Shown here in pieces: positions 1 through 64,000 of a DNA stretch of 64,000 nucleotides. Under the pieces are notes generated by a model. That model was not told the DNA's origin. It was given only the letters and a program-made list of their open reading frames with translations, and did no database searches. Origin of the DNA: Streptomyces sp. TP-A0874 (GTDB lineage Bacteria > Actinomycetota > Actinomycetes > Streptomycetales > Streptomycetaceae); NCBI RefSeq assembly GCF_001748085.1, contig NZ_BBZK01000007.1, positions 186,001-250,000 of the forward strand. Reading direction: 5' to 3'. The position numbers were made by a program, and so were the translations under genes. Position 1 is the stretch's first letter, and the number at the start of each line of letters is the position of its first letter.

Positions 1-313
1 CACCGACCGGGCGCGCCACAGCCGGGTCCACGTCGTCTCCGGCGTGGTCGACGGCGCGATCTCCACCAAGGCCGCGAAGACGCTGCTCGGCAAGATCAGT
101 GAGCGGAAGAACGTGCTCCTGGTCGCCGACCGCGGTGACGAGGCCACCTGGCTGTCCACCCGTAACCTGCCCCAGGTCCGCATCCTGGAGCCCGGTCAGC
201 TGAACACGTACGACGTGCTCGTCTCCGACGACGTGGTCTTCACCCAGGCCGCCTTTGAGTCCTTCGTGTCCGGCCCCAGGGCCAACGAGACCGCCGAAGG
301 GAGCGAGGCCTGA
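1..313 (+). CDS. rplD: 50S ribosomal protein L4, C-terminal part (gene starts before the window)
   Basis: The frame is open from the first base and ends at TGA 311-313. It gives about 103 residues that match the C-terminal half of bacterial L4, including the segment around [10 protein letters not shown] and the region [20 protein letters not shown]4 binds 23S rRNA and lines the peptide exit tunnel. In some bacteria it also represses its own operon. The start and the extended loop are outside the window. The stop overlaps the next gene's ATG by one base (TGATG), which indicates translational coupling within the S10 operon. The last residues are a short acidic tail typical of actinobacterial L4. 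Confidence 0.93.
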
Positions 314-732
314 TGGCTACGCGTCACCCGAGCATTGCCTCCAAGGCAGCCAAGGCCGCCAAGGCCGCGCGCGTCGCGAAGGCGAGGCGCCACGCCGCCG
401 AGGGCAAGAACACCGTCGAGACACCGGCGAGCAAGGCGTTCACGGAGCCCCGTGACGTCCTGGTCAAGCCGGTCGTTTCGGAGAAGAGCTACGCGCTGCT
501 CGACGAGAACAAGTACACGTTCATCGTCGACCCGCGCGCCAACAAGACCCAGATCAAGCAGGCCGTGGAGACGGTCTTCTCGGTCAAGGTCACCGGGGTC
601 AACACGATCAACCGGCAGGGCAAGCGCAAGCGGACCCGGACCGGTTACGGCAAGCGCAAGGACACCAAGCGCGCCATCGTGACCCTCGCCGAGGGCGACC
701 GTATCGACATCTTCGGCGGCCCGGTCTCCTAA
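313..732 (+). CDS. rplW: 50S ribosomal protein L23
   Basis: This encodes 139 residues. The body from about residue 45 ([20 protein letters not shown]) is a standard L23. It sits at the tunnel exit and docks trigger factor and SRP. The first 40 or so residues are an Ala/Lys/Arg-rich extension ([16 protein letters not shown]), which makes the protein longer than the roughly 95-100 residues of most bacteria. Such an extension is known in Streptomyces L23. The C-terminal segment [15 protein letters not shown] is the rRNA-binding basic patch. The start ATG overlaps the rplD stop, so the gene is translationally coupled. Confidence 0.96.
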
Positions 733-771
733 GGGAGTCCGAGTCGTCCGATATCGGACGAGGACTAAGAA

Positions 772-1608
<837 letters not shown>

Positions 1609-1620
1609 GAGCGGGTTCAG

Positions 1621-1902
1621 ATGCCGCGCAGTCTCAAGAAGGGACCCTTCGTCGACGACCACCTGATCAAGAAGGTGGACACGCAGAACGACGCAGGTTC
1701 CAAGAACGTCATCAAGACCTGGTCCCGCCGCTCCATGATCGTCCCGGCCATGCTCGGCCACACGATCGCGGTGCACGACGGCCGCAAGCACGTCCCGGTG
1801 TTCATCACCGAGTCGATGGTCGGCCACAAGCTCGGCGAGTTTGCGCCGACCCGCACCTTCCGCGGCCACGAGAAGGACGACCGCAAGTCGCGGCGTCGTT
1901 GA
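1621..1902 (+). CDS. rpsS: 30S ribosomal protein S19
   Basis: This is a 93-residue S19 beginning [15 protein letters not shown], with the conserved core [21 protein letters not shown] and C-terminal [11 protein letters not shown]19 is a 30S head protein that contacts S13 and helps hold A-site tRNA. Length and sequence are standard. The upstream sequence ggagcggg (1608-1615) is a plausible ribosome binding site. It is followed after 43 nt by rplV. Confidence 0.97.
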
Positions 1903-1945
1903 TCGGCGGAGTGCGAAGACTATGACTGACACCGAAGGGACAACC

Positions 1946-2293
1946 ATGGAAGCCAGGGCCCAGGCGCGGTACATCCGCGTCACGCCCATGAAGGCCCGCC
2001 GCGTGGTGGACCTCATCCGTGGCATGAGCGCCACGGAGGCTCAGGCGGTCCTGCGTTTCGCCCCGCAGGCCGCGAGCGTGCCGGTGGGCAAGGTGCTCGA
2101 CAGTGCCATTGCCAACGCCGCCCACAACTACGACCACACCGATGCCGACAGCCTCGTCATCTCCGAGGCGTACGTCGACGAGGGCCCGACCCTGAAGCGG
2201 TTCCGTCCGCGTGCGCAGGGTCGCGCCTACCGGATCCGCAAGCGGACCAGCCACATCACCGTGGTCGTCAGCAGCAAGGAAGGAACCCGGTAA
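1946..2293 (+). CDS. rplV: 50S ribosomal protein L22
   Basis: The protein is 115 residues from ATG 1946 ([20 protein letters not shown]), the usual length for Streptomyces. The frame stays open upstream, with an in-phase ATG at 1922. I chose 1946 because gaaggga at 1934-1940 is a well-placed ribosome binding site and the family starts here. L22 lines the exit tunnel. Its tunnel loop ([20 protein letters not shown]) is where macrolide-resistance changes occur in other species. The stop TAA overlaps the ATG of rpsC by one base. Confidence 0.95.
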
Positions 2294-3126
2294 TGGGCCA
2301 GAAGGTAAACCCGCACGGGTTCCGGCTCGGGGTCACCACCGACTTCAAGTCCCGGTGGTACGCCGACAAGCTGTACAAGGACTACGTCAAGGAAGACGTC
2401 GCCATCCGCCGGATGATGACGAAGGGCATGGAGCGGGCCGGGATCTCCAAGGTGGAGATCGAGCGCACCCGTGAGCGTGTCCGCGTCGACATCCACACCG
2501 CCCGGCCGGGCATCGTCATCGGCCGTCGCGGCGCGGAGGCCGACCGCATCCGCGGCGAGCTGGAGAAGCTCACCGGCAAGCAGGTCCAGCTGAACATCCT
2601 CGAGGTCAAGAACCCCGAGACCGATGCCCAGCTGGTCGCGCAGGCCGTCGCCGAGCAGCTCTCCTCCCGGGTCTCCTTCCGTCGCGCCATGCGCAAGAGC
2701 ATGCAGTCGACCATGAAGGCCGGGGCCAAGGGCATCAAGATCCAGTGCGGTGGCCGTCTCGGCGGCGCCGAGATGTCCCGCTCGGAGTTCTACCGTGAGG
2801 GCCGGGTGCCCCTGCACACCCTGCGGGCCAACGTCGACTACGGCTTCTTCGAGGCCCGGACGACCTTCGGCCGGATCGGTGTGAAGGTCTGGATCTACAA
2901 GGGCGACGTCAAGAACATCGCCGAGGTTCGCGCCGAGAACGCCGCGGCCCGCGCCGGCAACCGCCCCTCCCGGGGCGAGCGCCCGGCCCGTGGCCGTGGT
3001 GGCGAGCGCCGCGGCGGCCGCCGTCAGCAGCCGGCCGCTGCCGAGGCCCCCAAGGCCGAGGCGCGCGCCGCTGCCGCTCCGGCGGCCGAGGCAGGAACCT
3101 CTCAGAGCGCCGGAACGGAGGCCTGA
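2293..3126 (+). CDS. rpsC: 30S ribosomal protein S3
   Basis: This is a 277-residue S3. It has an N-terminal KH-type RNA-binding domain with the GxxG-like segment [13 protein letters not shown], followed by the S3 C-terminal domain ([13 protein letters not shown], near residues 150-165). Residues from about 215 onward form a low-complexity Arg/Gly and Ala/Glu/Pro tail ([18 protein letters not shown]) that is longer than in E. coli S3 (233 residues) but common in high-GC actinobacteria. S3 takes part in mRNA entry and helicase activity of the ribosome. The gene overlaps rplV by one base and lies 5 nt before rplP. Confidence 0.97.
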
Positions 3127-3131
3127 CCGTC

Positions 3132-3551
3132 ATGCTGATCCCCCGTAGGGTCAAGCACCGCAAGCAGCACCACCCGAAGCGCAACGGCATGGCCAAGGGC
3201 GGTACCGAGCTTGCGTTCGGCGAGTACGGCATCCAGGCGGTCACCCCGGCCTACGTGACCAACCGCCAGATCGAGTCCGCTCGTATCGCCATGACCCGCC
3301 ACATCAAGCGTGGCGGCAAGGTCTGGATCAACATCTACCCGGACCGCCCGCTGACCAAGAAGCCCGCCGAGACCCGCATGGGTTCCGGTAAGGGCTCGCC
3401 GGAGTGGTGGGTCGCGAACGTGAAGCCCGGCCGGGTGATGTTCGAGCTGTCCTACCCGAACGAGAAGGTGGCTCGGGAGGCGCTGACACGCGCCGCCCAC
3501 AAGCTTCCGATGAAGTGCCGGATCGTCCGGCGCGAGGCAGGTGAGTCGTGA
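3132..3551 (+). CDS. rplP: 50S ribosomal protein L16
   Basis: This is a 139-residue L16 starting [17 protein letters not shown]. It has the conserved [18 protein letters not shown] segment that contacts the A-site tRNA elbow region. L16 is a late-assembling 50S protein that helps form the peptidyl-transferase centre. The upstream stretch ggaggcctgaccgtc ending before ATG 3132 supplies the ribosome binding site. Its stop (TGA 3549-3551) overlaps the ATG of rpmC, so the two are coupled. Confidence 0.97.
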
Positions 3552-3775
3552 TGGCGGCCGGAACCACGGCGTCCGAGCTGCGCGAGCTGAACAACGAGGA
3601 CCTCGTTGCGAAGCTGCGTGAGGCCAAGGAGGAGCTGTTCAACCTCCGCTTCCAGGCGGCGACCGGACAGCTCGAGAACCACGGCCGGCTGAAGGCCGTC
3701 CGCAAGGACATCGCCCGGATCTACACCCTGATGCGGGAGCGCGAGCTCGGCATCGAATCGGTGGAGAGCGCCTGA
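3551..3775 (+). CDS. rpmC: 50S ribosomal protein L29
   Basis: The protein is 74 residues from ATG 3551 ([13 protein letters not shown]). A GTG at 3548 would add one residue, but the ATG gives the length usual in streptomycetes. The core [24 protein letters not shown] is the L29 signature, a two-helix protein near the tunnel exit where it contacts L23 and trigger factor. It overlaps both neighbours (rplP stop and rpsQ start) by one base, so three genes are read as a tightly coupled block. Confidence 0.96.
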
Positions 3776-4059
3776 TGAGCGAGACGAATGTGACTGAGAC
3801 AAAGAACCAGCGCGGCTTCCGCAAGACCCGCGAGGGCCTCGTCGTCGGCGACAAGATGGACAAGACCGTCGTCGTCGCCGTCGAGGACCGCGTCAAGCAC
3901 GCGCTGTACGGCAAGGTCATCCGCCGTACCAACAAGCTCAAGGCGCACGACGAGCAGAACGCCGCGGGTGTCGGCGACCGCGTCCTCCTGATGGAGACCC
4001 GGCCGCTGTCCGCGACCAAGCGCTGGCGCGTCGTCGAGATCCTCGAGAAGGCCAAGTAA
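3775..4059 (+). CDS. rpsQ: 30S ribosomal protein S17
   Basis: This is a 94-residue S17. After a short actinobacterial N-terminal extension ([14 protein letters not shown]) comes the OB-fold core, with [18 protein letters not shown] and the signature [17 protein letters not shown]17 binds 16S rRNA early in assembly. It ends the block I assign to the S10 operon. A 133-nt gap with two hairpins separates it from rplN, whereas the preceding genes are overlapping or only a few bases apart. Confidence 0.96.
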
Positions 4060-4094
4060 GGCAATTCCCGCTAGGGGATTTCCGCCAGACAAAG

Positions 4095-4163
4095 CCTGAA
4101 GGTCCCTCCTTCAGGACGGTTCCGCCAGGCTCGGTGGGAGGGTGCGGCCAGCGCCCTCCCACC
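4095..4163 (+). terminator. Two hairpins between the S10 block and the spc block
   Basis: Arms CCTGAAGG (4095-4102) and CCTTCAGG (4108-4115) form an 8-bp hairpin with a 5-nt loop. Arms GGTGGGAGGG (4133-4142) and CCCTCCCACC (4154-4163) form a 10-bp hairpin. They lie in the only sizeable gap between rpsQ and rplN. They could attenuate readthrough or act as mRNA-processing sites. Neither is followed by a T-run, so termination is an inference. Confidence 0.45.
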
Positions 4164-4192
4164 GGGAACCGGCAGACGATCAGGAGATAGAC

Positions 4193-4561
4193 GTGATCCA
4201 GCAGGAGTCGCGACTGCGTGTCGCCGACAACACTGGCGCGAAGGAGATCCTTTGCGTCCGTGTTCTCGGCGGTTCGGGTCGCCGCTACGCGGGCATCGGC
4301 GATGTCATCGTCGCCACCGTGAAGGACGCGATCCCGGGCGGCAACGTGAAGAAGGGTGACGTCCTCAAGGCGGTCATCGTTCGCACCGTCAAGGAGCGGC
4401 GTCGCTCGGACGGCTCGTACATCCGCTTCGACGAGAACGCGGCCGTCATCCTCAAGAACGACGGTGACCCCCGGGGCACCCGTATCTTCGGCCCGGTGGG
4501 CCGCGAGCTGCGCGAGAAGAAGTTCATGAAGATCATCTCGCTGGCGCCGGAGGTGCTGTAG
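4193..4561 (+). CDS. rplN: 50S ribosomal protein L14
   Basis: The protein is 122 residues from GTG 4193 ([20 protein letters not shown]), the exact family length. The frame is open upstream to an ATG at 4142, but that would add 17 unconserved residues. The sequence caggag at 4181-4186 is a good ribosome binding site for the GTG. L14 binds 23S rRNA at the subunit interface and is the docking site of silencing factor RsfS. It is the first gene of the spc-type block, and rplX follows 3 nt later. Confidence 0.95.
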
Positions 4562-4564
4562 CCG

Positions 4565-4888
4565 ATGAAGATCAAGAAGGGCGACCTGGTCCAGGTCATC
4601 ACCGGCAAGGACAGGGGCAAGCAGGGCAAGGTCATCAAGGCCTTCCCGACCGAGTCCCGCGTCCTCGTCGAGGGTGTCAACCGGGTCAAGAAGCACACCA
4701 AGGCCGGTCAGAGCGCCCGTGGCTCGAAGACCGGTGGCATCGTGACGACCGAGGCCCCGATCCACGTGAGCAACGTTCAGCTCGTGGTGGAGAAGGACGG
4801 CAAGAAGGTCGTCACCCGGGTCGGCTACCGCTTCGACGACGAGGGCAACAAGATCCGCGTTGCCAGGCGGACCGGTGAGGACATCTGA
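4565..4888 (+). CDS. rplX: 50S ribosomal protein L24
   Basis: This is a 107-residue L24 with an N-terminal KOW motif ([27 protein letters not shown], residues 1-27) that binds the 5' domain of 23S rRNA. L24 is one of the two assembly-initiator proteins of the 50S subunit. Standard length. The stop TGA overlaps the start ATG of rplE by one base. Confidence 0.96.
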
Positions 4889-5451
4889 TGACTGCCACCA
4901 CCACCAACGCACCGCGCCTCAAGCAGCGCTACCGGGACGAGATCGCCGGCAAGCTGCGTGACGAGTTCTCCTACGAGAACGTCATGCAGATCCCGGGGCT
5001 GACCAAGATCGTGGTCAACATGGGTGTGGGCGACGCCGCCCGCGACTCCAAGCTGATCGACGGGGCCGTCCGCGACCTCGCCACGATCACCGGTCAGAAG
5101 CCGTCCGTGACCAAGGCCCGCAAGTCGATCGCGCAGTTCAAGCTGCGCGAGGGACAGCCCATCGGCTGCCACGTCACCCTCCGGGGCGACCGGATGTGGG
5201 AGTTCCTGGACCGGCTGCTGTCCCTGGCGCTGCCGCGGATCCGTGACTTCCGCGGTCTGTCGCCGAAGCAGTTCGACGGCCGGGGCAACTACACCTTCGG
5301 TCTCACGGAGCAGGTCATGTTCCACGAGATCGACCAGGACAAGATCGACCGGGTCCGGGGCATGGACATCACCGTGGTCACCACGGCGACCAACGACGAA
5401 GAGGGCCGGGCCCTCCTGCGTCACCTCGGCTTCCCGTTCAAGGAGAACTGA
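4888..5451 (+). CDS. rplE: 50S ribosomal protein L5
   Basis: This is a 187-residue L5 that binds 5S rRNA and forms the central protuberance, contacting P-site tRNA. Conserved segments are [16 protein letters not shown], the [20 protein letters not shown] region and [20 protein letters not shown]. The N-terminus ([19 protein letters not shown]) is a few residues longer than in E. coli, as in other streptomycetes. It overlaps rplX by one base and lies 2 nt before rpsN. Confidence 0.97.
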
Positions 5452-5453
5452 CC

Positions 5454-5639
5454 GTGGCGAAGAAGGCTCTGATCGCTAAGGCCGCTCGTAAGCCGAAGTT
5501 CGGCGTCCGCGGGTACACCCGCTGCCAGCGCTGCGGCCGGCCCCACTCCGTCTACCGCAAGTTCGGCCTCTGCCGCGTGTGCCTCCGTGAGATGGCCCAC
5601 CGCGGCGAGCTGCCGGGCGTGACCAAGAGCTCCTGGTAG
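5454..5639 (+). CDS. rpsZ: 30S ribosomal protein S14, zinc-binding type Z
   Basis: The protein is 61 residues from GTG 5454. Cys24, Cys27, Cys40 and Cys43 form the C-x2-C...C-x2-C zinc site of the short S14 form ([22 protein letters not shown]). Actinobacteria commonly carry this constitutive zinc form in the spc operon. A longer zinc-free paralogue, induced by zinc starvation through Zur, is usually encoded elsewhere. S14 is a 30S head protein needed for late assembly. The symbol rpsN is also used for this gene. Confidence 0.96.
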
Positions 5640-5930
5640 GACCCGCTCCGTCTGCCGCCGCCGGCTCCGGCCAGAAGCCGGGCCGGGGGCGGTGAGACGG
5701 GCGGGCCCCACCGGACTCTCGGTAAGCAAAGGGACGGCGAGCACCAGCCCGAGGCCCTCACGTAGGGTGGAAGGGTTGGGCGCTCGCCGCCCAAGGCCGT
5801 CCGCGGGTTCGACCCGCTATGACACTTACTACGCCGTAGGTCCCCCGCGCCGCACCCGTCCCGAACGTGAGTCTCGGGGAGAGGGACAGCGCACATAGGG
5901 AAACCCCGGCGAGAGAGGCCGAAGGCCATC
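5640..5930 (+). other. 291-nt untranslated gap between rpsZ and rpsH
   Basis: No credible gene is visible on either strand. The gap contains G/C-rich inverted segments such as ggcgctcgccgcc near 5778-5790. It ends with a purine-rich region (ggcgagagaggccgaagg) before the rpsH start. A gap this long inside the spc block is unusual next to neighbours spaced 0-45 nt apart. It may hold a promoter or a control element for S8, which is the operon repressor in E. coli. No specific site can be supported. Confidence 0.4.
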
Positions 5931-6329
5931 ATGACCATGACCGACCCGATCGCAGACATGTTGACCCGTCTGCGAAACGCAAACTCGGCTTACCACGACT
6001 CCGTCGTGATGCCGCACAGCAAGATCAAGTCGCACATCGCGGAGATCCTCCAGCAGGAGGGCTTCATCACCGGCTGGAAGACCGAGGACGCCGAGGTCGG
6101 CAAGAACCTCGTCCTCCAGCTGAAGTTCGGCCCGAACCGCGAGCGCTCGATCGCTGGCATCAAGCGGATCTCGAAGCCGGGGCTGCGGGTCTACGCAAAG
6201 TCCACCAACCTGCCGAGGGTGCTGGGCGGCCTGGGCGTGGCGATCATCTCCACGTCGCACGGACTGCTCACCGGTCAGCAGGCTGCAAAGAAGGGTGTGG
6301 GCGGGGAAGTCCTCGCCTACGTCTGGTAG
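5931..6329 (+). CDS. rpsH: 30S ribosomal protein S8
   Basis: This is a 132-residue S8 starting [22 protein letters not shown]. An internal ATG at 5937 would shorten it by two residues. The C-terminal rRNA-binding part contains the family signature [28 protein letters not shown]8 is a primary 16S rRNA binder, and in E. coli it represses spc translation at rplE. Here its gene follows a 291-nt gap, so control could differ. rplF follows 19 nt later. Confidence 0.96.
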
Positions 6330-6348
6330 TCGGGAAGGAGGAACAGCA

Positions 6349-6888
6349 ATGTCGCGTATCGGCAAGCTCCCCATCCCGGTTCCCGCCGGTGTGGACGTCA
6401 CCATCGATGGCCGCACGGTCCAGGTGAAGGGACCCAAGGGTTCCCTCTCCCACACCGTCGCCGCGCCCATCGACGTCGCGAGGAACGACGAGGGCGCCAT
6501 CGAGGTGACCCGTCCGAACGACGAGCGTGAGAGCAGGGCCCTGCACGGCCTCTCCCGCACGCTGGTGGCCAACATGATCACCGGTGTGACCCAGGGATAC
6601 AGCAAGGCGCTGGAGATCAGCGGTGTTGGTTACCGCGTCCAGGCGAAGGGTTCGAACCTCGAGTTCTCGCTGGGCTACAGCCACCCGATCGTCATCGAGG
6701 CCCCGGAGGGCATCAGCTTCAAGGTGGACTCGCCGACGAAGCTGAGTGTCGAGGGCATCGACAAGCAGAAGGTCGGCGAAGTCGCGGCGAACATCCGCAA
6801 GCTGCGGAAGCCCGACCCGTACAAGGCCAAGGGCGTCAAATACGCCGGCGAGGTCATCCGGCGCAAGGTCGGAAAGGCGGGTAAGTAA
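6349..6888 (+). CDS. rplF: 50S ribosomal protein L6
   Basis: The protein is 179 residues from ATG 6349 ([17 protein letters not shown]), preceded by ggaagg at 6334-6339 as ribosome binding site. The frame is open upstream but the family start is here. It has two tandem L6 folds (about residues 1-80 and 85-175), with the C-terminal signature [25 protein letters not shown]6 lies near the sarcin-ricin loop and the factor-binding site. It sits 3 nt before rplR. Confidence 0.96.
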
Positions 6889-6891
6889 GCC

Positions 6892-7275
6892 ATGGCATTC
6901 GGTGTGAAGATCGCCAAGGGCGACGCTCGGAAGCGGGCTGCCGCCAAGCGCCGTCACATCCGCGTCCGCAAGCGGATCTCCGGTACCGCGGAGCGTCCCC
7001 GCCTCGTGGTGACGCGCTCCAACCGCCACATGGTCGCCCAGGTTATCGACGACGTCGCGGGCCACACCATGGTCTCCGCGTCCACCCTGGACGTCTCCAT
7101 CCGCGGTGGAGAGGCCGACAAGAGCGCCAAGGCCCAGCAGGTCGGCGCGCTGGTCGCCGAGCGTGCCAAGGCCGCAGGTGTCGAGGCGGTCGTGTTCGAC
7201 CGCGGCGGCAACAAGTACGCCGGGCGGATCGCCGCTCTGGCAGACGCCGCCCGCGAGGCCGGGCTCAAGTTCTGA
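6892..7275 (+). CDS. rplR: 50S ribosomal protein L18
   Basis: This is a 127-residue L18 with a basic N-terminus ([19 protein letters not shown]) and the core [18 protein letters not shown]. The C-terminal [27 protein letters not shown] is the family signature. It binds 5S rRNA with L5 and delivers it to the 50S central protuberance. It is 3 nt after rplF and 44 nt before rpsE. Confidence 0.97.
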
Positions 7276-7319
7276 GCCGGTTCCGTCAGCAGCGGACGTA
7301 AACGAGAGAGGTAAATCCA

Positions 7320-7922
7320 ATGGCTGGACCCCAGCGCCGCGGAAGCGGTGCCGGTGGCGGCGAGCGGCGGGACCGGAAGGGCCGCGACGGTGGCGCAGCC
7401 GCCGAGAAGACGGCTTACGTCGAGCGTGTCGTCGCGATCAATCGTGTCGCCAAGGTCGTGAAGGGTGGTCGTCGCTTCAGCTTCACCGCGCTGGTCGTGG
7501 TGGGCGACGGTGACGGCACCGTGGGTGTCGGTTACGGGAAGGCCAAGGAGGTGCCGGCCGCCATCGCCAAGGGTGTTGAGGAGGCCAAGAAGCACTTCTT
7601 CAAGGTCCCCCGGATCCAGGGCTCCATCCCGCACCCGATCCAGGGCGAGAAGGCCGCGGGCGTCGTCCTGCTCAAGCCCGCCTCGCCCGGTACCGGTGTG
7701 ATCGCGGGTGGCCCGGTGCGCGCCGTGCTGGAGTGCGCGGGCATCCAGGACGTGCTGAGCAAGTCGCTCGGCTCGGCCAACCCGATCAACATCGTGCACG
7801 CCACGGTGGCGGCGCTCCGCGGGCTGCAGCGCCCGGAGGAGATCGCCGCCCGCCGCGGCCTGCCGCTGGAGGACGTCGCCCCCGCCGCGATGCTGCGGGC
7901 GCGTGCCGGGGCGGGTGTGTGA
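7320..7922 (+). CDS. rpsE: 30S ribosomal protein S5
   Basis: This is a 200-residue S5. A Gly/Arg-rich N-terminal extension ([21 protein letters not shown]) precedes the double-stranded RNA-binding-like domain ([21 protein letters not shown], about residues 38-58) and the C-terminal fold ([24 protein letters not shown]). S5 lines the mRNA entry and decoding region and affects accuracy. In E. coli, changes in the loop near the VKGGRR segment give spectinomycin resistance. The stop overlaps the rpmD ATG. Confidence 0.97.
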
Positions 7923-8104
7923 TGGCCCGCCTGAAGATCACGCAGACGAAGTCCTTCATCGGGAGCAAGCAGAACCACCGCGACACGCTGCGTTCGCTCG
8001 GGCTCAAGGGCCTGAACGACGTGGTGGTCAAGGAGGACCGCCCCGAGTTCCGTGGCATGGCGAACACCGTGCGGCACCTCGTGACGGTCGAGGAGGTCGA
8101 CTGA
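7922..8104 (+). CDS. rpmD: 50S ribosomal protein L30
   Basis: The protein is 60 residues from ATG 7922 ([21 protein letters not shown]), overlapping the rpsE stop by one base. The ferredoxin-like core contains [23 protein letters not shown]. Length is standard for bacterial L30. The frame remains open upstream within rpsE, so the start is set by the overlap and by family alignment. rplO follows one base later. Confidence 0.95.
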
Positions 8105-8105
8105 C

Positions 8106-8561
8106 ATGGCGGAGCAGAACCCGCTGAAGCTCCACAACCTCCGGCCCGCCCCGGGCGCCAAGACCGCCAAGACCCGGGTGGGTCGTGGTGAGGCGTCCAA
8201 GGGCAAGACCGCCGGTCGTGGCACCAAGGGAACCAAGGCCCGCTACCAGGTTCCGGAGCGCTTCGAGGGTGGGCAGATGCCCCTCCACATGCGTCTCCCG
8301 AAGCTCAAGGGTTTCAAGAACCCGTTCCGTACCGAGTACCAGGTGGTGAACCTGGACAAGCTCGCCGCGCTCTACCCCGAGGGTGGCGAGGTCACGGTGG
8401 CCGATCTGGTCGCCAAGGGTGCGGTGCGCAAGAACGAGCTGGTCAAGGTGCTCGGCCAGGGTGAGCTCACCGTGGCGCTGCAGGTGACGGTGGATGCCGT
8501 CTCCGGCTCCGCCAAGGAGAAGATCACCGCTGCCGGCGGTACCGTGACCGAGCTCGTCTGA
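8106..8561 (+). CDS. rplO: 50S ribosomal protein L15
   Basis: This is a 151-residue L15. The Gly/Lys-rich N-terminal arm threads through 23S rRNA ([21 protein letters not shown], about residues 20-40). The C-terminal globular part holds [30 protein letters not shown]15 is a late-assembly protein deep in the 50S subunit. It is the last ribosomal gene before the strong hairpin at 8584-8624, so it appears to end the spc transcription unit. Confidence 0.96.
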
Positions 8562-8583
8562 GTTCGTCCGGGCCTGACGATGT

Positions 8584-8624
8584 GACCGACCGGGGATGTC
8601 CCACAGGGGCATCCCCGGTCGGTC
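8584..8624 (+). terminator. Strong hairpin between rplO and secY
   Basis: Arms at 8584-8598 and 8610-8624 are perfectly complementary over 15 bp (GACCGACCGGGGATG against its complement). The inner bases (tccc/gggg) add up to four more pairs around an ACA loop. It starts 22 nt after the rplO stop. There is no T-run, but stable U-poor hairpins of this kind terminate in streptomycetes. It separates the spc block from secY-adk. Confidence 0.8.
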
Positions 8625-8772
8625 GTTCCGTCAGTAGCACCGTCGCCGGTAAGGTGGCGGACGCTGTTCTCTTCCGCGCGGGCGCCATCCGCGTGGTATA
8701 TGACCGATTCGTATTCGTCGATCCTCAAGACCGTCACCTCTCGCGACTGACGCGGGGGGCGCAGGAGGCACC

Positions 8773-10089
8773 GTGCTCACCGCGTTCGCCCGGGCGTTCA
8801 AGACGCCCGACCTGCGCAAGAAGCTGCTGTTCACGTTGGGCATCATCGTGCTCTTCCGGCTCGGGGCGCACATTCCGATCCCCGGGGTCAGCTACGTCAA
8901 CGTCAATTACTGCATGAACGCCGCGAAGGGCGAGACCGGCGACCTCTTCGGCCTGGTCAACATGTTCAGCGGTGGTGCACTGTTGCAGCTGACCGTCTTC
9001 GCGCTCGGCATCATGCCCTACATCACCGCCAGCATCATCCTGCAGCTCCTCACCGTGGTGATCCCGCGGCTGGAGGCGTTGAAGAAGGAAGGGCAGTCGG
9101 GTACTGCGAAGATCACGCAGTACACCCGTTACCTGACGGTGGCTCTCGCCGTGCTCCAGGGCACCGGCCTGGTGGCCACCGCCCGCAGCGGTTCGCTCTT
9201 CCCGAACTGCGACCGCGCCGGCCAGATCGTGCCCAACACCTCCATCTTCACCACGGTCACCATGGTCATCACGATGACCGCGGGCACCGCGCTGGTGATG
9301 TGGCTGGGCGAACTGATCACCGACCGCGGTATCGGCAACGGCATGTCGATCCTGATGTTCATCGCGATCGCGGCCGGTTTCCCCGGTGCGCTGTGGGCCA
9401 TCAAGCAGCAGGGCAAGATCGCCGACGGTTGGGTCGAGTTCGGTGCGGTGATCCTCGTCGGTCTGGCGATCGTCGGCCTGGTCGTCTTCGTCGAGCAGGC
9501 GCAGCGGCGCATCCCGGTGCAGTACGCGAAGCGGATGATCGGGCGCAGGTCCTACGGCGGCACCTCCACCTACATCCCGCTGAAGGTCAACCAGGCGGGT
9601 GTGATCCCCGTGATCTTCGCCTCATCGCTGCTCTACATCCCGGCGCTACTGGTGCAGTTCAGCGGTTCCCAGGCGGGCTGGGCCACCTGGATCCAGGAGC
9701 ACTTCGTCAAGGGTGACCACCCGGTCTACATCACCACGTACTTCCTGCTGATCGTGTTCTTCGCGTTCTTCTATGTGGCGATCTCGTTCAACCCCGAGGA
9801 AGTCGCCGACAACATGAAGAAGTATGGTGGATTCATCCCGGGAATCCGGGCTGGTCGCCCCACTGCTGAGTACCTGAGTTACGTGCTCAACAGGATCACG
9901 TGGCCAGGATCGCTGTATCTGGGCTTGATCGCGCTGGTGCCAACGGTGGCACTGGTGCTGTTCAGCGCGAACCAGAACTTCCCGTTCGGCGGGACGAGCA
10001 TCCTCATCATCGTGGGTGTCGGGCTGGAGACCGTGAAGCAGATCGAGAGCCAGCTTCAGCAGCGTAACTACGAAGGGTTCCTCCGCTGA
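8773..10089 (+). CDS. secY: Protein translocase subunit SecY
   Basis: The protein is 438 residues from GTG 8773, with caggagg at 8762-8768 as ribosome binding site. It is an integral membrane protein with ten predicted helices. The first is near residues 17-37 (LLFTLGIIVLFRLGAHIPIPG). The conserved loop RIPVQYAKR and the segments GRRSYGGTSTYIPLKVNQAGVIPVIFASS and ISFNPEEVADNMKKYGGFIPGIRAG mark the family. SecY forms the protein-conducting channel with SecE and SecG, gated by SecA or the ribosome. It follows a terminator, so it likely has its own promoter in 8625-8772. Its stop overlaps adk by one base. Confidence 0.97.
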   Translation: MLTAFARAFKTPDLRKKLLFTLGIIVLFRLGAHIPIPGVSYVNVNYCMNAAKGETGDLFGLVNMFSGGALLQLTVFALGIMPYITASIILQLLTVVIPRLEALKKEGQSGTAKITQYTRYLTVALAVLQGTGLVATARSGSLFPNCDRAGQIVPNTSIFTTVTMVITMTAGTALVMWLGELITDRGIGNGMSILMFIAIAAGFPGALWAIKQQGKIADGWVEFGAVILVGLAIVGLVVFVEQAQRRIPVQYAKRMIGRRSYGGTSTYIPLKVNQAGVIPVIFASSLLYIPALLVQFSGSQAGWATWIQEHFVKGDHPVYITTYFLLIVFFAFFYVAISFNPEEVADNMKKYGGFIPGIRAGRPTAEYLSYVLNRITWPGSLYLGLIALVPTVALVLFSANQNFPFGGTSILIIVGVGLETVKQIESQLQQRNYEGFLR

Positions 10090-10745
10090 TGCGAATCGTC
10101 CTCGTCGGTCCTCCGGGAGCCGGCAAGGGAACGCAGGCCGCGTACCTTGCCGAGAACCTGTCGATCCCGCATGTCTCCACCGGTGATCTGTTCCGTGCCA
10201 ACATCGGCCAGGGCACCGCCCTCGGCAAACAGGCGCAGGAGTACATGAACGCCGGCGAGCTGGTACCGGACGAGGTCACCATCGGGATGGCGAAGGACCG
10301 GCTCGACCAGCCCGACGCCGCCGAGGGCTTCCTGCTCGACGGGTTCCCGCGGAACCTGGCGCAGGCCGAGGCGCTCGACCAGATCCTCGCCGAGCGCGGG
10401 GCCCACCTGGACGGCGTGCTCGATCTTGAGATCCCCGAGGACCAGGTGGTCCAGCGGATCGCCGGCCGGCGTACCTGCCGTACGGACTCCGCGCACACCT
10501 TCCACGTCGACCACAAGCGGCCGCAGGTCGCCGGTCGGTGCGACGAGTGCGGCGGTGAGCTGTACCAGCGGGCCGACGACAGCGAGGAGACGGTCCGGAA
10601 GCGGCTGGAGGTCTACCACCGCGAGACCGAGCCGATCATCGGCTTCTACCAGGCCAAGGGCCTGGTGGTGACGATCTCGGCGATGGGCAGGGTCGCCGAG
10701 GTCACCGAGCGGGCCATGGACGCGCTGCGGACCAAGGCCGCCTGA
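10089..10745 (+). CDS. adk: Adenylate kinase
   Basis: This is a 218-residue long-form adenylate kinase (AMP + ATP to 2 ADP, cytosolic). The P-loop GPPGAGKGT is at residues 7-15. The AMP-binding segment STGDLFRANI and the FLLDGFPRNLAQAEAL motif follow. The LID region (about residues 125-165) includes CRTDSAHTFHVDHKRP and CDECGG. Its Cys residues resemble the zinc-binding LID of Gram-positive enzymes, although the spacing C..H/C-x2-C is incomplete as read. It overlaps secY by one base (TGATG). Confidence 0.96.
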   Translation: MRIVLVGPPGAGKGTQAAYLAENLSIPHVSTGDLFRANIGQGTALGKQAQEYMNAGELVPDEVTIGMAKDRLDQPDAAEGFLLDGFPRNLAQAEALDQILAERGAHLDGVLDLEIPEDQVVQRIAGRRTCRTDSAHTFHVDHKRPQVAGRCDECGGELYQRADDSEETVRKRLEVYHRETEPIIGFYQAKGLVVTISAMGRVAEVTERAMDALRTKAA

Positions 10746-10763
10746 GCGAGAGCAGTCGACGAC

Positions 10764-10808
10764 GCGGTACGGCCGCGGTGCCTGCGTCGGGCACCGCGGC
10801 CGTACCGC
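10764..10808 (+). terminator. 19-bp hairpin between adk and map
   Basis: Arms at 10764-10782 and 10790-10808 are perfectly complementary over 19 bp around a 7-nt loop (tgcgtcg). It begins 18 nt after the adk stop and lies 84 nt before map. It is a terminator-type structure without a T-run, and it suggests that secY-adk and map are separate transcripts or are joined only by readthrough. Confidence 0.75.
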
Positions 10809-10892
10809 TGTCGTGACGGTGGGCCGCCCCGGGCCGCTGGGAACCCGCGCAACACAATCGGAACCGATACGAGAGAAGGCTGGCGAGCCCCG

Positions 10893-11729
10893 ATGGTGGA
10901 GATCAAGACTCCGGAACAGATCGCGAAGATGCGTGAGGCCGGGCTGGTCGTCGCGCGGGTGCACGAGGCCTGCCGCGCCGCGGCCGTGCCGGGGGCCACC
11001 ACCAAGGACCTGGACGACGCCGCCCGGCAGGTGCTCTCCGACCACGGGGCGAAGTCCAACTTCCTGGGCTACGGCGGCTTCCCGGCCACCATCTGCACCT
11101 CGGTCAACGACGTGGTGGTGCACGGCATCCCGGACACCCGGACCGTGCTCAGGGACGGCGACATCATCTCCATCGACGCCGGCGCGATCGTCGAGGGCTG
11201 GCACGGGGACGCTGCGATCACCGCCTTCGTCGGCGAGGGCCACGGCCCGGAGCTGCACGAGCTCAGCCGGGTGACCGAGGAGTCCATGTGGGCCGGGATC
11301 GCGGCGGTGAAGCAGGGCAACCGGCTGGTCGACATCTCCCGGGCGATCGAGAGTTACATCCGGCGGCAGCCGCGTCCCAGCACCGGGAAGTACGGGATCG
11401 TCGAGGACTACGGCGGGCACGGCATCGGCTCCCAGATGCACATGGACCCGCATCTGCTGAACTACGTGGACCGGCGGCGCGGCCGCGGGCCCAAGCTGGT
11501 GCCCGGTTTCTGCATCGCGATCGAGCCGATGGTCAGCCTGGGGACTCCGCGGACGCACGTCCTGGAGGACGACTGGACGGTCAAGACCGACGACGGCAGC
11601 TGGAGCAGCCACTGGGAGCACTCGGTCGCGCTGACCGAGGAGGGCCCGCTGGTCCTGACCGCGGTCGACGGGGGCCGGGCGAAGCTCGCCGAACTCGGGG
11701 TCACCGCGGCCCCCGACCCGCTGGGCTGA
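10893..11729 (+). CDS. map: Type I methionine aminopeptidase
   Basis: This is a 278-residue enzyme that removes the N-terminal Met from nascent proteins. The five metal ligands are visible: two Asp in [16 protein letters not shown], His in [13 protein letters not shown], Glu in [11 protein letters not shown] and Glu in SHWEHSVAL. The N-terminal [23 protein letters not shown] is the family start. Position beside adk and infA is the standard actinobacterial arrangement. It follows a hairpin terminator, so it may be transcribed separately from secY-adk. Confidence 0.96.
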
Positions 11730-11819
11730 CCCGCTCCGGATCGGTAGGCGGCCGGTTCCGCCGGGTACCCGTTGGGGGAAGGGCGCTTAAGGATCTCCGG
11801 CGGTGGGAAACATCCCTGA

Positions 11820-11849
11820 TTCGTCATTCCAGAGGTCGTCGCGTAGACT
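11820..11849 (+). promoter_or_regulatory. Candidate housekeeping promoter for infA
   Basis: TTCGTC (11820-11825) and TAGACT (11844-11849) are separated by 18 nt. The -10 matches the actinobacterial HrdB consensus (TAGACT-like) exactly and the -35 is moderate. It is placed 128 nt before the infA start, inside a 248-nt gap after map. This suggests that infA-rpmJ and the alpha genes have their own transcription start. Confidence 0.55.
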
Positions 11850-11977
11850 TACGCTTCGGCTCTCGCCTGCCCGTGCGCTCTTCCGGTGGGTTCAGTACAT
11901 CTGTACGTCCGGATCTTCCCAGTCGTGCGGGGATCACGTCGGGAGTCGACCAAGGTAGCCGATTCGAAAGGCGAAGC

Positions 11978-12199
11978 GTGGCCAAGAAGCAAGGTGCCAT
12001 CGAGATCGAGGGCACCGTGATCGAGTCTCTGCCGAACGCGATGTTCAAGGTGGAACTCCAGAACGGTCACAAGGTCCTCGCGCACATCAGCGGGAAGATG
12101 CGGATGCACTACATCCGGATCCTCCCGGACGACCGGGTCGTGGTGGAGCTCTCCCCCTACGACCTGACGCGCGGCCGGATCGTCTACCGCTACAAGTAG
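11978..12199 (+). CDS. infA: Translation initiation factor IF-1
   Basis: The protein is 73 residues from GTG 11978 ([20 protein letters not shown]), preceded by aaaggcga at 11967-11974. The whole protein is an S1-type OB fold ([51 protein letters not shown] is the diagnostic body). IF-1 occupies the 30S A site during initiation. The frame is open far upstream but nothing there is conserved. rpmJ follows 56 nt later, the usual order. Confidence 0.96.
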
Positions 12200-12255
12200 A
12201 TCGCCGTCGCCCCGCTCCGCGGAGCCGCGGCATGACCCGGAGAACCTCACATCCC

Positions 12256-12369
12256 ATGAAGGTCAAGCCGAGCGTCAAGAAGATCTGCGACAAGTGCAAG
12301 GTGATCCGCCGTCACGGCCGGGTCATGGTCATCTGCGACAACCTGCGCCACAAGCAGCGCCAGGGCTGA
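12256..12369 (+). CDS. rpmJ: 50S ribosomal protein L36, zinc-binding form
   Basis: This 37-residue protein starts [19 protein letters not shown]. Cys11, Cys14, Cys27 and His32 form the zinc ribbon of the C+ form of L36. L36 is the smallest ribosomal protein and stabilises 23S rRNA folding near the peptidyl-transferase region. A purine-rich ggag lies at 12240-12243. It stands between infA and rpsM, the standard alpha-operon order. Confidence 0.95.
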
Positions 12370-12430
12370 AGCAGGACCTGCACCCGCAGTTCTTCGCGCG
12401 ACGCACGATACGTACATACGCAGTCACCCG

Positions 12431-12450
12431 TCCCCGCGTCCGCGCGGGGA
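12431..12450 (+). terminator. Hairpin in the rpmJ-rpsM gap
   Basis: TCCCCGCG (12431-12438) pairs with CGCGGGGA (12443-12450) over 8 bp around a 4-nt loop. It sits in the 182-nt gap before rpsM. It could be an attenuator or a translational control element for the alpha operon, where S4 is the repressor in E. coli. No T-run follows. Confidence 0.35.
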
Positions 12451-12551
12451 TGACACCCCCGGAGGAGGCCGGGGACCTGGCTCACGGCCGGCGACGGCCG
12501 GACCGGGAGAGGTGCTGCGGAAGACCTCCGAAAGCGATCAGGAGCCAATAG

Positions 12552-12932
12552 ATGGCACGCCTTGAAGGCGTCGACCTCCCGCGCGACAAGCGCGTCGAGG
12601 TCGCCCTCACCTATGTCTTCGGCATCGGGCGCACCCGTGCCCAGGAGACCCTGGCGAAGACCGGTGTGAGCCCGGACACCAGGGTCCGCGACCTCACCGA
12701 AGACGACCTGCTGCAGATCCGCAACTACGTCGAGGCCAACTTCAAGACCGAGGGTGACCTCCGTCGCGAGATCCAGGCCGACATCCGTCGCAAGGTCGAG
12801 ATCGGCTGCTACCAGGGGCTGCGGCACCGCCGCGGTCTGCCGGTGCACGGCCAGCGCACCCACACCAACGCCCGTACCCGCAAGGGTCCGCGTCGCGCGA
12901 TCGCCGGCAAGAAGAAGCCGGGCAAGAAGTAG
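12552..12932 (+). CDS. rpsM: 30S ribosomal protein S13
   Basis: This is a 126-residue S13 starting [27 protein letters not shown]. It has the helix-two-turn-helix core and a basic C-terminal tail that reaches tRNA ([22 protein letters not shown]). It forms head-to-50S bridges with L5. The sequence caggagcc at 12540-12547 is the likely ribosome binding site. rpsK follows after 102 nt. Confidence 0.97.
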
Positions 12933-13034
12933 TCCTCACCGGGCGCTGTGCGGGCCTCCTGACGAACCCACGGAAATCCGCACGCCAACGCGGTCCGCGT
13001 GTAGGACCGACCACCTCCACAGGAGTTTCGAAGT

Positions 13035-13439
13035 ATGCCTCCGAAGAGCCGTACGGCGGGCACCAAGAAGGTGCGCCGCAAGGAGAAGAAGAACGTCGCC
13101 CACGGGCACGCTCACATCAAGAGCACGTTCAACAACACCATCGTCTCGATCACCGACCCCACGGGCAACGTGATCTCCTGGGCCTCGGCCGGCCACGTCG
13201 GCTTCAAGGGCTCGCGCAAGTCCACCCCGTACGCCGCGCAGATGGCCGCCGAGTCGGCCGCCCGTCGGGCGCAGGAGCACGGCATGCGCAAGGTCGACGT
13301 CTTCGTCAAGGGCCCGGGTTCCGGTCGGGAGACCGCGATCCGCTCCCTCCAGGCCACCGGCCTGGAAGTGGGCTCGATCCAGGACGTCACCCCCACCCCG
13401 CACAACGGATGCCGCCCGCCCAAGCGCCGCCGCGTCTGA
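13035..13439 (+). CDS. rpsK: 30S ribosomal protein S11
   Basis: This is a 134-residue S11 with the conserved [23 protein letters not shown] and the C-terminal signature [19 protein letters not shown]11 lies on the 30S platform near the E site and anti-Shine-Dalgarno region. The sequence caggag at 13019-13024 supports the start at 13035. In this genome it is followed 27 nt later by rpsD rather than directly by rpoA. Confidence 0.97.
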
Positions 13440-13466
13440 TTCAGCTGAAGTAGGAGACAAGACAAA

Positions 13467-14093
13467 ATGGCGCGTTACACCGGGGCCGACTGCAAGCGTT
13501 GCCGTCGGGAGAAGCAGAAGCTCTTCCTCAAGGGGAGCAAGTGCGAGAGCGCGAAGTGCCCGATCGAGATCCGTCCTTACCCCCCGGGTGAGCACGGTCG
13601 CGGGCGCACCAAGGACAGCGAGTACCTGCTGCAGAAGCGCGAGAAGCAGAAGGCCGCTCGTATCTACGGTGTCCTTGAGAAGCAGTTCCGGGGTTACTTC
13701 GAGGAGGCGAACCGCAAGCAGGGCAAGACCGGCGAGAACCTGCTGCGCATCCTCGAGACCCGACTGGACAACGTGGTCTACCGGGCGGGCTTCGCCAAGT
13801 CCCGCGACCACGCCCGTCAGCTGGTCAAGCACGGTCACATCCAGGTCAACGGACGCAAGACCGACATCCCGTCGGCCCGGGTGTCCGTGAACGACATCAT
13901 CGAGGTCCGCAAGGGCTCCCTCGAGCTGACCCCGTTCGTGGTCGCTCGTGCGGAGGCCGGCGAGCGCACCGTTCCGGCCTGGCTCGAGGCCGTGCCGGCG
14001 AAGATGCGCATCCTCGTGCACAGCATGCCGGAGCGCCAGGCGATCGACACCCAGGTGCAGGAGCAGCTGATCGTCGAGCTCTACTCCAAGTAA
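13467..14093 (+). CDS. rpsD: 30S ribosomal protein S4, zinc-binding (C+) form
   Basis: This is a 208-residue S4. Cys9, Cys12, Cys26 and Cys31 make the C-x2-C-x13-C-x4-C zinc site near the N-terminus (DCKRCRREKQ). The S4 RNA-binding domain is at about residues 98-160 (LETRLDNVVYRAGFAKSRDHARQLVKHGH). S4 initiates 30S assembly and autoregulates the alpha operon in E. coli. Being placed between rpsK and rpoA is the common bacterial order. From what I know of S. coelicolor, its alpha operon lacks rpsD and a zinc-free S4 is encoded elsewhere, so this is a taxonomic signal. A second zinc-free rpsD elsewhere is possible. Confidence 0.96.
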   Translation: MARYTGADCKRCRREKQKLFLKGSKCESAKCPIEIRPYPPGEHGRGRTKDSEYLLQKREKQKAARIYGVLEKQFRGYFEEANRKQGKTGENLLRILETRLDNVVYRAGFAKSRDHARQLVKHGHIQVNGRKTDIPSARVSVNDIIEVRKGSLELTPFVVARAEAGERTVPAWLEAVPAKMRILVHSMPERQAIDTQVQEQLIVELYSK

Positions 14094-14123
14094 CCATTAC
14101 CTGGCAGTAGGAAGCGGCAAGGC

Positions 14124-14197
14124 GGGCGGTGCGGTCCACTCGGGCCGTACCGCCCGTATCCTTGGAGCATCGTGCGCGGGCGCGACCGTCCGCGCAC
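14124..14197 (+). terminator. Two hairpins between rpsD and rpoA
   Basis: The segment 14124-14137 pairs with 14142-14155 over 14 positions, two of them G-U. A second hairpin uses GTGCGCGG (14172-14179) and CCGCGCAC (14190-14197). They lie in the 201-nt gap before rpoA. They may partially terminate and set the ratio of S4/S11/S13 to RNA polymerase alpha, which is inference. Confidence 0.5.
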
Positions 14198-14294
14198 CCG
14201 GGGCCGGGGTATTCCACCGCGGCGCCGACACGGGCCGAGAGCCCACGAGTCCGGCATCAAATAGCGGGTGCCGAAGACTGAAGGAGTTCATTTC

Positions 14295-15317
14295 ATGCTG
14301 ATCGCTCAGCGCCCGTCGCTGACCGAAGAGGTCGTCGACGAATACCGCTCCCGGTTCGTGATCGAGCCGCTGGAGCCCGGCTTCGGCTACACCCTGGGCA
14401 ACTCGCTCCGGCGTACGCTGCTCTCCTCCATCCCCGGAGCGGCCGTCACCAGCATCCGGATCGACGGGGTGCTGCACGAGTTCAGCACCGTGCCGGGCGT
14501 CAAGGAGGACGTCACCGACCTCATCCTCAACATCAAGCAGCTGGTCGTCTCCTCGGAGCACGACGAGCCGGTCGTGATGTACCTGCGCAAGCAGGGCCCG
14601 GGTGCGGTCACCGCGGCGGACATCGCGCCGCCCGCCGGTGTCGAGGTCCACAACCCGGACCTGCTCCTCGCCACCCTCAACGGCAAGGGCAAGCTGGAGA
14701 TGGAGCTGACCGTCGAGCGTGGCCGCGGCTACGTCTCCGCGGTGCAGAACAAGCAGGTGGGCCAGGAGATCGGCCGGATCCCGGTGGACTCCATCTACAG
14801 CCCGGTGCTCAAGGTCACCTACAAGGTCGAGGCGACCCGTGTCGAGCAGCGCACCGACTTCGACAAGCTGATCGTCGACGTCGAGACCAAGCAGGCCATG
14901 CGGCCGCGGGACGCCATGGCGTCCGCGGGCAAGACCCTGGTGGAGCTCTTCGGCCTGGCGCGCGAGCTCAACATCGACGCCGAGGGCATCGACATGGGCC
15001 CGTCGCCGACGGACGCCGCGCTCGCGGCCGATCTGGCGCTGCCGATCGAGGAGCTGGAGCTCACCGTCCGGTCGTACAACTGCCTCAAGCGCGAGGGCAT
15101 CCACTCGGTGGGCGAGCTGGTGGCTCGCAGCGAGGCGGACCTGCTCGACATCCGCAACTTCGGTGCGAAGTCGATCGACGAGGTCAAGGCGAAGCTGGCC
15201 GGCATGGGCCTGGCGCTCAAGGACAGCCCTCCCGGATTCGACCCCACCGCCGCGGCTGACGCCTTCGGGGCCGAGGACGACTCGGACTCGGGCTTCGTGG
15301 AGACCGAGCAGTACTGA
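14295..15317 (+). CDS. rpoA: DNA-directed RNA polymerase alpha subunit
   Basis: The protein is 340 residues from ATG 14295 ([21 protein letters not shown]), preceded by aaggag at 14281-14286. The family length fixes this start although the frame is open upstream to 14268. The N-terminal assembly domain includes [28 protein letters not shown] (about residues 25-52). The C-terminal domain near residues 250-315 ([29 protein letters not shown]) binds UP elements and activators. An acidic C-terminal tail follows. rplQ follows after 101 nt. Confidence 0.97.
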
Positions 15318-15418
15318 GCCGACCGCGGTCGGCCATGAACCTCCGGCGGGCACACGCTCGCTCGGAAACTGACACCGGTACCTGATACGGCCGGTGCAGA
15401 TCACAAGGAGAAGTCACT

Positions 15419-15931
15419 ATGCCGAAGCCCGCCAAGGGCGCCCGGATGGGCGGCAGCCCCTCGCACGAGCGGATGATGCTGGCGAACCTCGCCACCTCGC
15501 TGTTCGAGCACGGGCGGATCACCACCACCGAGGCCAAGGCCCGTCGGCTGCGTCCGGTCGCCGAGCGCCTGATCACCAAGGCGAAGAAGGGTGACCTTCA
15601 CAACCGCCGCCAGGTGCTGGCGACCATCCGGGACAAGGGGGTCGTGCACACCCTCTTCACCGAGATCGGCCCGCGCTACGAGAACCGGCCGGGTGGCTAC
15701 ACCCGGATCACCAAGATCGGCAGCCGTCGTGGCGACAACGCCCCGATGGCCGTCATCGAGCTGGTCGAGGCACTGACCGTGCAGCAGGAGGCGGTGGGCG
15801 AGGCCGAGGCCGCCACCAAGCGCTCGGCCAAGGACGCCGCCGGTGACGCGGCGCTCGCGGACCTCAAGAAGGACGAGGCCGCCGAGGCTCCCGCGGCCGA
15901 TGAGGACGCGGCTGAGCAGAAGGACGCCTGA
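15419..15931 (+). CDS. rplQ: 50S ribosomal protein L17
   Basis: This is a 170-residue L17. The family core is the first 120 residues ([42 protein letters not shown] and [30 protein letters not shown]). Residues 125-170 are an Ala/Glu/Asp/Lys-rich acidic tail typical of actinobacteria. The ribosome binding site aaggaga is at 15405-15411. It is the last gene of the alpha transcription unit, followed by a strong terminator. Confidence 0.96.
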
Positions 15932-15965
15932 GCAGGGTGTTCCCAGCCGGCGACGGCTGAACTCG

Positions 15966-16000
15966 ACGGGCCCGCTCCGGATCATCCGGAGCGGGCCCGT
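15966..16000 (+). terminator. Terminator after rplQ
   Basis: Arms at 15966-15982 and 15984-16000 are perfectly complementary over 17 bp. Only one base separates them, so the real loop is a few nucleotides. It begins 35 nt after the rplQ stop and ends 52 nt before truA. It is the clear end of the ribosomal/rpoA cluster. Confidence 0.8.
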
Positions 16001-16051
16001 TCGGCTGGAGACCCCTGGGCACCCCGCTTCGAGAGCATGGAGGAACGACCG

Positions 16052-16933
16052 GTGACCGACGACGTGGGGCCCGGGCTGGTACGGGTCCGCCTCGACCTGG
16101 CCTACGACGGCAAGGACTTCTCCGGCTGGGCGCGCCAGCGGGAGCGGCGGACCGTCCAGGGAGAGCTGGAGAGCGCGCTGCGGACGGTGCTCCGGCTGCC
16201 GGAGCCGGTGGAGCTGACGGTCGCCGGGCGTACCGATTCCGGGGTGCACGCGCGGGGGCAGGTCGCCCATGCGGACCTCCCCGCGGAGGTCTGGGCCGAG
16301 CACGGCGGGAAACTGCTGCGCCGGCTCGCCGGGAAGCTGCCGCAGGACATCCGGGTCCGGAAGGTCACCGAGGCCCCGCCGCACTTCGACGCCCGCTTCT
16401 CCGCGGTCTGGCGGCGTTATGCCTACCGGGTGAGCGACCACCCCGGCGGGGTGGATCCGATACGGCGCGGGCACGTGCTCTGGCACGATCGCCCGGTGGA
16501 CGTCGAGCTGATGAACGCGGCGGCCGCCAGCCTGGTCGGGGAGCACGACTTCGCGGCCTACTGCAAGAAGCGGGAGGGCGCGACCACCATCCGGACCCTG
16601 CTCGACCTGCACTGGGAGCGGCCGGCCGCGGGCCTTGAGGACGCCGGCCTGGCCGTCGCCACGGTGCGGGCCGACGCCTTCTGCCACAACATGGTCCGCG
16701 CGCTGGTCGGGGCGCTGCTGCTGGTGGGGGACGGGCACCGGCCGGTCGCCTTCCCCGGTCAGGTGCTGGCCGGGCGGGTCCGCCACTCGGCGGTGAACGT
16801 CGTCCGGCCGCACGGGCTCACCCTGGAGGAGGTCGGCTACCCCCCGGACGACCGACTGGCGGCCCGGAACCTCGCGGCCCGGAACAGGCGGACGCTGCCC
16901 GGGGAACCGGACGGTGCGGCGGGGTGCTGTTGA
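16052..16933 (+). CDS. truA: tRNA pseudouridine(38-40) synthase TruA
   Basis: The protein is 293 residues from GTG 16052, with ggagg at 16039-16043 ideally spaced. An in-frame ATG at 16037 overlaps that ribosome binding site and is less likely. The catalytic Asp lies in the signature [16 protein letters not shown]. Other family segments are [17 protein letters not shown] at the N-terminus and [14 protein letters not shown] near the C-terminus. TruA modifies U38-U40 of tRNA anticodon arms. It commonly follows rplQ in actinobacteria. Here it is just beyond the rplQ terminator. Confidence 0.95.
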
Positions 16934-16996
16934 CCCGGGGCCGGTGCAGTCCCGCCGCGCTCCCCGGGGGCGGTGGGGGAGCGTCCGGGGCGGCGC

Positions 16997-17833
16997 TCAG
17001 TCGCCGGCCGTGGCGGCCGCCGAGGCCTGGGCCTCCCCGCGCTCGACGATCCTGCTGAAGGTGTAGTCGGCGACGTCCGTCCCGGCCTGCCGGGCCTCGG
17101 TGTCCGCGGCGGGCACCGGCTGGCCGGAGGTGTATCCGGAGACGGTGAAGTAGGCGTAGCGGCCGATGGCGTTGGTGGTCAGCCGGCAGGCGGTCTGCTG
17201 GCAGAAGGCCGCGACGCCGTCCCCGGCGAGCGGCCGGATGTTGCCCGACGCCTTCTTCTTGACCTTGCTGGCCTGGCTCTCGGTGTCGAAGACGGCGACC
17301 CCGACCGTGACCGCCACCCCCTTGGCGAAGTACGTCGCCCGGATGACCTGGGTGCAGCCGTTGCCGGAGAGCGTGGCACCGAGGGTGACCGAGGCGGCCG
17401 ACGGGCAGTTCTGGGTGGAGCCGGTGGCGCCCTGGGCGTAGGAGCGGCCGTTGCTGACGATCTTGTCCGACGGGAAGAGGTTCTCGGCGTTGAGCGGCGC
17501 GGTGTCCCGCTTCGCGTCGGAGAGGAAGTCCCGCGGGTCCGGCGGGGCGGGCGGGCTGACGTCCGAGAACGACGGATCCGGCTGCTCCGGCTCGTCCGGT
17601 GGCGCGGACTCCGCGGTGGGCAGGGTGTGGGGCTTGTCGTCTCCCTGACCGGAGCGGACCACGGCGGTCGCGACGATCGCGGCCACCGCGGCGGTGGCGA
17701 GCGCCCCGCCGCCGATCAGCAGTCGCCGGCGGCGCCTGCCGCGGCGCTCGGCCTGCTCCGCCAGCGCTCCCCAGTCCGGTGTCGGACCGCCCGATCCCCC
17801 GGGACCGTGCGGCCCCGCATGCCCAAAGCTCAT
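16997..17833 (-). CDS. Single-pass membrane protein with secreted domain, function unknown
   Basis: The protein is 278 residues from ATG 17833 (MSFGHAGPHGPGGSGG); a second in-frame ATG at 17842 would add three. The N-terminus is cytosolic, Gly/Pro-rich, then strongly basic (RRGRRRRR). One membrane helix follows near residues 43-63 (LLIGGGALATAAVAAIVATAVV). The rest is predicted outside the cell: a Pro/Asp linker, then a folded region with four Cys (QNCPSAA, NGCTQV, FCQQTACRL) that could form two disulfides. It is conserved near truA in Streptomyces as far as I recall. No enzyme motif is visible. Confidence 0.75.
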   Translation of the reverse strand: MSFGHAGPHGPGGSGGPTPDWGALAEQAERRGRRRRRLLIGGGALATAAVAAIVATAVVRSGQGDDKPHTLPTAESAPPDEPEQPDPSFSDVSPPAPPDPRDFLSDAKRDTAPLNAENLFPSDKIVSNGRSYAQGATGSTQNCPSAASVTLGATLSGNGCTQVIRATYFAKGVAVTVGVAVFDTESQASKVKKKASGNIRPLAGDGVAAFCQQTACRLTTNAIGRYAYFTVSGYTSGQPVPAADTEARQAGTDVADYTFSRIVERGEAQASAAATAGD

Positions 17834-17842
17834 GGCGCGCAT

Positions 17843-18249
17843 CCTAAGGGCTGTCCCGTCATCCCCGGCAGGCGCAGGATGACAGCCGGGGGAGCCTCGC
17901 CGCGCGGAGAGCGGTCCGGGCCCTCGGCCGGGGTGCGGAGGCGGTCGCCGGTGGTGGAGCGGGGCTCCCCCGGGCTTCCGGTCGGCCGGATCCCCCGGTG
18001 ACGTGTTTTGACCCGGATGGGTGCGGGCCGGTACTCTGCGGTTTCGTTATGCGTATCGGCTTGCTCTATCTCACGTGAGGGGCCCTTACGCCGGATCACC
18101 GGGCCGATGGCCAGTGGCAGACAACCGGGCATGCGTCACCCGTGCTGCCAGGGCTGGCGTGATCGTCCGGGTGGCCTTGTCAGGACCCGTCCCCTTGGCT
18201 CAACCGAGCCCGAGGAGACCCCATCACTGAAGAAGCGAAGGCTACGACC
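17843..18249 (+). promoter_or_regulatory. rplM promoter (18008-18037) and long leader
   Basis: This 407-nt gene-free stretch has a candidate HrdB-type promoter, TTGACC (18008-18013) and TACTCT (18032-18037), spaced 18 nt. Transcription would begin near 18044, giving a leader of about 205 nt before rplM. The leader holds several potential hairpins (for example around 18065-18160), and no open frame in it looks like a gene. A leader of this length suggests autoregulation by L13, which is inference. Confidence 0.55.
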
Positions 18250-18693
18250 GTGCGTACGTTCAGCCCCAAGCCCGGAGACGTCCAGCGTCAGTGGTACGTC
18301 ATCGACGCCTCCGACGTCGTCCTGGGCCGTCTGGCCTCCCAGGCCGCCACCCTCCTCCGGGGGAAGCACAAGCCGGTGTACGCGCCGCACGTTGACGCTG
18401 GTGACTTCGTCATCATCATCAACGCCGACAAGGTGCACCTTTCCGGTAACAAGCGGACCCAGAAGCTCGCCTACCGCCACTCCGGCTACCCGGGTGGTCT
18501 GCGGTCCATCCGCTACGACGAGCTGCTTGAGAAGAAGCCCGAGAAGGCCGTGGAGAAGGCCATCAAGGGCATGCTCCCGAAGAACTCCCTGGGCCGTCAG
18601 GTCTTCTCGAAGCTGAAGGTCTACGCGGGTCCCGAGCACCCGCACGGCGCTCAGCAGCCGGTCCCGTTCGAGATCACCCAGGTCGCGCAGTAG
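18250..18693 (+). CDS. rplM: 50S ribosomal protein L13
   Basis: The protein is 147 residues from GTG 18250 ([20 protein letters not shown]). Conserved segments are [46 protein letters not shown] and [12 protein letters not shown]13 is an early-assembly 50S protein. It forms a two-gene operon with rpsI as in most bacteria and is preceded by its own promoter. Confidence 0.97.
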
Positions 18694-18733
18694 TCCCGGC
18701 CACCCCCTAGACGAAAAGAATCTGAGGAGAATC

Positions 18734-19234
18734 GTGGCCGAGACCACCGCAGAGACCCCCGTCGCCGACGAGGTCGTGGAGACCTTCGAGACCCCGGACG
18801 TGGAGGAGTACACCTCCGAGTCCCTGGCCTCCCGCTTCGGCGACCCGCAGCCCGCCGCCGGTCTGGGGCGGCGCAAGAACGCCATCGCCCGGGTGCGCAT
18901 CGTGCCGGGCAGCGGCCAGTGGAAGATCAACGGGCGCAGCCTTGAGGGCTACTTCCCGAACAAGGTGCACCAGCAGGCGGTCAACGAGCCGTTCAAGGTG
19001 CTGGAGCTCGACGACCGCTACGACGTGATCGCCCGGATCAGCGGCGGCGGCGTGTCCGGCCAGGCCGGTGCGCTGCGGCTGGGCGTGGCCCGCGCGCTCA
19101 ACGAGGCGGACGTCGACAACAACCGCGGTCCGCTGAAGAAGGCCGGCTTCCTCAGCCGGGACGCCCGCGCCGTGGAGCGTAAGAAGGCCGGTCTGAAGAA
19201 GGCCCGTAAGGCCCCGCAGTACAGCAAGCGCTGA
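18734..19234 (+). CDS. rpsI: 30S ribosomal protein S9
   Basis: This is a 166-residue S9 from GTG 18734 with gaggag upstream (18723-18728). The N-terminal 40 residues are an acidic actinobacterial extension ([19 protein letters not shown]). The core begins [19 protein letters not shown] and ends with the basic tail [10 protein letters not shown], whose terminal Lys-Arg reaches the P-site tRNA anticodon. It pairs with rplM (40-nt gap). Confidence 0.97.
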
Positions 19235-19252
19235 CCCGCTCGCGTTTTTCTC

Positions 19253-19296
19253 ACGAACCGCCCCGGCGGCACATTCGGTGCTGCCGGGGCGTTCGT
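19253..19296 (+). terminator. Terminator after rpsI
   Basis: The segment 19253-19272 pairs with 19278-19296 over about 18 bp with one bulged C and one G-U pair. It is followed by a short T-rich sequence (tttat). It begins 19 nt after the rpsI stop, so it likely ends the rplM-rpsI transcript before glmM. Confidence 0.75.
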
Positions 19297-19372
19297 TTAT
19301 TCAGGGTCCCGAGCGTATACAGACAGAACACGCTCAAAAACTTGCAATTTCGAAGGAACTCGGAGGAGACCA

Positions 19373-20731
19373 GTGGGACGACTCTTCGGCACGGACGGAG
19401 TGCGCGGTGTCGCCAACGCGGACCTCACGGCTGAGCTCGCGCTCGGACTGTCGGTCGCGGCGGCACATGTGCTCGCCGAGACAGGAACCTTCGAGGGCCA
19501 CCGGCCCACCGCAGTGGTGGGACGCGACCCGCGCGCCTCCGGAGAGTTCCTGGAGTCCGCCGTCGTGGCGGGCCTGGCCAGCGCTGGCGTGGACGTCCTG
19601 CGCGTCGGTGTGCTGCCCACCCCGGCGGTGGCGTATCTCACCGGCGCGCTGGGCGCCGACCTCGGCGTGATGCTCTCGGCGAGCCACAACCCGATGCCCG
19701 ACAACGGCGTCAAGTTCTTCGCCCGGGGCGGGCAGAAGCTCGCCGACGAACTCGAGGACCGTATCGAGACCCGGTACGCCGCCCACCGAGGCGGGCAGCC
19801 CTGGGACCGGCCGACAGGCACGGGCGTGGGCCGGGTCCGTACCTACGACGAGGGCTTCGACAACTACGTCGCCCACCTGATCGGCGTGCTGCCCAACCGG
19901 CTCGACGGCCTCAAGGTCGTACTGGACGAGGCGAACGGCGCCGCCTCCCGGGTCTCCCCGGAGGCCTTCGCACGTGCCGGGGCGGAGGTCGTCACCATCG
20001 CGGCCGACCCGGACGGGCTCAACATCAACGACGGCTGCGGATCCACCCATCTGGACCTCCTCAAGGCCGCCGTGGTCGAGAACGGCGCCGACCTGGGGAT
20101 CGCCCACGACGGTGACGCCGACCGCTGCCTCGCCGTCGACGCGTCCGGCCAGGAGGTCGACGGGGACCAGATCCTGACCGTCCTCGCCCTCGCCATGCGG
20201 GACGGCGGCCGGCTCCGGAAGAACACCGTCGTCGCCACCGTCATGTCCAACCTGGGTTTCAAACTCGCGCTGGAACGCGAGGGGATCGAGCTGCGGCAGA
20301 CCGCGGTCGGCGACCGCTACGTCCTGGAGGCGATGAAGGAGGAGGGCTTCGCGCTCGGCGGGGAGCAGTCCGGCCACGTGATCATCCTTGACCACGCCAC
20401 CACCGGTGACGGCACCCTCACCGGGCTGATGCTCGCGGCCCGGATCGCGGCCACCGGCCGGCCGCTGGCCGAGCTGGCCGCCGCCATGGAGCGCCTGCCC
20501 CAGGTGCTGATCAACGTGCCGGACGTGGACAAGACCCGGGTGGCCAGCTCGGCCGAGCTGGCAGCGGCGGTCACGGAGGCGGAGCGGGAGCTGGGCGCCA
20601 CCGGGCGGGTGCTGCTGCGCCCCTCCGGCACCGAGCCGCTGGTGCGGGTGATGGTGGAGGCCCCCGACATCGAGCAGGCGCGGTCGGTCGGGGAACGGCT
20701 GGCGGACGTGGTGAAGTCGGCCCTGGGCTGA
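19373..20731 (+). CDS. glmM: Phosphoglucosamine mutase
   Basis: The protein is 452 residues from GTG 19373 behind ggagga at 19361-19366. It converts glucosamine-6-phosphate to glucosamine-1-phosphate for UDP-GlcNAc and cell-wall synthesis. The active-site phosphoserine is in [11 protein letters not shown] (about residue 103). The Mg-binding loop is [10 protein letters not shown], and the C-terminal phosphate-binding loop is [14 protein letters not shown]. It begins [14 protein letters not shown] as in the family. It lies 2 genes before glmS, which supplies its substrate. Confidence 0.97.
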
Positions 20732-20803
20732 TCCGGAGCGGCCGCCGCGACGGGCGTCGCGGCAGGTGGAGCGGCGGACCGTACAGTCGGCGGGCTCCGG
20801 CCG

Positions 20804-20825
20804 CGGCCGCCCGGCCGGGCGGCCG
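20804..20825 (+). terminator. Palindromic hairpin after glmM
   Basis: A perfect 22-bp palindrome with 11-nt arms (CGGCCGCCCGG at 20804-20814 and its complement at 20815-20825) lies 72 nt after glmM. A smaller 9-bp hairpin (20744-20752 with 20755-20763) precedes it. Together they likely terminate glmM. Confidence 0.5.
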
Positions 20826-20969
20826 GAAGCCGTGAAGCTGTCCCGAATCGATCGTATGTCTATTACTTTCGACTGATCGGGGTTACTGTCCGCCCATTGG
20901 GGGACCCCTTTCCGGGGTGGGCGGCCCGAGCCGTCACGCCCGGATCCACCACGGCCGCTAAGGATCCGC

Positions 20970-21230
20970 ATGTCCATACGTCTGACTAACCTGATACGCC
21001 GCCGAGGGAGACCCTCGGTGTACGAGGCGGCGGGGCTCCGCGGTGACCGCGCCGCCACGGTCGGGGTGGTCCACGGCGACCTCGCCGACGAGCTGCCGGA
21101 CGAGGACCTCCCGGAGGACCTCGCGGACTGCCTGGACATGTACGAACCCGGCAGCAAGCCGCGGTGCGAGGAGGTGGAGTACCTGGCCACCATCCAGGAG
21201 GCCATGGAGCGGATCGCGCGCGGGCACTGA
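20970..21230 (+). CDS. Small acidic conserved-type protein, function unknown
   Basis: The protein is 86 residues from ATG 20970, with taagga at 20958-20963 as ribosome binding site. A basic N-terminus (MSIRLTNLIRRRGRPS) is followed by an acidic middle (DLADELPDEDLPEDLADCLDMYEPG) and a helical end (EEVEYLATIQEAMERIARGH). It is strongly charged with no membrane segment and two Cys. It is placed between glmM and glmS on the same strand, 35 nt before glmS. Codon use matches the neighbours, so I believe it is a real gene. I do not recognise a family. Confidence 0.65.
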   Translation: MSIRLTNLIRRRGRPSVYEAAGLRGDRAATVGVVHGDLADELPDEDLPEDLADCLDMYEPGSKPRCEEVEYLATIQEAMERIARGH

Positions 21231-21265
21231 CCGGTTGCCCGGGGCTGGGGCCGTAGGCTGCGATC

Positions 21266-23109
<1,844 letters not shown>

Positions 23110-23113
<4 letters not shown>

Positions 23114-23478
23114 TCGTGGGGGTGGGGATCGACGTCGCCGAGATCGACCGCTTCGCCGCGGCGCTGGAACGCACACCGGGGCTGGCCCACCGGCTCTTCG
23201 TGGCGGGCGAGCTGACGCTGCCCAGCGGTGAACGGCGGGGAGCGGCGTCCCTGGCGGCCCGCTTCGCGGCCAAGGAGGCGCTCGCCAAGTCGCTCGGCGC
23301 GCCGAAGGGGCTGCGCTGGACGGACGCCGAGGTGCTGACCGAGGAGAACGGGCAGCCCCGGTTGCGGGTGCGAGGGACGGTGGCCGCGCGGGCGGCCGAG
23401 CTGGGGGTGCGGGGTTGGCACGTCTCCCTGAGCCACGACGCCGGGGTGGCCTCGGCCGTGGTGATCGCGGAGGGGTGA
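23110..23478 (+). CDS. acpS: Holo-[acyl-carrier-protein] synthase
   Basis: The protein is 122 residues from GTG 23110 ([20 protein letters not shown]), overlapping glmS by 4 nt. It transfers 4'-phosphopantetheine from CoA to the Ser of acyl carrier proteins. The Mg-binding Asp is in [10 protein letters not shown] and the second motif is [22 protein letters not shown]. The C-terminal [17 protein letters not shown] completes the family. Length is standard. It forms a run with nnr downstream. Confidence 0.95.
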
Positions 23479-23519
23479 GTCGAGCTGCTGTCGTCGGCCG
23501 GGCCGACCAGACTGGTCGC

Positions 23520-24992
23520 ATGAGGACTGCCTACGGCGTGGAGACGGTACGGGCGGCCGAGCGGGAGTTGATGGCCCGGCTGCCGGAGGGGGAGTTGATG
23601 CGGCGGGCGGCCGCCGGACTCGCCGCGGCCTGCTGCGACCTCCTTCCCAGGGTCTACGGGGCCAGAGTGGTCCTGCTGGTGGGCAGCGGGGACAACGGCG
23701 GTGACGCGCTGTACGCCGGCGCTCGGCTGGCCCGGCGCGGCGCCTCCGTCACCGCGGTGCTGCTCAAACCGGACCGGACGCACCGCGGCGGGCTCGCCGC
23801 CCTGCGGGCTGCGGGCGGCAGGGCCGGGCCGCCGGCCGGCTCCGGGAAGCTGATCGACCGCGCCCACCTGGTGGTCGACGGGATCGTGGGCATCGGCGGC
23901 CGGGGCGGGCTGCGGGCGGACGCCGAGCCGTTGGCGCGCTCGGCCCAGCGGTCCGCGGCCCGGATCGTCGCCGTCGACCTGCCGAGCGGTGTGGACGCCG
24001 GGAGCGGCGAGGTGACGGGGCCCGCGGTGCGGGCCGACGCCACCGTCACCTTCGGCGCGTACAAGCCCGGCCTGCTCGTCGACCCGGGCGCCGCCCACGC
24101 CGGCGCGCTGCGGCTGGTGGACATCGGGCTCGGCCCGTACCTGCCACCGCGGCCCGAGCTCGTCGCCCCGCAGCACGCCGATGTGGCCCGGCTGTTGCCG
24201 GTGCCCGGAGCGGAGAGCGACAAGTACCGGCGCGGGGTGGTGGGTGTGGTGGCCGGCTCCGCGCGCTATCCGGGGGCCGCGGTACTCGCGGTGGCCGGGG
24301 CGCTGCGGGGCGGCGCCGGGGCGGTGCGGTACGTGGGACCGGGGGCGGATGCGGTGATCGCCCGCTTCCCGGAGACGCTGGTGCACCCGGGACCGCCCGC
24401 CGAGGCGGGCCGCGTCCAGGCCTGGGTGATCGGGCCGGGGCTGGGGGACGACCCGGGCGGGCGCCAGGCCCTGGAGCAGGTGCTGGCCTCCTCCGTACCG
24501 GTGCTGGTGGACGCCGACGCGCTGCGCCTGCTGGAGCGGGAACGGCTCCGCGAGCGGACGGCGCAGACGCTGCTGACCCCGCACGCCGGGGAGGCGGCGG
24601 CACTGCTGGGGGTGGCCCGGGAGGAGGCGGAGTCGGCGCGTCTCGCCTCGGTCCGCCGACTGGCGGCGGAGTACGGTGCGACGGTGCTGCTGAAGGGCTC
24701 CACCACGTTGGTCGCCGGAGCGGACGGGCTGGTGGCGGGATCGGAGGGGCCGGTGCTGGCGAATCCCACCGGGACCGGCTGGCTGGCGACCGCCGGCAGC
24801 GGTGACGTCCTCTCCGGGCTGGCCGGCTCGCTGCTGGCGGCCGGGCTCGACGCGCGGGAGGCGGGGGCGGCCGCGGCCTATCTGCACGGCCTGGCCGGAC
24901 GGTTCGCGGCGGGCCGGACCCCGGGGCCGGTCTCCGCGATGGATGTCGCCGACCGTCTCTCGGACGCCTGGCGCGAGGTGCACCTCTCCTGA
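23520..24992 (+). CDS. nnr: Bifunctional NAD(P)H-hydrate epimerase / ADP-dependent dehydratase
   Basis: The protein is 490 residues from ATG 23520 (MRTAYGVETVRAAERELM). The N-terminal YjeF_N epimerase domain (about 1-200) holds VGSGDNGGDALYAGARLARRG and VVDGIVGIGGRGG. The C-terminal YjeF_C carbohydrate-kinase-like dehydratase domain (about 215-490) holds VIGPGLGDDPG and the ATP/ADP-site motif TAGSGDVLSGLAGSLLAAG. It repairs hydrated NADH/NADPH. The fusion is the common bacterial form. The frame is open upstream into acpS. I chose the ATG that begins at the family start, though no strong ribosome binding site precedes it. Confidence 0.93.
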   Translation: MRTAYGVETVRAAERELMARLPEGELMRRAAAGLAAACCDLLPRVYGARVVLLVGSGDNGGDALYAGARLARRGASVTAVLLKPDRTHRGGLAALRAAGGRAGPPAGSGKLIDRAHLVVDGIVGIGGRGGLRADAEPLARSAQRSAARIVAVDLPSGVDAGSGEVTGPAVRADATVTFGAYKPGLLVDPGAAHAGALRLVDIGLGPYLPPRPELVAPQHADVARLLPVPGAESDKYRRGVVGVVAGSARYPGAAVLAVAGALRGGAGAVRYVGPGADAVIARFPETLVHPGPPAEAGRVQAWVIGPGLGDDPGGRQALEQVLASSVPVLVDADALRLLERERLRERTAQTLLTPHAGEAAALLGVAREEAESARLASVRRLAAEYGATVLLKGSTTLVAGADGLVAGSEGPVLANPTGTGWLATAGSGDVLSGLAGSLLAAGLDAREAGAAAAYLHGLAGRFAAGRTPGPVSAMDVADRLSDAWREVHLS

Positions 24993-25143
24993 AACCGGCC
25001 CCGGGCACCCGGGTGATCCCGGTACGGCGACCGGGTGATCTCAGGGGTCGGACGGCGTGTCGGTCGCGCGGCGGCGGGAGTGCTGTTCCGTTCTGGTTTG
25101 TTCGCCGCGGGCCACCGCGGCCGGGGAAAAGGACGGATCCGCC

Positions 25144-26115
25144 ATGGGCCCTGCGGTGCGAGAAGGGGAGCGGGAGCGAAGGCCGATAGTCTTCGCGGTG
25201 CTGCTGCCACTGCTGATCATCGGTGGCACGGCGGCCGCTGACGCACCACTGGCCTGGCAGACCGGGAAGGCCGCCGAGAAGGCGGTGGCGGCTGACCGGC
25301 CGAAGCCCGTCGCCAGCGCTCCGGTGCCGCTGGAGAAGCTGGTGCCCGGGCTGCCGGAGACCCGTTTCCGGCACACCGTCGACACCCCCGACCAGGCGCT
25401 GCCGCCCCAGCCCCGGGACAGCCGCCGCGCCGAAGCCGTGCCGCCGGAGCCGAAGGGGGCGGCCGCCCGACTCGTCGAGTACGTGCCGCCGGCGGAGGTG
25501 CAGGCCGCGCCGGGCAGGGCCCGACCCGAGCAGTGCACCGGGAGGACCGGCCCCTACCAGCGGGAGGTGGAGGAGTTCCTGCGGCTGCGTCCGGACGGCG
25601 TGCAGTCACCGGGCGACTGCCGCGCCATCCGCGACTGGCAGTTGGCGGAGGGCATCCAGCCGGCCATCGGCTTCGCCGGGCCGACCAGCTGGGGCCGGGC
25701 CCGGCTGGCCCGGGCGAAGAAGGAGCCGAACGCCGGCCGGCGGTGTCCGGAGGCGCCGGACACCAGGATCGCCTGTGTGGACCTGACGCGTCAGCTGATG
25801 TGGGTGCAGCGCGGCGGAGACGTCGTCTTCGGCCCGGTGTCGGTCCGCACCGGCATGCCCGACCACGAGACCCGCACCGGGAGGCACCAGGTCTACTGGC
25901 GCAACAAGCAGCATGTCTCCTCGATCTACGAGACCCCCATGCCGTTCGCCCAGTTCTTCGACGACGGTGAGGCCTTCCACGGGGTCTACGGGAACATCTT
26001 CGACCCGGGCGGCGGCTCACACGGCTGTGTGAACCTCGCCTACACCGACGCCGAACGGCTCTGGGACGTACTGGAAGTGAACGATCCGGTGTTCCTCTGG
26101 GGCAAGCGGCCATAA
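25144..26115 (+). CDS. L,D-transpeptidase (YkuD family) with N-terminal membrane anchor
   Basis: The protein is 323 residues from ATG 25144, with aaaggacgga just upstream. A signal/anchor helix (PIVFAVLLPLLIIGGTAAADA, about residues 16-36) targets it outside the membrane. A Pro/Ala linker and a helical peptidoglycan-binding-like region (about 135-200, YQREVEEFLRLRPDGVQ and DWQLAEGIQP) precede the YkuD domain. The catalytic motif is HGVYG...GGGSHGCVNL near residues 280-300, with Cys as nucleophile. Such enzymes make 3-3 cross-links in peptidoglycan. It sits just before alr, another wall gene. Confidence 0.88.
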   Translation: MGPAVREGERERRPIVFAVLLPLLIIGGTAAADAPLAWQTGKAAEKAVAADRPKPVASAPVPLEKLVPGLPETRFRHTVDTPDQALPPQPRDSRRAEAVPPEPKGAAARLVEYVPPAEVQAAPGRARPEQCTGRTGPYQREVEEFLRLRPDGVQSPGDCRAIRDWQLAEGIQPAIGFAGPTSWGRARLARAKKEPNAGRRCPEAPDTRIACVDLTRQLMWVQRGGDVVFGPVSVRTGMPDHETRTGRHQVYWRNKQHVSSIYETPMPFAQFFDDGEAFHGVYGNIFDPGGGSHGCVNLAYTDAERLWDVLEVNDPVFLWGKRP

Positions 26116-26387
26116 CACCGGCGCCCCGGACGGCGAGCCCGCCGGCGAACGCGCTGTGCCGAGCAGGTGAGTGGGACGGCCCACGGAGCTCCCCGGGAAC
26201 GGCCGGGAGGAGTGCCCGGGGCCTTGGCGGAACCTCTGAGGTGAGCCGCGGGGCAGGCGTTCCAGCCGTCCAGGCACCCACGGCCGGAGGCCGCACGGGC
26301 CCCTACCGCCCTACCGGGAGGCGGCAGAACAGCTCCACCCGGTGCCAACACAGGCCGACTCCGTACTCCGGTGAGACACTGATCTGG

Positions 26388-27569
26388 ATGAACGGACAAC
26401 CGATGCGGGCCCGCGCCGAGGTGGACCTCGCCGCGCTCCGAGCCAACGTCCGGGCGCTGCGCGGTCGGGCCCCGGAGGCACAGCTGATGGCCGTGGTGAA
26501 GGCCGACGCCTACGGCCACGGCGTGCTGCCTTGCGCCCGCGCCGCCCGGCAGGCCGGTGCGGACTGGCTCGGCACCGCGACCCCGGAGGAAGCGCTGGCG
26601 CTGCGGGCCGGCGGGGACCGCGGCCGGCTGATGTGCTGGCTCTGGACCCCCGGAGGCCCCTGGCAGGCGGCGATCGAGGCAGATGTCGACGTCTCGGTGA
26701 GCGGGATGTGGGCGCTGCGCGAGGTCGTGGCCGCCGCCCGTGCCTGCCGGCGCCCCGCCAGGGTGCACCTGAAGATCGACACCGGGCTGGGCCGGAACGG
26801 CTGCGCCCCGGAGGACTGGCCCCAACTAGCCTCGGCGGCCCTGACCGCGGAGGAGGAGGGCGTCCTGCGGGTGACCGGCGTCTGGTCCCACCTCGCCTGC
26901 GCCGACGAGCCGGAACACCCCGCCACCGACGCCCAACTCGCGGTCTTCCGGCAGGCGCTGGAGACCGCCGAACGGATCGGGCTGCGCCCAGAGGTGCGCC
27001 ACATCAGCAACTCGGCGGCCCTGCTGACCCGTCCGGACGCGCACTTCGACCTGGTGCGGACGGGGATCGCCGTCTACGGGCTGGCCCCCGGTCCGCTGCT
27101 GGGTCGGCCGGCCGAGCTCGGGCTCCGGCCGGTGATGACCCTCTCCGCCCGGCTGGCGCTGGTGAAGCGGGTGCCGGGCGGCCAGGGCGTGGGCTACGGG
27201 CACCGCTACCTGACCCCGGGGGAGACCACACTGGCGCTGGTGCCGCTCGGCTACGCCGACGGGATCCCGAGGCACGCCTCGGGTTGCGGACCGCTGCTCG
27301 TCGGCGGCAAGTGGCGGCAGATCGCGGGGCTGGTCGCGATGGACCAGTTCTCCGTCGACCTGGGCGGCGACACCGCCCGGGCCGGCGAGCCCGCGTTGCT
27401 CTTCGGCCCAGGAGACCGGGGGGAGCCGACGGCGGAGGACTGGGCCCGGGCCACGGGCACCATCGGCTACGAGATCGTCACCCGGATCGGAGCCCGGGTG
27501 CCGCGGGTCTACCTGGGGGAGGGGCCGACCGGTGACGAGGGAGCCGGGGGGCAGTCCGCCGATGGCTGA
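26388..27569 (+). CDS. alr: Alanine racemase
   Basis: The protein is 393 residues from ATG 26388 (MNGQPMRARAEVDLAALRAN); ATG 26403 is an alternative. It interconverts L- and D-alanine for peptidoglycan using PLP. The PLP lysine is in AVVKADAYGHG (about residue 41). The second catalytic base, a Tyr, is in GGQGVGYGHRYLTPGET. The HISNSAALLTRPDAHFDLVRTGIAVYG segment is the family core. The last 8 nt overlap the next gene's ATG, suggesting co-translation with the hydrolase. Confidence 0.95.
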   Translation: MNGQPMRARAEVDLAALRANVRALRGRAPEAQLMAVVKADAYGHGVLPCARAARQAGADWLGTATPEEALALRAGGDRGRLMCWLWTPGGPWQAAIEADVDVSVSGMWALREVVAAARACRRPARVHLKIDTGLGRNGCAPEDWPQLASAALTAEEEGVLRVTGVWSHLACADEPEHPATDAQLAVFRQALETAERIGLRPEVRHISNSAALLTRPDAHFDLVRTGIAVYGLAPGPLLGRPAELGLRPVMTLSARLALVKRVPGGQGVGYGHRYLTPGETTLALVPLGYADGIPRHASGCGPLLVGGKWRQIAGLVAMDQFSVDLGGDTARAGEPALLFGPGDRGEPTAEDWARATGTIGYEIVTRIGARVPRVYLGEGPTGDEGAGGQSADG

Positions 27570-28755
27570 ACCGCCCGCCGGCGCCGGACCGTTCGGTGCC
27601 CACCGGTGGCGCGGTGCGGGCATCGCGGGCGCCGTGGTCGGGGTGCTGGCCGCCGCGGCGGTGGCGGGCGCGGTGGTGGAGCGGCTGACGGCCGAGCGGA
27701 CCGGCCGGCGGGAGGAGGCGCGGCGCGCCCCGGACGGCTCCGATACCTACGGCACCCTGCGCGGCGCACCGGGACGGGCGGTCGCCGACGACGGCACCGA
27801 GCTGCACTACGAGATCGACGAGATCGAGGACGCCGGTCAGCACCCCGCTCGGGCGGCCGACCCGCGGCACCGGCCCCTCCGCGGACGGCCCGTCACCGTC
27901 GTCTTCTGCCACGGCTTCTGCCTCAACCAGGACTCCTGGCACTTCCAGCGCGCCGCACTGCGCGGACTCGTCCGGGCCGTCTACTGGGACCAGCGCAGCC
28001 ACGGCCGCTCCGAGCGCGGGGCGGCCCAGCGCGCCGGCGCCCCGGTCACCATCGACCAGCTCGGCCGGGACCTGAAGGCGGTGCTGGACGCCGCGGTGCC
28101 GGACGGACCGGTCGTCCTGGTCGGCCACTCGATGGGTGGGATGACGGTGATGGCGCTCGCCGCCCACTACCCGGACTACGTGCGCCGGCGGGTGCTGGGG
28201 GCCGCCCTCGTCGGGACCTCGGCCGGCGACCTCGGGCAGGTCAACTACGGGCTGCCGGTGGCCGGTGTGAACGCGCTGCGGCGGCTGCTGCCCGGGGTGT
28301 TCAAGCTGCTCGGCTCCCGGGCCGCGGTGCTGGAACGGGGCCGGCGGATGACCGCGGACCTGTTCGCCGGGCTCATCAAGCACTACTCGTTCAGTGCCCG
28401 GGACGTCGACCCCGCGGTGGCCCGGTTCGCCGAGCGGATGATCGAGTCCACCCGGATCGAGGTGGCCGCGGAGTTCTACCCGGCCTTCCAGGAGCACGAC
28501 AAGACCGGAGAGCTGGGAGCGCTCGCCGGGCTGCCGGTGCTGGTGCTCGCCGGTGAGCTCGACCTGGTCACGCCCAGCGACCACGGTGCGGCCATCGTGG
28601 GGCTGCTCACCGGGGCCGAACTGGTGCTCGTACCGGACGCCGGGCATCTGGTCATGCTGGAGCGTCCGGAGACGGTGACCGCCCAGCTGTTGGAACTACT
28701 GGTCCGGGCGACGCAGTACGAGGGCTTCCGAGACCGGCGCGCGGGGAACGGCTGA
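27562..28755 (+). CDS. Membrane-anchored alpha/beta hydrolase
   Basis: The protein is 397 residues from ATG 27562, which overlaps the end of alr. A GTG at 27532 would add ten residues. A membrane helix near residues 16-38 (AGIAGAVVGVLAAAAVAGAVV) is followed by a hydrolase fold. The oxyanion region is VFCHGFCLNQDSWHFQR. The nucleophile Ser is in VGHSMGGMTVMALA (about residue 192), the Asp in LVLAGELDLVTP and the His in VPDAGHLVMLERPE. The substrate is unknown. Linkage between alr and tsaE is conserved in Streptomyces. Confidence 0.88.
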   Translation: MAEPPAGAGPFGAHRWRGAGIAGAVVGVLAAAAVAGAVVERLTAERTGRREEARRAPDGSDTYGTLRGAPGRAVADDGTELHYEIDEIEDAGQHPARAADPRHRPLRGRPVTVVFCHGFCLNQDSWHFQRAALRGLVRAVYWDQRSHGRSERGAAQRAGAPVTIDQLGRDLKAVLDAAVPDGPVVLVGHSMGGMTVMALAAHYPDYVRRRVLGAALVGTSAGDLGQVNYGLPVAGVNALRRLLPGVFKLLGSRAAVLERGRRMTADLFAGLIKHYSFSARDVDPAVARFAERMIESTRIEVAAEFYPAFQEHDKTGELGALAGLPVLVLAGELDLVTPSDHGAAIVGLLTGAELVLVPDAGHLVMLERPETVTAQLLELLVRATQYEGFRDRRAGNG

Positions 28756-28786
28756 GCCCTGCGGCTTCCCCGTACCATCGACCGGT

Positions 28787-29326
28787 ATGGAAGCGGAAGC
28801 CCCGGGTATGACCACCAACGTCCACCTCACCGTCGCGACCCCGGACCGCATGCGGGAGCTGGGCCGGCGCCTCGCGGGGCTGCTGCGCCCGGGTGACCTG
28901 CTGCTGCTCAGCGGACAGCTGGGCGCGGGCAAGACGACGCTCACCCGAGGGCTCGGCGAGGGCCTCGGGGTGCGGGGCGCGGTCACCTCCCCGACCTTCG
29001 TCATCGCCCGGGTGCACCCCTCGCTCGTGGCCGGGCCGCCGCTGGTCCATGTGGACGCCTACCGGCTGGGCGGTGGGCTGGAGGAGATGGAGGACCTCGA
29101 TCTGGACGTCTCGCTGCCGGACTCGGTGGTGGTCGTGGAGTGGGGGGAGGGGCGGGTCGAGGAGCTGTCCGAGGACCGGCTGCACATCGTGATCTCCCGT
29201 GCAGAGGGCGGCGACGGCCTCTCCTGCGACGAGACGGGCGATGTCGCCGATGTCCGGGAGGTGTCGCTCACCGGTGTCGGGGAGCGGTGGGCCGAGACCG
29301 ATCTGTCCGTTCTGATCGATTACTGA
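28787..29326 (+). CDS. tsaE: tRNA threonylcarbamoyladenosine biosynthesis ATPase TsaE
   Basis: The protein is 179 residues from ATG 28787; ATG 28808 (MTTNVHLT) is a possible alternative behind ggaag. A TACCAT at 28773-28778 just upstream could give a leaderless transcript. The P-loop is SGQLGAGKTTLTRGLGEGLG (residues ~42-61), followed by VTSPTFVIARVH and HVDAYRLGG. TsaE works with TsaB and TsaD to make t6A at position 37 of ANN-decoding tRNAs. tsaB, rimI and tsaD lie 1.7 kb downstream, beyond a stretch of decayed genes. Confidence 0.94.
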   Translation: MEAEAPGMTTNVHLTVATPDRMRELGRRLAGLLRPGDLLLLSGQLGAGKTTLTRGLGEGLGVRGAVTSPTFVIARVHPSLVAGPPLVHVDAYRLGGGLEEMEDLDLDVSLPDSVVVVEWGEGRVEELSEDRLHIVISRAEGGDGLSCDETGDVADVREVSLTGVGERWAETDLSVLIDY

Positions 29327-29334
29327 CCCCGCTC

Positions 29335-29630
29335 TTCCCGGTGCCGCCCAGCGCTAACAGGGCCATGGTGACCGCGCGGCTTCCGAAGCCCGCCCCCAGG
29401 GAGGCGGCCGCGGAGCGCCCGACCATCGGCATCAGCACCGCCGTGCCCAGACCGATGGAGAGCAGCCGCAGCGAAGCCATCTCGGCCTTGTCCCCTTCGC
29501 CTGCCCGCTGCCGCAGCGCGGTCAGCAGCCAGGCAGGCTGTTGAGGTTGGCGAAGCAGGCCACGAAGAAGGCGAGGAAGTGGAGCGGGCTCGACTCGCCC
29601 AGCGCCAGCAGCGTTCCCGCCCAGCCCCGG
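29335..29630 (-). pseudogene. Fragment of a multi-pass transporter (GPH/MFS-like)
   Basis: On the minus strand, two adjacent frames give membrane-protein-like peptides: HFLAFFVACFANLNSLPG in one, then LLTALRQRAGEGDKAEMASL, RLLSIGLGTAVLMPMVGRSA and GSRAVTMALLALGG in another. The frame changes near 29540, and the N-terminal half and the true C-terminal helices are missing. The pattern (a polar ADxxR-like loop followed by helices) resembles the middle of sugar:cation symporters of the GPH family, but the assignment is by eye. It ends against tsaE and is head-on to other fragments, so it is probably a relic. Confidence 0.5.
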
Positions 29631-29639
29631 CCTGGCAGG

Positions 29640-29892
29640 CCAGCCACACCGGCAGCTCCGCGGCGCCCGGCGGGGTCGGCACCGCGGCCGGTCAACTGGC
29701 CCGCCTGCTGGGCGCCGGCCGCATCGTCGGCAGCGTCGGCTCGCACGGCTGCGCGGGGGCGAGTCGGTCTTCGAGCGGCTCAGCGTGGTCGAGGGCTTCG
29801 AGCGGCTGGTGCCCGCGTTCCTCGGGACATCGCGCGGTGAGAACCCCGGCAAGTCGGTCGTACGGCTGAGCCCGCAGGGGGGTTCCTCGTAG
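29640..29892 (+). pseudogene. Remnant of an NADP-dependent zinc-free alcohol dehydrogenase / quinone oxidoreductase (MDR family)
   Basis: A plus-strand peptide [20 protein letters not shown] followed by LLGAGRIVGSVGSHG matches the Rossmann nucleotide-binding segment of MDR reductases. After a frame change near 29750-29760, the downstream frame reads SVFERLSVVEGFERLVPAFL and RGENPGKSVVRLSP. That is the typical C-terminal end of the same family (GxNxGKxVVR), and it stops at TAG 29890-29892. The catalytic N-terminal domain and the middle of the nucleotide-binding domain are absent. I read this as a gene reduced by deletions, not an active enzyme. Confidence 0.6.
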
Positions 29893-29995
29893 CCAACCAC
29901 CGCGAGGTCCAGGAGGAGCTGGAGCGGTTCGTGGTGCCGCACCTGCGCTCCGGGGTCCACAGGGTCACACACGGGAGTGCAGGTACCGACACCGC
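29883..29995 (+). pseudogene. Short fragment, possibly the C-terminal part of a flavin-dependent monooxygenase
   Basis: Directly after the MDR remnant, in another frame, the peptide VANHREVQEELERFVVPHLR followed by SGVHRV resembles the C-terminal helix of luciferase-like (NtaA/SnaA/DszA type) monooxygenases (FVxxVVPELQRRGxFR). It is only about 35 residues, has no start and merges into non-coding sequence. Identification is tentative. Confidence 0.3.
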
Positions 29996-30053
29996 GTCGG
30001 CAAAATGTTGCGCGCTTGACACCGGGCGTGGTCACATGGGGTGGCGGGGCCGG

Positions 30054-30069
30054 GTTAGGTCTACCTAAC
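30054..30069. promoter_or_regulatory. Inverted repeat GTTAGGT-CT-ACCTAAC, possible operator
   Basis: Seven-base arms GTTAGGT (30054-30060) and ACCTAAC (30063-30069) flank CT. The element stands out as AT-rich in a GC-rich region and lies 39 nt before the small gene at 30109. The arms resemble half-sites of the DtxR/IdeR iron box, but the spacing (2 nt instead of about 7) is wrong for that 19-bp box. It may be an operator for the small gene or a relic of one that controlled the decayed genes. Confidence 0.4.
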
Positions 30070-30108
30070 AAGATCGTGCCAGCGGCCCCCGAACCCCAGG
30101 AGGCCACC

Positions 30109-30291
30109 ATGGCGCGCCATGAGCAAACCGCTGACGTGCCGAGCGGGCAGCACACGCCCTCGATGAGCGACCTGCTGGCTGCCGGTGCCGCGGCGAACGC
30201 GGTGTCCACGCCGCCGGAGGCACCGGAGGGCCGCGGGCAGCAGCGACCCCAGACCCAGGAGCCGGAGACCGGGCGGCGGACCGCCGCCTGA
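30109..30291 (+). CDS. Small Ala/Pro/Glu-rich protein, function unknown
   Basis: The protein is 60 residues from ATG 30109 with a strong ribosome binding site, aggagg, at 30098-30103. The sequence MARHEQTADVPSGQHTPSMS is followed by DLLAAGAAANAVSTPPEAPE and a Gln/Arg/Glu tail. It has no Cys, no membrane segment and looks largely disordered apart from the DLLAAGAAANAV helix. The good ribosome binding site and the upstream inverted repeat favour a real gene. I recall small proteins of this style near tsaB in Streptomyces, but cannot name a family. Confidence 0.6.
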   Translation: MARHEQTADVPSGQHTPSMSDLLAAGAAANAVSTPPEAPEGRGQQRPQTQEPETGRRTAA

Positions 30292-30336
30292 CACCGGGCC
30301 GGCCGGTACGTCGACCGGGGAGTGCCGGTCGGACGG

Positions 30337-30900
30337 TCAGTCGACCACGACCACCTTGGTGTCCTCGGTGGCGAACTTCCACATCGCCGAGCCGTCCGCG
30401 CGCCCCTCCCGGATACCGCCGGTGCGCAGGTTCGGGTCCGCCACGGGCGTGGAGCCGTCGACGGCCGCGCTGAAGCCGACGACCACGCCCTCCACCGCGG
30501 TGAACAGGACGACGTTCTCGATCGGCACCCCGTCGGAGCCGGTGGTCGCCGCGGTCCGCGAGAACACCGTGTACTCCCCGGGCGGCGGGCTGACCGTACT
30601 CGGCGCGACCTCGAAGGTGCGCAGCGGCTGTTCGTCCGCTCCGACCAGCCATACCCGCTGGTCGGAGAGGGAGTAGACGACCCGCAGACCCGTTCCGGAG
30701 GCGGCCGGGACCGCGGGCGGCGGCTTCTTCTTGTGCCGGCCGCCGGGCTTGTCGCCGTCCGGGGTGGCCGAGGTGCTGGGGCGGCTCTTCCCCGGGTGCT
30801 CCGGGGCGCTGGCAGCCGCCTGATAGGCGAGGAAGCCGACGCCGGCGAGGGCCAGTGCGGTGAGCCCGGCCACGATCTTCCCCGGGCTGCTTCCTGCCAC
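30337..30900 (-). CDS. Membrane-anchored YkuD-like protein lacking the catalytic Cys
   Basis: This 187-residue protein starts MAGSSPGKIVAGLTALALAG. One N-terminal helix (residues ~9-29) is followed by a Lys/Pro-rich linker (HKKKPPPAVP) and a beta-rich domain from about residue 70. RVVYSLSDQRVWLVG, PPPGEYTVFSR and GIREGRADGSAMWKFATEDTKVVVVD follow the L,D-transpeptidase fold closely. The SHGC motif is replaced by GGIREGRADG and the whole protein contains no Cys. It is therefore likely a non-catalytic wall-binding or regulatory homologue. It is transcribed away from tsaB (120-nt divergent gap). Confidence 0.72.
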   Translation of the reverse strand: MAGSSPGKIVAGLTALALAGVGFLAYQAAASAPEHPGKSRPSTSATPDGDKPGGRHKKKPPPAVPAASGTGLRVVYSLSDQRVWLVGADEQPLRTFEVAPSTVSPPPGEYTVFSRTAATTGSDGVPIENVVLFTAVEGVVVGFSAAVDGSTPVADPNLRTGGIREGRADGSAMWKFATEDTKVVVVD

Positions 30901-31020
30901 GTCCGGCCCCTTCTGCTCTGTCGCGGTGACCGCACAGACGGTAGCACCGCGGGCCGCCTCCCCTCATGTCAGCCGTCGCTACCCACCGGGAAGCGGGCGG
31001 CCAGCCCTTAGGCTGTACGT

Positions 31021-31674
31021 GTGCTGCTGCTCGCTCTTGACACCGCAACCCCCGCCGTCTCCGTCGCGCTCCACGACGGCACCCGGACCCTCGCCGAGTC
31101 GCACCGCGTGGACGCCCGCCGCCACGGGGAACTGCTGCTCCCGGCGGTCGACCGGGTACTGGCGGAGGCGGGTGTGAAGCTGGAGTCGGTGAGCGGGTTC
31201 GTCGTCGGCACCGGACCGGGGCCGTACACCGGACTGCGGGTGGGCATGGTGACCGCCGCCGCCTTCGGCGCCGCGACCGGGGCGCCCGTGTACGGGGTGT
31301 GCAGCCTGGACGGCATGGCCTACGCCTCCGGCCTGCCCGGGCCGTTCACGGTGGTCACCGACGCCCGGCGCAAGGAGGTCTACTGGGCCCGGTACTCGGG
31401 CCCGGCCACCCGGGTCGCGGGCCCCGCCGTCGACCGGCCGGCCGAGATCGCGGACCAGGTGGCCGACGGACCCGCGGTGGGTCCGGGGGCGGCGCTGTAC
31501 CCCGAGGTCTTCACCGAGATCCGGGGACCGGAGCAGCAGTCCGCCGCTGCGCTGGCGGCGCTCGCCGCGCAGCGGTTGCGCGCCGGCGAGGACCTCTCCG
31601 ACACCCGGCCGCTCTACCTGCGCCGGCCGGACGCCAAGGTGCCGGCGAACTACAAGGTGGTCACCCCGAGGTGA
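31021..31674 (+). CDS. tsaB: tRNA t6A biosynthesis protein TsaB
   Basis: The protein is 217 residues from GTG 31021 (VLLLALDTATPAVSVALHDG). It has an actin/ASKHA-like fold with the family segment VGTGPGPYTGLRVGMVTAAAFGAA (about residues 62-85). TsaB scaffolds TsaD and TsaE in threonylcarbamoyl transfer to A37. The stop overlaps the GTG of rimI. The order tsaB-rimI-tsaD is conserved in actinobacteria. Confidence 0.95.
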   Translation: MLLLALDTATPAVSVALHDGTRTLAESHRVDARRHGELLLPAVDRVLAEAGVKLESVSGFVVGTGPGPYTGLRVGMVTAAAFGAATGAPVYGVCSLDGMAYASGLPGPFTVVTDARRKEVYWARYSGPATRVAGPAVDRPAEIADQVADGPAVGPGAALYPEVFTEIRGPEQQSAAALAALAAQRLRAGEDLSDTRPLYLRRPDAKVPANYKVVTPR

Positions 31675-32168
31675 CGTCCGTGGTGCTGCGGGAGATGCGC
31701 TGGTGGGACCTTCCGCCGGTGCTCGCCCTGGAACGTTCGCTGTTCCCTGACGACGCCTGGTCGGAGGGGATGTTCTGGTCCGAGCTGGCGCACTGCCGGG
31801 GCCCCCGCCGGTCGCGGCGGTACCTCGTGGCGGAGGACGCGGACGGTCGGCTGGCCGGGTACGGCGGCCTGGCCGCCGGCGGCGGGACGGGCGACATCCA
31901 GACCATCGCGGCGGCCCCGGACCGCTGGGGGAGCGGGGTCGGCTCCAGGCTGCTCGCCGAACTCCTCTCCGCCGCGACCGGCTTCGGCTGCCGGGAGGTG
32001 CTGCTGGAGGTGCGGGTGGACAACCTCCGCGCGCAGCGCCTCTACCGGCGCTTCGGTTTCGAGCCGATCGGCTTCCGCCGCGGCTACTACCAGCCGGGGA
32101 ACGTGGACGCGTTGGTCATGCGCCGCGCCGACCCGGCAGACGAGCAAGGAACGACGATCCATGGCTGA
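31671..32168 (+). CDS. rimI: Ribosomal-protein-alanine N-acetyltransferase RimI-like
   Basis: The protein is 165 residues from GTG 31671, overlapping tsaB by 4 nt; GTGs at 31680 and 31683 are alternatives. It is a GNAT fold. The N-terminal motif is [30 protein letters not shown]. The acetyl-CoA site is [21 protein letters not shown] (Q/RxxGxG/A variant with WGSGVG). The C-terminal segment [30 protein letters not shown] is typical of RimI. It acetylates S18 in E. coli, and in actinobacteria the target is not settled. It ends 8 nt inside tsaD. Confidence 0.92.
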
Positions 32169-33282
32169 TGAGCCCCTTGTCCTGGGCATCGAGACCTCCT
32201 GCGACGAGACCGGCGTCGGCATCGTCCGCGGACACACCCTGCTGGCCGACGCCGTGGCGTCGAGCGTCGACGAGCACGCCAGGTTCGGCGGCGTGGTCCC
32301 CGAGGTGGCCAGCAGGGCGCACCTGGAGGCGATGGTCCCGACGATCCGCCGGGCGCTGCGGGAAGCCGGGGTGCGCGCCTCCGACCTCGACGGCGTGGCG
32401 GTGACCGCCGGTCCCGGGCTGGCGGGCGCGCTGCTGGTGGGGGTCTCGGCGGCCAAGGCCTACGCCTACGCGCTCGGCAAGCCGCTGTACGGGGTCAACC
32501 ACCTCGCCTCGCACATCTGCGTGGACCAGTTGGAACACGGCCCGCTCCCGGAGCCGACCATGGCCCTGCTGGTCTCCGGCGGGCACTCCTCGCTGCTGCT
32601 CGCACCCGACATCACCAGCGATGTGCGGCCGCTGGGAGCCACCATCGACGACGCGGCGGGCGAGGCCTTCGACAAGGTCGCCCGAGTGTTGGACCTCGGC
32701 TTCCCCGGTGGCCCGGTGATCGACCGGATGGCCCGGGAGGGCGACCCGGAGGCGATCGCCTTCCCCCGGGGGCTGACCGGCCCGCGGGACGCCGCCTACG
32801 ACTTCTCCTTCTCGGGTCTGAAGACCGCGGTCGCCCGCTGGGTCGAGGCCAGGCGCCGCGCCGGTGAGGAGGTGCCCGTCGCCGATGTTTCCGCCTCGTT
32901 CCAGGAGGCGGTGGCGGACGTGCTCACCCGCAAGGCGGTGCGGGCCTGCAAGGACCACGGGGTGGACCACCTGATGATCGGCGGCGGGGTGGCCGCCAAC
33001 TCGCGACTGCGGGCCATGGCCGAGCGGCGCTGCGAGGACGCCGGCATCGTGCTCCGGGTGCCGCGGCCGAAGCTGTGCACCGACAACGGGGCGATGGTCG
33101 CCGCGCTCGGGGCGGAGATGGTCAGCCGCGGCCGGTCGGCCTCGGCCTGGGAGCTGTCCGCCGATTCCTCCCTGCCGGTGACCGAGCCGCACGTCCCCGA
33201 CCCCGGCTCCGGGGCGGCCCCCGGACACGCACACCCCCATGACCACGTGCACGAGCTGAGCAAGGGCAACCTGTACTCATGA
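32161..33282 (+). CDS. tsaD: tRNA N6-adenosine threonylcarbamoyltransferase TsaD
   Basis: This 373-residue catalytic subunit of t6A synthesis starts [20 protein letters not shown]. The metal-binding HxxxH is His114-His118 in NHLASHICV. The nucleotide site includes [11 protein letters not shown], and other conserved parts are [23 protein letters not shown] and [11 protein letters not shown]. The last 25 residues are an unusual His-rich tail ([11 protein letters not shown]), absent from E. coli TsaD, which could bind metal. It overlaps rimI by 8 nt and the next gene by 4 nt (ATGA). Confidence 0.96.
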
Positions 33283-33548
33283 CTGTCGCACTGATGTGGG
33301 AGGCTCGCGCGGTCCCGGGCCGGGACGCGGAGCTGCTGGAGTGGGTCCGGGAGCAGTGGCTGGACGGTGAGCCGCTGCGGCGGGAGATCTTCGGGGCGAG
33401 GGAGGACCGGGTGCTGGTGATCACCTGGTGGGACGCCCCGTTCGAGGCGGAGCTGCCGGAGTTCCCCGACCCGGCCCCGGAACTGGTCGCCCGCCCGGTC
33501 CACCGCTGGCGTTTCGAGTCCCTAGAGGTCCAGCCGGCCGGCGCCTGA
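33279..33548 (+). CDS. Small conserved-type protein coupled to tsaD, function unknown
   Basis: The protein is 89 residues, starting at ATG 33279 that overlaps the tsaD stop. [20 protein letters not shown] and [20 protein letters not shown] suggest a small beta-alpha-beta fold, reminiscent of monooxygenase-like (dimeric alpha/beta barrel) domains. A Pro-rich end follows. The ATGA overlap argues strongly that it is translated with tsaD. I do not recognise a named family. The convergent methyltransferase gene ends 131 nt further on. Confidence 0.72.
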
Positions 33549-33679
33549 CAGACCCGCAGGCCTCCGGGGCGCCGGCCTCGAAGGCGGGTACCGGACGATG
33601 GCTGACGGCGAGGACGGCCGCCCCGCCGAGCGGGACGAAGCGGTCCGGGCGGTGGCCGTCGTGGGTGGGGAAGGGGCGG

Positions 33680-34858
33680 TCAGCGACGCTCGGCGGGTTG
33701 CGCAAGCAGGACGGTGGGGGAGCCGGCCACCCGGGTCAGGAAGACGACGCAGGAGTCGCTTCCGTGTAGCCGCAACCGCTTGCGGAGCTCCTCCGGCTCG
33801 ACCGCGGAACCGCGCTTCTTGATGGTGACGACACCGACCCCGCGTTCCCGGAGGAGGGACCGGAGCTTCTTGAGGTTGAACGGCAGTGTGTCGGTGACCT
33901 CGTAGGCAGTGGCATAGGGCACCTGGTGGAGCACGTCCGCGGTGACATAGGCGATGGTGGGGTCGATCAGCCGCCCGCCGATGCGCTCTGCCACGTCGGC
34001 GACGAGGTGCGCGCGGACCACGGCGCCGTCCGGTTCGTAGAGCCAGCGCCCCACCGGTCCGACGGGCGGCGCGGGCAGCCCGGTGCCCAGCAGGGACGCG
34101 CCGGTGGGCAGTACGGTCGCCCGCCGCACCCGGGGAGCGGTGCCGAACCACAGCACCGCCTCCTTCACGTCGCCGCCGTCGGAGACCCACTCGGCCTCGG
34201 CGTCCTCGGGCACCGCCTCGTGCGGGATGCCCGGGGCGACCTTGAGCGCCCCGTGCGGTGCCCTGCGGGCCGTCTCCACCGCCCAGGACAGCGGCGGGGA
34301 GTAGGCCTCCGGGTCGAAGACCCGGCCCCGCCCGTTGCGCCGGGCCGGGTCGGCGAAGACCGCGTCGAACTCCGCGACGTCGACCTCGGTGACGTCCGCG
34401 CAGCGCACTTCCACCCGCCGGGACAGGCCGAGCGCGGCCATGTTGGCGCGGGCGACCGCGCAGGTCAGCGGGGAGCGGTCGACCGCCAGCACCTGCACCC
34501 CGGCGCGGGCCAGCGCGATCGCGTCGGCGCCGATGCCGCAGCACAGGTCGGCCGCCCGGTGCACACCGATCTCCTCGAAGCGCCTGGCCCGGTGCTCGGC
34601 CACCGCGGCCCGGGTGGACTGCTCCACGCCCTGCGGGGTGAAGAACATCCGCTGCGCGTCCGCCGCGCCGAACTTCGCCACCGCCCGCTGGCGCAGCCGT
34701 GCCTGGCCCAGCGCCGCCGACACCAGCTCGGCCGGGTGGTGCCGCCGGAGGCGGGTCGCGACCGCCAGTTCCCGACCGGGGTCGTGGTCGCGCAGCTCTT
34801 CGAGGAGTGCCTGGCCCTCGGGGGTGAGCAGGGCGGAGAAGGAGTCGACATCGTCCAC
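33680..34858 (-). CDS. Class I SAM-dependent methyltransferase with C-terminal THUMP-like domain
   Basis: The protein is 392 residues from GTG 34858 (VDDVDSFSALLTPEGQALLE). The SAM-binding motif I is AADLCCGIGADAIALARAG (about residues 95-113). Motif II is VLAVDRSPLTCAVARANMAALG, and the catalytic-type motif is FDAVFADPARRNGRGRVFDP (DPAR rather than NPPY). The C-terminal part (RSLLRERGVGVVTIKKRGSAVEPEELRKRLRL) is the THUMP-like domain seen in actinobacterial homologues. The substrate is likely a nucleic acid base but is not established. It is convergent with the tsaD group and divergent from the deacetylase. Confidence 0.85.
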   Translation of the reverse strand: MDDVDSFSALLTPEGQALLEELRDHDPGRELAVATRLRRHHPAELVSAALGQARLRQRAVAKFGAADAQRMFFTPQGVEQSTRAAVAEHRARRFEEIGVHRAADLCCGIGADAIALARAGVQVLAVDRSPLTCAVARANMAALGLSRRVEVRCADVTEVDVAEFDAVFADPARRNGRGRVFDPEAYSPPLSWAVETARRAPHGALKVAPGIPHEAVPEDAEAEWVSDGGDVKEAVLWFGTAPRVRRATVLPTGASLLGTGLPAPPVGPVGRWLYEPDGAVVRAHLVADVAERIGGRLIDPTIAYVTADVLHQVPYATAYEVTDTLPFNLKKLRSLLRERGVGVVTIKKRGSAVEPEELRKRLRLHGSDSCVVFLTRVAGSPTVLLAQPAERR

Positions 34859-34946
34859 CGGCCCATTGTGGGCCAAGCGGTGGACCGCTGGCGGAGGTCG
34901 GGGTGTCGGCGCGGTCGGCCACCGGGGCACTGAGAATATCCGCCTT

Positions 34947-35885
34947 ATGCGGATTGTCCGAAAAGCATATGAACGGCCATGGTGGGGAGGGGTGGCGCTG
35001 GGGGCGGCGGCGCTGCTGCTGATCTCCCTGGTCAGCGCGGGGTGCGCGGCTGGGGAGTCGTCCGCCTCCCTGGAGAACGCGGCCCCCGGTCGGCTCTCCG
35101 ACCCGGCGCGCGACCTGGCCGCGGGCACCGAACGGCTGCGCAGGTCCGAGGCCGCGCGGCTCGCCGTCGCCCGGAAGTGGGGCCTGGACCGGCCTCCGCT
35201 GCTGCCGCCGGACCCGCCCGCGGTCAAGCCCACCCCCAGCACCCCGACGTACCTCCAGCGGAGCGGGTCGGACGAGGGCGGCGCCGTCCCCGCCGGGCTG
35301 CCGGTGGTCGTCAACCAGGTGCCCACCACCGATCGGGTGGTCTTCCTGACCATCGACGACGGCGACCACAAGGACCCGGAGCTGCTGCAGATGCTCTCCG
35401 AGCTCCAGGTGCCGGTCAGTGCCTTCCTCACCCACTCCGAGGCGCGCTCCGACTACGGCTACTTCCGGCAGTTGCGCCGCCTGGGCATGGGGGTGAACAA
35501 CCACACCCTCAACCACCGGCAGCTCTCCGCCCTCCCCTACGCGGAGCAGCGCCGGGAGATCTGCGGCCAGCAGGAGAACCTGGAGCGGGAGATCGGCGTG
35601 CGCCCCGAGCTCTTCCGTCCGCCCTACGGCGACTACAACCTCGACACCCTGCGCGCCGCCGCCAGTTGCGGCGTGAAGGTGCTGCCGCTGTGGACCGAGG
35701 AGGCCTTCCCGGACCGGATGGAGTACGCGGAGGCCGGCGGGCGGCTGCTGCCCGGGGACATCATCCTCACCCACTTCCGGGGGCCGGCCGACTGGCGGGG
35801 CACCATGCCCGACGTGGTCCGGCGGGTGCTGCGCACCGCCACCGAGCAGGGTTTCGCGGTGGCCCGGATCGAGGACTACCTCTGA
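34947..35885 (+). CDS. Secreted polysaccharide deacetylase (NodB domain)
   Basis: The protein is 312 residues from ATG 34947. An N-terminal hydrophobic segment (VALGAAALLLISLVSAGCAAG, residues ~14-34) ends in a lipobox-like SAGC, so it may be a lipoprotein. A Pro-rich linker precedes the NodB domain from about residue 125. Its motifs are TIDDGDHKDPE (catalytic and metal Asp), NNHTLNHRQLS (H-x3-H), RPPYGDYN and, near the end, ILTHFRG. Such enzymes remove acetyl groups from peptidoglycan or chitin-like polymers. TIDDG instead of TFDDG is a mild variant. Substrate unknown. Confidence 0.88.
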   Translation: MRIVRKAYERPWWGGVALGAAALLLISLVSAGCAAGESSASLENAAPGRLSDPARDLAAGTERLRRSEAARLAVARKWGLDRPPLLPPDPPAVKPTPSTPTYLQRSGSDEGGAVPAGLPVVVNQVPTTDRVVFLTIDDGDHKDPELLQMLSELQVPVSAFLTHSEARSDYGYFRQLRRLGMGVNNHTLNHRQLSALPYAEQRREICGQQENLEREIGVRPELFRPPYGDYNLDTLRAAASCGVKVLPLWTEEAFPDRMEYAEAGGRLLPGDIILTHFRGPADWRGTMPDVVRRVLRTATEQGFAVARIEDYL

Positions 35886-35899
35886 CGACGCGCGAGGCG

Positions 35900-35926
35900 T
35901 TGGCACTCTAGTTGACTGAGTGCTAA
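35900..35926. promoter_or_regulatory. CIRCE operator 1 (HrcA site) upstream of groES
   Basis: TTGGCACTC (35900-35908), nine bases, then GAGTGCTAA (35918-35926) fits the CIRCE consensus TTAGCACTC-N9-GAGTGCTAA with one change. HrcA binds this site and represses groE until heat shock. A possible -35 TTGACT (35912-35917) lies inside it, with CATAGT/TAGTCT at 35934-35941 as -10. Confidence 0.92.
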
Positions 35927-35945
35927 TCCACGTCATAGTCTCTGG

Positions 35946-35972
35946 CTGGCACTCCTCAAGTGGGAGTGCCAA
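35946..35972. promoter_or_regulatory. CIRCE operator 2 upstream of groES
   Basis: CTGGCACTC (35946-35954), nine bases, then GAGTGCCAA (35964-35972) is a second CIRCE element, 19 nt after the first. It sits over or just after the likely transcription start. Two tandem operators are expected to tighten HrcA repression. Confidence 0.88.
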
Positions 35973-36072
35973 CTACAGCGACGGGCAGGTCCGGCACCCG
36001 CGACGACGGATCCACCTGGTCGCCACCTCAGACAGTTAACCCCGTGAGATCTCCGAAGGGGGAGGTCGGATC

Positions 36073-36384
36073 GTGACGACCGCCAGCTCCACCAAGGTTG
36101 CCATCAAGCCGCTCGAGGACCGCATCGTGGTCCAGCCGCTCGACGCCGAGCAGACCACCGCCTCTGGCCTGGTCATTCCGGACACTGCCAAGGAGAAGCC
36201 CCAGGAGGGCGCCGTCCTGGCCGTCGGTCCTGGCCGCTTCGAGGACGGCAATCGTCTCCCGCTCGACGTGTCGGTCGGCGACGTCGTTCTGTACAGCAAG
36301 TACGGCGGCACCGAGGTGAAGTACAACGGCGAGGAGTACCTCGTCCTCTCGGCTCGCGACGTGCTCGCGATCATCGAGAAGTAA
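36073..36384 (+). CDS. groES: Co-chaperonin GroES
   Basis: The protein is 103 residues from GTG 36073, behind ggaggt at 36061-36066. The family motifs are [29 protein letters not shown] (mobile-loop region) and [28 protein letters not shown]. It caps the GroEL chamber. It heads an operon with groEL1 under two CIRCE elements, so heat control by HrcA is clear. A hairpin separates it from groEL. Confidence 0.97.
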
Positions 36385-36404
36385 TTCACCCAAGAATCTT
36401 TCTG

Positions 36405-36453
36405 CTACGCCCCGGCCACCCCGTGTCTGAACAACCGGGCGACCGGGGCGTAG
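36405..36453 (+). terminator. Hairpin in the groES-groEL1 gap
   Basis: The segment beginning CTACGCCCCGG at 36405 pairs with the segment ending CCGGGGCGTAG at 36453, an 11-bp outer stem that extends inward with a few mismatches. It lies entirely in the 95-nt gap. It may act as a partial terminator or processing site that yields more groES than groEL, which is inference. Confidence 0.5.
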
Positions 36454-36461
36454 TTCGTTGA

Positions 36462-38099
<1,638 letters not shown>

Positions 38100-38113
38100 C
38101 CGAACGCGCACAG

Positions 38114-38157
38114 CGACGGCCGGGTCCGGCCCCCGCGGGGGCCGGACCCGGCCGTCG
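38114..38157. terminator. 21-bp bidirectional terminator after groEL1
   Basis: Arms at 38114-38134 and 38137-38157 are perfectly complementary over 21 bp. It lies 15 nt after groEL1 and 37 nt after the end of the opposing SDR gene, so it can serve both transcripts. Confidence 0.85.
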
Positions 38158-38193
38158 TGGTGTGCGCGCGCGCCGCCGACCGCCGGCGGCGGG

Positions 38194-38967
38194 TCAGCGC
38201 GGCCCGTACTTGCGGCCCGCCGAGGAGGACACCCGGGAGACCGCCTGCCGCGGTGCGAGCCGGAGCAGACCGGTGATCGCCTTGTAGCGGGGGTCGGGGA
38301 CGCTCACCGTCCGTCCCCGGGCCAGGTCCCGGAGCGCCGCCGCCACCAGCCGGTCGGCGTCCAGCCACATCCACCCCGGGATGCGGTCGGCGTCCATCCC
38401 GGCGCGCTGGTGGAACTCCGTCCGGACGAACCCGGGGCACAGCGCCATCAGTCGGACGCCGGTCCCGGCCAGGTCCCGCGCCACCCCCTGGGTGAACTGC
38501 ACCACCCACGCCTTGCTCGCCCCGTAGGTGCCGCGGGGCACGAAGGCGGCCACCGAGGCGACGTTGACCACCGCGCCCCGCCGCCGTTCCCGCATCGCCT
38601 CGGCGGCGGCGCTGGTCAGGCGGAGCACCGCCTCGCAGTGCACCTTGAGCATCGTCAGCTCCTCGGCCATCGGCACCTCGAGGTACCGGCCGCGGATGCC
38701 GAAGCCCGCGTTGTTGACGAGCAGGTCCACCGGGTTCCGCCGGTCCGCCAGCCGGGTTTCGACGGCGGTGATCCCGCTCTCCTGCGACAGATCGGCGACG
38801 AGCACCTCCGCCTCGACGCCGTGGCGGTCGTGGAGGTCCACCGCCAGCTCCCGCAGTCGTGCGGCGCCGCGGGCGACGAGCACCAAGTCGTGGCCGTCGG
38901 CGGCCAGCCGGCGGGCGAAGGCGGCGCCGATGCCCGCGGTCGCCCCAGTGATCAAAGCAGTCGTCAT
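38194..38967 (-). CDS. Short-chain dehydrogenase/reductase
   Basis: This 257-residue protein has the classical SDR cofactor motif TGATAGIGAAFARRLAADG (residues 6-24). NNAGFGIRGRYLE follows near residue 90. The catalytic YxxxK is in GTYGASKAWVVQFTQG (about residues 149-164) with the upstream Ser-containing strand VVNVASVAAF. The ARG after the second strand (LVLVARGAARLREL) suggests NADP preference. The C-terminus matches the SDR-a9/DltE-type enzymes of broad substrate range. It overlaps the MOSC gene by 4 nt, so the two are co-expressed. Confidence 0.88.
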   Translation of the reverse strand: MTTALITGATAGIGAAFARRLAADGHDLVLVARGAARLRELAVDLHDRHGVEAEVLVADLSQESGITAVETRLADRRNPVDLLVNNAGFGIRGRYLEVPMAEELTMLKVHCEAVLRLTSAAAEAMRERRRGAVVNVASVAAFVPRGTYGASKAWVVQFTQGVARDLAGTGVRLMALCPGFVRTEFHQRAGMDADRIPGWMWLDADRLVAAALRDLARGRTVSVPDPRYKAITGLLRLAPRQAVSRVSSSAGRKYGPR

Positions 38968-39701
38968 GGCTGCACGCTACCGACCGCCGGGGCTTCCGGT
39001 CGCCGGCGGCCGACAGCCGACGCCCGCCTGCGGGCAATCTCCCGCTCCTGGGCCGGCAGGGCGTCACCCGCGGCCAGGATCCTCGGCAGCGACTCCGGTT
39101 CGAGGGTCAGCGCCCGGAAGCAGAGGGAGACCGACACCCCGTGGTCGGGGCGGTGTACGACCTCGACGGTGTCACCGGCCCGGATCGTGCCCGGCTGGAC
39201 GACCCGCAGGTACGCCCCGGGCCTGGCCGCCCGGGTGAACCGCCGGACCCAGCCCCGCTCGCCGAGCCAGCCGGCGAACGTCCGGCAGGGGATGCGGGCG
39301 GTGCTCACCTCGAGCAGCAGCTCCGGGCCGACCCGCCAGCGCTCACCGATGAGCGCGCCGTTGACGTCGAGCCCGCGGGTGGTGAGGTTCTCGCCGAAGA
39401 CCCCGCCCGGCAGCGGCCGACCCAGTTCCACCTCCCAGTGGTCGAGATCCTCCCGGGCGTAGGCGTAGACCGCCTGGTCGTCCCCGCCGTGGTGGCGCAG
39501 GTCCCCCACCGTGTCGCCGGCCAGGCCGCTGCCGCCGACGCCCCGGGCGCCGGGTGCGGAGACCGCGACCGGGGCGTCGACCGGGCGTTTGTCGATGCCG
39601 GTCACCCGGGCGCTGGTGTAGGCCTCGGCGCGGGGGCGGCCGAGGTTCACGGAGAGGAGCTTCCCGGTGTAGCCGCCGGAAGGAGCTGGACTGCGGGTCA
39701 T
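38964..39701 (-). CDS. MOSC domain protein (YiiM-like)
   Basis: This 245-residue protein starts MTRSPAPSGGYTGKLLSVNL. The MOSC domain covers about residues 45-180. It has GDTVGDLRHHGGDDQAVYAYAREDLDHWE, GGVFGENLTTRGLDVNGALIGERWRVG and the conserved Cys of STARIPCRTFAGW. This domain binds the sulfur of molybdenum cofactor. YiiM homologues support reduction of N-hydroxylated compounds in E. coli. It is translationally coupled to the SDR gene. The natural substrate here is unknown. Confidence 0.85.
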   Translation of the reverse strand: MTRSPAPSGGYTGKLLSVNLGRPRAEAYTSARVTGIDKRPVDAPVAVSAPGARGVGGSGLAGDTVGDLRHHGGDDQAVYAYAREDLDHWEVELGRPLPGGVFGENLTTRGLDVNGALIGERWRVGPELLLEVSTARIPCRTFAGWLGERGWVRRFTRAARPGAYLRVVQPGTIRAGDTVEVVHRPDHGVSVSLCFRALTLEPESLPRILAAGDALPAQEREIARRRASAVGRRRPEAPAVGSVQP

Positions 39702-39803
39702 GGCGGCATGCTAGTGCTGCGTCAGGCAAGGCCCTGCCCGTCAAGGAGCGGCGTCCGGTGCGCGCTGACAGCCGCGGCGCCCCTTCCGCGCCGGGGCCGC
39801 CGC

Positions 39804-40109
39804 TCAGCCCCCGGGGGCGCTGATCAGGCGGTTCCGCGCCCTGCCCATCAACTCCTCGCGCTCGTCCTCGGTCAGGCCGCCCCACACCCCGTAGGGCTCC
39901 CGCACCGCCAGGGCGTGGGCGGCGCACTCCGCTCGGACCGGGCAGCGCATGCAGACCTCCTTGGCTGATGCCTCGCGAGCGGTCCGGGCCGCTCCGCGCT
40001 CACCCTCCGGGTGGAAGAAGAGCGAGCTGTCGACACCGCGGCAGGCGGCCAGCAACTGCCAGTCCCACAGATCGGCGTTGGGCCCGGGAAGACGGGAGAA
40101 ATCTGCCAT
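39804..40109 (-). CDS. whiD: WhiB-family iron-sulfur regulator WhiD
   Basis: The protein is 101 residues from ATG 40109, preceded on its strand by gaggag. The 4Fe-4S ligands are Cys23, Cys53, Cys56 and Cys62 (KEVCMRCPVRAEC). The family turn GVWGGLTEDERE and the basic C-terminal GRARNRLIS follow. The N-terminus MADFSRLPGPNADLWDWQLL matches S. coelicolor WhiD closely. WhiD binds region 4 of the principal sigma factor and is needed for spore maturation. It is divergent from bldM as in S. coelicolor. Confidence 0.94.
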   Translation of the reverse strand: MADFSRLPGPNADLWDWQLLAACRGVDSSLFFHPEGERGAARTAREASAKEVCMRCPVRAECAAHALAVREPYGVWGGLTEDEREELMGRARNRLISAPGG

Positions 40110-40347
40110 TGCTCATCTCCTCGGAAGTGATCCGGTACGGACTCAGTGCCCACGACCGAACGTCTCATGTATAAGCAGATGAAAATATGATCCATCAGTA
40201 AATCTAGTATCAGACACCAGCAAAATGTAACGAAAGCGACCGGATGGGGCGTATGCGGCGCGAAGGTGGCGTACCGTGCTCCAGGAGTCCGTGCTGCCTT
40301 CCTTCTCCGTGGTGCGGAAAGTGCGGACTCTTCCCACGTCCCGGACC
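40110..40347. promoter_or_regulatory. whiD upstream region with an AT-rich block
   Basis: This stretch holds no gene. It includes an unusually AT-rich block at about 40170-40235 (for example agatgaaaatatgatcc and agtaaatctagtatc). On the minus strand the block reads with TATA-like hexamers (cttatacatg and ctgatactag) that could be -10 elements for whiD. I cannot define a start point. Confidence 0.45.
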
Positions 40348-40375
40348 CGTAACTCTTTCGGGTGACCGTCGTTGA
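40348..40375 (+). promoter_or_regulatory. Sigma-BldN-type promoter of bldM (p1)
   Basis: CGTAAC (40348-40353) and CGTTGA (40370-40375) are separated by 16 nt. They match the -35 and -10 recognised by the ECF sigma factor BldN in Streptomyces, for which bldM p1 is the classical target. Transcription should start near 40382, leaving a leader of about 117 nt. The spacer includes CGGGTGA (40359-40365), a half-site for BldM-type binding motifs. Confidence 0.88.
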
Positions 40376-40498
40376 GAGGGCGGAGGCGGTTGACAAAACC
40401 AGCACTCGGACGGGCGTCCGAGGCGGCCAACCGCTCAGGTGACGATCAGAACCAGCCTGGAGGCTCAAGGTGACGCGCATCAGCTGCGGAGGACAGTC

Positions 40499-41110
40499 AT
40501 GACATCCGTCCTCGTCTGCGACGATTCCCCGCTTGCTCGAGAGGCGCTCCGCCGCGCGGTCGCGACCGTGCCCGGCGTCGAGCGCGTGACGACCGCCGCC
40601 AACGGTGAGGAAGTGCTCCGACGCTGGGGCGCCGACCGCTCGGACCTGATTCTGATGGACGTACGGATGCCCGGCCTCGGCGGCGTCGAGACCGTACGTC
40701 GGCTGCTCTCCGCCGACCCGGGCGCGCGGATCATCATGCTGACGGTCGCGGAGGATCTCGACGGGGTGGCGCTCGCCGTCGCCGCCGGCGCCCGCGGCTA
40801 CCTCCACAAGGACGCCTCCCGCGCCGAACTGCGGGCGACCGTCACCCAGGCCCTGGCCGACCCCACCTGGCGGCTGGCCCCGCGCCGGCTGAGGTCCGCC
40901 GAGATGGGCGCCGCGCCGACGCTCACGGCGCGGGAGATCCAGGTGCTGGAAGGGATGAGCCACGGACGGTCGAACGCCGAGATCGGGCGGGAGCTCTTCC
41001 TTTCGGAGGACACCGTGAAGACCCATGCCCGCCGGCTGTTCAAGAAGCTCGGCGCCTCCGACCGCGCGCACGCCGTGGCGCTCGGCTTCCGCTGGGGCCT
41101 GGTTCGTTAG
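40499..41110 (+). CDS. bldM: Orphan response-regulator-like developmental factor BldM
   Basis: The protein is 203 residues from ATG 40499, with gcggagga at 40484-40491 upstream. A GTG at 40439 is in frame but lies inside the leader. The receiver-like domain (1-118) has DD at 8-9 and Asp54 (LILMDVRMPG), and NarL-type helix-turn-helix follows at about 140-200 (TLTAREIQVLEGMSHGRSNAEIGRELFLSEDTVKTHARRLFKKLG). BldM acts as a homodimer or with WhiI to switch on early and late sporulation genes. Phosphorylation at Asp54 is not needed in S. coelicolor. The exact sigma-BldN promoter places it in the bld cascade. Confidence 0.95.
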   Translation: MTSVLVCDDSPLAREALRRAVATVPGVERVTTAANGEEVLRRWGADRSDLILMDVRMPGLGGVETVRRLLSADPGARIIMLTVAEDLDGVALAVAAGARGYLHKDASRAELRATVTQALADPTWRLAPRRLRSAEMGAAPTLTAREIQVLEGMSHGRSNAEIGRELFLSEDTVKTHARRLFKKLGASDRAHAVALGFRWGLVR

Positions 41111-41388
41111 AGCGGTGACCGGCACGGCTCACCGGCTCGCGACGGGCGGGCGAGGGCTGACGGGGCCGTTCCCTCCGGAGGAGTGACCGGGGGACGGCCC
41201 TCGCCGTCGCCGGCCGGGCGGTCGGGCCCGCCGCCGCGCCGCCGGGGGGCGACGAGCCGGTCTCCACCGTGGTCCGGGGGCTCCCGGAGCGCCCGGACGA
41301 GTGCCACATACTCGTTTCGCGCGGCCTGCCGCATGCTTGGGGGTATGGAGTTCCTCGGGGACGGCTCGGTCAGGGGAGGGCGCACGAC
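41111..41388 (+). other. Gap between bldM and shbA, no clear elements
   Basis: No gene is supported here. CATACT at 41307-41312 could be a -10 element for shbA but lacks a convincing -35. A good ribosome-binding-like ggggaggg at 41373-41380 precedes an in-frame ATG at 41389, 31 codons upstream of the chosen shbA start. Confidence 0.4.
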
Positions 41389-41481
41389 ATGACAGCCGCT
41401 GGCGCACCTGCTCATAACGGATCGGTGCACAACCGCCAACGCGGTGCCGCGGATCGTTCCGGGCCAAGGCACCATGGACCG

Positions 41482-43714
<2,233 letters not shown>

Positions 43715-43819
43715 CCGGCGGGGCCGCGCTGGACGGGCCGCGCGGCGGGTCGGGGATACTGAGGGCTGCCCCGTGGTCCCCGGCGGGCGCACGACGACGG
43801 ATACGGCGACTCCCCGCGT

Positions 43820-43860
43820 GGTCGGACGGGCGGACACCTCCAGTGTCCGGACATCCGACC
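43820..43860 (+). terminator. Imperfect hairpin in the guaB-guaB3 gap
   Basis: The segment 43820-43837 pairs with 43843-43860 at 15 of 18 positions. It lies 105 nt after guaB inside a 301-nt gene-free gap and is the only strong structure there. It probably terminates guaB so that guaB3 is separately expressed. No clear promoter is seen in 43861-44015. Confidence 0.5.
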
Positions 43861-44015
43861 ACGGCCCGGACGAGCTTGGGCAGGGTGCCCCGGTCATCTG
43901 ACGCCGTGCACTGATCCACCAGGGATCACGGGCAGCCCCTTAGGGTCGCGTCCAGCAGGGTTCGCCTCGCCGGACGCGGGCACTAGCGCCGCTGAAGTAG
44001 AGGGAAAGGCCAATC

Positions 44016-45137
44016 GTGACTGAGATCGAGATCGGGCGCGGCAAGCGCGGCCGCAGTGCGTACGCGTTCGACGACATCGCCGTTGTTCCGAGCCGCCGCA
44101 CCCGGGACCCGAAGGAGGTCTCGATCGCCTGGCAGATCGACGCCTACCGCTTCGAGCTGCCCTTCCTCGCCGCACCCATGGACTCGGTCGTCTCGCCGAG
44201 CACCGCGATCCGGATCGGTGAGCTCGGCGGCCTGGGGGTGCTCAACCTCGAGGGGCTGTGGACCCGGCACGAGGACCCCGAGCCGCTGCTGGCCGAGATC
44301 GCGGAGCTCGACGACGAGACCGCGACCCGCCGGATGCAGGAGATCTACGCCAGCCCGATCAAGGAGGAGCTGATCGGGCAGCGCATCAAGGAGGTGCGCG
44401 ACTCCGGGGTGGTCACCGCCGCGGCGCTCTCCCCGCAGCGCACCGCGCAGTTCTCCAAGGCGGTGGTGGACGCCGGGGTCGACATCTTCGTGATCCGCGG
44501 GACGACCGTCTCGGCCGAGCACGTCTCGGGCGCCGCCGAGCCGCTCAACCTCAAGCAGTTCATCTACGAGCTGGACGTCCCGGTCATCGTCGGCGGCTGC
44601 GCCACGTACACCGCCGCGCTCCATCTGATGCGGACCGGCGCGGCCGGGGTGCTCGTCGGATTCGGCGGCGGGGCGGCGCACACCACCAGGAACGTCCTGG
44701 GGATCGAGGTGCCGATGGCCACCGCGGTCGCCGACGTGGCCGCCGCCCGGCGGGACTACCTCGACGAGTCCGGCGGGCGGTACGTCCACGTCATCGCCGA
44801 CGGCGGGGTGGGCTGGAGCGGGGACCTGCCGAAGGCGGTGGCCTGCGGAGCGGACGCGGTGATGATGGGCTCGCCGTTGGCGCGCGCCAGCGACGCCCCC
44901 GGGAACGGCCACCACTGGGGCATGGAGGCGGTGCACGACGAGGTGCCGCGCGGCAAGCGGATGCACCTGGGGACCGCCGGGACGCTGGAGGAGATCCTGC
45001 TCGGCCCCTCCCACACCCCGGACGGCTCGATGAACTTCTTCGGCGCGCTGCGCCGGGCGATGGCCACCACGGGCTACTCCGACCTGAAGGAGTTCCAGCG
45101 GGTCGAGGTGACGGCGGCGCTGTCGCGGCACGGCTGA
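44016..45137 (+). CDS. guaB3: GuaB3-family IMP dehydrogenase-related protein
   Basis: The protein is 373 residues from GTG 44016 with agggaaagg upstream. It is an IMPDH/GMPR TIM barrel without CBS domains (FDDIAVVPSRRTRDP, FLAAPMDSVVSPSTAIRIGELGGLGVLN). The loop that carries the catalytic Cys in GuaB (SICTTR) here reads AAHTTR, with His222 at the Cys position. The ensuing GIEVPMATAVADVAAARRDYLDESGGRYVHVIADGG is typical of the GuaB3 group found across actinobacteria. The mycobacterial homologue also lacks the Cys. Its reaction should not be assumed to be IMP oxidation. Confidence 0.9.
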   Translation: MTEIEIGRGKRGRSAYAFDDIAVVPSRRTRDPKEVSIAWQIDAYRFELPFLAAPMDSVVSPSTAIRIGELGGLGVLNLEGLWTRHEDPEPLLAEIAELDDETATRRMQEIYASPIKEELIGQRIKEVRDSGVVTAAALSPQRTAQFSKAVVDAGVDIFVIRGTTVSAEHVSGAAEPLNLKQFIYELDVPVIVGGCATYTAALHLMRTGAAGVLVGFGGGAAHTTRNVLGIEVPMATAVADVAAARRDYLDESGGRYVHVIADGGVGWSGDLPKAVACGADAVMMGSPLARASDAPGNGHHWGMEAVHDEVPRGKRMHLGTAGTLEEILLGPSHTPDGSMNFFGALRRAMATTGYSDLKEFQRVEVTAALSRHG

Positions 45138-45173
45138 GCGGGGCCGCCCGCCGCGGCGGTGGCTCCCTTGCGA

Positions 45174-45216
45174 CACGGGGGCGGCCCGGGACCGCATGGT
45201 CCGGGCCGCCCCCGTG
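45174..45216. terminator. Bidirectional terminator between guaB3 and the opposing gene
   Basis: The segment 45174-45193 pairs with 45198-45216 over 19 bp with one bulged G around a gcat loop. It begins 37 nt after guaB3, and the convergent membrane-protein gene ends at 45238. Confidence 0.8.
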
Positions 45217-45237
45217 CTCCGCTCCGGCAGCGCCGTC

Positions 45238-45885
45238 TCAGTCGCTGACCTTCTTGCAGGTAGCGAAGGCCGCGGCGGCACCGAGCAGGTAGAAGAGGTA
45301 GTCGACGAACTCCAACCCCTCCTTCAGCCCCTCGTTGATGTCACCGAAGTGGTCGGTGAGCACCGTGAAGAAGCCGGGGGCGCCGGGGATGTCGCTGAAG
45401 ACCATGGCGACGCCGAAGACCTGGCCGAGGTATACACCGACCAGACCGAGCAGCGCGCCGACGAACGGCAGCGCCGGGTTCCGGCCGCCCAGCTTGCCGA
45501 GCGCCAGACCGATCAGCGCGCCCAGACCGAGGGCGATGTAGCCGATCTGCCGCTCCACCGTGCTGAGGATGAAGCCGTAGATCCCGGCGGCCACCAGCAT
45601 GGCGACCACCCCGGCGAGGACGGCGAGCGCGGCGTTGCCCTGCCGCGGCGCAGGCGGCGGCGGGAAGCCACCGGGCTGGCCGTAGGGCTGCGGCTGCCCG
45701 TGGGGCGGCTGCTGGAACCCGGGCTGGGCCGGGGGCTGCTGGCCGTAGGGCGCCGCTCCGGCCTGCGGCGGCTGGCCGGGCTGGGACGGCTGCTGCTGGG
45801 CGTACGGCGCCTGACCGGGCTGCGGTGGCGGCTGCTGGCCGTAAGGGCTCTGGTTGGGCTGCTGCGGTGGCTGTTGCCAGCTCAT
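45238..45885 (-). CDS. Pro/Gln-rich N-terminus, four-helix membrane protein, function unknown
   Basis: This 215-residue protein starts MSWQQPPQQPNQSPYGQQPP. Residues 1-80 are repeats of the QPG/YGQQPP type, probably disordered and cytosolic. About four hydrophobic helices follow: ALAVLAGVVAMLVAAGIYGFIL, IGYIALGLGALIGLALGKLGG, PFVGALLGLVGVYLGQVFGVA and YLFYLLGAAAAFATCK. Pro/Gln-rich tails on small membrane proteins are frequent in actinobacteria and can drive clustering at growth sites. No catalytic motif is seen. Confidence 0.8.
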   Translation of the reverse strand: MSWQQPPQQPNQSPYGQQPPPQPGQAPYAQQQPSQPGQPPQAGAAPYGQQPPAQPGFQQPPHGQPQPYGQPGGFPPPPAPRQGNAALAVLAGVVAMLVAAGIYGFILSTVERQIGYIALGLGALIGLALGKLGGRNPALPFVGALLGLVGVYLGQVFGVAMVFSDIPGAPGFFTVLTDHFGDINEGLKEGLEFVDYLFYLLGAAAAFATCKKVSD

Positions 45886-46065
45886 GGTTCCCCCGAGAAA
45901 CGAAGGTCGATGTTCGAATAGTGCCGGTGAGGCTAGCAGCCCGCGATGACGCTCCGGCAGGCTCGAGGGCGATCAGGACAGGACTGGGACACGGCCGGCG
46001 CGCTCGGCCTCGGGGCTGACCGGTGCCGTCGGGGAGCCGAACCCGCCGTCGTCGGAGAGCCGGAT

Positions 46066-47310
46066 TCAGAGGCGGTGTGCCGTGCCGGCCGGTGTGGCCC
46101 CCTGGGTGTCGAGGAGCAACTCCGTTTTGGCTGTGAGGACTTGGAGGTCGTAGCCGCGGTGGTGTCGGAGCAGGAGGGTCAGGTCCGCGGCGGCGGCCGC
46201 CTCGACGAGCGGCTCCGCCCGCGGAACCGGCCGACCCCCCACCCGCCAGTGGGGCACATAGGGGTCGTGGTAACTGAGTTGTGACCCCAGCGACATCAGC
46301 CGCTCGGCGATCTGCCGGGCTAGCGCGCCCTGTTCGTCGCCGGCGTCCGGTCGGCGGGCGACCCCGAGCAGCACGATCCGGGCGCCGCGGAGGGCCTTGC
46401 CGCGTTCGTTGAGGAGGTCGGCGCAGCGGTCCACGACGTAGCCCGGCATCCCGTGGTTGATCCGCCGGGCCAGCTCCACCAGGCGCGGCGGACGGCCGGG
46501 GCCGCGGTGGGTGAGCGGGGCGGTCTGCGCTCCGTGGCCGCCGACGCCGGGGCGGAGGGCGCGGAAGCCGAACGGCCCGGTCTCCGCGCAGCGGAGCACC
46601 TCCCAAAGGTCGACCCCGGTGTCGTGGCAGAAGAGCGCCATCTCGTTGGCGAGCGCGGTGTTCACCTGCCGGTAGTGGCTCTCCAGGAGGTGGACGGTCT
46701 CGGCCTCGCGCGGCCCGCGGGCGCGCACGACACGGTGGGTGATCCGCCGGTAGAAGGCCGCGGCGGACTCGGTGCAGCCGGCGGTGAGACCGCCGACGAC
46801 CCGTGGTGCACCGGTGTCGCCGGGGGGCTGCTCGTCCGGGCCGATCCGGTTCGGTGCGCAGGCGAGGTGGAAGTCCCGTCCGGCGCGGAGCCCGGACCCC
46901 TGCTCCAGCAGGGGGCGGAGGAACTCCTCGGTGGTGCCCGGGTAGGCGGAGGACTCCAGGAGCACCGTGGAGCGGGGGCGCAGCCGGGGGGCGAGGGTCC
47001 GGGCCGCTGCCTCCACCGGGCCCCGGTCGGGATCGGGGTGTTGGGGAGCGGGGGTGGCCACGCAGATGGCGATGGTGCGGGCCCGGCGCAGCGTGTCGGG
47101 GTCGCTGGTGGCCCGGAAACCGCCGGCGAGCATCCGGCGGAGTTCGGCGGGGGTGAGGGGGCCGTCGGCGGGTGGCCGGCCGGCGCTCAGTGCGGCGACG
47201 GTCCGGGCGTCGGTGTCGAAGCCGAGGGTGGCGATGCCGGCGGCGGTGGCGGCCCGACCGAGCGGGAGGCCGAGTCGGCCGAGTCCGATGACGGCGAGGT
47301 CTACGGGCAT
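46066..47310 (-). CDS. UDP-glucose/GDP-mannose dehydrogenase family protein lacking catalytic Cys and Lys
   Basis: The protein is 414 residues from ATG 47310, with ggaagg upstream on its strand; a GTG at 47346 would add 12. The N-terminal NAD-binding fold is intact (VIGLGRLGLPLGRAATAAG, residues ~6-24), as are TVLLESSAYPGTTEE and HLACAPNRIGPDEQPPG. In active enzymes the motif GxGGxC carries the nucleophile. Here it reads GVGGHGAQTAPL, with Gly260 at the Cys position, and the following Asp is lost. The Lys that normally lies in AKLLEN is His207 (VHLLES). It is probably a non-catalytic or altered homologue. It ends 180 nt from the opposing Pro/Gln-rich membrane-protein gene. Confidence 0.85.
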   Translation of the reverse strand: MPVDLAVIGLGRLGLPLGRAATAAGIATLGFDTDARTVAALSAGRPPADGPLTPAELRRMLAGGFRATSDPDTLRRARTIAICVATPAPQHPDPDRGPVEAAARTLAPRLRPRSTVLLESSAYPGTTEEFLRPLLEQGSGLRAGRDFHLACAPNRIGPDEQPPGDTGAPRVVGGLTAGCTESAAAFYRRITHRVVRARGPREAETVHLLESHYRQVNTALANEMALFCHDTGVDLWEVLRCAETGPFGFRALRPGVGGHGAQTAPLTHRGPGRPPRLVELARRINHGMPGYVVDRCADLLNERGKALRGARIVLLGVARRPDAGDEQGALARQIAERLMSLGSQLSYHDPYVPHWRVGGRPVPRAEPLVEAAAAADLTLLLRHHRGYDLQVLTAKTELLLDTQGATPAGTAHRL

Positions 47311-47350
47311 GGCTGGGCCGCCTTCCACGACGAACCTTCGTGTCACCGAG

Positions 47351-47402
47351 GGCTCTGCCGTGGTCGCCGACGGAGCCGTCCGTCGGCGACCACGGCAGAG
47401 CC
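47351..47402 (+). terminator. 24-bp perfect hairpin in the divergent dehydrogenase-glpD gap
   Basis: Arms at 47351-47374 and 47379-47402 are perfectly complementary over 24 bp around a gccg loop. A short T-run (cctttaag) follows on the plus side. It lies 41 nt upstream of the minus-strand dehydrogenase start, so it is in that gene's leader when read on the minus strand. No plus-strand gene ends here. Confidence 0.6.
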
Positions 47403-47418
47403 TTTAAGTAGGGTAAGC

Positions 47419-47437
47419 GCATATAAGACTGATATGC
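47419..47437. promoter_or_regulatory. AT-rich inverted repeat GCATAT-N7-ATATGC, candidate operator/promoter
   Basis: GCATAT (47419-47424) and ATATGC (47432-47437) flank seven bases within a rare AT-rich tract (47403-47446). It sits between divergent genes, 138 nt before glpD and 109 nt before the dehydrogenase. It could bind a glycerol-type regulator or hold overlapping -10 elements. Confidence 0.4.
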
Positions 47438-47574
47438 AGTATTAGGGGAACTCAGGTCACCGGTGTTGGGGGCGCGGGTGTGGCCGCTCTGTACTGGAGG
47501 TGGTTGAGGGGCGGGGGAGGAGTGGTAAGCGTCGGGTGGGAACAGGTGCGAGCCGAAACCACGATGGAGGCACG

Positions 47575-49284
47575 GTGAGAACAGCGACCCTGGGGCCGAG
47601 TGAGCGCGGTGAGGCGCTCGCTCGAATGGCCGAACGTGAGCTGGACATTCTGGTCGTGGGTGCCGGTGTGGTCGGTGCCGGCACGGCCCTGGACGCCGTG
47701 ACCCGCGGGCTCGCCACCGGCCTGGTCGAGGCGCGCGACTGGGCCTCCGGCACCTCGAGCCGGTCGAGCAAACTGATCCACGGCGGGCTGCGCTACCTGG
47801 AGATGCTCGACTTCGCCCTGGTGCGCGAGGCCCTGAAGGAGCGTGGGCTGCTGCTCCAGCGGCTGGCCCCGCACCTGGTGAAGCCGGTCCCCTTCCTCTA
47901 CCCCCTCCAGCACCGGGGCTGGGAGCGGTGGTACGCCGGCTCCGGCGTCGCGCTCTACGACGCCATGTCCTTCGCCTCCGGCCACGGCAGGGGACTGCCG
48001 GCGCACCGTCACCTGACGCGCCGGCACGCGCTCCGGGTCGCCCCCTGCCTGCGGAAGGACGCCCTGGTCGGCGCCCTGCAGTACTACGACGCCCAGGTCG
48101 ACGACGCGCGGTACGTCACGACCCTGGTGCGGACCGCGGCGGCCTACGGCGCCGACGTGGCCAACGGGGCGCGGGTGGTCGGCTTCCTCCGGGAGGGGGA
48201 GCGGGTCGTCGGGGCCAGGGTGCAGGACGTGGAGGGCGGTGGCGAGTACGAGGTCCGGGCCCGGCAGGTGGTGAACGCGACCGGGGTGTGGACCGACGAC
48301 ACCCAGGGGCTGATCGGTGAGCGCGGCCAGTTCCATGTGCGCGCCTCCAAGGGCATCCACCTGGTCGTGCCGAAGGACCGCATCCACTCCAGCACCGGGC
48401 TGATCCTGCGGACCGAGAAAAGCGTGCTCTTCGTGATCCCCTGGGGCCGGCACTGGGTCATCGGCACCACGGACACCGACTGGGACCTGGACAAGGCCCA
48501 CCCGGCGGCGTCCAGCGCCGACATCGACTACCTGCTCGAACACGTCAACTCGGTGCTCTCGGTGCCCCTCACTCGAGACGACGTGCAGGGCGTCTACGCC
48601 GGACTCCGACCGCTGCTGGCGGGCGAGTCCGACGCGACCAGCAAACTGTCCCGGGAGCACACCGTGGCGCACCCGGTGCCGGGCCTGGTGGTGGTCGCGG
48701 GCGGCAAGTACACCACCTACCGGGTGATGGCCCAGGACGCGGTGGACGAGGCGGTGCACGGGCTCGACCAGCGGGTCGCCGACTGCGTCACCGAGGACGT
48801 CCCGCTGCTGGGCGCCGAGGGCTACGCGGCGCTGTGGAACGCCCGGGCCAGGATGGCCGCCCGCACCGGGCTGCACGTGGTCCGGGTGGAGCACCTGCTG
48901 AGCCGGTACGGAACGCTGGTCGAGGAGGTGCTGGCGCTGATCGCCGCCGACCCCTCGCTGGGCGAGCCGCTGCCGGCGGCCGACGACTACCTGCGCGCCG
49001 AGATCGTCTACGCCGCCTCCCACGAAGGGGCGCGGCACCTGGAGGACGTGCTCACCCGGCGCAGCCGGATCTCGATCGAGACCTTCGACCGCGGCGCCCG
49101 CAGCGCCCGGGACTGCGCCGAACTCATGGCCCCCGTCCTCGGCTGGGACGAGAGCCAGATCGAACGAGAGGTCGAGCACTACCAGAAGCGGGTGGAGGCG
49201 GAGCGGGAGTCGCAGCTCCAGCCGGACGACCAGACCGCCGACGCGGCCCGGTTGGGAGCACCCGACATCGTGCCGCTCGGCTGA
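47575..49284 (+). CDS. glpD: Aerobic glycerol-3-phosphate dehydrogenase
   Basis: The protein is 569 residues from GTG 47575 behind ggagg at 47566-47570. It oxidises glycerol-3-phosphate to dihydroxyacetone phosphate and passes electrons to the quinone pool at the membrane. The FAD-binding motif is DILVVGAGVVGAGTALDAVTRG (about residues 20-41), followed by GTSSRSSKLIHGGLRYLE. The C-terminal DAO_C helical domain covers roughly 400-530 (AEIVYAASHEGARHLEDVLTRRSRISIET). The frame is open upstream but unconserved. An AT-rich inverted repeat lies upstream. Confidence 0.94.
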   Translation: MRTATLGPSERGEALARMAERELDILVVGAGVVGAGTALDAVTRGLATGLVEARDWASGTSSRSSKLIHGGLRYLEMLDFALVREALKERGLLLQRLAPHLVKPVPFLYPLQHRGWERWYAGSGVALYDAMSFASGHGRGLPAHRHLTRRHALRVAPCLRKDALVGALQYYDAQVDDARYVTTLVRTAAAYGADVANGARVVGFLREGERVVGARVQDVEGGGEYEVRARQVVNATGVWTDDTQGLIGERGQFHVRASKGIHLVVPKDRIHSSTGLILRTEKSVLFVIPWGRHWVIGTTDTDWDLDKAHPAASSADIDYLLEHVNSVLSVPLTRDDVQGVYAGLRPLLAGESDATSKLSREHTVAHPVPGLVVVAGGKYTTYRVMAQDAVDEAVHGLDQRVADCVTEDVPLLGAEGYAALWNARARMAARTGLHVVRVEHLLSRYGTLVEEVLALIAADPSLGEPLPAADDYLRAEIVYAASHEGARHLEDVLTRRSRISIETFDRGARSARDCAELMAPVLGWDESQIEREVEHYQKRVEAERESQLQPDDQTADAARLGAPDIVPLG

Positions 49285-49291
49285 GTCCGCT

Positions 49292-49358
49292 GTTCACCCG
49301 CCGGCCCCGCTCCCGGGCGTACCCAACCCGCCCCCGGGAGCGGGGCGAGCGGGCGAAC
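49292..49358 (+). terminator. Terminator after glpD
   Basis: The segment 49292-49317 pairs with 49333-49358 at 23 of 26 positions around a 15-nt loop. It begins 7 nt after the glpD stop and separates it from the kinase cluster. Confidence 0.75.
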
Positions 49359-49513
49359 GGGCGGTCCGCGGGGTGGACCCTGTACTCCGGCAGGCCCCGG
49401 GATGAGAGAGAATGGAGGTACTTCCGAGGAGGGGCAGGGGAGTTGACGCGGCGACGCGATGAGCCCGCCGCCGACTCACGCCGACTCCACTGATTGCAGC
49501 GCTGAGGGGATGC

Positions 49514-51298
49514 ATGTCGGAGGCCGAGCAGACAGAGAGCACCACCGGACGCCTGCTGACCGGGCGTTACCGACTGGGGGAACCCCTGGGTAGCGGCGGC
49601 ATGGGCACGGTCTGGCGCGCGGTCGACGAGACCCTGGGTCGGACCGTCGCGGTGAAGGAACTGCGTTTCCCCTCCAGTGTCGACGAGGACGAGAAAAGAC
49701 GTCTGATCACCCGGACGCTGCGGGAGGCCAAGGCGATCGCGCGGATCCGCAGCAGCGGCGCGGTCACCGTCTACGACGTCGTCGACGAGGACGACCGGCC
49801 GTGGATCGTCATGGAGCTGATCGAGGGCCGGTCGCTGGCGGACGTGATCCGCGACAGCGGCGGGCTGCCGTACCGGCGGGCCGCCGAGATCGGGCTCGCG
49901 GTGCTCGACGTGCTGCGTGCCGCGCACGCGGTCGGCATCCTCCACCGGGATGTGAAGCCGTCCAACGTCCTCATCTCGGACGAAGGCCGGGTGGTGCTCA
50001 CCGACTTCGGCATCGCCAAGGTCGAGGGCGACCCGTCGGTGACCTCCACCGGAATGCTCGTCGGCGCGCCTTCCTACATCGCCCCGGAGCGCGCCCGCGG
50101 CAAGAAGCCCGGGCCGCCGGCCGACCTCTGGTCGCTGGGCGGACTGCTGTACGCCTGTGTCGAGGGGGTGCCGCCGTACGACAAGGGGGCGGCGCTCGCC
50201 ACGCTGACCGCCGTGATGACCGAGCCGCTGGAGCCGCCGCGGAACGCCGGGCCGCTCGAGGAGGTCATCCGCGGGCTGCTCACCAAGGACCCGGACCAGC
50301 GGCTCGCGGACGCCGGCGCCCGGGCGCTGCTGTCGAAGATCGTCAAGGAGTCGGAGCCGACGGCCGCTGACCCCGGGCAGAGCAGGACGGCGGTGATGGC
50401 GGCTCCGGTGAACGTGGCGCAGTCCGCCCAGCGGCCGGCCGCGGCGCCCGCAGCCCCCGCCGGCCCGGCCGGCCGGGTGGCGCCGCAGCCGCCGGCCGGG
50501 CCGGCCCCCACGCCGCCGGTGCCCGCGGCCGCCCCGGGCGGGCCCGGGACGACGCGGCGGAGCAGGACCTTGACCGTGGTGGGCGTGGTCCTGGCGCTGT
50601 TGGCGGTGGTGGTCGGGGTGACCTTGGCGGTGGTGCTCCGAGAGGGGGACGAGAAGGGCGCCGGGGGGCAGTCCAAGGGCGGGACCGGGCAGGCGTCCTC
50701 CGACGGCGGCAAGGTCTCCGAGGACGGTGCCGACAGTGGTGAGACCCCGGCCGGCTCCGCCTCCGAGCCGGGTTCCGGGGAGGACGCGGCGGGGGGCGAC
50801 GACGCGAAGGGCTCCGAGGAGGAGGGCGGCGGCGAACTCCCCCAGGGGTACGCCGAGGTGACGGACGACCGCTTCCACTTCCGCATGGCGATGCCCGAGG
50901 ACTTCAAGCGGACGGCGATCGCCGGACAGAACTCCGGCGGCATCTACAACCGCGCCCGCGGCGCCTACCCCCGGGTGCAGGTGGACTTCAACAGCCGTCC
51001 CTCCGACGACGCCGCCGAGGCCTGGCGCGGACTCGAACCCGCGGTGCGCGGCAGCTCCGAGGGGTACCGCCAGATCGACATCGTGCCGGTCGCCTTCAAC
51101 GGCTACCCCACCGCGGCCGACTGGAGCTTCGAGCGGACCATGAACGGCCAGCGGGTCCGGGTGATCAACCGCGGTTTCAAGGTGGACGGCACCCACGGCT
51201 ACGCGATCATGATCAGCTGCGCCGCCGACGCCTGGGACGGGAAGGAGTGCAAGACCCTGCGGGAGACGGCCTTCGGCACTTTCGCGCCGGAGGACTGA
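49514..51298 (+). CDS. Membrane Ser/Thr protein kinase (first of three)
   Basis: The protein is 594 residues from ATG 49514 with gagggg upstream. The kinase domain is at residues ~18-285. The glycine loop is LGSGGMGTV, the ATP lysine is Lys48 (VAVKELRF), the catalytic loop HRDVKPSN is at 144-151, DFGIAKVEG and APERARG follow. A Pro/Ala juxtamembrane stretch leads to one helix at about 352-376 (VVGVVLALLAVVVGVTLAVVL). The extracellular part is Gly/Ser/Glu-rich and then globular, with two Cys (ISCAADAWDGKECK). All kinase residues are present, so it should be active. The ligand is unknown. Confidence 0.92.
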   Translation: MSEAEQTESTTGRLLTGRYRLGEPLGSGGMGTVWRAVDETLGRTVAVKELRFPSSVDEDEKRRLITRTLREAKAIARIRSSGAVTVYDVVDEDDRPWIVMELIEGRSLADVIRDSGGLPYRRAAEIGLAVLDVLRAAHAVGILHRDVKPSNVLISDEGRVVLTDFGIAKVEGDPSVTSTGMLVGAPSYIAPERARGKKPGPPADLWSLGGLLYACVEGVPPYDKGAALATLTAVMTEPLEPPRNAGPLEEVIRGLLTKDPDQRLADAGARALLSKIVKESEPTAADPGQSRTAVMAAPVNVAQSAQRPAAAPAAPAGPAGRVAPQPPAGPAPTPPVPAAAPGGPGTTRRSRTLTVVGVVLALLAVVVGVTLAVVLREGDEKGAGGQSKGGTGQASSDGGKVSEDGADSGETPAGSASEPGSGEDAAGGDDAKGSEEEGGGELPQGYAEVTDDRFHFRMAMPEDFKRTAIAGQNSGGIYNRARGAYPRVQVDFNSRPSDDAAEAWRGLEPAVRGSSEGYRQIDIVPVAFNGYPTAADWSFERTMNGQRVRVINRGFKVDGTHGYAIMISCAADAWDGKECKTLRETAFGTFAPED

Positions 51299-51521
51299 CC
51301 GCGGGCCGTCGATGGGGTGTTCGGTTTCCTCGTCTCCTCGTCGCGTGCCGCCGCGGGCACGTATCGTGAGGTGTCGCGGATCGTGTGCCGTCGGTGGCTG
51401 ATCGTGTCAGAGGCCGCGCCCGGTTCCTGACCGGCGCTCACCGCACCGGGGGCGACCGGCCGGCGCGCTGTCCGCGCGTGGTTGACCAGTGGGGCGAGCG
51501 AGCAGGGTTGGGGGCGATGTC

Positions 51522-53600
51522 GTGGACGGTTACGCGGGTCGGGTGCTCGCCGAGCGCTACCGTCTGCCCCGTCTGCCGGCCGATGCCTACGACTTCGTGG
51601 AGACCCGGGCGCTGGACACCTACAGCGGCCAGGAGGTGCTGCTCCGTCAGGTGCCGCTGCCCGAGGTCGTCGAAGCCGAGGTCGTGGACGCGGAGGCCGT
51701 CGGGGCGGCGGCCAGGCACCGGGCCCGGCCGGACGGCCGGAGCGGCAGGGCCGGCTCGGTCCCCGCGGACGACCCCGCGGTCCAGCGGGCGTTGGAAGCG
51801 GCCCGGGCGGCTGCCGCCCTGCCCGACCACCCGCGGCTGGGCCAGGTCTTCGACGCGTTCGTCGAAGGCGGCAGCCTGTGGATCGCCGGCGAACTGGTGG
51901 GCGGACGCCCACTCGCCGCGCTGCTCGCCGAACGCCGGCTGACCCCTTACCGGGCGGCGGAGGTGGCCGCCGACGTGCTGACCGCCCTGCGGGAGGTGCA
52001 CGGCCACGGGTGGACGCACCGCAACGTCACCGCCCGCACGGTGTGGATCTGCCCGGACGGCCGCGCCGTACTGACCGGCCTGGCGGCGGGCGCGGCGGAG
52101 GAGGCGCTGTGTGGCGGCGACCCGCTCCCCGTCCTCCCGCACACCGGGCCGGAGGAGGGCACCGCCGGGCCGCCGCGCCCGGTGGACGAGGACGCCGACC
52201 GGGTGCCGAGGCCCACGGTGGAGGACGGCGCCGCCGGTGCCGGAGCGGACACCGTGGCGGACCCCCCGGAAGCCGACGACCCGGGCCGCGGAGCGCTCCC
52301 CGCCCCCCGGTCCAACCCGCCGGCCGCCCAACCGGGCTCCCCGACCCCGCAGCCGAACTCCCTGGCCGCCGAACGCGCCCGCCAGGCACGCATCCTGATG
52401 GTCGGCGCCGTCACCGAGCGCTGGGCCCCCGAACAGGCCGGGCCGATCCACCAGAGCTGGCAACTCGCCCCGCCCGTCGGCCCGGCCACCGACCTCTGGG
52501 CGTTGGGCGCGCTGCTCTTCCGCGCCGTCCAGGGCCATGCGCCCTACCCGGAGGAGAGCGCCGCCGAAGTCGTGCAGCTCGTCTGCGCGGAGGCACCGGC
52601 CTTCGCCGAGGAGTGCGGGGCGCTGCGCCCGGTCGTCGAGTCCCTGCTCCGTCAGGACCCGACGGAGCGGCCCGAGGCCGAGGAGGTGGGCGGCTGGCTG
52701 CGCTCCCTCGTCCGGTCGGCGCCGGAGCCCGACCTGGGGCGGCACACGGTGACCGTTCCCTCGCTGGAGAGCGCCGAGCCCGCCGACCCGCGGCGGCTGC
52801 CGATCGTCCGCCGCCGAGGGGAACTGGTGCGGCGGCGGCGCGGCGGTGAGACGGTCGCCGTACACGGCAGGCACAAGAAGCCGAAACCCAGGCAGCGGCC
52901 GCGCGGCGGCCCGCGCGGCCTCGGCCGACTGCTCGTGGGCCTCATCCTGTTGGGGCTGGTGGGGGCCGTGGCCTACGCCATGCTCTTCATGCCGGAGGCC
53001 GGCCGCTCGGGACGGTCCGGGCCGTCCGATCCGGCGGGCGCGGCCAGTGCCACCACCGGCCCCGGCCCGTCGGGGGAGGAGACGGACGGATCGGGCGGCG
53101 ACGGCAAGGGCGGCTCCGGAGCGCCGCAGACCAGCCAACCGGTCGAGGTGGCCGAGGGGTTCGTGCTCCGGAAGGACCCGAAGGGCTTCCAGGTCGTGGT
53201 GCCCAAGGGCTGGCGGCGGAAGGCCGAGAACAGCCGGGGCCAGGTCCGCTACGGCCGCGGGCACTTCGAGCTGGTGGTGGTCGCCGGCCGGGACTCGGTA
53301 CGCGGCTTCGGCCGCGACCCGATGGCCTACCAGCAGAACACCGAGCCGGAGCTGGCTCCCTTCCGGGACGCGCAGTGGTCCTCGGCCTCCGGGCTGCGCC
53401 GGATCGACGTCGGCGAGACGGCGATGGCCGAGGGCACGTTCGCCTGGAAGGAGAAGGGCGGCAGACGGGTGCAGGCGCGCAACCTCGCCATGGTCCGCGG
53501 CGGTCACTACCATGTGCTGCTCGTCCTCGGGCCGGAGGACGAGGCGGAGGAGGTCGAACGCGCCTTCCAACAGGCCTCCGCCACCTACCGGGTGGACTGA
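51522..53600 (+). CDS. Membrane pseudokinase (second of three)
   Basis: The protein is 692 residues from GTG 51522 (VDGYAGRVLAERYRLPRLPA); GTG 51489 would add 11. The kinase-like domain keeps the fold but not the chemistry. The catalytic loop reads THRNVTARTVW with Asn168 in place of Asp, the DFG segment is LTGLAAG, and the glycine loop is missing. A long Pro/Ala/Asp insert (about 215-310) follows, then the C-lobe (DLWALGALLFRAVQGHAPYPEE). A Lys/Arg stretch and a membrane helix lie near 466-488. The extracellular domain (about 540-690) resembles that of the flanking kinases. It likely regulates them rather than phosphorylating. Confidence 0.85.
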   Translation: MDGYAGRVLAERYRLPRLPADAYDFVETRALDTYSGQEVLLRQVPLPEVVEAEVVDAEAVGAAARHRARPDGRSGRAGSVPADDPAVQRALEAARAAAALPDHPRLGQVFDAFVEGGSLWIAGELVGGRPLAALLAERRLTPYRAAEVAADVLTALREVHGHGWTHRNVTARTVWICPDGRAVLTGLAAGAAEEALCGGDPLPVLPHTGPEEGTAGPPRPVDEDADRVPRPTVEDGAAGAGADTVADPPEADDPGRGALPAPRSNPPAAQPGSPTPQPNSLAAERARQARILMVGAVTERWAPEQAGPIHQSWQLAPPVGPATDLWALGALLFRAVQGHAPYPEESAAEVVQLVCAEAPAFAEECGALRPVVESLLRQDPTERPEAEEVGGWLRSLVRSAPEPDLGRHTVTVPSLESAEPADPRRLPIVRRRGELVRRRRGGETVAVHGRHKKPKPRQRPRGGPRGLGRLLVGLILLGLVGAVAYAMLFMPEAGRSGRSGPSDPAGAASATTGPGPSGEETDGSGGDGKGGSGAPQTSQPVEVAEGFVLRKDPKGFQVVVPKGWRRKAENSRGQVRYGRGHFELVVVAGRDSVRGFGRDPMAYQQNTEPELAPFRDAQWSSASGLRRIDVGETAMAEGTFAWKEKGGRRVQARNLAMVRGGHYHVLLVLGPEDEAEEVERAFQQASATYRVD

Positions 53601-53718
53601 GCGGCGCCACCGGGCGCGGGGTTCGCGGCGCGACCGGCCGACAGGTTTTGTCACGGTGCGGCATCTGCCGAGGAGGACCGGTGGTGGCCGCACATCACCA
53701 AACGGTAATGATGGGACC

Positions 53719-55377
53719 ATGACGAACGACGCAGGATGGGGCGAGGAGCCTACGAGCTACGCTCTTCAGCCACCGCAGCCGTCCCCGGGCCGCCCCGGCC
53801 CTGGGGCGGTCCCCGGCCAGCCCGCCGCCGGCTACGGCGGTGTGCCGCCGCAGGGCGAACCGGCGGGAGCCCCCGAGGCGACCCAGCGCTCCACCTCCCT
53901 CCAGCCCGGGGTGGTCCCCGAGGGGAGTCGGCTCGTCGGCGGTCGCTACCGGCTCCTCGCGCGTCTGGGACACGGCGGGATGGGCACCGTCTGGCGGGCC
54001 CGGGACGAGGTCGTGGGCCGCGAGGTCGCGGTCAAGGAGCCCCGCCTTCCGGAGCACCTCTCCGCCGAGGAGCGGCAGACGGCCTACACCCGGATGCAGC
54101 GGGAGGCCCGGGCCGCGGCCCGGATCGACCACCCCTCGGTCGTCACCGTGCACGACGTGGTCCTGGAGGGCGGCCAGCCGTGGATCGTGATGGAGCTGGT
54201 GCGCGGGCGCTCCCTCGGCGACCTGCTGACCGAGGGGACGCTCGACCCGCGGGAGGCGGCGCGGATCGGGCTCGCGGTGCTGGGCGCCCTGGCGGCCGCC
54301 CACGAGGCCGGGGTGCTCCACCGGGACGTCAAGCCGGACAACGTACTGCTCGGCCGCTACGACCGGGTGGTGCTCACCGACTTCGGCATCGCCCAGGTGG
54401 AGGGCGAGCAGGGGCTGACGGAGACCGGCGCGTTCGTCGGGTCCCCGGAGTTCATCGCCCCGGAGCGGCTGCTCGGCCGCCGGCCCGGCCCGGAGTCCGA
54501 CCTCTGGTCGCTCGGGGTGGTGCTGTACGCCGCCGTAGAGGGCACCTCACCGTTCCGCCGCTCCAACACCCCCGCCACCCTGCAGGCGGTGCTCTCCGCC
54601 GAGCCGGGGGCACCGCGGGGCTCGGGCGCGCTCGGCCACCTGATCATGCAGTTGCTGCGGAAGGACCCGGTGGAGCGGCCGACCGCCGCGGAGATCCGGC
54701 AGACCCTGGAGAACGAGGCCAGGCCGCCCCAGTTCCCGGCCGGGGTCGGGACCGGCGGGCCCCGGCCCGGTCTGCTGCAGGCTCTGCGCAGCAACCGGAA
54801 GACGCAGTACGGCGCGGGCGCCGGCGTGTTGGCCGTTGTGCTGGCGCTGGTTCTGGTGCTGGTCAACCCGTTCGCGGGCGACGGCCCGCCGGAGGGCTGG
54901 GAGGGGCGTCAGGAGCGCGAGGTCGTCGGAGCCTCGCTGGCCCTTCCCAAGGAGTACAAGCGCACGGTGGACGACACCGACGAGGGCGGCCATGTGACCT
55001 TCTCGGACCCCAGCGGCGTCTTCACCGTCGACCTCTACCAGCTCACCGGTGAGGAGGTGGATCCGGCGATGGACGAGGCCAAGGAGTGGAAGGAGTACTA
55101 CGAAGAGGGCGCGGAGTCCTCCATGGAGGAGGTCGAGTCCGAGGTCCGGCAGGCGGAGCAGCAGGGCCGGCCGGCGGCGCAGCTCGTCACCACCTACTAC
55201 GACAGCGGATACGACGAGGACTCGATCCGCTACCACCGGATCGAGCACTTCTACACCAACGACAAGAACGTCGGCTGGCGGCTCCTGGTGACCATGCCCG
55301 CCGACGGCCACGCTCGTGCCGACGGTGAGGAACTCTTCGCGGAAGTGGTCAAGCACCTGCGGATCGAGGACCTCTGA
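53719..55377 (+). CDS. Membrane Ser/Thr protein kinase (third of three)
   Basis: The protein is 552 residues from ATG 53719 (MTNDAGWGEEPTSYALQPPQ). A Pro/Gly/Gln-rich N-terminal tail (1-70) precedes the kinase domain (~76-340). The glycine loop is LGHGGMGTV, with Lys106, HRDVKPDN at 201-208, DFGIAQVEG, and the SPEFIAPER activation end. One membrane helix is at about 364-383, and the extracellular domain is Glu/Asp-rich. It is complete and probably active. It lies 118 nt after the pseudokinase, in the same direction, and the three probably act in one signalling unit. Confidence 0.92.
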   Translation: MTNDAGWGEEPTSYALQPPQPSPGRPGPGAVPGQPAAGYGGVPPQGEPAGAPEATQRSTSLQPGVVPEGSRLVGGRYRLLARLGHGGMGTVWRARDEVVGREVAVKEPRLPEHLSAEERQTAYTRMQREARAAARIDHPSVVTVHDVVLEGGQPWIVMELVRGRSLGDLLTEGTLDPREAARIGLAVLGALAAAHEAGVLHRDVKPDNVLLGRYDRVVLTDFGIAQVEGEQGLTETGAFVGSPEFIAPERLLGRRPGPESDLWSLGVVLYAAVEGTSPFRRSNTPATLQAVLSAEPGAPRGSGALGHLIMQLLRKDPVERPTAAEIRQTLENEARPPQFPAGVGTGGPRPGLLQALRSNRKTQYGAGAGVLAVVLALVLVLVNPFAGDGPPEGWEGRQEREVVGASLALPKEYKRTVDDTDEGGHVTFSDPSGVFTVDLYQLTGEEVDPAMDEAKEWKEYYEEGAESSMEEVESEVRQAEQQGRPAAQLVTTYYDSGYDEDSIRYHRIEHFYTNDKNVGWRLLVTMPADGHARADGEELFAEVVKHLRIEDL

Positions 55378-55535
55378 CGTTCCGCGGCGAGCGGCCGTGA
55401 CCGGCCGATCCCGCCGCGCTGCGGGCAACACCGGTCGGGGCGCGCTGCACGCCCCCGGAGGCGGTCGGGTCGGGGTGCGGGAAAGGTGTTACCGACGGGT
55501 ACACAAAGCGCCCGGCCGGCTCTACCCTCGCGGGT

Positions 55536-57188
55536 ATGACGGACTCCCGGGCCGGACAGGCCAGTCAAACCGCCATCGAGGACGCGGGGAACGCCTTCCC
55601 CGAGGACGGAAACCCGGCCGTCGCTCCACCGCCCGGCACCCGGACCGTCGCCGAAGTGGTCACGCCGGAGCTCGTCGCCCGGCTCACCGGAGCGGTCACC
55701 GGCTCCGGCAGCACCGCCAGCCACACGCCGTTCACCGGGGCCCGGCTGGCCGCCCTGCCGGAGTCCACCCCGGAGGACGTCGCGGCCGCTTTCGGCCGGG
55801 CGCGTGCGGCGCAGCCCTCCTGGGCGGCGACGCCGCTCCGGGAGCGGGCCGCGGTGCTGCTCCGCTTCCACGACCTGCTGCTCAGCCGGCAGTCGGAGGT
55901 GCTGGACCTGGTGCAGTCGGAGACCGGCAAGGCCCGACTGCACGCCCACGAGGAGGTGCTGTCGGTCGCCAGCGCCGCCCGCCACTACGGGCGGAAGGCC
56001 CCGGCCTACCTCGGGGCCAGGCGCCGCACCGGGGTCATCCCGCTGCTCACCAGGGTCACCGAGGTCCGCCGGCCCTGCGGTGTGGTCGGCCAGATCGCCC
56101 CCTGGAACTACCCCCTGGAACTGTCCGTCGGTGACGCACTGCCCGCCTTCGCCGCGGGCAACGCGGTCGTGATGAAGCCGGACACCGAGACCGCGCTCAC
56201 CGCCCTCTGGGCGCGCGAGCTGATGCTCGAGGCGGGGCTGCCGGAAGGGATCTGGCAGGTGGTGCTGGGCGAGGGGCCGGTGGTCGGCCCGGCCGTCGTA
56301 GCCCACGCCGACTACGTCTCCTTCACCGGCTCCACCCGCACCGGCCGCGAGATCGCCCGGTCGGCCGGGGCCCGCCTCGTCGGGTGCTCGCTGGAGCTGG
56401 GCGGCAAGAACGCCATGCTGGTGCTCCGGGACGCCGACCTGGACCGGGCGGTGGCCGGCGCGATCCGCGGCTGCTTCGCCTCCGCCGGACAGCTCTGCAT
56501 CTCCATGGAGCGGCTGTACGTGGACGAGTCCGTCGCCGAGGAGTTCCTGGACCGGTTCGCCGAACGCACCCGCGGTCTGCGGCTCGGCGCCGGACTAGCC
56601 TACGGCGCCGACATGGGCAGCCTGGTCTCCGAACGGCAACTGGCGACCGTCCGCCGACACGTGGAGGAGGCCCGGGCGGGCGGCGCCCGACTGCTCGCCG
56701 GCGGGCGGCACCGACCGGACGTCGGCCCGCTGTTCCACGAGCCGACGATCCTGGACGGCGTCGAGGAGTCGATGGCCGTCCACGCCGAGGAGACGTTCGG
56801 CCCCGTCGTCTCGGTCTACCGCTTCCGCACCGAGGAGGAGGCGGTCGAGCGGGCCAACGCCACCGCCTACGGCCTCAACGCGAGCGTCTGGACCAGGGAC
56901 GGCCGGCGGGGCCGGGCGATCGCCGAGCGGCTGCGCGCCGGCACGGTCAACGTCAACGAGAGCTACGCCGCCGCCTACGGCAGCGTGGCCGCGCCCATGG
57001 GCGGTCTGGGCGACTCCGGCCTCGGCAGGCGGCACGGCAGGGAGGGCATAGCCAAGTACACCGAGGCGCAGACCGTGGCACAGCAGCGACTGCTCCCGCT
57101 GGGGCCGGCGTTCGGGCTCGACGACGCGCGGTACGCACGGCTGATGAGCCGCGGTATGCGGGCCATGAAGGCCCTCCGGATCCGCTGA
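55536..57188 (+). CDS. Succinate-semialdehyde dehydrogenase-type aldehyde dehydrogenase
   Basis: This 550-residue protein belongs to the NAD(P)-dependent ALDH superfamily. The motifs are PWNYPLELSVGDALPAFAAGNAVVMKPD, the FTGSTRTGREIAR nucleotide-site turn, the general-base Glu in LELGGKNAMLVLRDADL, and the nucleophile Cys321 in SAGQLCISMERLY. The order and sequence suggest succinic-semialdehyde dehydrogenase, as annotated at this position in S. coelicolor. Its in vivo substrate is unproven. The first 80 residues are a longer N-terminus than in E. coli GabD. It shares direction with the GMC oxidoreductase 82 nt downstream. Confidence 0.88.
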   Translation: MTDSRAGQASQTAIEDAGNAFPEDGNPAVAPPPGTRTVAEVVTPELVARLTGAVTGSGSTASHTPFTGARLAALPESTPEDVAAAFGRARAAQPSWAATPLRERAAVLLRFHDLLLSRQSEVLDLVQSETGKARLHAHEEVLSVASAARHYGRKAPAYLGARRRTGVIPLLTRVTEVRRPCGVVGQIAPWNYPLELSVGDALPAFAAGNAVVMKPDTETALTALWARELMLEAGLPEGIWQVVLGEGPVVGPAVVAHADYVSFTGSTRTGREIARSAGARLVGCSLELGGKNAMLVLRDADLDRAVAGAIRGCFASAGQLCISMERLYVDESVAEEFLDRFAERTRGLRLGAGLAYGADMGSLVSERQLATVRRHVEEARAGGARLLAGGRHRPDVGPLFHEPTILDGVEESMAVHAEETFGPVVSVYRFRTEEEAVERANATAYGLNASVWTRDGRRGRAIAERLRAGTVNVNESYAAAYGSVAAPMGGLGDSGLGRRHGREGIAKYTEAQTVAQQRLLPLGPAFGLDDARYARLMSRGMRAMKALRIR

Positions 57189-57270
57189 CGGCACCGGGAG
57201 CGGAACGGCGGGGCCGGTACGTGCGGGCAGTCGGAGCAGCCGGGCGACCGGGGGAGGAGAGGGCGGCGGC

Positions 57271-59157
57271 ATGGTGGAGCGGGGCGTCGAACGGGACGGC
57301 GAACAGGAGGGCGGCGGCCCGGACTACGACGTGATCGTCGTGGGATCCGGCTTCGGAGGTTCGGTGGCCGCCCTGCGGCTGACCGAGAAGGGCTACCGGG
57401 TCGGTGTCATCGAGGCCGGGCGCCGGTTCACGCCAGCCACGCTGCCGAGGAACTCCTGGGACATCCGGAACTTCCTCTGGGCCCCGAGACTGGGCCTCTA
57501 CGGCCTCCAGCGGATCCATCTGCTGGGCAACGTCATGATCCTCGCCGGAGCGGGCGTCGGCGGTGGTTCGCTCAACTACGCCAACACCCTCTACGTGCCG
57601 CCGAAAGCGTTCTTCGAGGACCGCCAGTGGGGCCGCATCACCGACTGGCAGGAGGAACTGCGGCCCTACTACGACCAGGCGCGGCGGATGCTCGGCGTAC
57701 GGCTCAACCCCACCGTCACGCCCTCCGACGTCCACCTGAAGGCCGCCGCCGAGCGGATGGGGGTGGGCGAGACCTTCCATCTGGCGCCGGTCGGGGTGTT
57801 CTTCGGCGACGGTCAGGACGCCGGCGGCGAGTTGCGGGCCGCACCCGGCGAGGAGGTGCCCGACCCCTACTTCGGCGGCCTCGGGCCCGGGCGGAAGGCC
57901 TGCCGGGAGTGCGGGGAGTGCATGACCGGCTGCCGGCACGGCGCCAAGAACACCCTCACCGAGAACTACCTGCACCTCGCCGAGCGGGCCGGCGCCACCA
58001 TCCACCCGATGACCTCCGTCGTCGCCGTGGAACCGGAGCCCGGCGGCGCCGGCGGGCCGGGAGCGGAGAGCGGCTATCTGGTCAGCACGGTGCCCACCGA
58101 CCGGCGGAGGGCCGAGCCGAGGGTGCTCCGCGCCCGCCAGGTCGTCCTCGCCGCCGGCACCTACGGAACCCAGACCCTGCTCCACACCATGCGGGACGAG
58201 GGGAAGCTGCCGGGGATCTCCGCCCGGCTCGGCGAACTGACGCGCACCAACTCCGAGGCTCTGGTGGGTGCCGTGACCAGCGGCCGCCGCTACCGGAGGA
58301 AGCACGGCGAGGCCCCGGACTTCACCCGGGGCGTGGCGATCACCTCGTCGGTCCACCCGGACGAGAACACCCATATCGAGCCCGTCCGCTACGGCAAGGG
58401 CTCCAACGCCATGGGCGCCCTCACCACCCTCCAGGTGCCGCAGGACACCCGGCTGCCCCGGCTCCTGGCCCACGCGCTGCACTGCCTGCGCCACCCGGTG
58501 CTTTTCGCCCGCTCGCTCTCCAACCGCCGCTGGTCGGAGCGGACCATCATCGGCCTGGTGATGCAGAGCCTGGACAACTCGCTGACCACCTACCGGAAAC
58601 CGAAGGGGATCGGCCGGGGGCTGCTGACGGCCGTCCAGGGGCACGGCGCCCCCAACCCGGACCACCTGCCCGAAGGCGCGGAGGCCGCACGGCTGATCGC
58701 CGAGGAGATCAACGGCCACCCCGGCACCAACCTCGGCGAACTGATGGGCACCCCGATGACCGCGCACTTCCTGGGCGGTTGCCCGATCGGGGCGGACGCC
58801 GAGCACGGCGTCATCGACCCGTACCACCGGCTCTACGGCCATCCCGGCATCCATGTGGTGGACGGCTCGGCGGTCTCCGCCAACCTGGGCGTCAACCCGT
58901 CGCTGACGATCACGGCACAGGCTGAGCGGGCGATGGCGCTCTGGCCGAACAAGGGAGAGCCGGACCCGCGCCCCCGGCAGGGCACGCCCTACGTGCGGGT
59001 GGCGCCGGTGGAGCCGCGGGAACCCGTCGTACCCGAGACGGCCTTCGCCGCGCTCCGGTTGCCGGTGGATCTGCCGATGCCGCGGGTTCCCCGGAAACGG
59101 TCGGAGAGCGGAGGAGAGGTGCCGGGCACGGGGGAGGGTACGGCGGCGGGGGGATGA
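57271..59157 (+). CDS. GMC-family flavoprotein oxidoreductase (cholesterol-oxidase-like)
   Basis: The protein is 628 residues. The FAD-binding motif is VIVVGSGFGGSVAALRLTEKG (residues ~21-41). GMC signatures are GAGVGGGSLNYANTLYVPP and, near the C-terminus, HVVDGSAVSANLGVNPSLTITAQAERAMA. A Cys cluster, Cys211-x2-Cys214-x2-Cys217-x3-Cys221 (CRECGECMTGC), resembles a 4Fe-4S site. It is a feature of the mycobacterial ChoD-like branch rather than of secreted cholesterol oxidases. There is no signal peptide, so it is cytosolic or membrane-peripheral. Sterols are only a guess at the substrate. Confidence 0.87.
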   Translation: MVERGVERDGEQEGGGPDYDVIVVGSGFGGSVAALRLTEKGYRVGVIEAGRRFTPATLPRNSWDIRNFLWAPRLGLYGLQRIHLLGNVMILAGAGVGGGSLNYANTLYVPPKAFFEDRQWGRITDWQEELRPYYDQARRMLGVRLNPTVTPSDVHLKAAAERMGVGETFHLAPVGVFFGDGQDAGGELRAAPGEEVPDPYFGGLGPGRKACRECGECMTGCRHGAKNTLTENYLHLAERAGATIHPMTSVVAVEPEPGGAGGPGAESGYLVSTVPTDRRRAEPRVLRARQVVLAAGTYGTQTLLHTMRDEGKLPGISARLGELTRTNSEALVGAVTSGRRYRRKHGEAPDFTRGVAITSSVHPDENTHIEPVRYGKGSNAMGALTTLQVPQDTRLPRLLAHALHCLRHPVLFARSLSNRRWSERTIIGLVMQSLDNSLTTYRKPKGIGRGLLTAVQGHGAPNPDHLPEGAEAARLIAEEINGHPGTNLGELMGTPMTAHFLGGCPIGADAEHGVIDPYHRLYGHPGIHVVDGSAVSANLGVNPSLTITAQAERAMALWPNKGEPDPRPRQGTPYVRVAPVEPREPVVPETAFAALRLPVDLPMPRVPRKRSESGGEVPGTGEGTAAGG

Positions 59158-59161
59158 GAGG

Positions 59162-59193
59162 CGGTTGGTCCCGGGCGTCCCCGGAACCAACCG
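59162..59193 (+). terminator. Terminator after the GMC oxidoreductase
   Basis: The outer 8 bp CGGTTGGT (59162-59169) pairs with ACCAACCG (59186-59193), and inner CCGGG/CCCGG pairs extend it past one mismatch. It starts 5 nt after the stop codon. The rest of the 376-nt gap to the chorismate mutase gene (59194-59533) shows no gene or site I can support. Confidence 0.65.
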
Positions 59194-59533
59194 TCCTCCT
59201 GAGCCGTGACCGGGCTGCTGTCCCCTGCTGACCGGTCACTCGCCGAAACGTGGTCCCACGGCGTACGCCGCTCAGGGCCCCGGTGGAGCCCGGTCGCACG
59301 CCACACACTTCGGCGGATCCGTCCTGCCTGCTCTCCGGGTGCCCGAATCACCACGGACGGAGCCACGCGTGGATCTTCTTCAGCCGCCCCTCGCCGGCAC
59401 GGACATCCGGACCAACGACATCCCGGCGAGGACGGTCACGCACCGTAGGGGTGAAGGCGGCCGCCGCTCTGTTTACACCGGTGGTGGGTCCGTTCACCGG
59501 CGGCCGGGCCGGGACGCCCGCCGCGCAGGGGCG

Positions 59534-59926
59534 TCAGCCGCGCCCGCGGCAGAGTTCCAGCAGGGTCATCGCCAGTGCGGTGCCGGGCTGGCCGAGCTGG
59601 CTCTCGTAGTGGCGGAGGATCTCCATCTCCCGGGAGAGGTTCACCCGGCGACCCCCCGAGGCGATCCGCGCCTGCTGGATCCTGGCCGAGACCGCGATCC
59701 GCTGCTGCACCAGACCGATGATCCGGCCGTCCAGGTCGTCGATCTGCTGCCGGGCCTCGGCGATCAGTCTCTCGGCACCCTCCTCGTGGGCGCCGGTGGA
59801 CGCGCTCGGGCCGGCGGGCTCCGGCCGGCCCTGGGGGGCAGTGGAGCCGCCGCTGCGCCCGTCCCCGCCCACCGCGGTGCTCGGCTCCACAGCGGCGTCC
59901 TGGCTGATCGTGCTGTTCCGGCTCAT
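59534..59926 (-). CDS. Chorismate mutase (AroQ type)
   Basis: The protein is 130 residues from ATG 59926, with ggag well placed upstream on its strand. Residues 1-48 are a disordered Ser/Gly/Pro-rich tail. The AroQ three-helix domain follows from about residue 50 (RLIAEARQQIDDLDGRIIGLVQQRIAVSARIQQARIASGGRRVNLSREMEILRHYES). It includes the Arg and Lys/Arg positions that bind chorismate. It converts chorismate to prephenate for Phe and Tyr synthesis. An attenuator-like leader with a Phe/Tyr-rich peptide and a terminator hairpin lies upstream (59986-60150), implying control by aromatic amino acid supply. Confidence 0.92.
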   Translation of the reverse strand: MSRNSTISQDAAVEPSTAVGGDGRSGGSTAPQGRPEPAGPSASTGAHEEGAERLIAEARQQIDDLDGRIIGLVQQRIAVSARIQQARIASGGRRVNLSREMEILRHYESQLGQPGTALAMTLLELCRGRG

Positions 59927-59985
59927 CGTGCTCTCCTACAAGGTCGCGCCCGACGGAGGAGGTGCCACCCGGAGCCGAGAAACGT

Positions 59986-60020
59986 CGACAGCCCCGGGCG
60001 GTGGTCGCCCGGGGCTGTCG
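59986..60020 (-). terminator. Terminator hairpin in the chorismate mutase leader
   Basis: Arms at 59986-60000 and 60006-60020 are perfectly complementary over 15 bp (CGACAGCCCCGGGCG and its complement) with a 5-nt loop. On the minus strand a GTTT follows. It lies 22 nt after the leader-peptide stop and 59 nt before the gene. The loop region GACCAC could instead pair with GTGGTC in the leader peptide coding sequence. Confidence 0.7.
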
Positions 60021-60041
60021 GTAAGTCGCTTCTCAAGTCGT

Positions 60042-60113
60042 TCAAGCAGCGGGACCACGGCAGCCGGACGGACCGGTGCCATAGGTAAAGACGAAGCTCA
60101 GCTGCTGGAACAT
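60042..60113 (-). CDS. Candidate 23-residue Phe/Tyr-rich leader peptide
   Basis: The frame starts at ATG 60113 and ends at TGA 60042-60044. Its first residues are [11 protein letters not shown], with Phe at 2, 7 and 9 and Tyr at 11. Two of these codons are TTT and TAT, which are rare in this GC-rich genome. It sits directly after a promoter, so the transcript may begin at or next to the ATG (leaderless). The terminator hairpin follows. The layout matches amino-acid attenuators, where ribosome stalling at Phe/Tyr codons would prevent termination. Real translation is not shown. Confidence 0.6.
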
Positions 60114-60120
60114 GGCAGGC

Positions 60121-60150
60121 AGTATGCCTCGGCGGCGGCGCGCCGGACAA
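60121..60150 (-). promoter_or_regulatory. Promoter for the chorismate mutase leader
   Basis: Read on the minus strand, TTGTCC (60150-60145) and CATACT (60126-60121) are spaced 18 nt, close to the HrdB consensus. The -10 ends 7 nt before the leader-peptide ATG (60113), so the first transcribed base is expected at or within a base or two of that ATG. Confidence 0.6.
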
Positions 60151-60246
60151 GCCGGTCCGGATACCGAGACGGAGGGCGGTCCGGGGCCGCGGGCGGGCGG
60201 TAGGCGGCGGGCCGGCAGCGAGTGCCGGCGCGGTCCGTGCCGCCGG

Positions 60247-60252
60247 TAGACT
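60247..60252 (+). promoter_or_regulatory. Candidate -10 element of guaA
   Basis: TAGACT at 60247-60252 is an exact HrdB-type -10 placed 43 nt before the guaA start. The -35 region (about 60223-60228, TGCCGG) is poor. A start near 60259 would give a leader of under 40 nt, too short for a purine riboswitch. Confidence 0.45.
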
Positions 60253-60295
60253 CGGGGGCACCGCATTCCCGTCAGATCCGCCGGAAGGCCGCCCA

Positions 60296-61924
60296 GTGCC
60301 CTCAGCGAACGAGCCCGCAGCGAACGGGCCCGCAGCGAACCCCGCCACCGCCACCGACCGCAGCTCCGGCGTGGTCCTCGTCGTGGACTTCGGCGCGCAG
60401 TACGCACAGCTCATCGCCCGCCGGGTCCGCGAGGCCCGGGTCTACAGCGAGATCGTCCCGCACACCACGCCGGTGCCGGAGATGCTCGCCAGGAACCCGA
60501 AGGCGATCATCCTCTCCGGGGGCCCCTCGTCGGTGTACGCCGAGGACGCACCGGGCGTCGGCCCCGAACTCTTCGAGGCGGGCGTGCCCGTGCTGGGGAT
60601 CTGCTACGGCTTCCAGGCGATGGCCCGGGCGCTCGGGGGCACCGTCGAGCGCACCGGCACCCGTGAGTACGGCGGCACCGAACTGACCGTCTCCCGGACC
60701 GGCTCGACGCTCTTCGAGGGGACCCCGGCCGAGCAGTCGGTGTGGATGTCCCACGGCGACTCGGTCACCGAGGCACCGGCCGGCTTCACCGTCACCGCCT
60801 CCACCCCGGGCACCCCCGTCGCCGCCTTCGAGTCCGACGAGCGGCGGCTCTACGGTGTCCAGCACCACCCCGAGGTGATGCACTCCACGCACGGGCAGCA
60901 GATCATCGAGCACTTCCTGCACCGGGGCGCCGGGCTGGAACCGAACTGGACGACCAGCAGCATCGTCGAGGAGTCCGTCGCCGCCATCCGGGAGCAGATC
61001 GGCTCCAGGCGGGCGATCTGCGGCCTCTCCGGCGGTGTGGACTCCGCGGTCGCCGCGGCCCTCGTCCAGAAGGCCGTCGGCTCCCAGCTGACCTGCGTCT
61101 ACGTCGACCACGGCCTGATGCGCAAGGGAGAGTCGGAGCAGGTCGAGAAGGACTTCGTCGCCGCCACCGGAGTGCAGCTCAAGGTCGTCGACGCCGAGGA
61201 GCGCTTCCTCTCCGCACTGGCCGGGGTGTCCGACCCGGAACAGAAGCGGAAGATCATCGGCCGGGAGTTCATCAGAGTCTTCGAGCAGGCCGCCAGCGAG
61301 ATCGTGGCCGAGGCCGGCGCGGCCGGCGAGGCCGTGGAGTTCCTCGTCCAGGGCACGCTCTACCCGGATGTGGTGGAGTCCGGCGGCGGCAGCGGCACGG
61401 CCAGCATCAAGTCGCACCACAACGTCGGCGGGCTCCCCGAGGACCTCCAGTTCCAGCTGGTGGAGCCGTTGCGGCAGCTGTTCAAGGACGAGGTGCGGAT
61501 GGTGGGCCAGGAGCTCGGCCTGCCCGAGGAGATCGTCCAGCGGCAGCCGTTCCCCGGGCCCGGGCTCGGTATCCGGATCGTCGGCGAGGTCACCAAGGCC
61601 CGTCTCGACCTGCTGCGCGAAGCCGACGCCATCGCCCGCCAGGAGCTGACCGCGGCCGGTCTGGACCGCGGTATCTGGCAGTGCCCGGTGGTGCTCCTCG
61701 CGGACGTCCGCTCGGTGGGCGTGCAGGGCGACGGCCGCACCTACGGTCACCCCGTGGTGCTGCGTCCGGTCTCCTCCGAGGACGCGATGACGGCGGACTG
61801 GTCCCGGCTGCCGTACGAGGTGCTGGCGCGTATCTCCACCCGGATCACCAACGAGGTCGACGAGGTCAACCGGGTGGTGCTCGATGTGACGAGCAAGCCG
61901 CCGGGCACCATCGAGTGGGAGTGA
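60296..61924 (+). CDS. guaA: GMP synthase (glutamine-hydrolysing)
   Basis: This 542-residue protein starts at GTG 60296 behind ggaagg. It aminates XMP to GMP. A class-I glutaminase domain (about 22-210) has the catalytic Cys in [11 protein letters not shown] and the His/Glu pair in [12 protein letters not shown]. The ATP-pyrophosphatase domain has the PP-loop [18 protein letters not shown] near residue 245, and the dimerisation domain follows to KPPGTIEWE. The first 20 residues are an Ala/Asn/Pro repeat encoded by three 15-bp imperfect repeats (about 60302-60342). They make the N-terminus longer than in E. coli (525 residues). Confidence 0.97.
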
Positions 61925-62023
61925 CCCGGGGCGCGGGAGCGTTCGGCCGGAAAGCGGGCTGAGCCCGCTCGCGAGGGTCGGGCCCACCGGGGTGGTCGGG
62001 GAGGACAGAGCAGCGGTGGCCGG

Positions 62024-62053
62024 GCGCCGTCCCGCCGGGCCGCGGGACGGCGC
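62024..62053. terminator. Convergent terminator between guaA and the next gene
   Basis: GCGCCGTCCCGC (62024-62035) pairs perfectly with 62042-62053 over 12 bp with a 6-nt loop. It lies 100 nt after guaA and 7 nt beyond the end of the opposing gene, so it can serve both directions. Confidence 0.65.
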
Positions 62054-62059
62054 GCCCAC

Positions 62060-63235
62060 TCAGCACGGCACGTCGTCGCCACACCGCCACAGGGTTCCCC
62101 GGTCCGGGTAGACGTTGGCCCGGGGAGAGAACGTGTGGCCGGTCCACTCCTCCGAGTCGCCCGTGGCGATGTACGCCTCCGCCTGGTAGGCCAACGGGCT
62201 GTCCTGGCGCGCCGTCTGACAGTGGTCCGGGTCGGTGGTGAACGTGGTGCCCGGTTCGACGGTGACACGGCTGACGGCAGGGCCAGGTTGGCAGTCGTGG
62301 GCCGCTCCCGCCCAGAAACCGCCCAACCGGACGGTGACCGCCGCGGCGGAGGCCGTGGGATTGTCGACCTTGAGGACGAAAACCACCCTGTCCGGCTGGA
62401 CTCCCACACAGGCCCGCAGCCGGACACCGGACGGACCGGTCCTCGGCGGGGAGCAGCGGCTCTCCCCTCCCAAGGTGTCGACGGGCTGAGCGCTCCTCCC
62501 CGCGGCCGACGTCGCCGACGGGCCGGAAGGCCCGGACCGACTTCCCCGCTCGGCCGCCCCGGGCCACCCCTTCACGGCGATCGCCAATCCGATCACCAGG
62601 CCGATGGCGGCCAGGACGGCGGTGGGCCCCGTCCATGAGCGGCGGCCGGCAGGGGCAGGGGCATCGTCCGGGGGCGGCAGCGGGCCGGTGGGCCCAGGGA
62701 GGGGCCGTTCGGCCTTCTCGCCCGGGGCGGCCTCCCCGCCCGGGACGGCCCGGGCGGCCAAGCCGGCGCCCGGCGGAAGGTCCGTTTCCGGGGAGCCCGG
62801 TGGGCCCTCGGGGGCCGGCGGGTTGGGCTGCTCCGGGGCCCGGAGGGCGTTGACCACCGCGCTCCGCCACTGGTGTCCTCTGATCTTCTGCAACACGTCC
62901 CGGTGGAACTCGATCCGCCTGGCGATCGCCATCAGTCGCCGGCGCTGGGCCCCGGCATCGTCCCGGAAAGCCGCCACGATCCGGGCGGTGTCCTGGACCG
63001 TCGGCAGCCGGCCGGATCTCTTGTTCGCACCGAGCAGTTGATCGCGGCCCAGCAGCCAGTGCCCCAGAAGGGGATTGTCGATCTTGGGGACCGCATCCCG
63101 CAGTCGGGCGACCAACCCCGGGCGGGACGGCCCGGGCCCCTCCAGCATTTCCTGTAAGCACCGACTCCACTCGTCCAGGGTCCGGACGAGGGCGTACGCC
63201 AACTCCTCGAAGAACTCCTCCTGTTCCCCCACCAC
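62060..63235 (-). CDS. Single-pass membrane protein with helical N-terminal domain, function unknown
   Basis: The protein is 391 residues from GTG 63235 with gagggg upstream on its strand. Residues 1-130 are helical and cytosolic (VGEQEEFFEELAYALVRTLDEW, then PLLGHWLLGRDQL and RLPTVQDTARIVAAF). That recalls the divergent helix-turn-helix-like domains of Streptomyces signalling proteins. A Pro/Gly-rich linker (130-195) leads to one membrane helix near 200-222 (GPTAVLAAIGLVIGLAIAVKG). The outer domain has seven Cys, including RCSPPRTG, RACVGVQ and the final WRCGDDVPC, likely in disulfides. I do not recognise a family. Confidence 0.72.
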   Translation of the reverse strand: MVGEQEEFFEELAYALVRTLDEWSRCLQEMLEGPGPSRPGLVARLRDAVPKIDNPLLGHWLLGRDQLLGANKRSGRLPTVQDTARIVAAFRDDAGAQRRRLMAIARRIEFHRDVLQKIRGHQWRSAVVNALRAPEQPNPPAPEGPPGSPETDLPPGAGLAARAVPGGEAAPGEKAERPLPGPTGPLPPPDDAPAPAGRRSWTGPTAVLAAIGLVIGLAIAVKGWPGAAERGSRSGPSGPSATSAAGRSAQPVDTLGGESRCSPPRTGPSGVRLRACVGVQPDRVVFVLKVDNPTASAAAVTVRLGGFWAGAAHDCQPGPAVSRVTVEPGTTFTTDPDHCQTARQDSPLAYQAEAYIATGDSEEWTGHTFSPRANVYPDRGTLWRCGDDVPC

Positions 63236-63671
63236 TGCTTCCCCTCTGCTCCAAAGCTTGCACCGCGCTAGTGAAACAGCAGGTCAGAGCCGGTGTACCT
63301 GGCACTGCAAGCACCTGCCGGACGAAAGGTCTGGAGCAGGCCCCCCGCATTCAGGACAGTGGGTCGCGGCGGACGGAGAAGAGCTGATCCGCCCTCAACC
63401 CGGCTGTCCGGGAGCGGAGTCCTGCCGTGAAGCGATTGACGACCCGAAAGCATCGCACACCTTCTCCCCTCCCCACGGCCGCGCTCGGGAAGCACTGCGC
63501 GACCGCCCTCGGCAACGCGGGCGGTCGGCAGAAGGCCCCGACGGGCTGAGGGGCGGATCCGCACGTCGCACCGGTGGCGAGGGCGCGACCGCGCCGACGC
63601 CGCCGGGCGTGACCCACCCGCCAGCCAGTGTCCGACCGCCGACAAGGCGACGACGAGAAGAGGACCCCACC
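63236..63671 (+). other. 436-nt region before the zinc-finger mini-protein
   Basis: The first 60 nt are less GC-rich and probably hold the promoter of the minus-strand membrane-protein gene. TTGACG at 63437-63442 could be a -35 for the plus strand but has no good -10. Open frames cross the region on both strands with no family resemblance, and I do not call a gene here. Confidence 0.35.
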
Positions 63672-63806
63672 ATGTGGAACCAGTGCCAGCGCTGCGAGGG
63701 CAAGGGAAAGTGCACCACCTGCGACGGCTCCGGCTACAGCGGTCTGTGGAAGTGCGACAGCTGCCGCGGCAGCGGCGACTGCAAGGCGTGCGACGGCCGC
63801 GGCTGA
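63672..63806 (+). CDS. 44-residue stand-alone DnaJ-type zinc-finger protein
   Basis: The ATG is 63672, with agaagagga at 63656-63664 as ribosome binding site. The protein consists almost entirely of four C-x2-C-x-G-x-G units at residues 5-12, 14-21, 28-35 and 37-44 (CQRCEGKG, CTTCDGSG, CDSCRGSG, CKACDGRG). This is the two-zinc hairpin of the DnaJ cysteine-rich domain without a J domain or substrate-binding domain. The eight Cys should bind two zinc ions. The motif also occurs in other small proteins that handle unfolded or redox clients. The partner is unknown. Frame extensions upstream are not conserved-looking. Confidence 0.72.
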   Translation: MWNQCQRCEGKGKCTTCDGSGYSGLWKCDSCRGSGDCKACDGRG

Positions 63807-63942
63807 CCGCGTGAACACCGCGGGCTGACCCGCCTCGTTCTCCGGTGAGGGCTCCTTTTCCGGGTTCCTGTTCGGAGCCCTCACCCACCCTCCCAGACCT
63901 CGTTGTGAGGCCTGTGGGCCCGTCGCACCGGCGTGCCCTCTT

Positions 63943-64000
63943 CCACCCCGCACCGGCCCACCCCGCACCGGCCCACCCCGCACCGGCCCACCCCGCACCG
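63943..64000. repeat. 15-bp tandem repeat at the window end
   Basis: The unit ccaccccgcaccggc is repeated at 63943, 63958, 63973 and 63988 (the last cut by the window edge), all identical. On the minus strand the units encode RGGPV repeats in an open frame, but no gene can be established. Copy number beyond the window is unknown. Confidence 0.85.

Follow-up and report, generated by a model that had tools for sequence, protein, structure and literature searches.

A predicted leaderless Phe/Tyr attenuator precedes the chorismate mutase gene in Streptomyces and other actinomycetes

The chorismate mutase (CM) gene considered here lies at 59534..59926 on the minus strand of a 64,000-nt stretch of the Streptomyces sp. 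TP-A0874 genome (contig NZ_BBZK01000007.1, positions 186,001 to 250,000; this whole stretch is referred to as the window). Its 130-aa product scores 112.9 bits with NF005894 (cut-off 73) and also 29.7 bits with Pfam CM_2, and its Shine-Dalgarno sequence, AGGAG, is read at 59933..59937. (The same genome encodes a second CM_2-domain protein, at G000:C3:811054-811290 (L001), with a higher Pfam score, 80.1 bits.) Upstream on the minus strand is a sigma-70-type promoter (60121..60150), read from the sequence as TTGTCC (60150-60145), an 18-nt spacer and CATACT (60126-60121), which ends 7 nt before the ATG (60113) of a 23-codon frame (60042..60113). Codons 2, 7 and 9 of this leader specify Phe and codon 11 specifies Tyr; codon 9 is TTT and codon 11 is TAT, and the putative regulatory run TTT-ACC-TAT (Phe9, Thr10, Tyr11) occupies 60081..60089. 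A perfect 15-bp hairpin with a 5-nt loop in the minimum free energy fold (59986..60020) starts 21 nt past the leader stop, is followed by AC-GTTT, and lies 59 nt ahead of the CM start at 59926. Promoter, frame, hairpin and spacing had been proposed from the letters of the window (the original prediction) and were confirmed base by base. On the other side guaA reads divergently from the leader, and the hairpin thus has no same-strand gene immediately upstream to terminate.

The RNA from the leader start to CM (59927-60113) folds more stably than 200 of 200 shuffled sequences (z -5.1). Placed within it are a protector hairpin, 1:2 (60055..60084), whose 5' strand contains the Tyr codon; an antiterminator strand inside the leader ORF, region 2 (60058..60074), predicted by folding; and, likewise by folding, a small hairpin around the leader stop (60028..60050), nested within the predicted antiterminator. 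The 5' arm of the 15-bp terminator hairpin (60020-60006) doubles as the predicted antiterminator partner; all of these are on the minus strand. TTT and TAT are both rare locally: among the 41 Phe codons of the four genes adjoining the leader there is no TTT, and among their 40 Tyr codons a single TAT. A four-part scan (a -10-like hexamer 5-8 nt before ATG or GTG, a frame of 10-35 codons, at least three Phe/Tyr codons in seven, and a hairpin of at least 10 bp within about 60 nt of the stop, this combination having been set after the leader was known) yielded 98 matches, alternative starts counted, in 553,900 bases comprising the window and 80 Streptomyces loci (the best 80 of 193); all 98 carry the CM-leader peptide core, with 0 others. 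Genome-wide, the pattern TTYNNNTAYGGNNCCGG has two matches in this organism, one of them in the CM leader, against three for a reversed control pattern; the covariance model R1 gives the CM leader 131.5 bits and its next best match 23.7. (Elsewhere in the window, at 63672-63806 on the plus strand, is a 44-aa frame rich in CxxCxGxG repeats (MWNQCQRCEGKGKCTTCDGSGYSG...), presumably resembling the DnaJ zinc-finger domain.)

The original prediction had the leader peptide starting without a 5' untranslated region, and the spacing of the promoter agrees with this. A gap of 5-7 nt separates the end of the -10 hexamer from the start codon at 143 of 148 loci of the window's family (f1) and at 57 of 61 other loci, these being the loci that an automatic finder resolved. 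For S. lividans the text of PMC8079986 reports a mean distance of 6.3 nt from -10 element to transcription start, and a purine at 97.1% of leaderless starts. Since the two distances agree, transcription is predicted to begin at the leader start codon.

A search for CM returned 80 loci (the best 80 of 193), all recorded as Streptomyces, one of which (L029) is cut by a contig end. Each of the 79 with intact upstream DNA (79/79, among the best 80 of 193) has exactly one match to a leader core, [Phe/Tyr]-x-Phe-[Thr/Ser]-Tyr-Gly, in the variants F.FTY (73), Y.FTY (4) and F.FSY (2). The hairpin is conserved in the relatives, and the TTT and TAT codons are invariant in these 79 loci and in the window. 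Removal of nine duplicates left an alignment of 71 rows, the window and 70 loci (from the best 80 of 193). Compensatory changes, which the original prediction had named as a mark of a conserved structure, are discernible by eye in the small stop-codon hairpin (L027 and L043).

In the family R1 matches 163 of 200 genomes at E<=0.01, weak false matches included. Among 75 family regions that were fetched, CM lies downstream in 65 of the 65 scoring at least 48 bits and in 3 of the 10 scoring below 40 bits (L182-L184), the other seven (L185-L191) being GC-rich hairpins. Strong or CM-linked matches occur in 16 of 17 genera, genus g14 having weak matches only. CM was searched for in 20 family genomes, 13 of the 37 without an R1 match and 7 with a weak one. 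Twelve of the 13 have no CM above the cut-off either, and the thirteenth (L246) has CM with no leader seen; five of the 7 are without CM, and the other two (L244, L245) have CM together with a leader found by eye. The leader Tyr is replaced by Gln in L178 and by His in L244.

R1 was rejected as a finder beyond the family on the strength of the low-scoring family regions, 7 of 10 of which lack CM, and searches outside the family were for this reason anchored on CM itself. (At E<=1e-5 R1 matches 46 of 296 genomes of the class; in the matches fetched from outside the family, CM lies downstream of L211 (G289), not of L212 or L213.) Inspection by eye of 98 CM loci outside the family found a short frame with an aromatic core in 88, bearing 22 other family labels; five of these are divergent (L298, L312, L343, L348, L358) and in three (L334, L335, L342) the frame has 50 or more codons. 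No aromatic leader was seen by eye in the other 10 of the 98, which are L216 and L217 (family f4, genus g47), L327 (g89), L330-L332 (g94), L329, and L295, L296 and L319, the last three being second copies of CM. The automatic finder, which requires an inverted repeat, resolves 209 of 249 loci (148 of 151 in the family and 61 of 98 elsewhere). Cores differ by family: RRFFYGYR in f4, RFFYGIR in f46, RFFYYGTG in f37, RFFYGSGH in f57, SFFYGHR in f59 and FYGDR in f18. In f4 one CM matches M. tuberculosis Rv0948c at 149.8 bits, and on account of this close match f4 is probably the mycobacterial family. The proposal of a Phe/Tyr leader controlling CM is supported by this comparison, with conservation reaching far beyond the Streptomycetaceae.

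Some loci depart from this arrangement. In L330 a -10-like CAGAAT lies 7 nt before the GTG that opens the CM frame itself; there CM itself looks leaderless, and in L330-L332 (f4, g94) the attenuator seems, from the sequences, to have been lost. L216 and L217 share a stretch, GGTCTGTTTCACGGTGAA, before CM, with no clear hairpin by eye; it is possibly another control element. Four f48 loci (L297, L300, L305, L309) have an extra aromatic residue or pair before FFY, as in RFVTGFFYGTPATAP, which may be a second copy of the sensing site. In the order of G389 (f17), 0 of 41 genomes have a protein above the CM cut-off.

From the Tyr codon onward, the leader RNA (UAYGGN...CCGG) pairs back onto CCGG...CCRU to form the protector hairpin. 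In 89 of the 90 representatives, which span 21 families, the GG after Tyr has a downstream pairing partner, and the pairs that follow it vary across families: C-G 49, G-C 32, G-U 3, U-A 2 and U-G 1 at Tyr+5, and A-U 31, U-G 21, U-A 11, C-G 9 and G-C 9, all four Watson-Crick types, at Tyr+6. (Pairs were read from each sequence's own fold, which builds in complementarity but not sequence change.) Against dinucleotide shuffles the hairpin is significant (p<=0.05) in 54 of 90 representatives and mean z is negative in 21 of 21 families, in a test in which the folded stretch started two codons late in some families. The protector hairpin, as predicted by folding, is one that keeps pairing while its sequence changes.

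The arms of the terminator hairpin are unequally conserved. Three columns of the 3' arm change from C to U in 63 cells of the 71-row alignment (best 80 of 193; the rows are related and the cells therefore not independent), with G-U pairs retained, and the 5' arm, the better conserved, has zero C-to-U changes in the 71 rows. Such a difference would follow if the 5' arm also paired elsewhere. The f46 loci L220 and L225 have a 5' arm, CCGGAGTCC, that is fully complementary to leader sequence GGACTCCGG and imperfectly so to its own 3' arm. With the window's Tyr codon in the ribosomal A site, folding of the free RNA pairs codons 15-19 with the terminator 5' arm, and in the 25 of 71 rows that were folded the antiterminator usually nests the small stop-codon hairpin, with energies of -21.4 to -29.4 kcal/mol. 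In a shuffle test with the ribosome edge at Tyr+6, 18 of 21 families have a negative mean z (family-level p=0.0045); at other edges the family-level p is 0.041 (+9), 0.21 (+3) and 0.36 (+12). Representatives with p<=0.05 number 10, 19, 15 and 11 of 90 at +3, +6, +9 and +12, the corresponding numbers being 19, 24, 21 and 5 of 90 in an earlier four-edge run that, for some families, placed Tyr two codons too late; the first test, at Tyr+12, gave no signal (7/90). The comparison of own-family with other-family leader pairing at Tyr+6 gives 0.61 (p=0.087), and the window's own antiterminator does not beat its shuffled control (z -0.2). Because the ribosome boundary was not fixed in advance, support for pairing of the leader's second half with the terminator 5' arm is moderate. 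The particular antiterminator of the original prediction, GTGGTC in the peptide coding region with GACCAC in the hairpin, was rejected: it occurs in the window alone among the 71 rows (best 80 of 193) and the 209 automatically resolved loci, and the commonest loop is GACAA (45 of the 71 rows, best 80 of 193).

That the hairpin is not a terminator, and that the leader controls translation, through access to the CM ribosome binding site or through reinitiation, is improbable. Just GTTT, and no long U-tract, trails the hairpin in the window, and mycobacterial cysteine leaders are said, in the text of PMC13236596, to act by translation attenuation, both of which would suit such control; but the same hairpin ends in or precedes T runs, mostly of 4-6, in f37, f49, f57 and f59, its 59-nt distance from the CM start leaves AGGAG outside it, and it is the 5' arm, not the 3' arm, that is better conserved.

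Still less credence attaches to a regulatory nascent peptide that would arrest the ribosome on a metabolite, its codons counting only as amino acids. The peptide is unusually conserved in Streptomyces (TF.FTYG..P.GCHGRAA), but its second half is out of frame in one Streptomyces clade, a one-base shift turning it into PVRLPWSCCLSN with the nucleotides unchanged (eight loci, and L018 by eye). Because the frame of the second half is lost there and its nucleotides are retained, the first half of the leader is kept as codons and the second as RNA. Across families it is mainly aromatic residues and the following Gly that recur (FFYGYR, FTYGTG, FYGDR, FFYALT), and in 87 of the 90 representatives, which span 21 families, one or other of the two codons that precede the core Tyr position is TTT, a codon choice that, like TTT and TAT together in all the Streptomyces loci (best 80 of 193), a peptide effect does not require. 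Scarcely tenable is a metabolite riboswitch or protein-binding leader with the short frame incidental: the RNA after the leader stop is strongly conserved in Streptomyces, but outside that genus the conserved part narrows to aromatic codons, hairpin and terminator, with no constant binding core seen, and no Rfam covariance model scores above its curated cut-off over 59800-60300. (The best Rfam match there, F6 sRNA with 28.1 of 46 bits and E 0.0055, lies at 59985-60021 on the plus strand, opposite the terminator, and is probably just the GC-rich hairpin.)

Ribosome-mediated transcription attenuation, tuning CM to the supply of charged tRNA-Phe and tRNA-Tyr, is very likely the function of the leader. 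Several marks of an attenuator are found here: a conserved short ORF with codons for the products, a predicted terminator hairpin, and a downstream gene in the sensed pathway. CM fits as the regulated gene because it starts the Phe/Tyr branch of the shikimate pathway. Promoter, Phe/Tyr frame and hairpins are there to be read before CM, and from them we infer ribosome stalling, termination and a response to starvation. With Phe and Tyr plentiful, the ribosome would reach the leader stop and mask the second half of the leader, the terminator would form and transcription would end. A stall with TTT or TAT in the A site would break the protector hairpin; the freed codons 14-19 (15-19 when stalled at TAT) would then pair with the terminator 5' arm and polymerase would continue into CM. 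If the ribosome were to stall further upstream, or were absent, the protector hairpin would form and termination would be favoured, an effect that is clear by folding in some families only.

The folding in question is a stall scan in which the ribosome is taken to cover 12 nt counted from the A-site codon. (The block assumed in PMC13236596 is 26 nt long, with the codon at its centre.) The share of the terminator 5' arm paired with the leader, as a family mean, is 0.29-0.33 for stalls 9-15 nt before Tyr and highest with the A site at the conserved codons (0.46 at -6, 0.45 at -3 and 0.38 at Tyr itself), after which it drops to 0.20 at +6 and 0.07 at +12. The window itself gives 0.44-0.48 for early stalls, 0.77 at -6, -3 and Tyr, and 0.17 at +12; across f1 as a whole, stalls 9-15 nt before Tyr still leave a large share paired, 0.69-0.80 on average. 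An early-stall effect of the protector is clear only in f4, f49, f50, f52, f58 and f31, and in part in the window. Practically no effect is seen in f54, f56, f35, f21 and f14, at least partly because the script chose the wrong hairpin there.

A more specific version, which we put forward tentatively and regard as somewhat doubtful, makes this a class-wide Phe/Tyr attenuator with a position code, in which a stall at TTT would expose the whole antiterminator strand and a stall at TAT less of it. The conserved TTT sits outside the protector hairpin, and a stall there would break the lower half of that hairpin. If such a code exists, the response should be stronger to Phe than to Tyr shortage, and a stall a few codons earlier should lead to termination. 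Retention of TTT because a wobble-read codon is decoded more slowly is a guess. The geometry of ribosome stalling is directly testable, because the leader is predicted to be leaderless and its codons are fixed.

The word "chorismate" is absent from the main text of PMC1262725, PMC8079986, PMC4046766, PMC4633059, PMC13236596, PMC11109978 and PMC6429828, and the accessible text of PMC11550727 and PMC10272879 does not mention the CM leader. The attenuated loci of Extended Data Fig. 5 of PMC13236596 are unnamed in its legend and could include it. No earlier description of the CM leader was found in the open-access literature searched; the leader is probably undescribed so far, though its class of mechanism is familiar. 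CM thereby gains a likely transcriptional control, and the leader offers a natural Phe/Tyr sensor for actinomycete engineering.

The attenuator of E. coli pheA, which we take to be Rfam Phe_leader, likewise sets a leader with Phe codons (pheL) before a gene with CM activity and follows the same logic of terminator and antiterminator; pheL is preceded by an ordinary 5' UTR, and its codons include some for Phe and none for Tyr. The window leader differs in being predicted to be leaderless, in combining Phe with Tyr, in preceding a stand-alone CM, and in falling below every Rfam cut-off; E. coli pheA encodes a fused CM-prephenate dehydratase, as stated in PMC11802643. A Phe-Tyr-Phe leader (aroR) precedes aroF in C. 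glutamicum (PMC4046766, PMC11802643) and, according to the text of PMC11802643, responds to limitation of Phe and not of Tyr. Compared by description only, it shares with the CM leader an actinomycete host, Phe and Tyr codons and a gene of the shikimate pathway, but it controls DAHP synthase and not CM. Eight leaders, most of them leaderless, precede amino acid genes in S. lividans (e.g. trpL, leuL, ilvL; Table 4 of PMC8079986); as described there they sense Trp, Leu, Ile, Ala, Thr and Met, and none stands before CM. Stav et al. (2019) list two Phe/Tyr uORF candidates before shikimate genes in five genomes (PMC6429828); its main text, by which alone these are set apart from the CM leader, is without Streptomyces, Mycobacterium or Corynebacterium. 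A survey of actinobacteria in 2005 (PMC1262725) reported, in the text available, that conserved RNA structures are missing upstream of phenylalanine and tyrosine operons, and it is with this that the breadth of the CM leader, as a new and widespread case of ribosome-mediated transcription attenuation, contrasts.
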